30,545 nucleotides of DNA from a virus: IMG/VR virus record IMGVR_UViG_3300030328_001137, positions 1 to 30,545 of that record. One strand, given 5' to 3'. The notes beneath the pieces are model-generated. The model saw only the letters and a program-made list of their open reading frames with translations, was not told where the DNA came from and did not search any database. A program made the position numbers and the translations under genes. Positions 1 through 30,545 of the stretch are shown here, one piece after another; the stretch's first letter is position 1, and each line of letters begins with the position of its first letter.

Positions 1-267
1 GAAGAATATTACGTATCTAAATGTGAAGATAATTGTGATTATAGTCACGGAAGAATAATGGTAGGTAAGCATCAGTTAATAGGTGGTATTGTTACATCTC
101 AATCTGAATATCCTGATGAATCAAATACTAAAGCTGAAATAAAAACTTGGTATGATCTACGTGGTATTAGTTATGGTAGTAGTGAAACTAAAGCAGAATT
201 GTTGTCTAGAATTGTTTCTATAACTGATGGCGAAGGTAACGAATTAGGAAAAAAAGTACAGGTGTAA
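1..267 (+). CDS. C-terminal part of a phage protein with SAP/HeH-like domain (cut by window edge)
   Basis: The frame is open from base 1, and the first ATG at 58 is probably internal because 19 plausible codons precede it. The visible 88 residues start with a short Cys/His-containing stretch (KCEDNCDYSHG) and end with a helical segment, IKTWYDLRGISYGSSETKAELLSRI split around the SETKAELL core, that resembles the SAP/HeH (LEM-like) helix-extended-helix fold. In phages this fold often sits at the C-terminus of small head or connector proteins and is thought to bind nucleic acid. The stop is one base before the next gene (ATG at 269), so the two are co-transcribed. Function is unassigned; the SAP/HeH call rests on motif resemblance only. 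Confidence 0.6.
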   Translation, partial: EEYYVSKCEDNCDYSHGRIMVGKHQLIGGIVTSQSEYPDESNTKAEIKTWYDLRGISYGSSETKAELLSRIVSITDGEGNELGKKVQV

Positions 268-268
268 T

Positions 269-562
269 ATGAAAAATCCTTTAGCAACATTTTACGGGTG
301 GCAAGTTAGTTCAGGAGCATTAGATGGTTGGACATCTTATCATATAGCAGCTGGATTATTTATAGCTAAGATAGCACAATGGTTAGGTGCATCAGATTTA
401 TGGGCAGTCTTATGGGTACTTATAATAGGTATAGCATGGGAAATATTTGAGGTATATGTAGAAGGTACAGAAGAAACTTATGGGACCAAGCAAAGATGGG
501 CAATTAATACAGCATCGGATGTATTTGTTGAAGTAGCTGCTGCTTGGTGGATGGTATTATGA
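269..562 (+). CDS. Small multi-pass membrane protein, VanZ/DUF2238-like pattern, possible lysis role
   Basis: This 97-aa protein is strongly hydrophobic. Helices at about residues 22-40, 42-60 and 80-97 are separated by an acidic loop. It carries a conserved-looking histidine in the first helix (WTSYHIAAG), a WEIFE motif near residues 57-61 and a late Asp in a hydrophobic context (ASDVFVEV). The H...WEhfE...D arrangement recalls VanZ-like and DUF2238-like membrane proteins, although this copy is shorter. An AGGTG Shine-Dalgarno-like sequence precedes the ATG. It overlaps the next small gene by ATGA. It sits just upstream of holin-like genes and an endolysin, so a lysis or superinfection-exclusion role is possible but not shown. 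Confidence 0.75.
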   Translation: MKNPLATFYGWQVSSGALDGWTSYHIAAGLFIAKIAQWLGASDLWAVLWVLIIGIAWEIFEVYVEGTEETYGTKQRWAINTASDVFVEVAAAWWMVL

Positions 563-678
563 ATGAAGATTGGAAAGATTACGTTTCTATAATAGCATTT
601 TTGTTTATAGTACTTGGTGGTTTAGTGCTTATTGGAAGTTGTGATAGTGGCTGGTCAATAGCTGGTTATGAGGTATGA
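559..678 (+). CDS. 39-aa membrane or lipoprotein-like peptide
   Basis: This small ORF starts in an ATGA overlap with the preceding gene and ends in an ATGA overlap with the next (ATG at 675), so it is translationally coupled on both sides. Its sequence is a short polar N-terminus (MNEDWKDYV), a hydrophobic stretch at about residues 10-26, then I-G-S-C followed by DSGWS, which fits a relaxed bacterial lipobox with Cys28. A lipidated product would be about 12 residues, as in very small outer-membrane spanin subunits, but it lacks the proline-rich character of Rz1. The alternative is a minimal single-pass membrane peptide. The gene call rests on coupling and composition; its role is inference from the lysis neighbourhood. 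Confidence 0.55.
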   Translation: MNEDWKDYVSIIAFLFIVLGGLVLIGSCDSGWSIAGYEV

Positions 679-1004
679 GTGATGGCAAACCTAAAACGGC
701 AAGGTCGTATCGTGGAACCATTCTCAATGACAACGCTATTGTATCTATCAATCTTAAGTGGGCTTTTCAAGTGTTGGCTCTTGTCGCTGGGCTTGTTTAT
801 TCGTACTTACAAATTGAAAACAGAATTGGTGAACTTGAACGAAGAGTTGAACTTGCTGATACCAACATTAAAGACCTTGTAAGTAAGCACATAGAAGAAG
901 AAGATAAAAAAATAACACAAATGCAAGAACAATTAGAATGGTACGAAACAGAATTAAATTTAAACCCTTTAAGTTGGGGAAAGAAAAAAAGAAAACGGAA
1001 ATAA
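675..1004 (+). CDS. Membrane-anchored coiled-coil protein 1 (109 aa)
   Basis: A polar basic N-terminus of about 27 residues is followed by one membrane helix (about 28-46), a heptad-rich coiled coil (about 47-95, many E/K/Q/L) and a very basic tail (GKKKRKRK). This is the layout of an Rz-like or XhlA-like lysis accessory protein: anchored in the inner membrane with a long helix on one side. It is the first of five consecutive proteins with the same plan (see 1069, 1373, 1651, 1895), all upstream of an M15 endolysin. It starts in an ATGA overlap with the preceding 39-aa gene. The last codons are an A-rich run, and a second ORF in the -1 frame overlaps them. No family assignment is certain. Confidence 0.75.
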   Translation: MSDGKPKTARSYRGTILNDNAIVSINLKWAFQVLALVAGLVYSYLQIENRIGELERRVELADTNIKDLVSKHIEEEDKKITQMQEQLEWYETELNLNPLSWGKKKRKRK

Positions 1005-1069
1005 CTTTAACAGAAGATGATTTTAATCATAACTATTTTATAAATCGTGAAATGCGGAGAAAAAGATAA
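938..1069 (+). CDS. Possible overlapping 43-aa ORF or -1 frameshift extension
   Basis: This ORF, in the -1 frame relative to the 675-1004 gene, begins within that gene and ends TAATG, so its stop overlaps the start of the 1069 gene. Without it there would be a 64-base gap here in an otherwise gapless cluster. The predicted tail (ITLTEDDFNHNYFINREMRRKR in two pieces around DDFNHN) looks protein-like: amphipathic, with a basic end. There is no clear Shine-Dalgarno sequence before ATG 938. It could be expressed by reinitiation, or as an extension of the upstream protein by slippage on the A-rich run near 980-990, which is not a canonical X XXY YYZ heptamer in the zero frame. Treat as tentative. 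Confidence 0.35.
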   Translation: MVRNRIKFKPFKLGKEKKKTEITLTEDDFNHNYFINREMRRKR

Positions 1070-1386
1070 TGGAATTTATGGAAGTGTACGCAGAAGGGGG
1101 TATGATCGCTGTCGTAGGGGCTTTGCTAGTGTTTATGGTATTCTCTATGAACAAAAGAGGGTCTGCTCAGGAAGAAAATTTGCGAGACCTAAAAACAGAA
1201 AATAGAGGTCAAAGTGAAACACTTGAAAATATGGAGGGTATGGTTATTAAACTTATTAACCGTTGGAATCAAAGTGACGACAAGCTTGACAGAAAATTTG
1301 ATTCAATTACGAAGGAAATTAATGATTTGGATAATCAAATATCGGAAATAAAAGGCGTTATTAGCAGATTAAATGGAAAACACTAA
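1069..1386 (+). CDS. BhlA/UviB-like holin candidate (membrane-anchored coiled-coil protein 2)
   Basis: This 105-aa protein begins with a short acidic N-terminus, then a glycine-containing membrane helix (about residues 11-27, GGMIAVVGALLVFMVF), a basic stop-transfer (NKRG) and a long hydrophilic coiled coil to the end. BhlA/UviB-type holins share this plan: an N-terminal aromatic/acidic segment, a single helix whose motif resembles G-x-x-A-V-x-x-x-L-L-F, and a charged coil. GGAG precedes the ATG at suitable distance and the start overlaps the preceding stop as TAATG. It would act in the inner membrane to trigger release of the endolysin encoded at 2148. Holin function is inferred from topology and context. 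Confidence 0.7.
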   Translation: MEFMEVYAEGGMIAVVGALLVFMVFSMNKRGSAQEENLRDLKTENRGQSETLENMEGMVIKLINRWNQSDDKLDRKFDSITKEINDLDNQISEIKGVISRLNGKH

Positions 1387-1654
1387 ACCTATATCAGATA
1401 ATAGTAGCTTAAGTATATCATTACCAATGATTATACAAGCAGTAACATTTGTTGTAATGTTAGTATGGGGATATAGTCAATTAAATGCTCGTATATCATT
1501 TTTAGAATATCAAGTTGCAATGAATGAATCTCATATTGAAGATATAGAAGAAGATGCGGAAGCTAATCAAGATGCAGAAATACCAGCTGATATTAAACAA
1601 AATCAAAGAATTGAATATCTTGAAAAAGAAGTAGAGAGACTTAGAAACAAATGA
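1373..1654 (+). CDS. Membrane-anchored coiled-coil protein 3 (93 aa)
   Basis: It starts 14 bases before the end of the preceding gene. A polar N-terminus (MENTKPISDNSSL) leads into a membrane helix at about 18-36, followed by an acidic linker (EDIEEDAEANQDAE) and a C-terminal leucine-heptad helix (RIEYLEKEVERLRNK). The topology is N-in or N-out, single-pass, with a soluble coil. It repeats the plan of its four neighbours with little obvious sequence identity by eye, so they are either diverged paralogs or convergent. The acidic spacer distinguishes it. It may be a holin, pinholin regulator or spanin component; the sequence does not decide. Confidence 0.72.
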   Translation: MENTKPISDNSSLSISLPMIIQAVTFVVMLVWGYSQLNARISFLEYQVAMNESHIEDIEEDAEANQDAEIPADIKQNQRIEYLEKEVERLRNK

Positions 1655-1911
1655 AATTAAATACTAATATATCACTAGAAAATATTGTAACTATAGTAGC
1701 TTTAATTTGTTCTGTAACATTAGCATTTGGATTTATGCAATATGATATAGATATAATTAAAAAAGACTTAGAATCAAAGGTTGATAAAAAAGAGGTTGTA
1801 GCAGATAGGAAACTAATAACTTATAAATTAGATATAATAACTGCTGAGATCGAAGAAATGAAAATTTCATTAAAGGAAATAAAAGGAGAAATACATGGAC
1901 TTCGTAAGTGA
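1651..1911 (+). CDS. Membrane-anchored coiled-coil protein 4 (86 aa)
   Basis: The start overlaps the preceding stop as ATGA. A short N-terminus (MKLNTNISLEN) precedes a membrane helix of about residues 11-28 (IVTIVALICSVTLAFGFM). A long amphipathic helix rich in K, E, I and L then runs to the end, with regular hydrophobic spacing (IIKKDLESKVDKKEV; ITAEIEEMKISLKEIK). XhlA-type and similar phage lysis accessory proteins have a helix and coil of this size, usually in the opposite order. GGAG near its 3' end serves as the ribosome binding site of the next gene. No enzymatic motif is present. Confidence 0.72.
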   Translation: MKLNTNISLENIVTIVALICSVTLAFGFMQYDIDIIKKDLESKVDKKEVVADRKLITYKLDIITAEIEEMKISLKEIKGEIHGLRK

Positions 1912-2146
1912 ATGGTTAAGCTGGTCTAATTTACTATATATGGTAGGTTTAGGAATAGCAGGTTATGCTACATCAGTAACTGCAAAAAATAGAAATATTG
2001 TTGTGCAGATTGGCGAATTAGTTAAGGCTTTAGAAGATGGATTAAAGGATAAGAAGCTAACTAAATCTGAAAAGGATAGAGTTATGAAGGAAGCCTTAGA
2101 TGTTGCTAAAGCAGTTATTCAAAGTAAATGGAAACTTTGGGGTTAG
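1895..2146 (+). CDS. Membrane-anchored helical protein 5, holin-like (83 aa)
   Basis: AAAGGAGAAATAC before ATG 1895 is the best Shine-Dalgarno in this cluster. The protein has an amphipathic aromatic N-terminus (MDFVSEWLSW), one membrane helix (about 11-29, NLLYMVGLGIAGYATSVTA), then a helix containing LTKSEKDRVMKEALDVAKAVI. The L-T-x-x-E-x-x-x-x-x-x-E-A-x-x-V motif is typical of small phage membrane proteins encoded next to endolysins. The stop is one base before the endolysin ATG. It is the second-best holin candidate after the 1069 gene. With three neighbours of similar topology, the division of labour cannot be read from sequence. Confidence 0.74.
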   Translation: MDFVSEWLSWSNLLYMVGLGIAGYATSVTAKNRNIVVQIGELVKALEDGLKDKKLTKSEKDRVMKEALDVAKAVIQSKWKLWG

Positions 2147-2147
2147 T

Positions 2148-2525
2148 ATGCCACGCTTTGGAAAAAGATCTAAAGAAAGATTAAAGGGAGTTAAGCCAGA
2201 ACTCGTAAATGTTCTAAATGAGCTGGTAAAGATAATGGATGTTACCATTATAGAGGGCTTAAGAACAGAGGCTAGACAGATAGAACTTGTAGCTCAGGGA
2301 AAATCAAAGACAAAGTATAGTAAACATTTAGAAGGCAAGGCAGTTGACTTAGCTCCCTACCCAATTGATTGGGAAGATAGAGAAAGATTCCACTACATGG
2401 GTGGAATGGTTCGTGGTATAGGACAGCAGATGGGTGTAAATATTCGCTGGGGAGGCGACTGGGATAGTGATGGTGAAGTTAAAGATAATGGCTTTGATGA
2501 CCTAGTTCATGTGGAGATAAAATAA
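2148..2525 (+). CDS. Endolysin, M15-family zinc peptidase (VanY/L-alanyl-D-glutamate endopeptidase type)
   Basis: This 125-aa enzyme carries the M15 signature S-x-H-x-x-G-x-A-x-D (S58, H60, G63, D67) and a terminal zinc-ligand histidine in DLVHVE (H121). An EGLRT arginine (R39) precedes the motif, as in the family. Such enzymes cut peptide crosslinks of peptidoglycan after holin-mediated release. The length equals a single catalytic domain with no wall-binding module. Start choice: ATG 2148 lies two bases after the previous stop, while a longer reading from 2100 would be buried in the preceding gene. The five membrane proteins just upstream form a matching lysis cassette. Assignment to peptidase specificity (D,D- versus L-Ala-D-Glu) is not possible by eye. 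Confidence 0.9.
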   Translation: MPRFGKRSKERLKGVKPELVNVLNELVKIMDVTIIEGLRTEARQIELVAQGKSKTKYSKHLEGKAVDLAPYPIDWEDRERFHYMGGMVRGIGQQMGVNIRWGGDWDSDGEVKDNGFDDLVHVEIK

Positions 2526-2626
2526 TGAAAAGGTTAAAGTACTCGAAAACAATGATTTTAATTCCTAACGTAAAAAAATTAGATAATGTTTCTGTTTCTT
2601 GTGCTTATATAAAGTTTAATGCCTAA
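2525..2626 (+). CDS. 33-aa basic peptide bridging lysis and tail genes
   Basis: This ORF is coupled at both ends: its ATG overlaps the endolysin stop (TAATG at 2523-2527) and its stop lies 8 bases inside the next gene. The peptide is basic at the N-terminus (MKRLKYSK) with a hydrophobic middle (TMILIPNV) and one cysteine. It exactly fills what would otherwise be a 93-base gap in a compact operon. No homolog is recognised. It may be a real microprotein, or simply a leader that carries ribosomes to the 2619 start, which has no Shine-Dalgarno sequence of its own. Confidence 0.45.
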   Translation: MKRLKYSKTMILIPNVKKLDNVSVSCAYIKFNA

Positions 2627-5210
2627 ACAAATATATCAATTAAAAGACTTTAGCGGCGGTTTAAACAACCTTAAAGACGCTACTGATATCGGAGACAATG
2701 AAGTAGCCGAAGCTAAGAATATGTCATTTACAGAGCAGGGTGCTATTGGTGGTGCTTTTAATATGAAAAATGCCACTAATAATTATGTAAATACTTATGA
2801 TACTACTCATATAGACCATTTAGAAGCTGGTTATGGTTTAGGATATTTCGAAACAGATCATAGAGCAGACGCTGCTAATAGTAGGTCTTTAGCTATAGCT
2901 GGTACTACTACTGGAACTGACCACGGTTTTTTAATTGCTACTTCTGGTAGTAGAATTTATATGTACGCTATTAATGACGGTGCTGTTAAAAATAATCCTA
3001 CTGATGGTGGTAATGGTGACGAGGGAGATAATATTGATATGCATGTATGGTTTCCAACGGGAACAGAAATAGTTATATCAAGTTCTACCCAAGGAACTGG
3101 CGGTGGACTAGCTACTACTTTTACTGCAGGTGTATTAGATGGTATTTATACAGTTGTAGGAGGAAACGGAACTACTGAAGTTAACCTAGATAGAACTCCT
3201 TCTGCTATGTTACCTACTGCTGTAGGCGGGGGAAATGTAGGTGATCCTTGTCTTTATTTTTCAGCAACCGTAACAAGTGTTGAATCTGGCGATAAAATTC
3301 TTTTATTAGCACATCCAGATGAGCATAAAATAGACGTCTACTCAACTTTAAAGATTGGTTGGACAGCAGATGTAATAACTTTACAAGGACATACTTCTGA
3401 CAACACTAAAAGTAAAGTTTTATATTACAAATCAGAAGAATCTATACGATGTTGTGATACTAATAGAGATGTCGGCTCAAGTATAAAGTGGTACGGTTGG
3501 ATATCAAGGCAACATTTTTCATATACGGGTAATCCTTATACAAATGAATATAGTGGATTCTATGCTAAAGATAACAACTTAGCACCTCCTTCGTATGGAC
3601 AATATGAGAAAGACGGTGGAACTGCTTTAGTTTATCCTACAGCGGGTAAGGGTTTTAATTTAAAATGTTATGCTGCAGGCGATGGTTTATTTGAAGAAAA
3701 AACTTATGAATTTGCACAATCATTTATATATGATGGAAATCAAGAGAGTTTATTAAGTCACTATAATAAGCTTGATAACTCACCAATTTCTACTTTAGAT
3801 ACAACTATAACACCTAATGATTTAAAATCATTAAATATTCAAATAGGTGCTAAAGGTCCTTATGATCCACGTATATCTGGTGGTAGAATTTATATTAGAG
3901 AAAGTGGTACAGACGATGAGTGGAATTTACTTTTAGATATTGATTTAACTAAAGGAGCTAGAATATCTTTAACTGGAGATTATACAGAATGGAAGTCTGC
4001 ATCTAGCGTGGATTTTTATATAGGTTCAGCTGTTGATACTTATATGGTTGTAGAAAGCATGAATCCGGTGACTTATGAAGTAATTAATGGCTATCCTTCT
4101 TCTATTTTTTCTAACGATATTGGAGGAGTTGGAGAAAACTGGAAAGACGCTGTAGTATCTAATAGTAGGGCTTTTGTGTGCAATGTTAGAATTAAAGATG
4201 AGAATAAAGGGCAGCATAAAATACCGGGCATAGCAGGAGAGGCTGACCTTACTGAATTTAAGGATAGGATTATGTATTCTATGCCTAATAGATATGATGT
4301 ATTTCCTTCATTTAATTTTATTGAAGCAGCTAAAGGTGACTCAGATCATTATATGGCAATACAATCATACGCTGATAGGTTGCTTGGTTTTAAGAAAAAC
4401 AGTATGGATATTATAAATATATCTTCCCCTAGTGATTCTAATTGGTTCTTAGAAGACACTAAAAATTATATGGGAGTAGATAGTCATTTAGCTGTAGTTA
4501 AAACTCAATATGGAGTAATGTGGGTAAATAAAAATGGTTTATTTTTATACGATGGTCAAAACATAAGAGATTTAACAGAAAATAAAATTGATGATGATAC
4601 TTGGTATAGCTTTGCAACTACTTCAAGTGGTATTATATATGATGAAGTAAAGTCATCTGCATTTGTAGTAAAGGATTTTTCATCTAATGGCGATGCTTAT
4701 ATGTGTGATTTAAAGAAAGGAAACTTTACTTATTTAATTGATTTTACACACGATGCAATTACTAACCCAGTAGATACTAATTTTTCTTCTGGTCCTAATA
4801 CAGGAGTTATGTATATTGATACTTCTGGAACAGATCAAGCTGAGTTTTATAAACTACATAGAAGTCCTCAAGCTCAAACTGGTGTAGAATTACAAACAAA
4901 GAATTTTACACTTGGCGACCCTAATGTAATGAAAAAGATATATGCTATTTACATTACTTATCAAGCTACTGCAAGTATAGCATCAGATGTGCATTATAGT
5001 ACAGATGGCGGTACTAGCTGGACTAATACATCTGCTGGTCCTTCTACTATAGATAGTGGTACAGCAGGATGGAAAAAAGGTAAGTGGGCTATAGCAACTC
5101 CTCCACCAGCATCTACTATTATGGTAAAAATAGATGCTTCTGCTGAAAATTTAATAAAGATTAATGATATAGGAATTGAATACAGACCTATACATAAAAG
5201 AATGGCTTAA
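2619..5210 (+). CDS. Tail stabilisation / tail tubular-type structural protein (863 aa)
   Basis: The N-terminus has the phrase DFSGGLNNLKDATDIGDNE followed by VAEAKNM, which is characteristic of podovirus tail proteins of the P22 gp10 / T7 gp12 type: a F-x-G-G-L-N, D-N-E, A-x-N-h signature. The remaining protein is glycine-, serine- and threonine-rich beta structure with late segments resembling propeller repeats (GVMWVNKNGLFLYDGQNIRDL, split here at NGLF). Such proteins cap the portal and form the nozzle of short tails. It has no Shine-Dalgarno and depends on coupling with the overlapping 33-aa ORF. Its stop overlaps the next gene as TAATG. The size (863 aa) is within the range for nozzle-type proteins. 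Fold assignment is motif-based. Confidence 0.75.
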   Translation: MPKQIYQLKDFSGGLNNLKDATDIGDNEVAEAKNMSFTEQGAIGGAFNMKNATNNYVNTYDTTHIDHLEAGYGLGYFETDHRADAANSRSLAIAGTTTGTDHGFLIATSGSRIYMYAINDGAVKNNPTDGGNGDEGDNIDMHVWFPTGTEIVISSSTQGTGGGLATTFTAGVLDGIYTVVGGNGTTEVNLDRTPSAMLPTAVGGGNVGDPCLYFSATVTSVESGDKILLLAHPDEHKIDVYSTLKIGWTADVITLQGHTSDNTKSKVLYYKSEESIRCCDTNRDVGSSIKWYGWISRQHFSYTGNPYTNEYSGFYAKDNNLAPPSYGQYEKDGGTALVYPTAGKGFNLKCYAAGDGLFEEKTYEFAQSFIYDGNQESLLSHYNKLDNSPISTLDTTITPNDLKSLNIQIGAKGPYDPRISGGRIYIRESGTDDEWNLLLDIDLTKGARISLTGDYTEWKSASSVDFYIGSAVDTYMVVESMNPVTYEVINGYPSSIFSNDIGGVGENWKDAVVSNSRAFVCNVRIKDENKGQHKIPGIAGEADLTEFKDRIMYSMPNRYDVFPSFNFIEAAKGDSDHYMAIQSYADRLLGFKKNSMDIINISSPSDSNWFLEDTKNYMGVDSHLAVVKTQYGVMWVNKNGLFLYDGQNIRDLTENKIDDDTWYSFATTSSGIIYDEVKSSAFVVKDFSSNGDAYMCDLKKGNFTYLIDFTHDAITNPVDTNFSSGPNTGVMYIDTSGTDQAEFYKLHRSPQAQTGVELQTKNFTLGDPNVMKKIYAIYITYQATASIASDVHYSTDGGTSWTNTSAGPSTIDSGTAGWKKGKWAIATPPPASTIMVKIDASAENLIKINDIGIEYRPIHKRMA

Positions 5211-5917
5211 TGGATAGAGTATCAAGACAGATAGCTAACTCTAAACAGGAAAAGATTCAGACTGTAAAATCACAACCCTCTGCTGCAACCTTACGTGAAG
5301 GTGAAGAAGTAATTCATATTACTAAAGATAACAGGCTTGCAAGATACAGAAAAGAACAGGGTCGTCTTTGGGTGTCTTACATGACAACTGATGGTAATCA
5401 AATAGTAGATAACACATTAACGGCAGAAGAGTTAAAGTTTACTAAGAGATTTACATCATATAAAATAATGACACATAATTTTACTGATGATATTGGAACT
5501 ACTGAAATATTTATACCTTGGTTTGGCGTAGATGAACATACAAGTTTAGCTGGAGTGTCATCTTCTTTTTTAGTTCCTTATGAAATGACTTTACAAAATT
5601 TAATGATAAGGTTTAGTACTATAACATCTGGAGACCGTGATATAACATTTAAATTAAGAAAAATGGATGACGGCGATGGAACAACAGATACAGTAGCTAC
5701 AGCAGTATGGGATCACGATACTAGTACATATCCTGAAGAAATGAGCGAAATAGAAGCCAGAACTTTAATTAATGTAAAAAGAACACATTTTGATAATAAG
5801 CCTAAATTTTCAGTAGGTGATAATGCAGGTATATCTATGCAAGCAGCAGGTTCTATTCATAGCGGAGATATAACTTATACTGCAACATCAGTTTGGGCAG
5901 TTGAAGTCACTATTTAA
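5210..5917 (+). CDS. Virion fibre/appendage-like protein (235 aa)
   Basis: The N-terminal 50 residues are polar and helical. A short beta segment follows with the phrase LREGEEVIHITKDNRLARY and then RLWVSYMTTDGNQ. The C-terminal half (about 90-235) alternates aromatic and beta-branched residues and looks like a jelly-roll or beta-sandwich. The E-G-E-x-x-h, K-x-x-x-L-x-x-Y pattern is one I associate with marine podovirus structural proteins next to the tail nozzle gene, but I cannot name a family. It starts in a TAATG overlap with the tail protein. It probably forms a head or tail fibre knob. After it the operon has its largest + strand gap and a promoter. Confidence 0.6.
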   Translation: MDRVSRQIANSKQEKIQTVKSQPSAATLREGEEVIHITKDNRLARYRKEQGRLWVSYMTTDGNQIVDNTLTAEELKFTKRFTSYKIMTHNFTDDIGTTEIFIPWFGVDEHTSLAGVSSSFLVPYEMTLQNLMIRFSTITSGDRDITFKLRKMDDGDGTTDTVATAVWDHDTSTYPEEMSEIEARTLINVKRTHFDNKPKFSVGDNAGISMQAAGSIHSGDITYTATSVWAVEVTI

Positions 5918-5936
5918 GAAAAATATTTAATGGATA

Positions 5937-5964
5937 TTCACAATATTAAAATAAATTATATAAT
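5937..5964 (+). promoter_or_regulatory. Sigma70-type promoter for the internal virion gene run
   Basis: A TTCACA box (5937-5942, one mismatch from TTGACA) is separated by 16 bp from a perfect TATAAT (5959-5964). It lies in the only sizeable gap of the + strand block (5918-5984), upstream of a GGAG at 5974-5977 and the ATG at 5985. The -10 is part of a 12-bp perfect palindrome (TATAATATTATA, 5959-5970). The region is AT-rich, which raises the chance of accidental boxes, but the position is exactly where an internal late promoter would be useful. Confidence 0.6.
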
Positions 5965-5984
5965 ATTATATTTGGAGCAATATT

Positions 5985-6764
5985 ATGGCTAGTATAGGAC
6001 AACTATTAATATCTGGGCAAGGTGCGAAGTCTCGTAGAGATATTGAACTTGCTCAAGAACAAGAGATGGCTAGAAGAGAGCGAGCTTCTAAAGCTGGTGG
6101 CTGGGGAAGAGCTTTAGGTTTTGGTGGTAGTTTTTTAGCTACACTAGGTATGGCTAATCCTATTACGGCTGCAGCAATAACTGGTTTAGGAGCTTTAGCA
6201 GGAAGATCTGCAGGTAGGGCTTTATATGGTGGTAGAGAACAGGATGCTAATAAAAACATTAATACTGATTTTTATCAAGGTGCACAAAGAGATTTTAAAA
6301 AAGAAATAGGTAATTATCAAAAAGGTATGCGTGAACGTATGGTTATGGATACTGGTAGAGATATGTTTAGTGCTTATAATTTAGGTAAAGCAATGGACCC
6401 ATTAGCGAGAAATACTGGAATTGGTGGGGATAGATATGCTGAAAAAGTTACTGAGCAGGGATTAAGAGATAATCCTTGGTTAAATCAAACAGATGATGAA
6501 TTTTGGGCATCTGTTGGCGATAGTCAAGTAGCATCTGCTGGACCAGTAGTATCTGCTCCTTCTAATCCAATTAATAATTCTTTATTGAATTTAGTAGAAT
6601 CTTCAAATAGTGGCACTCCTGTTTTAAATCCGGGTTTACCAACTACAACTAGTCCTACTACTAATCTTAATGCTCAGCCTTATGATCCATTTGCATCGTA
6701 TAATACAACTAATTACGCTGCAGATAGGGCAGGATATTCTATTAGTCCATATGGGTATCATTAA
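5985..6764 (+). CDS. Candidate internal virion/ejection protein with hydrophobic hairpin (259 aa)
   Basis: A basic/acidic helical N-terminus (about 1-38) leads to a glycine/alanine-rich hydrophobic region at about 39-85 (GFGGSFLATLGMANPITAAAITGLGALAG) that could form a membrane-inserting helical hairpin. A charged helical domain follows, then a Pro/Ser/Asn/Thr-rich tail from about 190 with repeated PTTN-like phrases. Small glycine-zipper proteins before a giant internal protein recall ejection-protein sets of podoviruses, which leave the capsid and build a channel. It has its own promoter and GGAG ribosome binding site. The stop overlaps the next start as TAATG. Family not recognised; role inferred from composition and position. 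Confidence 0.65.
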   Translation: MASIGQLLISGQGAKSRRDIELAQEQEMARRERASKAGGWGRALGFGGSFLATLGMANPITAAAITGLGALAGRSAGRALYGGREQDANKNINTDFYQGAQRDFKKEIGNYQKGMRERMVMDTGRDMFSAYNLGKAMDPLARNTGIGGDRYAEKVTEQGLRDNPWLNQTDDEFWASVGDSQVASAGPVVSAPSNPINNSLLNLVESSNSGTPVLNPGLPTTTSPTTNLNAQPYDPFASYNTTNYAADRAGYSISPYGYH

Positions 6765-7564
6765 TGCCTGATATATATGGAAATCCACTACCTCATGAAG
6801 GTGGCGGAAATATTTATAGAGGAAACCAAAATTCAGGTTTTGTTAATAGTCCTGAGTTTATGGGTGGTTCAGGTGGACAAGGTAATTATGGTGGAAGCGG
6901 TGGAGCAAATCCATGGTTACAGGCAGCTATGGGTAATACAAATAATCCAAATTTAGACTATGAGTCATACCTTACTGGGCTGGGATTTGATGTAGAATCA
7001 GATAAAGTAGGTAAGTATTTTTCTAGCATAGGTCAACAATATGGTGAAGATGTTGGTATGGCAAGAGCGAGTTTTGGTCAAGGTATGGCAGGACTGCAAT
7101 CACAAGCTACTGGGCAAGCAATGCAATTAGGTGGTGGACAAGGTATATCATCTGCATCTAATCCCGGATTCGGGAGGGCTCAGTACGGAATGCAACAAGG
7201 TTTACAAGGAATTCAACAGCAATATGGTCAAGCTATGCAAGGTGGATTACTTGATTTTACACAACAAAAATTAGGTGCACAAAGAGATGCACAATCTGAA
7301 ATTAGAAGTATTGCTACGGGATTAATAGGTCAAGATGCTGCAGGTATCGGATATGGCGATGGTTCTGGTGGTAACAATAATAATAATGGATTTCCACTTC
7401 CTCCAACAGATTTAGCAGGTTGGAATCCTCCTGCTAACCCAACAGGCGGCGGTAGTTCAAGATATGAATTTGGTGGAAATACTTGGGTGTGGGATGGTGG
7501 TTCTTGGGTAACCGAGGCTCAATACGATTCCGATATGAATGATTATTATGATCCTTATGATTAA
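6764..7564 (+). CDS. Gly/Gln-rich virion protein candidate (266 aa)
   Basis: The first 50 residues are Gly/Asn/Ser-rich and disordered. The middle (about 75-195) is Gln/Gly/Ala-rich helix with repeated phrases (QGMAGLQSQATGQAMQ; MQQGLQGIQQQYGQAMQGG), and the C-terminal 45 residues form a small aromatic beta unit (RYEFGGNTWVWDGGSWV) with an acidic Tyr/Asp tail. The aromatic unit is separated by an Asn run and a PPTD/PPAN proline linker. The composition suits a flexible internal or decoration protein. It is coupled to the gene before it. Nothing enzymatic is visible and the family is unknown. Confidence 0.62.
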   Translation: MPDIYGNPLPHEGGGNIYRGNQNSGFVNSPEFMGGSGGQGNYGGSGGANPWLQAAMGNTNNPNLDYESYLTGLGFDVESDKVGKYFSSIGQQYGEDVGMARASFGQGMAGLQSQATGQAMQLGGGQGISSASNPGFGRAQYGMQQGLQGIQQQYGQAMQGGLLDFTQQKLGAQRDAQSEIRSIATGLIGQDAAGIGYGDGSGGNNNNNGFPLPPTDLAGWNPPANPTGGGSSRYEFGGNTWVWDGGSWVTEAQYDSDMNDYYDPYD

Positions 7565-7582
7565 CAATTTAGGAGTTTAATT

Positions 7583-8200
7583 ATGGCACAATATGAAGCA
7601 GGTCAATATATAAATGAATTTATGAACGAGATGCCTTCGTTGCTTCTTACTATGCGTAAGATGGATATAGATCAAATGCTAGATACTAGGAGACTAGACC
7701 AGCAAGATACGTCTTTAAATATGCAAAGAGAAAGAGACTTAGTTGACTTTGATATGCGTGAACGTCAGATGGCTATGAATGAAAGTATTTTTGGTGAACA
7801 GAAAAAAGGTAGAGAGGCTTGGAAAAAAGTTAAGGAACCTTTATTAAAAGAAATGAAACAGCGTATGCAGTTAGATGAAGAATACAGACAGCAACGTAAG
7901 GATATGGGATTCTTTGAACAGGTATTTAGACCCGGTGAAGAAGACTGGAAAATTCCTTTTACAGATTATTCAATTTTAGATTCTGAAAGAACAGTAGCTA
8001 AAGAAGCAGCTGAAGAAAAATATGGAAAGCCTAGAGATGCTAGTCAGGTATTTGGAGATATTGAAAGTATGAGTGTTGATTTAACCCCAGAACAATGGAT
8101 GTCTATTTATCAGAACCCGGTATTTCAACCTCAATTATTAGGTAAAACAGGATTATTAGGAGCTACTACTGCTGGTTCAGTAGGTGGCTATTATCCATAG
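7583..8200 (+). CDS. Helical virion protein candidate (205 aa)
   Basis: AGGAG precedes the ATG at suitable spacing. The protein is mostly charged helix with strong Met/Arg/Gln/Glu/Asp content (residues about 20-115, including MDIDQMLDTRRLDQQDTS and MRERQMAMNES), suggesting an extended coiled bundle. The final 30 residues become hydrophobic and glycine-rich (QLLGKTGLLGATTAGSVGG). It lies in the run of genes between the fibre-like protein and the giant protein. A scaffold-like or ejection role is possible. I do not recognise the family. Confidence 0.62.
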   Translation: MAQYEAGQYINEFMNEMPSLLLTMRKMDIDQMLDTRRLDQQDTSLNMQRERDLVDFDMRERQMAMNESIFGEQKKGREAWKKVKEPLLKEMKQRMQLDEEYRQQRKDMGFFEQVFRPGEEDWKIPFTDYSILDSERTVAKEAAEEKYGKPRDASQVFGDIESMSVDLTPEQWMSIYQNPVFQPQLLGKTGLLGATTAGSVGGYYP

Positions 8201-8208
8201 GACTTATT

Positions 8209-8781
8209 ATGGCATCAGGATTATTAAACTTATTAAAAAAGGGTTATTCAACATACATTGATAGTCCAATAGCTGTTCCAATTACAGTTGGTGCTGCAGG
8301 AGCGGCTGCTATGGGTAGATTAGGCGGGAGTGGGTGGTCTGGAAGAAACATACCAAAAGATGAAGAACCTAATAAAAATGAATTAAGCAATGCTAAGATG
8401 GATGAACAATGGTTTAAAGAGCATATTAATATTTGGCGTAAAGTGACTGAAAGGGAAGGCATTTGGGATAGGACTACTAAAGATTGGAAAGAAAAAGGGG
8501 ACGAATATATTAAAAACCCTGAATTTCAAGAATTTGTTAACTCTGCCGATGTTCAAAAAAAGAAAAAACTATTAAAAGATAAATGGTTTATGAAACAAGG
8601 TGAACAAATTTCTGATTTATCTAATTATGGCTTTGATGATATGCATGATAATGATTATAAAAATTTTATTGTGGCTATTGCTCCTCAATATGAAAGAAAA
8701 GACCAGTTTGGACACGGTACTATTCAAGGACAAGGACCAAGTATGGGTAATTTAGAAATGCAAGACGTAGCGAGGTATTAG
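8209..8781 (+). CDS. Virion protein candidate with N-terminal hydrophobic segment (190 aa)
   Basis: An N-terminal amphipathic helix (MASGLLNLLKKGYSTYI) and an Ala/Gly-rich hydrophobic segment (about 22-42, PIAVPITVGAAGAAAMG) precede a soluble Lys/Asp/Trp-rich domain of about 140 residues. The start is only eight bases after the previous stop, with no proper Shine-Dalgarno (only GGAC). It shares the small-residue hydrophobic design of its neighbours at 5985 and 9152, as expected of proteins that insert into or cross the envelope during DNA ejection. Unrecognised family. Confidence 0.6.
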   Translation: MASGLLNLLKKGYSTYIDSPIAVPITVGAAGAAAMGRLGGSGWSGRNIPKDEEPNKNELSNAKMDEQWFKEHINIWRKVTEREGIWDRTTKDWKEKGDEYIKNPEFQEFVNSADVQKKKKLLKDKWFMKQGEQISDLSNYGFDDMHDNDYKNFIVAIAPQYERKDQFGHGTIQGQGPSMGNLEMQDVARY

Positions 8782-8783
8782 TT

Positions 8784-9146
8784 ATGGCTAAAGATAAATT
8801 TGGATTTGGAATTGACCAAAGCCCTGCTGGACCATATGAAAGCTTAAGGCAAGAAATAAAAAAATCAACAGGTGGATTAGGCGGTTTGTTATTAACTACA
8901 AATAAAAAAACAGGAGAAAAATCTTTTGTTATTACATATGCTGATACTCCAGAAATGATGAAAAGTCAAACAAATGATGAAGGCGTAAGTCATCATGATT
9001 ATCTTCAATATGTAAGTGGCAAGTTAGGTGAGTCTGAAGAAATGCCTAACGTAAGAAAAATACAAGCAATGACTTCAAAAGAATCAAATAAGTTGCAAAA
9101 ATATGTAGATTCTTCTATGAAAAAACTTATTAAAAAAGGCGAATAA
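8784..9146 (+). CDS. Small conserved-looking virion-operon protein (120 aa)
   Basis: A glycine-containing N-terminus (FGFGIDQSPAGPY) leads into a mixed alpha/beta segment (GGLLLTTNKKTGEKSFVITYAD), then a Lys/Ser-rich helical C-terminus. There are no membrane segments and no catalytic motif. It starts two bases after the preceding stop with no Shine-Dalgarno sequence (leader TATTAGTT). Its position in the candidate ejection-protein run suggests a structural or chaperone role. Function unknown. Confidence 0.58.
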   Translation: MAKDKFGFGIDQSPAGPYESLRQEIKKSTGGLGGLLLTTNKKTGEKSFVITYADTPEMMKSQTNDEGVSHHDYLQYVSGKLGESEEMPNVRKIQAMTSKESNKLQKYVDSSMKKLIKKGE

Positions 9147-9151
9147 TAATT

Positions 9152-9751
9152 ATGGCTATTAATTTTATGGCAGTACAAGAACTATCTCGTCAATATAATG
9201 ATGATCCACGTTCTTTTTCTGACTCAGAGGCTGAGATGATTGCTAATCTATCTCAACAATTTGGACTTGATTTTCAACGTACAAGTAGACCCGGTGCAAA
9301 AGCAGCTTTTGACTTTGCTGATATGGCTACTTTTGGTATGATGCCTAATCAATGGCGACCAGAATCTAGGGGTGATACAGTTCTAGGTGAAAGTGGTATT
9401 GATGAAGTAGGTGGAGGCATTGGAACTTTAGGTGGACTAGCTGGTGCTGGTGGTATATTAAAGAAAGGCGTTGGTAAAATTGGCTCTATGTTTAATCGTG
9501 GTGGCGGTGCAGCAGATGATATAATTCAAAAAGCTGCAGAAGGAGTACAGACATCTCCTCGTGGATTACTTCCTCCTTATGAAGGCGGTGGAAGTCTAGT
9601 TCCTTCTCCTAGGTTACTAGGTTCAGGTCCATTGCAATTAGGAGCAAGTCCATTACAGTTGGGTCAAGGTAGTTTACTTCAATTAGCTGGAACAAGAGGT
9701 TTTTCCCCAACAGATGCTGGTTTAGTATACGATCAATTAAGACCTTTTTAA
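9152..9751 (+). CDS. Virion protein sharing the N-terminal module of the giant protein (199 aa)
   Basis: Residues about 8-46 (VQELSRQYNDDPRSF... then LSQQFGLDFQR) align by eye with residues about 10-55 of the giant protein at 9759: V-x-x-L, Y, [DN]P-x-x-F, L, Q, L-x-F-x-R, S at nearly equal spacing. In both, a glycine-rich hydrophobic stretch follows (here about 88-118, GGGIGTLGGLAGAGGILKKG). After residue 125 this protein is a Pro/Gly/Leu-rich tail with short internal repeats (LGSGPLQLGASPLQLGQGSLLQL). The shared module plus position suggests a common signal for packaging into, or ejection from, the virion. There is no Shine-Dalgarno before its ATG. Confidence 0.65.
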   Translation: MAINFMAVQELSRQYNDDPRSFSDSEAEMIANLSQQFGLDFQRTSRPGAKAAFDFADMATFGMMPNQWRPESRGDTVLGESGIDEVGGGIGTLGGLAGAGGILKKGVGKIGSMFNRGGGAADDIIQKAAEGVQTSPRGLLPPYEGGGSLVPSPRLLGSGPLQLGASPLQLGQGSLLQLAGTRGFSPTDAGLVYDQLRPF

Positions 9752-9758
9752 ATAACAC

Positions 9759-12700
9759 ATGTCATATGCTCAAGAGTCTATACGTGTTAAAAGACTTATT
9801 GATATGTATAGGGGCAACCCTAATATGTTCAATGAAGAACAGCTTGACGAATTACAGGATCTAGCAAAGCAAACTAACCTTACTTTTAACAGGGTATCAA
9901 CAGAATTTAATTTAAGAAATGTAGCTGAGTCTGCAGTTGGTGGTCTTGCAGAAGGTTTCACTACTATACCTATAGGCAGACAGCCTCGCAATACATATGA
10001 AGCATTAGCACATTCAATGGGACACCTTGTAGGTTTTGCTCCCGGTATTGCTGCTATCCCATTAAAAGGTTTGGCTGCAGGTGCATCTAGATTAGGAATG
10101 ATGGGCGTTAAGAAAGCTTTTGAAAAAGGGGCATTTGGTGCTCAATCAATAAATAAGTTTTCAGTACCTATGATATTTGGTGATAAAGCTAGTGATCTAT
10201 TAAATAGAGGTATCGCTAAAGCTGGATTAGAATCATTAGATTATTTGAAGCGTGGTAGTGCTACACGTGGTATTATGAATGACGCTGTTCATTTAGGTGT
10301 AGCTAGTGGTGCTAGTAGTATCTGGGGAGGACCAGATGAAGTATTAAATTCTATGATGCATGGTGCAATTGCAGGTGGTGCTTTTGGTGGGTTAGGAAAC
10401 TTTAGACAAATAGGCAACTTACTTAAAAGTAAGAATGTTCAAAATCATCAGCAAGCAGAGCAATTAATTAAAGCTGGTATAGGTTCTATGATAACTGGAT
10501 TACCTACCACATTACAAGAACAACCTATTGAAATACAAATGTACCAGTATTTACTGGGAGGATTCTTTGGATATAATTCAAAAGAGACACAAGACTACGT
10601 CTATAAACAATCTGCCGACCAAGCTCGAATTAGCATGCTTAAAATGGGTTTATGGAAAAACGAGCAAGAATTAGATGTATATTTGAATAATGAGGCTAAA
10701 AAACGTAAAGGTGACAACTATAAGCCCGAAGATGTAGATAATATAGCTAGGGAACAAGCAGGTAAAATAATACAAGGTGGTATTCTTGTTGATCTTGAGG
10801 CTTGGGAAAATCCTATGCCTGAAGATTTAGGTGACCCAAGGCAAAGTTCAAGACATCAAATGCTTGTTCAAATATTTAGAAAGCCAGATGGAACAATAAG
10901 TTCTGTAGAATCTATGCCAAGAGGTGGGGATTATCGTGGTCTTAGAATGGACTCTAAACATCCTATTGGAGAAAGTCGTACAGGTGAACCTGCGTGGGAT
11001 ATTCCTGCTGAGAAGTTTGATGGTAGAGAAATTATTACTTTGCAATATATTAATCCTAAGGGAGTTGAAGGTTCTAAAGGTACAATATCTGCATTTAAAC
11101 CATTTGCTGGTAAGCCTAACTTTAAAGAAGGTAAGATAGATTACCATGTAACTCAAAAAGATTGGTTTGCTATTGAGGACCATCTTAATTCTCAGAATAT
11201 GTATATAGATGGAGGTGTTAAGGATAAGGGTGTATTAAAAATTAGTCTTCATCATCCTGATATAAATCGTGTTGGTATAGATAATATGATAGATACCCTA
11301 GCAAGAGGTATGCTGCAGGAAAGATTAGAGACAGAAAATTTAAGTGCTGGTGAGCAGAAGAGATTATTTAATGAATTAAAAAATGAAGTAAGAGAAAATT
11401 ACGATTTTAGCGTAGCTAAAGAATACGAATGGTTTCAAGATGGTATTGAATCAGAAGGTATGATGCAGCATGTTAAAGATATGCATGACAAGGCTTGGAA
11501 AAGTAATCTTTTATATGAAGCTGAAAGACACGGATTATTTACAAGAGGTGGGGAAGACTTTACTCAAGTAGGGAAGTTAATGAATAGCAAGGTTGGTGCT
11601 AGAAATGTTGTAGATAGAAATAAGCGTGAGCAGGTATTTCACACAAAGAATATTCCAACCAATTTTGAGATTAATGGAAAAAAAGATTTAAACATAACAA
11701 TACTTGAAGATTTTATTGCTAGTAAGGATGAACATCCTGATATGTGGTATAAAACTGAAATAACTAAGTCAGATGGTAGTAAGGAAATAGTTGAAAGACC
11801 TTATGAATCTGCTACTGATGGTACAATATATATTAGAAGTTCTGTATGGAATGAACTTGTTAAGAAGTCTGGGTTTATGTCTGGTGACAAGTTTGTAAAT
11901 GATCTATTAGAAAAGACTGGAATGTTAAAGCCTACAATTGCTACTAAGTTAGATACGGGTGTAATGATTGGTAAGGCAGCAGGTCGCAGAGCAAGTGAGT
12001 CTATGGATAAGTTTATGGAAGCTAATGATTTAGATATGGTTCTAATGTCAAGTGCAGCTAAACATAGAGGTGGTATAAAAGCTGCAAAATATGACTACAA
12101 AGATGGAACATATTTTCCTATGGACCAAATGGATATCAGAAAGATGCCGATATCAGACCTTAGATTAGACCTTGGTGTTTATGAAAATCCAAAGAAATCA
12201 AATGCTCCGCAGATGTTAGTACGTCAGTTGTTTGGTAATTTAAATGAAGGTCAACATCCGGGCGTAGTAGATCATGTATTTAAAACAATATATGAGCCTA
12301 TTATTAATGGTAAACCAGAGCAAAATAAGTTAATAGAAGATTATATTAAAAAGCCGTCTAAAGACTTTGACTTTAAAAATTTAGATATAGACAGCATTTC
12401 ACTTAAGAATATTCATGAAATACTGGTTTCTGATGGTAAAAACCTTAAAAATTTAAGGCAGTATGTAAGAGACCATATTATGCGAGTAGATAAAGATAAG
12501 CTACAAGAAGGTGAAGCTGATCTTAATTTTACAGATGACCAATGGCGTGATTATATATTTAGAAACAAGCGTATCTTTAATACAGTTGGTACAACAGATG
12601 CAGTAGCTGATGGGTTTAAAGCAACTAATAAGTTTTGGGAACACGCTTATAAAAGATATATAATAGACAGATATCTTAGACCTAAGTGGCAGTTTTCTGG

Positions 12701-15700
12701 TAAAGGATGGGCAGCACCTTACGATGTAGAGGTATTAAAAGATAATAAGGTTGAGGCAGGTACATTCTTAATGGATAACGGTAAGAAGAATATGCCTGTA
12801 GATTTTAATGCAGATATAATTAAGATATTTTTTCCTAAGAAAAAAGGTAACAAAGTTACTTTAGGTGAAGTTGTTGCTGCACAAAAAAGAATTGAACGAC
12901 CTGAGAATGTAAACAAATTAAAATCACTTGGTGTATATAATAAAGCTAAGAAAGCATTAGATAAATTTGATTATGAATTTGTTGTTATTCGAGTACCTGC
13001 TGATTCATCTAGTGGTGCTAGAGTATTAAGATTTAAAGGTTTTACAGGACAGGAAGGTGAAGCTATTGTAACGCATCCAAAAGATGATGCGTATTTAGGT
13101 GGTATGGATAAAGATTCTGATTCAATGTTTGTTTACCACGGGTTTGATAAAAAAACTAAAGATGCTTACAATTCTGTTAAAAATGAATGGGAAAAGAATG
13201 GTATTGTAATTGAAGGTAAGTCTAGTGAGTTAGATAAGGTATTTAATGAGCAAGCTAATGAAGCTCCATATTTACATGCGGCTAGTATTCTATCTCCCTC
13301 TATGAGAAAAGAAGTAGCTCGCAATGTATATCAAGGTAATCTTGGTATAGGCTGGGCTATTAACTCAAGAATGACAGTATTATCTTGGATGGATATGGCT
13401 GCAGCTAATGGTGGTGAGCTTTCAGTTAAGGCACATAAAAAGAAAGGTTATGGGTTAGATTATAAATCTGATTTAGGTGAATACATATTAAGATTAAAAC
13501 CAGATTCTAGTTATAATGTAAGACGCTATGCTAGAGAAATGTTAAATAGGTCTGCTGATGCTGGTAACTATCCTAAGATGAGATCATATACAAGATTTCC
13601 AGAGCAACTATTTAAACAAGCTTTTGATGTAGAGTATATTCCTCCAAAGTGGATGATGGACCCTAAGTATGACACTATGAGAAGTTCTTATTCTTCAGCA
13701 GATTTTAGAAACATGACAAACTCTACTGACTTAGGTAAGGTTCATAAGATGAATCAAACTATGAAACCTAATGCTAGATCTAAAGCAGAAGAAGGTTCTA
13801 TGGAACTTCATGAGTTTCAAGAAAGACTTGCAGCAGAAACTTTAACGTCTGAATCGTTTAAACATGAGCCTAAGAATTTAACTAGTTTAATAGCGAAAAA
13901 AGCTAAGGCTGATGGATTAGATAAGATGACATTTACTCATCCGTATCAATCTAATGTTAGGCTGTTAAGTGCATTAAGAGACATTATAAATAAGGACCCG
14001 TTAGCTAAAGAATTAGATTTAATGATTGGTCTTTCTACTGAAAAGAATATTAGACAGGGATTAAATAAGGCTGCAATTGCAGGTGAAAAAAAAGATTGGA
14101 AGAATTTTTCTGAAATACTAAGAAAAGAAAATATTAAAATAGCAAGTTTTCTTTCTTTAGTTAGAAAGGCTCATGCTATAGAGCAGAGAATTTTATCAGA
14201 AGGTGGCAGCAAGCAAGATGTAACTAGGAATTTAAAGGTATTAGTTAAGGAAGCAGATAAGTTAAAATTAAAATATAGGACCATCGATGATAATCCAGAT
14301 GCAGAACATAAAAATAGTTCTTTTAATGACTATGATTCAGATGTTATTGAATTAAAAAATAGAATAAGGCAGCAACTTGGTGAACAAGGCATGAAGTCAG
14401 AGCCTTTTGAAGAGTACCTTGACCTTTATTTATTAAGTCCTTTTCTTAAATCTCAACCATTTGGATACCATAGTAGAATGCCGTGGCAGTCTAGAGCAAT
14501 AAGCAATAAGGCTGTGCAGGAAGTATTTAAAGAATTAGATGTTGTAACAGAGATGGCAGGATTAGATGCAACTAAACAAGTAGATAAGCTTGAAGGATTT
14601 AAAGATTATATGCATCAGCCCTCTGGTTACGCAAAGATCAATAGTAGTTTTTCTAAGTTTATGGGGCAAGAATTTGTAGGAGATGTTGAGTTTGATGCTA
14701 GAATAAAAAAATTAAAAGACCGTATGGCAGAACATCCTTTCTGGGCTGAACATCCAGAGGATGCTTTTATTCAGTATACTACTGAGTTTGAAGGTGGTGT
14801 AGGTAGAGATTTTAGTACAATGACAAAGAATGATGTTAATAATCTATTAAGATTCTTTGACTACTATGACCCTAAAAGCAAGCAAAGCTGGATAGATAAT
14901 TTTGTAAAAGACAACTTCCCTGCTACTAAGGATAGGGACCCGATGCGTATACAGAAAATCTTTTACTACAATAGACCAGCTACGTTAGATAAGAAGACTC
15001 TTGCTTATGAGGTTAATATATTTAAACAGGCTAATGTTCCTGTTAAGAGTAAAGATAGGGTAGTTATTAGAGATGTAAAAAGAATTATGTCTACTCATGG
15101 AACAATGAGAGAATGGTTAAGTAAGATGGTGGTTCAATCTGAAGCTAAGGTAACTAGAGAATTAGATAAAATGGATGAAGGACCATTTAGCAATCTTCAA
15201 AATCTTACTCCGAATGAACGTGTGGAATTAATGAATCATGTAGTAGATGTAATAGAGAAGAAGGTTAAGATAGAAGATATTCCAGATTATTTAAATAAGA
15301 AATTTGAAATATCTACAGGTAAAGACCAGATAAAAACATTTACTGGTAAGGAAATGATTGAATCTTATGTGGGTAAGGTTAAGGCTGATTTAGAGCAGTT
15401 TGGTAATGAATATATTTATGCAACTAAAGATTGGAAATCTGTAGAAAGTGATATTGCAGCAGGTAAATCTGTTCAGGTATCAGATTATATGAGATGGAAT
15501 AAGGGTAAGTTTGACTTTAATAATTTTTATAAAAAGGTAGTTGAACCTGCTTGGCAAGGTAAGGATATAACAGAGATTCCTTTAGAAGCTATTTATAGAG
15601 CACAGTATGAGCATAAGCTTGAGCAAGTTATTAAAAATAAAAAGATAGATAACCCGTCTAAGTTTAGAAAACTATGGAGAAATAACGGATTAAAGGATAA

Positions 15701-17879
15701 GAAAACTAAAGAGAAATTAGAGACTGCTTTTAAACCTATAGGCAGGAAGGATAAAGAAACTTATTTCCCCCATATGTTTAGATCAAATCCTACAAAAGCA
15801 GAGAAAAGAATTCACGATGAGTTTTATAATAATCAATTAGAATTAGAATTAAGTCGGTTATTAAGTAACCCTAGTAACACTATTAAATATTTAAAAGAGC
15901 AAGGCAAGCTATTAAATAAAGAATCTGGCGATAAATTAAATAAAAGACTTGAAGAATATGAAAAGACTAAAGATATTAATATTCTAAAAGAATTAATAGA
16001 GCCAGCTATAGTAGCTAAGTATCAATATTTAAGAGAAGGATTATCTCATCCAACTCAATATGGAGAGAGTCATATACATGAAGCATTAACTCAGGTTGAT
16101 ATGTCTTCTGATGTTGCTGCTATTGTATCTGATTTAGTTAAAGTAGGATTCTTTTCTAGACCTAAGAATATATTAGAGAGACAAGTAGAAGAGAAGCCGG
16201 GATATATGAAGGAATATGATGCTATTAAAAGATATAAAGAAGGCATTATAAAATCACGCTTTAAAAATCTTGCTGCTCTTATGGGAGATAGACAGATAGA
16301 GTTAATGACAGATAAAAATCCTTTTGGTAAGTATACTAAAGACCATGCAGAGTTCTACAGAATGTATCTTCGTGATTCTCTTGGATATAAGACTACTTTT
16401 TCTGATTGGGTTTTGAAGGCTATGGAGAGTAGTGACCCATTAAAGTTAAAAAAGAATATGTATTATCAGACTAGCGACCATGAAATGATTCAAAAGCTAG
16501 ATCGTATATTAAAGTTTTTTAAGACAGATAAGCTGCCGTTTAAATTATCTAGTAATGATAAGGCTAGGTCTGAACAACTTTCTAGAATAATACATGATAT
16601 GGGTGCACTAGAGGCAAAGTATCAGTTACTTACGCTACTTGCTAATACTGGTGTAGCTACTGGTAACTTATTTGGTGGTTCTTTGAACACAGTTACTAAG
16701 ACTGGTTTAAGAAACTTTACTAGAGCAATGAGTTTTAAATACCTTGAGAAGAATTTACTCAAAGATGTTGATGGTAATTATCAATTAAAGTTTAAAAATG
16801 GTAAGTCTGTAAAGACTAAAGAAGACTTGAAGAAATGGGCGATTGAGAGGGGAGTTGTTGAACAATATATAAAGAACGAACTTGATTTCAACCCAAAATT
16901 AAGTACCATAAAAAACAAAAAATCAATACAAGAATTTGCTAAGGATTTTCAGAAGTTATTATTAAGGAATCCTGATCCTAATAAAGAGACTATTATGGAG
17001 CTTGCCAGAAGGCATGGAATAGATGAAGCTATTCTTTTTGCAGGTTCATTTCCTATGCAAGCATCAGAAAGATGGTTGAGAATAAATTCATTCTTATCAC
17101 ATATGTTGCAAATGAGGGATAGTTTTAATGGAGTGTCAGGTAAGGTCGATATGAACAGCGAAGCTGTGGTTAAACACGCTTTAAAAGGCGTTGAGGCTAC
17201 TCAGTTTGTTTATCATAGCGTTGGTAGAAGTGCTTTCATGCGTACAGCTACTGGTAAGGTACTTACTAGGTTTAAAAATTATGTACAAAACCAAATGGCT
17301 TTTCAAAGAGAAATTTATAAGCAAGCTAAGATGTATGGCTTTGAGCCGGGTACAAAAGCACATGATGATTTTCAAAGACTATTTGTTATTAATGCAATGC
17401 TAATGGCGTTAGGCTCTGCTTATGCTTACAGCTTATTTGATGTAGCTACTCCTCCTCCATTTGATTGGATGGTAGAGACATCTGAATTGCTTTGGGGCGA
17501 TGCTAGAGAGCGAGAGAGAGCTTTTTTTGGTACATATCCAAGGGCTATAGCACCTTTACAAATCATAACACCGCCTATTGCAAGAATACCTCAAAGTTTA
17601 GTAATGTTGCTTAATGGAGATTGGGAAAGATTTGCCGATTACCAAGCGTGGACTCTTTTCCCGTTTGGTAGGTTTGCTAGGTCCGTTGATAAAACATTCA
17701 ACGAGCCTTATGGCACTACGGTTGGTAGAGGCATGCAACAATTTTTTAGATTACCTACTGACAAGTTTGTACGAAGGTATGAGAAAAAACAAATAGAAGA
17801 TATGCGTAAAGATTATATAGCGACTACACTTGATGACCTTGACCAAGAAGGTGAAGAGTGGGATAATAAGGAAAATTAA
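9759..17879 (+). CDS. Giant virion protein containing a single-chain two-barrel RNA polymerase core (2706 aa)
   Basis: Seen: residues 1-130 form an N-terminal module shared with the 9152 protein. At 1075-1130 there is R1078-x-P1080, then E1099-G-x-A-I-x-x-H1106-P, then D1117-x-D1119-x-D1121-x-M-x-V. Known: cellular RNA polymerase beta-prime has NRAP, EGKAIQLHP and NADFDGDQMAV in this order, with the Asp triad binding catalytic magnesium. Here the R-to-first-Asp distance is 39 versus 35 in E. coli, and Gly of DFDGD is Ser. At 740-830, SSAAK768HRGGIK774 and DLRLDLGV...Q resemble the beta barrel (two lysines, then IVLNPLGV...Q). A G-N-L-G-I-G patch lies at 1193-1198. The C-terminal 250 residues have RFKNYVQNQ (about 2504) and a hydrophobic helix (about 2538-2560). 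Inference: virion-carried RNA polymerase fused to ejection modules, analogous to crAss-like phage and N4 giants. No Shine-Dalgarno. Confidence 0.75.
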   Translation: MSYAQESIRVKRLIDMYRGNPNMFNEEQLDELQDLAKQTNLTFNRVSTEFNLRNVAESAVGGLAEGFTTIPIGRQPRNTYEALAHSMGHLVGFAPGIAAIPLKGLAAGASRLGMMGVKKAFEKGAFGAQSINKFSVPMIFGDKASDLLNRGIAKAGLESLDYLKRGSATRGIMNDAVHLGVASGASSIWGGPDEVLNSMMHGAIAGGAFGGLGNFRQIGNLLKSKNVQNHQQAEQLIKAGIGSMITGLPTTLQEQPIEIQMYQYLLGGFFGYNSKETQDYVYKQSADQARISMLKMGLWKNEQELDVYLNNEAKKRKGDNYKPEDVDNIAREQAGKIIQGGILVDLEAWENPMPEDLGDPRQSSRHQMLVQIFRKPDGTISSVESMPRGGDYRGLRMDSKHPIGESRTGEPAWDIPAEKFDGREIITLQYINPKGVEGSKGTISAFKPFAGKPNFKEGKIDYHVTQKDWFAIEDHLNSQNMYIDGGVKDKGVLKISLHHPDINRVGIDNMIDTLARGMLQERLETENLSAGEQKRLFNELKNEVRENYDFSVAKEYEWFQDGIESEGMMQHVKDMHDKAWKSNLLYEAERHGLFTRGGEDFTQVGKLMNSKVGARNVVDRNKREQVFHTKNIPTNFEINGKKDLNITILEDFIASKDEHPDMWYKTEITKSDGSKEIVERPYESATDGTIYIRSSVWNELVKKSGFMSGDKFVNDLLEKTGMLKPTIATKLDTGVMIGKAAGRRASESMDKFMEANDLDMVLMSSAAKHRGGIKAAKYDYKDGTYFPMDQMDIRKMPISDLRLDLGVYENPKKSNAPQMLVRQLFGNLNEGQHPGVVDHVFKTIYEPIINGKPEQNKLIEDYIKKPSKDFDFKNLDIDSISLKNIHEILVSDGKNLKNLRQYVRDHIMRVDKDKLQEGEADLNFTDDQWRDYIFRNKRIFNTVGTTDAVADGFKATNKFWEHAYKRYIIDRYLRPKWQFSGKGWAAPYDVEVLKDNKVEAGTFLMDNGKKNMPVDFNADIIKIFFPKKKGNKVTLGEVVAAQKRIERPENVNKLKSLGVYNKAKKALDKFDYEFVVIRVPADSSSGARVLRFKGFTGQEGEAIVTHPKDDAYLGGMDKDSDSMFVYHGFDKKTKDAYNSVKNEWEKNGIVIEGKSSELDKVFNEQANEAPYLHAASILSPSMRKEVARNVYQGNLGIGWAINSRMTVLSWMDMAAANGGELSVKAHKKKGYGLDYKSDLGEYILRLKPDSSYNVRRYAREMLNRSADAGNYPKMRSYTRFPEQLFKQAFDVEYIPPKWMMDPKYDTMRSSYSSADFRNMTNSTDLGKVHKMNQTMKPNARSKAEEGSMELHEFQERLAAETLTSESFKHEPKNLTSLIAKKAKADGLDKMTFTHPYQSNVRLLSALRDIINKDPLAKELDLMIGLSTEKNIRQGLNKAAIAGEKKDWKNFSEILRKENIKIASFLSLVRKAHAIEQRILSEGGSKQDVTRNLKVLVKEADKLKLKYRTIDDNPDAEHKNSSFNDYDSDVIELKNRIRQQLGEQGMKSEPFEEYLDLYLLSPFLKSQPFGYHSRMPWQSRAISNKAVQEVFKELDVVTEMAGLDATKQVDKLEGFKDYMHQPSGYAKINSSFSKFMGQEFVGDVEFDARIKKLKDRMAEHPFWAEHPEDAFIQYTTEFEGGVGRDFSTMTKNDVNNLLRFFDYYDPKSKQSWIDNFVKDNFPATKDRDPMRIQKIFYYNRPATLDKKTLAYEVNIFKQANVPVKSKDRVVIRDVKRIMSTHGTMREWLSKMVVQSEAKVTRELDKMDEGPFSNLQNLTPNERVELMNHVVDVIEKKVKIEDIPDYLNKKFEISTGKDQIKTFTGKEMIESYVGKVKADLEQFGNEYIYATKDWKSVESDIAAGKSVQVSDYMRWNKGKFDFNNFYKKVVEPAWQGKDITEIPLEAIYRAQYEHKLEQVIKNKKIDNPSKFRKLWRNNGLKDKKTKEKLETAFKPIGRKDKETYFPHMFRSNPTKAEKRIHDEFYNNQLELELSRLLSNPSNTIKYLKEQGKLLNKESGDKLNKRLEEYEKTKDINILKELIEPAIVAKYQYLREGLSHPTQYGESHIHEALTQVDMSSDVAAIVSDLVKVGFFSRPKNILERQVEEKPGYMKEYDAIKRYKEGIIKSRFKNLAALMGDRQIELMTDKNPFGKYTKDHAEFYRMYLRDSLGYKTTFSDWVLKAMESSDPLKLKKNMYYQTSDHEMIQKLDRILKFFKTDKLPFKLSSNDKARSEQLSRIIHDMGALEAKYQLLTLLANTGVATGNLFGGSLNTVTKTGLRNFTRAMSFKYLEKNLLKDVDGNYQLKFKNGKSVKTKEDLKKWAIERGVVEQYIKNELDFNPKLSTIKNKKSIQEFAKDFQKLLLRNPDPNKETIMELARRHGIDEAILFAGSFPMQASERWLRINSFLSHMLQMRDSFNGVSGKVDMNSEAVVKHALKGVEATQFVYHSVGRSAFMRTATGKVLTRFKNYVQNQMAFQREIYKQAKMYGFEPGTKAHDDFQRLFVINAMLMALGSAYAYSLFDVATPPPFDWMVETSELLWGDARERERAFFGTYPRAIAPLQIITPPIARIPQSLVMLLNGDWERFADYQAWTLFPFGRFARSVDKTFNEPYGTTVGRGMQQFFRLPTDKFVRRYEKKQIEDMRKDYIATTLDDLDQEGEEWDNKEN

Positions 17880-17881
17880 TT

Positions 17882-18727
17882 ATGGGACAAAATCATTCAC
17901 ATTCAAATGGTCACAATCATAGTAATACTAATTCGCTAAACTATCAAAATAGACCTCATTTACCTAGGTATCAATATGATCCTGAGCTTTTAGCAAAGTT
18001 TACTCAAAATGCAAGACCTGCTTTGTTAGATTTTGTAAAACAACAAAATAGATATGGTGGAGAAGCACGTAGGTCTGTAGATGATATTGTAAGTAGAGTT
18101 AAAAATCAAGAACTTAAAGCTTATGCAGTACCAGAACAGATGTATGGTGAAATCAGGGGAGATACTGGAGGGCTTTCTTCTGGTGGTTTTCATTGGGGAA
18201 ATGAAATTTATATGAAAGGCACAGGTGGTAGTAGTGGTATTGCACATGAATTAGGGCATGAGTTATATGGTCATAAAGGAACAAGCGAGTCTGTTCCTAA
18301 AATGAATTGGTATAATAAATTAGATAGAAAATTAAAAGGCTGGTTGCCATCTTTTTCAAAGTACGCTGAAAGACCTAAATTTACTTCAATTGATAATACA
18401 GCTAGAAGAGAAGATGCATATTCAAGTTTTTCTGATAGAGATCAATATAATAAAAGAATGAGAACAGGAGATTATAATCCTAAATTTGCAGATGCTCCAT
18501 TTGACCACTTAGGTAGTAAAATGTGGGAATTACAAGACCAAGCAACTAAAGATGCTATGTTATCTAATGTTCTTAGGACAGTAAAAACAAAAGGCGGGGA
18601 TTATGGTAAATATGATAAGCGAAGTTTAAAAGCTAAAGATTTTAGATATGCTTTTAAAGAAGCTAGAGAAAAAGGTTTAGACCAGTTTGACTGGGATGGT
18701 AGAAAATATTCTACTGAATTAGGATAA
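17882..18727 (+). CDS. Zincin metallopeptidase-like protein with His-rich N-terminus (281 aa)
   Basis: The motif HELGHELYGH (H122, E123, H126, H131) gives the HExxH zinc site plus a nearby histidine. The third His is four residues after the second instead of the five of metzincins, so the family is a zincin of unclear clan. Upstream are a beta strand region and a glycine-rich edge (GGLSSGGFHWGNEIYM, GTGGSSG), typical of the zincin active-site edge strand. The first 26 residues are His/Asn-rich (H5, H7, H11, H13, H26), perhaps a metal-loading or disordered tag. It starts two bases after the giant protein, so it is co-expressed. Possible jobs are virion protein maturation or host-wall or host-protein cleavage; neither is shown. 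Confidence 0.65.
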   Translation: MGQNHSHSNGHNHSNTNSLNYQNRPHLPRYQYDPELLAKFTQNARPALLDFVKQQNRYGGEARRSVDDIVSRVKNQELKAYAVPEQMYGEIRGDTGGLSSGGFHWGNEIYMKGTGGSSGIAHELGHELYGHKGTSESVPKMNWYNKLDRKLKGWLPSFSKYAERPKFTSIDNTARREDAYSSFSDRDQYNKRMRTGDYNPKFADAPFDHLGSKMWELQDQATKDAMLSNVLRTVKTKGGDYGKYDKRSLKAKDFRYAFKEAREKGLDQFDWDGRKYSTELG

Positions 18728-18741
18728 GAAAGGCAAGAGGA

Positions 18742-18846
18742 ATGGCTACACGTAAAAACATGAACGACTTAAATAAGAGTCGTAGGAAACAATACAAGAC
18801 TACTAAAAAGAAAAAGACTTCTAGTAAACCCAAAAAGAAATATTAA
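18742..18846 (+). CDS. 34-aa lysine-rich basic peptide
   Basis: This short ORF has AAGAGG just before its ATG. It encodes MATRKNMNDLNKSRRKQYK followed by a Thr/Ser/Pro/Lys tail with KKKK and KPKKK. More than one third of the residues are Lys or Arg. It neatly fills the gap between the metallopeptidase and the phosphoesterase. The composition resembles DNA-condensing or nucleic-acid-binding tails, such as protamine-like or mu-type core peptides. No family is recognised. Coding is supported by the ribosome binding site and by amino acid bias that follows the frame. Confidence 0.55.
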   Translation: MATRKNMNDLNKSRRKQYKTTKKKKTSSKPKKKY

Positions 18847-18863
18847 GCTCGGTCCCACATACC

Positions 18864-19937
18864 ATGAGTATAATTAAAAACGATGAGGGCGATATTATCG
18901 CATGCCCTAAATGTGGCTCAAGAAGAATCAGAAAAGACGGATTTCAGTATTGGAAGACTAGAAAAAGACAAAGATGGATGTGCTATGCTTGTAACGGCAA
19001 GACAATAGCACCTAAAATTGTTGAAAAGTCTCCTTTTACAAAAGATTTACAAGAGGTTGATTTTATTCCAATCGATGAAATTATTGAACATCGAAAAAAG
19101 CAATACAATCAAAAGCGTAAAGCTAAAAAAGCTAGAAAGCTTATTGATGTACATATCAATATTAAAGGACCCATCGGAATACTTCATTTTGGAGACCCTC
19201 ATGTAGACGATGACGGTACTGATCTAGCTGAGATATATTCTTTATGTAATTTAGTAAATAAAACCGAAGGTTTATTTGGTGGTAATCTAGGGGATATTCA
19301 AAACAATTGGATAGGTAGGCTGCAAGCATTGTATGGGCAGCAATCTACTTCAGCTAAGGAATCATGGAGATTAACAGAGCACTTTGTAAATCAAGTTGAA
19401 TGGCTATATTTAGTTGCTGGTAATCACGATGTTTGGAGTGGAGACGGTGACCCGTTAGAATTTATTATGAGAGAACATAGTGGTGTTTATGAGCAATGGG
19501 GAGCAAGATTAAATCTTGTATTTCCAAATGGAAAAGAAATTAGAGTAAATGCTAGGCATATGTTTAAAGGCAATTCAATGTGGAATACTGCTCACGGCGT
19601 TGCTAAAGCAGCACAAATGGGTTGGAAAGACCATATATTAACGTGTGGTCACACTCACGTTTCAGGTTATCAAGTTTTAAAAGACGCTGCTAGTGGTTTA
19701 ATTAGTCATGCTATACAAGTAGCATCATTTAAGATAATGGATAGTTATGCTGATAAATTAGGATTAGATGATAAAAATATATTCAATGCTCCTGTTACTA
19801 TTATAGACCCGTATCACGAAGACGATGATAACAAACTTATAACTACTATATTTAATCCTTACGAAGGTGCAGAGTTTTTAAAGTATAAACGTGAGGCGTG
19901 GAAAAAAAAGAAAGGGCTCCCGGTTAAAGGAGCCTGA
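18864..19937 (+). CDS. Zinc-ribbon calcineurin-like metallophosphoesterase (357 aa)
   Basis: The N-terminus holds a zinc ribbon C14-P-K-C17 ... C40-Y-A-C43 with an intervening basic aromatic loop (YWKTRKRQRWMC), as in DNA-binding transposase/TFIIS-like ribbons. A Lys-rich linker (about 75-95) follows. The calcineurin-like core has GDPH (D111, H113), a GNLGD motif around 138-142, GNHD (186-189) and GHTH (H263, H265): the standard dinuclear metal ligands. Related enzymes include Mre11/SbcD-type nucleases and cyclic nucleotide phosphodiesterases. The fused DNA-binding ribbon favours a nucleic acid substrate. It is the last + strand gene. Its final codons are part of a hairpin terminator. No good ribosome binding site precedes ATG 18864. 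Confidence 0.85.
   Translation: MSIIKNDEGDIIACPKCGSRRIRKDGFQYWKTRKRQRWMCYACNGKTIAPKIVEKSPFTKDLQEVDFIPIDEIIEHRKKQYNQKRKAKKARKLIDVHINIKGPIGILHFGDPHVDDDGTDLAEIYSLCNLVNKTEGLFGGNLGDIQNNWIGRLQALYGQQSTSAKESWRLTEHFVNQVEWLYLVAGNHDVWSGDGDPLEFIMREHSGVYEQWGARLNLVFPNGKEIRVNARHMFKGNSMWNTAHGVAKAAQMGWKDHILTCGHTHVSGYQVLKDAASGLISHAIQVASFKIMDSYADKLGLDDKNIFNAPVTIIDPYHEDDDNKLITTIFNPYEGAEFLKYKREAWKKKKGLPVKGA
19915..19934. terminator. Bidirectional rho-independent terminator between convergent blocks
   Basis: GGCTCC (19915-19920) pairs with GGAGCC (19929-19934) around the loop CGGTTAAA. A G-U pair can extend the base. Downstream on + there is TGATTTCTTTATTCTTCTT. On the - strand the stem is followed by TTTCTTTTTTTTCC, from the A-run at about 19901-19913. 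The hairpin lies inside the last codons of the phosphoesterase and 9 bases from the stop of the first - strand gene, so it can end transcripts from both sides. Confidence 0.8.
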
Positions 19938-19942
19938 TTTCT

Positions 19943-20203
19943 TTATTCTTCTTCGTCTTTTGCGTGATGTTCATCACCGGGATCGTGAGGAGATATAAAG
20001 TTATATTCTATGTCGTCTCCTTGATTGATTGCTTCCGGTATTCCTTGATAATTATAGTTATCTTTATTATTTAAAACTTTAACAAGACTGTCCCATATTT
20101 CTGAGGCTAGCTTTTCACGGTCTAATGCTTTTCCAAGGTCTAAGCTATTTCCGTATCTTGCTAATACTATTTCTATATTATTTATTGTTTCTGGTTTGAG
20201 CAT
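19943..20203 (-). CDS. Small acidic-tailed early protein (86 aa)
   Basis: This is the last gene of the - strand operon. The N-terminal two thirds look helical (MLKPETINNIEIVLARYGN, REKLASEIWDSLVKVL). The C-terminus is disordered and acidic/His-rich (HDPGDEHHAKDEEE). GGAG lies before ATG 20203, and the start lies 26 bases inside the preceding gene. No domain is recognised. Confidence 0.65.
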   Translation of the reverse strand: MLKPETINNIEIVLARYGNSLDLGKALDREKLASEIWDSLVKVLNNKDNYNYQGIPEAINQGDDIEYNFISPHDPGDEHHAKDEEE

Positions 20204-20378
20204 GTGGATTCTCCAGTATTTTAGTTAATGATTCTTTAGCTATTTTTCTATACTTAGCACTATTTGCTTGAGTAGTAATAATGTTATCTAAACAATCTAT
20301 TGCTATATGTAGCATATCTTCAAGTTCTTTTATATAGACATAAGCTTCTTGTGGCGGTATGCTATTATCTTGTTTCAT
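20178..20378 (-). CDS. Small helical early protein (66 aa)
   Basis: A predicted all-helical protein with an amphipathic central helix (YIKELEDMLHIAIDCLDNII) and a basic C-terminus (ENPHAQTRNNK). It overlaps the gene before it by 14 bases and the gene after it by 26 bases. The ribosome binding site is weak (GAGAAG). It has no recognised family. The overlaps, strand and helix periodicity support it as coding. Confidence 0.6.
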   Translation of the reverse strand: MKQDNSIPPQEAYVYIKELEDMLHIAIDCLDNIITTQANSAKYRKIAKESLTKILENPHAQTRNNK

Positions 20379-20781
20379 ATATCTTCTCTACTTTTTCTAA
20401 CGCTTCTTCTAATCCCGTTACGTATCCATGCCAAGCACCATCGTGAAATACTACTTTATCTGTATCTTGGTTGTTATACTGATATTCTATCATCCCTTTT
20501 AAGGTGTCTACAATGCTTTTAATCAAGGGATCTTCTATATTGCTATGTCTGGTTAACTTACTAATAGGAATGATGCGTAAAGAGACGCTTCCTATAGTTT
20601 TAATTGGGTACTTCTTTGCCTCAGATTGTTTAATTATATATTTATCTGGGTAAACAAGGTTATCAAACTTATCTTTATAAGAGATATTTACAATGCACGG
20701 CAGCCTAAATTCTGCTATACCGATGCATCTTTCATTAAATCCTCCATCCCATATAGGTTTACTTATTGTGTATTTATTCAT
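20365..20781 (-). CDS. Unassigned early protein (138 aa)
   Basis: The N-terminal half is beta-rich (FRLPCIVNISYKDKFDNLVY, TIGSVSLRIIPISKL). The C-terminal half is helical and ends in a coil (GLEEALEKVEKIYETR). Its ATG overlaps the stop of the 31-aa Cys-rich ORF as ATGA, so the two are translationally coupled. No catalytic motif is seen and no family is recognised. Confidence 0.65.
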   Translation of the reverse strand: MNKYTISKPIWDGGFNERCIGIAEFRLPCIVNISYKDKFDNLVYPDKYIIKQSEAKKYPIKTIGSVSLRIIPISKLTRHSNIEDPLIKSIVDTLKGMIEYQYNNQDTDKVVFHDGAWHGYVTGLEEALEKVEKIYETR

Positions 20782-20873
20782 TCATTATCCTCATATACTC
20801 CACAATGTTCTTTGCAATCTGAACATATATCACTATATATTATTTTAGCATCACAACATTCGCTTAATTTCAT
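20778..20873 (-). CDS. 31-aa Cys-rich peptide
   Basis: This short ORF has GGAG seven bases before its ATG and ends in an ATGA overlap with the 138-aa gene. It encodes five cysteines and one histidine in 31 residues (C6, C7, C17, C20, C24, H23) with the pattern CC-x9-C-x2-C-x3-C. That can bind one zinc ion. It is acidic at both ends. It is likely a micro zinc-binding protein, as often found in phage early regions. Function unknown. Confidence 0.6.
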   Translation of the reverse strand: MKLSECCDAKIIYSDICSDCKEHCGVYEDNE

Positions 20874-20890
20874 TATATTCTCCAATATAA

Positions 20891-20916
20891 GGGTGCTTAA
20901 CGCCAACCAAGCACCC
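20891..20916 (-). terminator. Intercistronic hairpin, possible attenuating terminator
   Basis: GGGTGCTT (20891-20898) and AAGCACCC (20909-20916) form a perfect 8-bp stem with a 10-nt loop. It sits between the nuclease gene stop (20985) and the GGAG of the Cys-rich ORF. The T-tract on the - strand is poor (TTATATT), so partial termination or mRNA-end protection is more likely than full termination. Confidence 0.55.
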
Positions 20917-20984
20917 TCATTATTTGTCAGTCTTCAACATTCCACATACGAAAGAGGTCCTTTCATAAGTTTAATTTGTTAAAG

Positions 20985-21317
20985 TTAGCCTGTTATCCTT
21001 TTAAATAAGGTTAACAAGTCTTTGTATCGTATTGTAACTAGTGGCTCTTTACGATCTTCTTTTAATATCTGTCCATATACATCATCACAAGGTTTGTACA
21101 GTTCTCCAATCTTTTTACGACCTTTGACCTGAAACTTGAATAAGTCATTTTTTAGACTATCTCCTATAGTAATAGTCATATCTACTTCTTCATGCCAACC
21201 AAGTGATCTTCCATCAGATCCCCACGCTCGTTTAGATTCAAAGCCAAATCCTTTAGCTTGATTTACACACTCACGTTCTATTCTGTTGCCTTTTTGTTTA
21301 GGTGCCTTGCCGCTCAT
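20985..21317 (-). CDS. PD-(D/E)XK nuclease, Holliday junction resolvase-like (110 aa)
   Basis: The motif order fits small archaeal/phage Hjc-type resolvases: a basic N-terminus with G10-N-R-I-E14-R-E, an Asp in a strand (EEVDMTI, D46) and Q63-V-K65 at the end of a strand (FKFQVKGRKK). E14, D46, Q/E63 and K65 are the expected metal-binding and catalytic set, with Gln in place of the usual Glu. Length is near the family minimum. It would trim or resolve branched recombination or replication intermediates, which suits the ERF, ssDNA-binding and helicase genes of the same operon. Its ATG overlaps the upstream stop as ATGA, with GAGGAGGA embedded in that gene's poly-Glu end. Confidence 0.75.
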   Translation of the reverse strand: MSGKAPKQKGNRIERECVNQAKGFGFESKRAWGSDGRSLGWHEEVDMTITIGDSLKNDLFKFQVKGRKKIGELYKPCDDVYGQILKEDRKEPLVTIRYKDLLTLFKRITG

Positions 21318-21496
21318 TCTTCCTCCTCGCTATAATGGTTATTTAAAGCAGTTGCTATTATTTTAGCATGTGTTATGTTTCTAGCTTTAATATGACTTGG
21401 AGTATTTGTATACATATCTCCTACGTAGATAGAGTCAGTTACGCTAGATACATAGACTTCACATCCATTTTTTCTAAACTCTAAGTCCCACTTCAT
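21314..21496 (-). CDS. Small early protein with poly-Glu end (60 aa)
   Basis: A small alpha/beta protein: two strands (CEVYVSSVTDSIYVGDMY) then a helix (NITHAKIIATALNNHY), ending SEEEE. The terminal codons GAGGAGGAAGA TGA form the ribosome binding site and overlapping start of the nuclease gene. Its own start overlaps the previous stop as ATGA. Function unknown. Confidence 0.62.
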   Translation of the reverse strand: MKWDLEFRKNGCEVYVSSVTDSIYVGDMYTNTPSHIKARNITHAKIIATALNNHYSEEEE

Positions 21497-21687
21497 TCTT
21501 CTTCTTCTCTCATTCTGATAGCTTCATCATATGTAGGCATACCTAAAGCTTTCCAGATTTCATCTAGATAATGTTTGCCACTTTGTGACATACGTTGTCT
21601 ATCTACTTGTTCTAAAAGTGCTATATTTTTAATTAACCTTTGCATTCTTTCAGTAGCTAAATTTGTATATACTTGTTTATCGCTCAT
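21493..21687 (-). CDS. Small helical early protein (64 aa)
   Basis: I choose ATG 21687 (MSDKQVYTN) over an upstream in-frame ATG at 21702 because it makes an ATGA overlap with the preceding stop, like its neighbours. The product is helical and Gln/Arg-rich (ATERMQRLIKNIALLEQVDRQR, shown to 22 only across its two helices around MQRLIKN), with a C-terminal MREEEE tail that supplies purine-rich codons ahead of the next ATG. No known domain. Confidence 0.62.
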   Translation of the reverse strand: MSDKQVYTNLATERMQRLIKNIALLEQVDRQRMSQSGKHYLDEIWKALGMPTYDEAIRMREEEE

Positions 21688-21920
21688 AATACTGGTAAGC
21701 AAGGTTCGTTATTATCTGTAGTAAACAATGCTCCTCCGTTGTTTCCCTCATCGTCTTGAGATGGAAATATCCACACACCATTATCTAATAGCATGCAAAC
21801 AGGTCTTTTGTCCCAATACATTTGATCACATTCTTCTTTTGACATATATTCTATTTTAACTATTTTTCTATTTAACAACAGGTCTTCTGCTGTTTTTGTC
21901 CATTTGTTTGTTGTTGTCAT
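21684..21920 (-). CDS. Conserved phage protein with DDEGN-GGALF motif (78 aa)
   Basis: The sequence K-I-V-K-I-E-Y-M-S-x-E-E, W-D-K-R-P-V-x-M-L-L-D-x-G and FPSQDDEGNNGGALF follows a pattern I recognise from many unrelated tailed phages and archaeal viruses as a small conserved hypothetical protein, probably a compact beta barrel. No activity has been assigned to my knowledge. The start lies in a short overlap with the membrane protein gene upstream. Confidence 0.72.
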   Translation of the reverse strand: MTTTNKWTKTAEDLLLNRKIVKIEYMSKEECDQMYWDKRPVCMLLDNGVWIFPSQDDEGNNGGALFTTDNNEPCLPVL

Positions 21921-22126
21921 GGTAACATCCTATCTTTTAGTGTAAATCCAAAGAATACTTCAGTATTTAGTATACCAAATGACATATGATGATGATATCC
22001 TTCTTGATATCCGATGCCAAATGTAAGTAATAATATACCAAAGAATACTGTTTTAATACCTCTGTAGTCCTTTGTTTTTATAATTGCATATCTAAATAAA
22101 GGGATTCCGAATAATGTTATGTTCAT
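21917..22126 (-). CDS. Small membrane protein (69 aa)
   Basis: ATG 22126 (MNITLFGIPLF) is preferred because it forms TAATG with the preceding stop; an in-frame ATG seven codons earlier lies inside that gene. Two hydrophobic segments (about 1-14 and 24-40, TVFFGILLLTFGIGY) flank a basic loop, followed by a His-rich stretch (GYHHHMSFG) and a third short hydrophobic region. It may be an early membrane protein such as a superinfection-exclusion or host-takeover factor. Family unknown. Confidence 0.6.
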   Translation of the reverse strand: MNITLFGIPLFRYAIIKTKDYRGIKTVFFGILLLTFGIGYQEGYHHHMSFGILNTEVFFGFTLKDRMLP

Positions 22127-22467
22127 TAAGTTGCCGCCAATCCCCAAAATACAAAAGCTTTAATATTTCTTTTGCCTTTATATCCATTCATTTCTTTTAA
22201 ATGTTTTAGAAATGCACCTTTAATTTCTATACAATTCCAATTAGACCACTTTGTTCCATCTAATGTTTCTTCGTAGAAATCATCCCATTTTTTTGTTCCA
22301 TATCTTGGATGATCTTTTCTCATAAAGAATCCTTCTGATGTAGTTATTGTACCATTATAACCATCGTGTCCATATTCATATAGTTCTTCTTCAACAAGTT
22401 GATTATATGCTTCTGATGCATTTTTATATTTACCTATTTCTATGTATAATTTATCCCATGCTCCCAT
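22126..22467 (-). CDS. Conserved hypothetical phage protein (113 aa)
   Basis: GGAGGAAAC lies immediately before ATG 22467. The protein contains AYNQLVEEELYEYGHDGYNG followed by TITTSEGFFM. The Y-G-H-D-x-Y-N-G-T-I-T-T pattern recurs in hypothetical proteins of many tailed phages in my recollection. Aromatic residues (W, Y, F) and Lys are abundant; no membrane segment is seen until a short hydrophobic C-terminus (FVFWGLAAT). Function unknown. It is the first gene after the long-loop inverted repeat at 22494-22560. Confidence 0.7.
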   Translation of the reverse strand: MGAWDKLYIEIGKYKNASEAYNQLVEEELYEYGHDGYNGTITTSEGFFMRKDHPRYGTKKWDDFYEETLDGTKWSNWNCIEIKGAFLKHLKEMNGYKGKRNIKAFVFWGLAAT

Positions 22468-22493
22468 GTTTCCTCCATAATTATTAGGGAAAT

Positions 22494-22560
22494 AAAGGGT
22501 ATTACACTTGTAATCATTTGGGTACGGAGTCCAGTTGATATACTAATAGTAACACCCTTT
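22494..22560 (-). repeat. Long-loop inverted repeat A, possible terminator or RNA element
   Basis: Arms 22494-22505 (AAAGGGTATTAC) and 22549-22560 (GTAACACCCTTT) pair over 12 bp. The single non-match is A-C on + but becomes a G-U wobble in - strand RNA, so the helix is intact only in the RNA of the operon. The loop is 43 nt. On the - strand TTTATTT follows the second arm. A small nested hairpin (ATTACA-CT-TGTAAT, 22501-22514) could compete. It lies between the primase-helicase stop and the next gene. Confidence 0.6.
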
Positions 22561-22563
22561 AAT

Positions 22564-24351
22564 TTATAGTTGTTCAAACGAGAATGTTTCGTAATTGAAT
22601 GTCATTCTTACTTCAAAAGGGCTTTCATCCCTAGTTCCAAGAGTAGAAATAATCCTTATCTTTTCGTTATCGCTTTGTTGCTCAAAGCCGATTACTTTAT
22701 CAGCTTTTTGTTCGATAACAGAGTTACCTTTAAAGCTGTGAATACCAAGTCTTTCGCCATTCTCAAGTTGCTGTGCAGCATACTTTGAAATATGAGATAT
22801 ACCAAATATGATAATCTTATATTTATTTGCTAAAGACTTTAATTCTTTAATGATAAAGTTTTGTCTTTCATATTCTTCTTGGTAGTATTTAGCTGGAATA
22901 GTATCTATAGTATCTATTACCAGCATTTTAGGATTATATGTTTCAATTATCTTATGATAATCTCTTATATCAGGAGAATCATCAGTTACACTTATATGAT
23001 TCATTCCCTCTTTTAAGTATTGATCGTATTCTTCGTTCCATTCTTTAAAGTTATCTTTATTTAAGCCTATGATACATTGGAAGAATCTTCTATTTATTAG
23101 ATTCTCACCAACTTCTAAGGACATAAATGCTGTCTTTACATCTGGAACTTGAGATACAACCCATTGAACAAATGCTGTTTTACCTATTTTAGTGTTTCCA
23201 CCAAGAATAACAAGGTCTCCAGCGTTAAAGATATAATCGTCTTGTATGTCAACTAAATCTTTAAAGTTGAATGTGTTGTTATACTTTGCGTCTTCTATGT
23301 ATTGTTTGTATGTTTCGATAATTTCATCAATATTCTTTAACTTAATATTGGAACCATAATCTTTTGATTTAAAGTATTTACACTTAGGGTCACAATGTGC
23401 CTCAAGTACTTCATCTTGACAATTAAATTCATATGGTCTACTGAATGTATCTACTACAATACGTTTTATTTCTGATTTTTCAAAGTTATCAGGATATGTA
23501 TCAATCCATTGTTTTCCAAGTAACATACATTGGTCTTGAGTAAAGCCTTTTCTACGCCAAATAGATACCAGTCTTAATAATGTTATGTGCCTATTTTCAA
23601 CGGCAGCACCTTTATTAAAGATATGCTGACCGCAGGTTACATCTGCATTAGTCTGATATGTGGCGTTTTCAAGAACAGTACGTTCCTCTTTTACTTCTTT
23701 TTTAGTATGTTCCATTGGTTTCCAGATAGTTGTTACTCCGTTAACTACTGGTGGTCTATCAAATCTAAGCTCTTTACAATAATCCATTATATTATCATAT
23801 GACAATGCTAGGAATTGTGAATGAGTTAAATATGTTTTATATAGATTTGTTTTTTTATTTAGTGAGAAAGGTAAACGAATTAGCCTTTTTGAGTCGTAGA
23901 TCAAATCTATTGAATTTCCAAAGTCTCTTGCAATCGTAGCTTTTACTTCTCTTGCAATATCTGCTGATGGTTTAAAACCATATAGGTCCGGGATTACAAC
24001 GTGAAAACCTCTGCCGCTAAACCATATACTTATATGCTCTGTTTTGCAGCCTAGCTTTACTAGTTTTTTCATTAACTTATTTGTCTCTTGTTTTATATCG
24101 GTACTTTCATCTGCACCTTTATCAACATCAAAGACAATCTTGTCAATTGCTTGTACTCCCCTATATCCTTTGATACTTCCAGTATCTTTAATATGGTCTT
24201 TTATGTCTTTTTGATAAAGAAACATACTTCTGTACACTTCTTTACCAATATTTCCATCAACTATTCTTCCTACTTCGTTATATGGTACTACTTGATTTCT
24301 AGACGATACATCTCCAATTGCTACTTCGACATAATAGTCTTCATAGTTCAT
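22564..24351 (-). CDS. Primase-helicase fusion: AEP-like primase plus DnaB/RecA-like SF4 helicase (595 aa)
   Basis: Start ATG 24351 has GGAG five bases upstream; a GTG two codons earlier is possible. The N-terminal domain carries archaeo-eukaryotic primase-like motifs: FDVDKG (D75, D77), SGRGFHVVIP (S112, H117) and RLIRLPFSLNKKT (about 156-168). A Cys/His patch (NCQDEVLEAHCDPKCKYF) between about 310 and 335 may bind zinc. The C-terminal RecA-fold ATPase has Walker A GGNTKIGKT (K391) and Walker B LVIDTIDT (D480), then an SF4-like GISH segment and a late arginine-rich strand. It would unwind DNA and prime lagging strands, as T7 gp4 does, but with a non-TOPRIM primase. It is flanked by hairpins on both sides. 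Confidence 0.87.
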   Translation of the reverse strand: MNYEDYYVEVAIGDVSSRNQVVPYNEVGRIVDGNIGKEVYRSMFLYQKDIKDHIKDTGSIKGYRGVQAIDKIVFDVDKGADESTDIKQETNKLMKKLVKLGCKTEHISIWFSGRGFHVVIPDLYGFKPSADIAREVKATIARDFGNSIDLIYDSKRLIRLPFSLNKKTNLYKTYLTHSQFLALSYDNIMDYCKELRFDRPPVVNGVTTIWKPMEHTKKEVKEERTVLENATYQTNADVTCGQHIFNKGAAVENRHITLLRLVSIWRRKGFTQDQCMLLGKQWIDTYPDNFEKSEIKRIVVDTFSRPYEFNCQDEVLEAHCDPKCKYFKSKDYGSNIKLKNIDEIIETYKQYIEDAKYNNTFNFKDLVDIQDDYIFNAGDLVILGGNTKIGKTAFVQWVVSQVPDVKTAFMSLEVGENLINRRFFQCIIGLNKDNFKEWNEEYDQYLKEGMNHISVTDDSPDIRDYHKIIETYNPKMLVIDTIDTIPAKYYQEEYERQNFIIKELKSLANKYKIIIFGISHISKYAAQQLENGERLGIHSFKGNSVIEQKADKVIGFEQQSDNEKIRIISTLGTRDESPFEVRMTFNYETFSFEQL

Positions 24352-24381
24352 TATCACTCCGTACTAATTTAGTTAATAAGA

Positions 24382-24410
24382 AAGGGGAACTAGATAACCT
24401 AGCTCCCCTT
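24382..24410 (-). terminator. Strong hairpin terminator upstream of the primase-helicase gene
   Basis: AAGGGGA-A-CTAG (24382-24393) pairs with CTAG-C-TCCCCTT (24399-24410) around a 5-nt loop. The A-C mismatch on + becomes G-U in - strand RNA, giving a continuous 12-bp helix followed by TCTTATTAAC. It sits between the ssDNA-binding gene stop and the primase start, so it probably attenuates read-through from the recombination genes. Confidence 0.7.
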
Positions 24411-24424
24411 GGGATTAGAGCGTG

Positions 24425-24973
24425 CTAAAGTTGGAAATCGCTACCAACTTTTGATTCTTCAGATGATTTTTGCTCTACTGATGCATTTGGTCTATAATCT
24501 CTGACCCATTTATTCTTTACTGCATCAAGAAACTTATCTTTTAGTTTTTGGTCATCTCCAATTTTTCCGACTTCTGTCCAATCATTCCATCCTGATTTGC
24601 CGTTGTCTTTGACTCCCCAAACATAAGAAAGTTTACAAAACTCCTTACCTGCTAATTCCTCTAAAGAAGAATCGGTAAGTTCGTAGCTTTCTTTAACAAA
24701 AGAATTTTCCCAGTTAACTCCTACGCTATCAAATAATATTTTAATCTTTGTAGCTGTTCCGTTATTCTGGAAAGAACCATCTTCTTTCTTGTTAAAGTAT
24801 CCACGAAGTTTGAGTTCTGGTTGAAATTCAGGATTTCCTACATCTAATGTTAATGTAAGAATTATATCATCTGCTCTTTTCTGCCATCCCTCTTTTGGTG
24901 GTGTATATTCTACGCTAGCGTCAATTATCTTGACGTTTTTAGTAAATATACCATTATTGTTTTGTTCGCTCAT
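24425..24973 (-). CDS. Candidate single-stranded DNA-binding protein (182 aa)
   Basis: The core (about 10-150) is beta-rich with interspersed aromatics (DIILTLTLDVGNPEFQPEL, LRGYFNKKEDGSF, FCKLSYVWGVKDNGKSGW) as in OB-fold proteins. The last 25 residues are a Ser/Glu-rich flexible tail ending SDFQL, comparable with the acidic-hydrophobic tip of SSB proteins. Its ATG overlaps the ERF stop as TAATG. Position between an annealing protein and a helicase supports ssDNA binding. The family name is uncertain; a DUF669-like recombination accessory protein is an alternative. Confidence 0.6.
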   Translation of the reverse strand: MSEQNNNGIFTKNVKIIDASVEYTPPKEGWQKRADDIILTLTLDVGNPEFQPELKLRGYFNKKEDGSFQNNGTATKIKILFDSVGVNWENSFVKESYELTDSSLEELAGKEFCKLSYVWGVKDNGKSGWNDWTEVGKIGDDQKLKDKFLDAVKNKWVRDYRPNASVEQKSSEESKVGSDFQL

Positions 24974-25572
24974 TATTTACCCTCTTTTATTATTGTGTTT
25001 AGTTTAAGAATTTTAGCATCAGCCTCTTCCTTTGTAGGATTTGAGTTGATAAATTCTCTTACTTGTTTCTGCATATCTGCTCCTTTAAACTTAGGATCAC
25101 GAGATAATCTTTCAAGTTTTACGTTTTGATCTACAGTAATGTGTCCAGCTTTTGGAAGTTTACCATTTATTAATGTCTCTGGTCTGTTATCCATACTATC
25201 AGCATCTGCTGTATCATCAATAGCAAATAAGCCATTAGCTGCGTATTTACGAGCGTATGATGATGTTGCACCAGTTATCTGGCTATCATCCATACCTTTC
25301 TTGCTTACGGCTTCTCTAGCCCAGCCTGTGACTGGTATTGTATTTGTTCCATCAGATAACGACATAGTTGATTCTATATAATTAAATCCATTTACTTCTT
25401 GTATTTCATCAGAAACAGTTACTACGCATCCAGTTTCTTTAAGTAATGGTTTAAGTGCTTCAAAAATATCATCTAGATTTCTATATTTATATCCACCAAA
25501 GCTGTTTACTTTTTCTTTCTTGACCTTTAGATTGGTCTGGATATAGTTTAGTTTTTCATGTATAGTTTTCAT
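24973..25572 (-). CDS. erf: ERF-family single-strand annealing protein (199 aa)
   Basis: Residues 25-48 (GGYKYRNLDDIFEALKPLLK...GC) and about 100-125 (TGATSSYARKYAANGLFAIDD then TADAD) match the ERF superfamily: a YxYxxLxDI... start, T-x-A-x-S-YARRYAL-like helix and a downstream acidic D-D/D-x-D cluster. ERF proteins anneal complementary single strands in phage recombination and genome circularisation (P22 Erf). The C-terminal 60 residues contain helices and end NTIIKEGK. The 5' region has GAGG near the ATG and follows long-loop inverted repeat B. The length is typical. Confidence 0.85.
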   Translation of the reverse strand: MKTIHEKLNYIQTNLKVKKEKVNSFGGYKYRNLDDIFEALKPLLKETGCVVTVSDEIQEVNGFNYIESTMSLSDGTNTIPVTGWAREAVSKKGMDDSQITGATSSYARKYAANGLFAIDDTADADSMDNRPETLINGKLPKAGHITVDQNVKLERLSRDPKFKGADMQKQVREFINSNPTKEEADAKILKLNTIIKEGK

Positions 25573-25648
25573 TTATTTTCCTCTTTTTTAACCGATTAAT
25601 TTACGAAAATCACTACAATTACTCAACCTTGGAAGTTGAATAATATCA

Positions 25649-25715
25649 GGAATTAGGGATTAGCCAAGAAGGAGGACTATGTTACATAAGTCACTATATA
25701 CCAATCCCCAATTCC
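25649..25715. repeat. Long-loop inverted repeat B
   Basis: Arms GGAATTAGGGATT (25649-25661) and AATCCCCAATTCC (25703-25715) pair over 13 positions with one mismatch, which becomes G-U in - strand RNA. The loop is 41 nt. On the + strand the second arm is followed by ATTTGTTTTTT, overlapping the DUF932 stop, so antisense termination is possible. It occupies most of the 152-bp gap between the DUF932 and ERF genes. A small hairpin (CAACCTTGGAAGTTG, 25624-25638) lies between it and the ERF ATG. Confidence 0.55.
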
Positions 25716-25724
25716 ATTTGTTTT

Positions 25725-26732
25725 TTATGCTATTGTTATTCCATCAGACATCTTATCGCTAACAATTCGCTTTCCGTATAAGAACGCATCACGCTTATAC
25801 ATTGCTGATATACCAAATTGTGTTCCTTTGACCCAATCTTTATGATTTTTCTGATGATCAAAGTATTCGGTAACTGCATTATAAGCATCCCATAGGGTTT
25901 CTCCTTTGTTCCCACGACCAGACCTAAAGTTACTCTTTAGCTGGTTAAATACTGGGGTTGCAAAGTCTCTATGAGTTACTCCAAGTTTGTTCTTACCACT
26001 TAATCCACGATTACGTAAGTAAGGTATGACAACTTCGAAGTAAGCTTCTGCTTGTTTTTCGTCAATTTTGTGTTCGTGCATCCTCTTCATTATTTCATGT
26101 GCTCTGGACCAATTAGCATCAGCATCTTTTAGTATGCCTGATACTTGTTTTAATCGGTCATTTACACCAGTTGTATGTCTAATAGAGAATCTCATATCTG
26201 ACTTTTTATCTAAAGCCCAGTTTAGAGTATTAGCACATACGACTCTTACATCTGTAGGCTGTAAGTACACGGGAGTGCTGCCATCATGTGAATTCATCAA
26301 TAATGCATATTGCAATAAATCGTCATCTCCTATTTTAACAGTAGATGGCTTTTTAGCAAGTATCCATACTTTTTTGCCTTCGTCTACAGCACCAGCAGTT
26401 TCTAACGCATATCCTTTATCGAGTAAAATCTCAAAAGGTTCAAATGCATTAGTATTCTGCAGTATCTCATACTTAGCAGATACATTACCTAGTGGTGTAT
26501 TAGTATCTTTCTTAACAGTTACATAATGACCAGTTTCAAATACTGGCTCAGTAACATCATCGATATTGTTAGATAATTTATATACTGTAGGTACTTTTAT
26601 TACACTCCAATCAAGATTACCTTGAACTAATGCGTCTTCTATAGTTGGTGGTTTCTCTAGTTTGATACCTAGTTTATGCCAAGGTGTTTCTCCGACATAA
26701 AACATAGTATCATCTAATAATTGATGTGCCAT
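25725..26732 (-). CDS. DUF932 phage/plasmid-like protein (335 aa)
   Basis: The N-terminus MAHQLLDDTMFYVGETPWHK is the hallmark of the TIGR03299/DUF932 family (a G-E-x-P-W-H-x-L-G phrase). The conserved core follows: YEILQNTNAFEPFEILLDKG, AGAVDEGKKVWILAKKP, and TDVRVVCANTLNWAL with RHTTGVNDRLKQ. Members are widespread in phages and plasmids next to recombination genes, and their biochemical role is unknown to me. AAGGAGGATAA gives a strong ribosome binding site. The size fits the family. Confidence 0.85.
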   Translation of the reverse strand: MAHQLLDDTMFYVGETPWHKLGIKLEKPPTIEDALVQGNLDWSVIKVPTVYKLSNNIDDVTEPVFETGHYVTVKKDTNTPLGNVSAKYEILQNTNAFEPFEILLDKGYALETAGAVDEGKKVWILAKKPSTVKIGDDDLLQYALLMNSHDGSTPVYLQPTDVRVVCANTLNWALDKKSDMRFSIRHTTGVNDRLKQVSGILKDADANWSRAHEIMKRMHEHKIDEKQAEAYFEVVIPYLRNRGLSGKNKLGVTHRDFATPVFNQLKSNFRSGRGNKGETLWDAYNAVTEYFDHQKNHKDWVKGTQFGISAMYKRDAFLYGKRIVSDKMSDGITIA

Positions 26733-26741
26733 TTATCCTCC

Positions 26742-27233
26742 TTATGCTGCTTTTTTATTAGTATAGAAATTACGAAAATCATTCATTACTTCTTTGATAT
26801 CTTTTCCGTAATGTTCTTCTATATCATCAAAGCGTATATGATCACATATTTCATTTGCTTTACTATGTAAGTTTTTAGTTATATCAGCTTGTTCCTGTTT
26901 TCTTTTCTCAATTAATTTATTCAATTTATTTTGAATTGTTTTAATTTCTGGAATTAGCTTTAAAATACTTACAGTTGTATGTTCAAAATTATAACAATGC
27001 TGTCCATAATATTGAGCGTCTGTTATTTGATTTGAAACTCTACTAAACATATTTCTAATTAATGCATCTGATTTAGTTTTAGTTCTATTTCTATAGACTC
27101 TTTCTACTTCTTCAGCAAGTTTATTTTTATATTCATCAAATGATATTTTGGGAGTATCAGGCATATCTTCAACCAATTCTGTTTGAATATCTTTGATTCT
27201 TTTTATAAAATATCTTTTATCTGTTTCAGTCAT
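26742..27233 (-). CDS. Helical early protein (163 aa)
   Basis: A charged, Lys/Glu/Ile-rich, predicted all-helical protein with a likely coiled coil at about 92-125 (LIPEIKTIQNKLNKLIEKRK). It has one central Tyr/His/Cys patch (DAQYYGQHCYNFEH). AAAGGAGAAAAT before ATG 27233 is strong. It lies between a ParB-like gene and a DUF932 gene, nine bases from the latter's start. Function unknown. Confidence 0.7.
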   Translation of the reverse strand: MTETDKRYFIKRIKDIQTELVEDMPDTPKISFDEYKNKLAEEVERVYRNRTKTKSDALIRNMFSRVSNQITDAQYYGQHCYNFEHTTVSILKLIPEIKTIQNKLNKLIEKRKQEQADITKNLHSKANEICDHIRFDDIEEHYGKDIKEVMNDFRNFYTNKKAA

Positions 27234-27243
27234 ATTTTCTCCT

Positions 27244-28008
27244 TTATAGTGATATTAACATTACTTTATCTTCTTCTTTGGCATAATAATTATATATATC
27301 TTGTATAACAGTTAGATACTGTTGCCAATGTCTGAAGTCACTAAGTTTATCTTTTTGATAACTTAATTTTGCTATGAACCTTTTATGGTCATATTCAGGG
27401 TTAGATAAGCATTTCATTATAGCTATAACAAATCCTCTACGCTTATATCCAGAGTAATACTCGCTTACTTCACGTATTTGATTTGCTATTTGTCTAGCTT
27501 TCTTAATGCTTTTTATTTTAAAGTCTCCTTTTCTGAAGTCGTCTGCTAGTTTTCCAGAGAACATTGTTTTTCCTGATAACATTGTCTGTGTTTCATTGTG
27601 ACCAAATCCATATTCTCTTTTAAATTCGCTGTATTCTACATAATCATCATATTCTCCTGAGTCTGAATCAAGTGCTAAATCGCAATAACAATTCATAAAA
27701 GAATCTGCTGTCCAAGCTTTCATTAATATGTTTAATCTTTGAACGTCTTTTAATTTCAAACCCTTAATTATAATGTAGTGAAGTTCTAAATCAAGCTCTT
27801 TACAAGCGTGATATCTATGTTGTCCGTCAATTATTTCTAAACTTTCATTTACAATTATTGGAACAGGTACATATTCTTCTTTCATTGATATAATTAGTTT
27901 TGATAAATGTGATTTTATTACAGGTCTATTCCCCGTAATAAATGTGAACCAATGATATTCTTTTGTTTTATATACTGATGTAACTTCTTTTTTATCTTTT
28001 GGAACCAT
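27244..28008 (-). CDS. ParB/Srx-fold protein (254 aa)
   Basis: Residues 45-82 contain VPVPIIVNESLEIIDGQHRY followed by HACKEL. The I-I-D-G-Q-H-R-x-x-A motif (61-68) is the ParB/sulfiredoxin active-site GxxR box, which binds nucleotide (CTP in ParB). The remainder is helical with a K-rich central region but no clear helix-turn-helix by eye. Stand-alone ParB-like proteins in phages act as nucleases, methylation-related factors or regulators; no ParA is visible here. AAAGGAGAAATTAA precedes the ATG. Function beyond the fold is not known. Confidence 0.75.
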   Translation of the reverse strand: MVPKDKKEVTSVYKTKEYHWFTFITGNRPVIKSHLSKLIISMKEEYVPVPIIVNESLEIIDGQHRYHACKELDLELHYIIIKGLKLKDVQRLNILMKAWTADSFMNCYCDLALDSDSGEYDDYVEYSEFKREYGFGHNETQTMLSGKTMFSGKLADDFRKGDFKIKSIKKARQIANQIREVSEYYSGYKRRGFVIAIMKCLSNPEYDHKRFIAKLSYQKDKLSDFRHWQQYLTVIQDIYNYYAKEEDKVMLISL

Positions 28009-28024
28009 TTAATTTCTCCTTTAT

Positions 28025-28402
28025 TTAAAAGTCTATTGATTTATTAAGGTATACTCCATATTTATATGGATCTCCTAGCTCTTCTACGTCTTCGAAATCT
28101 TCTCCTGAACGTAGAAAAGCATACTTACTACTTCCTTTTGTTTCGTCTAATGCTGTAAGATAATCCATTACTTTAGTTACTGCATCGTATCCACCAAGTA
28201 TTGTTTCTCCATCAATAGGTGAAACTAATCTTGGATACCATTTTACTGCTGAGTAATAAAATAATGTTGTTTCTTCTTCATTTCCATAATCATCTTTAGG
28301 GCTATCAGATACTCTATCCCAATCTTCTTCTGGAATTATATCTAAAATATCTTGTTTACTTTTTCTTGGTACTACTATTACTACTTCACTTCTATAACCC
28401 AT
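28025..28402 (-). CDS. MGYRSE-type conserved phage protein (125 aa)
   Basis: The N-terminus MGYRSEVVIVVPRKSK is a recurrent start of a small phage/bacterial hypothetical family, followed by FYYSAVKWYPRLVSPIDG, a YSxxKWY-like core, and an acidic GEDFEDVEELGD helix. It looks like a ferredoxin-like alpha/beta protein. AGGAG precedes ATG 28402 directly after a terminator hairpin. Function unknown to me. Confidence 0.72.
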   Translation of the reverse strand: MGYRSEVVIVVPRKSKQDILDIIPEEDWDRVSDSPKDDYGNEEETTLFYYSAVKWYPRLVSPIDGETILGGYDAVTKVMDYLTALDETKGSSKYAFLRSGEDFEDVEELGDPYKYGVYLNKSIDF

Positions 28403-28426
28403 TTTATCTCCTATAGGTTAAAAGAC

Positions 28427-28449
28427 GGGTCCCACTTGCGATAGGACCC
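28427..28449 (-). terminator. Rho-independent terminator
   Basis: GGGTCC (28427-28432) pairs with GGACCC (28444-28449) around an 11-nt loop. On the - strand the stem is followed by GTCTTTT. It sits between the stop of the 96-aa gene (28472) and the ATG of the MGYRSE gene (28402), so it separates early sub-operons. Confidence 0.75.
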
Positions 28450-28471
28450 ATCTCTATTTATCCAGAGTACG

Positions 28472-28762
28472 CTATGCTAGATTTATAATCTTTTTTCTTA
28501 GCAAGTTAGCGTACATTAATTTTGACACCATTCTTAACACAAATAATTTCTTATTGCCTTTAGCAATTTTGTCATAAAAATGTTTGTGTTTTGCATACCA
28601 TTCTGACAGTTCTACCTCTTCCATATTCCTTATGTGGTCGAACCTAGAATATTTAGTAGGTATGTATGGTTTCTTTGCCGTTTTCTTCGGCATGTGTGTC
28701 ATCAGAGCTATCTTCAGATTCTGAATGAACTCCTGACTGTTTTCTGGTATTGATGTTGTCAT
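28472..28762 (-). CDS. Basic helical early protein overlapping its upstream gene by 110 bases (96 aa)
   Basis: The start at 28762 has a strong ribosome binding site (CAGGAGGACAAG ATG), so the long overlap with the upstream gene is probably real. The product is basic and helical: QEFIQNLKIALMTHM, a Pro/Lys/Tyr linker (PKKTAKKPYIPTKYS), then a Trp/His/Lys helix pair (ELSEWYAKHKHFYDKI) and hydrophobic basic end. A downstream start at ATG 28699 or 28693 would shorten the overlap. No family is recognised. Confidence 0.65.
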   Translation of the reverse strand: MTTSIPENSQEFIQNLKIALMTHMPKKTAKKPYIPTKYSRFDHIRNMEEVELSEWYAKHKHFYDKIAKGNKKLFVLRMVSKLMYANLLRKKIINLA

Positions 28763-29012
28763 CTTGTCCTCCTGAGTTAGTTACGTGTATTTGTACATTA
28801 CCGAAATGACTCATTGTATCGAGTAATGCAATTATTTCTGTTGCTGTTAAGCCAATTCTAGATTCCATAACAACACCTTGCAGCGTTATTTCTACATCGA
28901 ATCTTTTTCTACTGGCTACCCAGTCTATACTTTTATTTGTATAGTCTTTAGCAATGCGTAGTGCATTACTTACTGCCCACGTTACATAAGCTATAGTTCT
29001 ACTTTTACTCAT
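28653..29012 (-). CDS. Early protein with acidic disordered tail (119 aa)
   Basis: The first 80 residues form an alpha/beta domain (RTIAYVTWAVSNALRIAKDY, KRFDVEITLQGVVMESRIG, TATEIIALLDTMSHFG). The last 38 are polar and acidic (GVHSESEDSSDDTHAEENG) and are encoded in the overlap with the next gene in another frame. Its ATG overlaps the 54-aa gene's stop, with GAGGAGGAAGA just upstream. No family is recognised. Confidence 0.67.
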   Translation of the reverse strand: MSKSRTIAYVTWAVSNALRIAKDYTNKSIDWVASRKRFDVEITLQGVVMESRIGLTATEIIALLDTMSHFGNVQIHVTNSGGQDDNINTRKQSGVHSESEDSSDDTHAEENGKETIHTY

Positions 29013-29173
29013 TCTTCCTCCTCATTTTGTTGTGCATAATCACATCTTTCACAATATTGTACATCTATAAATATTTCGTAATATTCGCCTAGATTATGAT
29101 CATATTCTTGTCTTGCACTTTCGGACCACGTTAGTGGTTTATCACATTTAGTGCATATTTCTTCATTATACAT
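29009..29173 (-). CDS. 54-aa zinc-ribbon protein
   Basis: This short gene has GGAG before ATG 29173. It carries CTKC (C7, C10) and CERC (C41, C44), a classic pair of zinc knuckles separated by 30 residues, with an aromatic beta stretch (GEYYEIFIDVQY) before the second knuckle. It ends NEEEE, and its last codons with the TGA form the ribosome binding site and ATGA start of the 119-aa gene. It probably folds as a small zinc ribbon. Its target is unknown. Confidence 0.7.
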   Translation of the reverse strand: MYNEEICTKCDKPLTWSESARQEYDHNLGEYYEIFIDVQYCERCDYAQQNEEEE

Positions 29174-29192
29174 AATTACTCCTTAATATTTA

Positions 29193-29257
29193 CCAGACTC
29201 TCCCATACACGTGAACGTTGTAGTGAGGGTATCAACTCGAGTTTACACAGAGTCTGG
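29193..29257. repeat. Long-loop inverted repeat C
   Basis: CCAGACTCT (29193-29201) and AGAGTCTGG (29249-29257) are perfect 9-bp arms around a 47-nt loop that contains the palindrome AACTCGAGTT (29234-29243). On + the second arm is followed by CTTTTT, which makes a + strand terminator possible. On - it forms the leader of the 54-aa zinc-ribbon gene. Confidence 0.6.
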
Positions 29258-29285
29258 CTTTTTACAGTAAAAATTTGGGCGAACC

Positions 29286-29298
29286 TTGCGTGACGCAA
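29286..29298. promoter_or_regulatory. Short palindromic hairpin TTGCG-TGA-CGCAA
   Basis: A perfect 5-bp stem with a 3-nt loop sits in the non-coding hub, upstream of the early genes on the - strand. Outer bases GAACC/GGTTC can enclose it. Hairpins of this exact size act as promoters for the N4 virion RNA polymerase; here the resemblance is structural only. An operator for a dimeric repressor is an alternative. Confidence 0.4.
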
Positions 29299-29420
29299 CC
29301 GTCTTCTTGGTTCTAAAGCTGATATAACCACGTCTGGAGTCAGCGTCTACAATCTTGCATATAAATGTCTAAGACTGCAACTTGTTATCAACGCTTATTT
29401 TATACGCTTCAGCACCCATT

Positions 29421-29485
29421 TTACATTAGCTCACAACCCTTAGTCGGCGTGCTCGAGCTTTGCTTGTTAATGTAAGCTAATGTAA
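29421..29485. repeat. Inverted repeat E with iteron-like TAATGTAA copies
   Basis: TTACATTAGCT (29421-29431) and AGCTAATGTAA (29475-29485) are perfect 11-bp arms around a 43-nt loop that contains GCTCGAGC (29451-29458). TAATGTAA occurs at 29468-29475 and 29478-29485, ten bases apart (one helical turn), and inverted at 29421-29428. This looks like a binding-site array for a replication initiator or repressor. Confidence 0.55.
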
Positions 29486-29507
29486 TAGATAGGAAAAAAG
29501 GGGTGAG

Positions 29508-29705
29508 TTATTTCCATTTTCTCTTTTTAGGAAAGTATCTAAGACCTGAGTTGTATAGTATTTCTAGTTGCTTCATTCTTTTGTAAGCAGCAGAACCGTG
29601 AGACACTCCTTTATACTTAGGGTCTTCGATCATTCTTTTATATATTAAAATAGCATCACTAATAGTGATACCGCTATCGTGTTTGTCAAATACATCTTTT
29701 GGCAT
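29508..29705 (-). CDS. Small basic early protein (65 aa)
   Basis: AGGAGGTAATCCAC before ATG 29705 is a very strong ribosome binding site. The product has a helix (ISDAILIYKRMIEDPKYKG), a Ser/Ala/Tyr turn (VSHGSAAYKRMKQLEIL) and a basic aromatic end (RYFPKKRKWK). It is possibly a small DNA- or RNA-binding protein. It is the last gene before the non-coding hub. Confidence 0.65.
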   Translation of the reverse strand: MPKDVFDKHDSGITISDAILIYKRMIEDPKYKGVSHGSAAYKRMKQLEILYNSGLRYFPKKRKWK

Positions 29706-29717
29706 GTGGATTACCTC

Positions 29718-29921
29718 CTAAGATTTAAACGGTGATTTTAAAAAGTTGTAAAACCCTTTTTCTACTTGTTGCATAAAGGTTTTACTTTTTTTTGTATATT
29801 TGCGTTTTTTGATTTTTATTCTTTCTTTTTGCATTTGTAATTCCTCGATTTTGTTATATGCAATATTCAACTCTTTTGACATATCTTGCAACAAATCATT
29901 CCAGCTCATTTGATTAGCCAT
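29718..29921 (-). CDS. Small coiled-coil basic protein (67 aa)
   Basis: GGAGAACAAG precedes ATG 29921. The product is a single long helix with heptad character (DLLQDMSKELNIAYNKIEEL) followed by a Lys/Arg-rich stretch (KERIKIKKRKYTKKSK) and an amphipathic end (FYNFLKSPFKS). It overlaps the end of the upstream zinc protein by 8 bases. No family is recognised. Confidence 0.62.
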   Translation of the reverse strand: MANQMSWNDLLQDMSKELNIAYNKIEELQMQKERIKIKKRKYTKKSKTFMQQVEKGFYNFLKSPFKS

Positions 29922-30252
29922 CTTGTTCTCCTATTATTGCTTCACATATATGACACTCTTCTTCATCGCACTCTACCCAATCTGTCCAATAACTATCTCC
30001 ATCATCCTCATCATAATGCTTACACCATTCTTCCATGGTCCAATTTTCGTTCTTTTGATTGCCATAGGCTGGTAAGCTAGTTAAACATTTATCGCTACAA
30101 GCATATTGATCGCCTCCTGCAAAGCAATAGCCTGTCATCATTCCATTTCCACATTTATCACATATTCTAGCAGCGTGTTCTATGTCTCCATTGTCGTGTA
30201 ATATAACTGATGCATATTCATACATTTCCATTTCTTCTGGTGTTTTAATCAT
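29914..30252 (-). CDS. Zinc-finger early protein (112 aa)
   Basis: The start at 30252 (MIKTPEE) makes TAATG with the preceding stop; ATG 30264 four codons upstream is also open. Cysteines C31-x2-C34, C43, C52-x3-C56 form a first zinc cluster (CDKCGNGMMTGYC, ACSDKC), and C95, C100-x2-C103 a second (CDEEECHIC). Between them is an acidic SYWTDW phrase. I recall similar CDKC...YC..KCL proteins in many tailed phages. They probably bind nucleic acid or host proteins. Function unassigned. Confidence 0.7.
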   Translation of the reverse strand: MIKTPEEMEMYEYASVILHDNGDIEHAARICDKCGNGMMTGYCFAGGDQYACSDKCLTSLPAYGNQKNENWTMEEWCKHYDEDDGDSYWTDWVECDEEECHICEAIIGEQDG

Positions 30253-30422
30253 TACATATTCCATTTTTTAGAATATTTACTATAATTACTGATTATATTT
30301 ATCCATTGAGACCTAGATAATGATGTTAATTCTCTTGCTCTTGGGTCAATCATATTATATAATCCACTTTCTTGTACATCTAAATATTCTTTAAATTGTT
30401 CTTTAGTTATTGTAGACTTCAT
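30252..30422 (-). CDS. Small early protein (56 aa)
   Basis: Start ATG 30422 has GGAG and an ATGA overlap with the upstream partial gene; the stop overlaps the next start as TAATG. The product (MKSTITKEQFKEYLDVQESG, then MIDPRARELTSLSRSQW) is helical. Phage proteins with the phrase G-x-x-N-M-x-D-P-x-x-R/x-x-x-x-L are frequent, often called conserved hypothetical. It is coupled to the zinc-finger gene. Confidence 0.65.
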   Translation of the reverse strand: MKSTITKEQFKEYLDVQESGLYNMIDPRARELTSLSRSQWINIISNYSKYSKKWNM

Positions 30423-30545
30423 TTATTCTCCAGTTTTTTTGCTATTTGCTTATTTATTTTTGCTTTATCTATGGTTTTTGCAGGGTTTATAAACATTTCT
30501 TGAACTTCTATTGCTACTGAAAGAAGTTTTTTGACGTGATCGTTA
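30419..30545 (-). CDS. C-terminal part of an early protein (cut by window edge)
   Basis: The - strand frame is open from the right edge to a TGA at 30419-30421 that overlaps the next ATG. The 41 visible residues are helical and basic (NDHVKKLLSVAIEVQEMF, then KTIDKAKINKQIAKKLENK). The last codons CTGGAGAATAAATGA provide the next gene's ribosome binding site. Nothing can be said about function. Confidence 0.6.
   Translation of the reverse strand, partial: NDHVKKLLSVAIEVQEMFINPAKTIDKAKINKQIAKKLENK

Follow-up and report, generated by a model that had tools for sequence, protein, structure and literature searches.

Among the closest counterparts of the locus described here are the multi-gene holin-like cassettes of Gordonia phages, in which Pollenz and colleagues found up to four distinct holin-like genes per cassette and which, by their account, have not been described for phages of Gram-negative hosts (PMC9671378). 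In some actinobacteriophages, the endolysin gene is moreover uncoupled from the row of holin genes (PMC9671378). The spanins, which in their two-component form pair an inner-membrane protein with a lipoprotein, have been treated by Kongari et al., according to whom the genes of such pairs are embedded, overlapped or separated, beta character is commoner in separated o-spanins, and the combined periplasmic length of the pair can be as short as 62 residues (PMC6139136). RNA phages commonly have lysis genes overprinted in the +1 frame (PMC7693330); the defining traits of L-like proteins are a basic N-terminus, a hydrophobic stretch and an LS motif (PMC10229422).

Our locus lies near the start of IMG/VR record IMGVR_UViG_3300030328_001137, positions 1 to 30,545 of which (30,545 nucleotides) were analysed as a whole and are termed here the window. 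The initial annotation had reported five consecutive genes for membrane proteins of 83-109 aa followed by an endolysin, and ORFs of 109, 105, 93, 86 and 83 aa (A to E) were indeed found exactly at starts 675, 1069, 1373, 1651 and 1895, with an M15-type endolysin gene (LYS, 2148-2525) coming right after them. The count of five was nevertheless too low: two further ORFs (W, 269-562, and lip, 559-678) lie upstream of A, and another (A', 679/682-882) is overprinted within it. The features of the region are as follows:

269-562, forward strand: W, a 97-aa multi-helix membrane protein that starts the row of membrane proteins
559-678, forward strand: lip, a 39-aa lipoprotein-like ORF with a lipobox-like LIGSC
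675-1004, forward strand: A, 109 aa, predicted N-in/C-out, with a single helix, a coil and a conserved tail (LNLNPLSWGKKKRKRK); i-spanin-like
679-882 (from GTG 679 or ATG 682), forward strand: A', an overprinted ORF of 66-67 aa in the +1 frame of A
938-1069, forward strand: S, a basic ORF of 43 aa, in the -1 frame relative to A, whose 3' end it overlaps
1069-1386, forward strand: B, 105 aa, predicted N-out/C-in, with its coil on the cytoplasmic side; holin/antiholin candidate
1373-1654, forward strand: C, 93 aa, related to A but with no basic tail and no +1 overlap
1651-1911, forward strand: D, 86 aa, with a single helix and a coil
1895-2146, forward strand: E, 83 aa, with a weak N-terminal helix, predicted N-out/C-in, and a helical C-terminus without heptads; holin candidate
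2148-2525, forward strand: LYS, a 125-aa M15_4-type endolysin with no helix or signal detected
from 2619: T, a tail-like gene downstream of LYS

The genes are tightly packed: lip overlaps both W and A by ATGA junctions, A and B are separated by a gap of 64 nt, B-C, C-D and D-E overlap, and E and LYS are 1 nt apart. Eight or nine small genes, mostly for membrane proteins, are packed ahead of a soluble M15 endolysin, with tail and head genes directly after the row. Two of the ORFs, A' and S, overlap A in other frames, A' being the clearer case. Among the listed ORFs of the window, a comparably hydrophobic segment occurs beyond the cluster only in a protein of 2706 aa, where it is internal, and the clustering of membrane genes is therefore real. 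(This large protein, encoded at 9759-17879, had no match in 50,697 GenBank phage records.) The dN/dS ratios of B, C, D and E (0.23, 0.21, 0.22 and 0.15, respectively) point to purifying selection, so that these genes behave as expressed proteins and not as chance ORFs.

The five proteins A to E had originally been described as sharing a single plan, with one N-terminal membrane helix and a charged coil, and as representing either a hetero-oligomeric holin/spanin complex or an expanded family. We measured helices as the Kyte-Doolittle maximum over 19 residues and scored the heptad pattern of coils by p value. A clear N-terminal hydrophobic helix is present in each of A to D (maxima 1.7-2.3; the maximum of W is 2.02) and the coil is significant in A, B and D (heptad p of 0.003, 0.001 and 0.002), but the shared plan does not extend to all five: the coil of C is borderline (p 0.066), and E has a hydrophobic maximum of only 1.16 (mean of 1.47 over 17 homologues) and gave no signal in the heptad test (p 0.58). 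In addition, the charges beside the helix suggest two topologies among the five, with A and C, whose N-termini are more basic, predicted as N-in (spanin-like), and B and E, with K/R after the helix, as N-out (holin-like). The excess of K/R after the helix is found in 24 of 24 homologues of B and in all 17 of E; the bias of D leans to the B/E side, and topology by charge count is weakest for D and for A, for which the N-in bias occurs in 17 of 27 homologues.

Profile-profile comparison (hhalign) relates only A and C (probability 96.8%, E 2e-10), both of which also match phrog_20984 (C at E 8e-10, A at E 2.7e-5). This one homology is what favours the view of A to E as an expanded family of paralogues forming one hetero-oligomer, a view that we consider highly improbable: all other pairs reach 24% at most (the next best being B-D, at 24%), the predicted topologies are opposite, E lacks heptads, and the proteins that occupy the same places in relatives have no significant sequence relation. 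The same comparison contradicts a common family for B, D and E, which was rejected. As judged from predicted topologies and profiles, A to E are mostly unrelated proteins of at least two topological classes, and the other original suggestion, a putative hetero-oligomeric holin/spanin complex, is plausible.

Relatives of genes in the row are present in more than 100 uncultured viral contigs, with all five of A to E recurring. A query of IMG/VR with T retrieved 51 loci that have these genes again, in unchanged order, and 545 relatives of A were reported in that database. When GenBank phages were queried with A, B, C, E and the tail protein, there were only two weak pelagiphage matches, both to C, and spurious-looking single matches to A and B; cellular genomes searched with A and T contained no relative. 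The two pelagiphage proteins, HTVC031P gp49 and HTVC028P gp24, are ~23-30% identical to C over 90-100% of its length, at an E of only 0.2-0.3, and HTVC028P has a gene annotated as an M15 peptidase a few hundred bases from the relative of C. The gene order lip-A/A'-B is kept in most loci, and the places after B are exchangeable: there follow C and/or X (another helix-coil protein), D or H (a protein with a C-terminal helix), E or Z (a helix-free protein), and then LYS or the tail gene T. Replacement of D by a protein with a C-terminal helix was observed in L012, L027, L028, L045 and L047.

At the upstream end of the row, copies of W that are 60-100% identical precede A in relatives, and W has no family match above cut-off in Pfam, NCBIfam or PHROGs. 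The cysteine of lip stands in a lipobox-like context (LIGSC) that would leave a mature part of 12 residues. In relatives, lip is often ~90 aa long and has a clearer lipobox (SAGC, VTGC and FTSC in L004, L003, L027 and others); the lipobox cysteine is invariant in eight of these long orthologues, as are DQDS, HWY and a second cysteine. A low-confidence AlphaFold model of a ~90-aa orthologue consists of a helix, a disordered linker and four strands, and a fold search against BFVD returned nothing at E <= 0.001. By HMM, 139 of 185 loci have a lip-family ORF immediately before A, as might be the case for a separated spanin pair, and 177 have B; these counts are not independent, since several of the loci share a contig and 80 were retrieved via their C gene. 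The tail of A (LNLNPLSWGKKKRKRK) is near-invariant across 22 homologues. A yielded weak, coil-driven matches to Rz-like spanin profiles (phrog_739, E 0.0035; phrog_7686, E 0.0057), B likewise gave a weak Rz-like match, and lip had no PHROG match to spanin families. No protein of the row convincingly matches a holin or spanin family in Pfam, NCBIfam or PHROGs, and the matches to these collections over all parts are mostly coil- or helix-driven noise. The combined periplasmic length of lip and A in the window is roughly 64 + 12 residues, compared with the 62 residues given above for the shortest pairs. Genes for o-spanins usually lie downstream of, or embedded in, the i-spanin gene; lip precedes A, the opposite of this position, which we count against a spanin reading.

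The overprinted ORF A' encodes a basic N-terminus, one hydrophobic helix and an amphipathic C-terminus, and its predicted structure is one long helix (pLDDT 78). The longest open run in the +1 frame of A spans 67 codons, compared with a mean of 29 when the synonymous codons of A are permuted (p 2e-4) and with 19 under resampling from genome codon usage (p 2e-4). Nine or ten stops are expected in the first 68 codons of this frame, the sole one present being the stop of lip at its very start. The other four alternative frames of A were not significant in the permutation test (one antisense frame reached p 0.01 under codon-usage resampling), and the paralogue C had no excess of +1 ORF. Across 25 homologues, Leu, Val and Ile codons ending in A (NTA) occur in 0 of 411 cases before A or G, a context in which they create a +1 stop, and in 49 of 109 (45%) before T or C, the zero being partly by construction in that the first stop sets the 3' limit of the region. 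With further loci added as a second set, all 59 distinct A genes that carry the N-terminal motif had at least 55 open codons in the +1 frame; over all loci, this held for 109 of 118 distinct homologues of A. Each of the 25 loci tested has an ATG or GTG for A' near the start of A, for the most part 4 or 7 nt after it, and in the window, GAGGT at 670-674 is too close to the ATG of A (675) and lies at the usual distance from GTG 679 and ATG 682.

It could be argued that A' is untranslated and that codon bias, RNA structure or chance keeps the +1 frame open: the synonymous divergence of A is not lower in the overlap (pS 0.57 vs 0.61), the hydrophobicity of A' does not exceed the synonymous null and so is what the residues of A predict (similarity being only slightly above null), and at one locus, L186, a full-length A has its +1 frame closed, such that the residues of A permit stops. 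However, the specific avoidance of stop-making codons before A or G, the lack of significance of any other frame in the within-gene permutation, the absence of the effect in C, and the start codon near that of A in every locus tested render this explanation distinctly unlikely. Judging from codon choice, the openness of A' is clearly selected, and its exact sequence would be constrained at most weakly: codon choice is far from expectation at some positions, by a statistic that ignores phylogenetic relatedness. The family search for A' returned isolated matches only (E 0.13 or worse). An L-like pattern (frequent LSG) appears in most rows of alignment A1, in a region that is constrained by the conserved K-W of A. 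A search of the literature for codon permutation applied to overprinted lysis genes of phages found nothing.

At the other end of A, S ends on the start codon of B (TAATG), and in the part of S beyond A, differences among 22 distinct homologous tails fall on codon positions 1:2:3 in a ratio of 463:274:1268, as expected of coding sequence. An alternative for S is a -1 frameshift that extends A; because the A-run near the end of gene A is not strictly conserved, a separate start for S is preferred. At other loci, a small Cys-rich (CxxC) ORF is found in place of S.

W, B, D, E and A' are all small membrane proteins beside an endolysin gene. A holin match at E 1 in Pfam or NCBIfam was found for none of W, B, D and E; B matched the holin phrog_1296 at an E of only 0.012, and the proteins replacing D gave weak matches to holin/hemolysin profiles. 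Assignment of B, E and the replacements of D to the BhlA, LLH and XhlA holin families, which had been considered, was dropped, there being no Pfam match. Inside the row of two relatives (L012:452-643 and L047:1950-2135) are short ORFs with a signal-peptide-like N-terminus and a lysine-rich tail ending in FFSKLF or FFSKAF; these are possibly secreted cationic peptides, and we take them, presumptively, as a disruptin-like lead. In rows that lack LYS, a block of small, very basic proteins (MPKKKDSRLARAG..., MATKSAKKTNEKMWK...) is encoded between B/C and D (L010:1806-2662, L014:4565-5552 and similar).

LYS itself matches Peptidase_M15_4 (PF13539; E 1e-5, 26.5 bits against a curated cut-off of 25) and phrog_465 (E 5e-44), and tblastn detected it in 1526 phage records, at ~45-51% identity among the matches listed. 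It has no helix reaching 1.4 and no signal, and a holin is therefore expected. In the window and in several relatives, LYS comes directly after the row; in two relatives, the M15 endolysin is elsewhere and the membrane row is still near the tail gene T, and LYS can thus be uncoupled from the row. At L056:1504-1896, the M15 endolysin is directly downstream of a terminase-like gene, with the membrane row elsewhere, and nine other records, among 12 searched, had no phrog_465 match, though these may be fragments. Between LYS and T, the window has a 33-aa ORF (2525-2626) that overlaps the start of T, and 50-aa ORFs ending in FNA are similarly placed in L003, L007, L008, L009 and L012.

From the anatomy of the locus we infer a function in lysis, and hold with modest confidence that the row serves a tailed phage, probably one with a Gram-negative host, as an enlarged lysis cassette consisting of a spanin-like pair (lip/A), holin/antiholin candidates, A' and a soluble M15 endolysin. 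Arguing for such a cassette are the adjacency of the endolysin, the dense packing, the kept order of lip-A/A'-B, the lipobox-bearing orthologues of lip with the four strands of their low-confidence model, the combined periplasmic length of lip and A, the findings on A', the opposite charge bias of A/C and B/E, the weak Rz-like (A, B) and holin/hemolysin (D replacement) profiles, the annotated M15 peptidase near the C relative of HTVC028P, and the lack of a helix in LYS; counting against it are the lack of a convincing family match, the endolysin being elsewhere in two relatives, the 12-residue mature part of lip and the weak constraint on A'. In this cassette, lip (outer membrane) and A (inner membrane, with a periplasmic coil and basic tail) would work as a two-component spanin of the separated type. 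The endolysin would be freed by a holin/antiholin set made up of B, E and either D or its replacement, and C, which has diverged from A, may join A in the coil. A' would be a second membrane product, made together with A from starts 4 to 7 nt after that of A, and may either effect or regulate lysis. The proteins would be distributed over consecutive layers of the envelope, from the hole in the inner membrane through the wall to the outer membrane, instead of forming a single homogeneous complex.

The two relatives with the endolysin elsewhere make it possible that the row functions in the virion or in exclusion. If it encoded membrane proteins of the virion or of genome delivery (minor tail or ejection proteins), with LYS placed there by chance, it would be understandable that the row adjoins the tail gene T even when LYS is absent or elsewhere, and that tail and head genes come directly after it. 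Small single-helix proteins and lipoprotein-like ORFs are, however, unusual as tail components, and with LYS directly after the row in the window and several relatives, and with places that are exchangeable with XhlA-like proteins, we regard this explanation as unlikely. We think it similarly unlikely that lip, A, A' and their neighbours provide superinfection protection or envelope remodelling, with only some genes of the row serving lysis. Small phage lipoproteins (of the Llp/Cor type) do often block receptors, and the row varies among relatives in the manner of accessory genes, but the close packing of the genes with the endolysin and the recurrence of lip-A-B as a core argue otherwise, and A, with its coil and basic tail, comes nearer to the plan of an i-spanin. 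Returning to the lysis cassette, we put forward more tentatively that a widespread group of uncultured phages may possess a lysis machine of ~8 small membrane proteins, in which the inner-membrane, spanin-like A carries A' (starting 4-7 nt downstream) as well as S, overlapping its 3' end, so that ~400 bases would give rise to three products. The analysis adds A', a conserved overprinted membrane gene of a kind that gene callers are likely to miss, and the A/A' overlap lends itself to a direct test, since A' can be given stop codons that leave A unchanged; L186 offers a natural closed frame.

Compared with phrog_20984 and the pelagiphage proteins gp49 and gp24, the common plan is an N-terminal helix plus coil; HTVC031P and HTVC028P each have one such gene, weakly matched at the protein level, and no row. 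Like the separated two-component spanins (T4 pseT.3/pseT.2; PMC6139136), the locus has an inner-membrane coil protein beside a lipoprotein-like gene in a lysis region, but here the lipoprotein gene is upstream of the i-spanin-like gene, the mature lipoprotein is very short, and there is no strong match to a known spanin family. As with the embedded lambda Rz/Rz1 genes and the MS2 L-like genes of RNA phages (PMC7693330, PMC10229422), the +1 frame of one gene conceals a second gene, for a membrane or lysis protein. A' resembles L-like proteins in its order of basic N-terminus, hydrophobic helix and frequent LSG, without homology to them and with the LSG partly forced by the invariant Trp of A; as points of difference from this group as a whole, it lies in the 5' half of its host gene, encodes no lipoprotein, and belongs to a dsDNA phage that also has an endolysin. 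As in the Gordonia cassettes (PMC9671378), consecutive and mutually distinct small membrane proteins are encoded near an endolysin, are swapped among relatives, and form a row separable from the endolysin. Those cassettes, however, mix proteins of 1-4 helices and act in a Gram-positive host, whereas nearly all proteins here are single-helix, and the present row is longer, has a lipoprotein-like ORF at its beginning, and contains overlapping genes.
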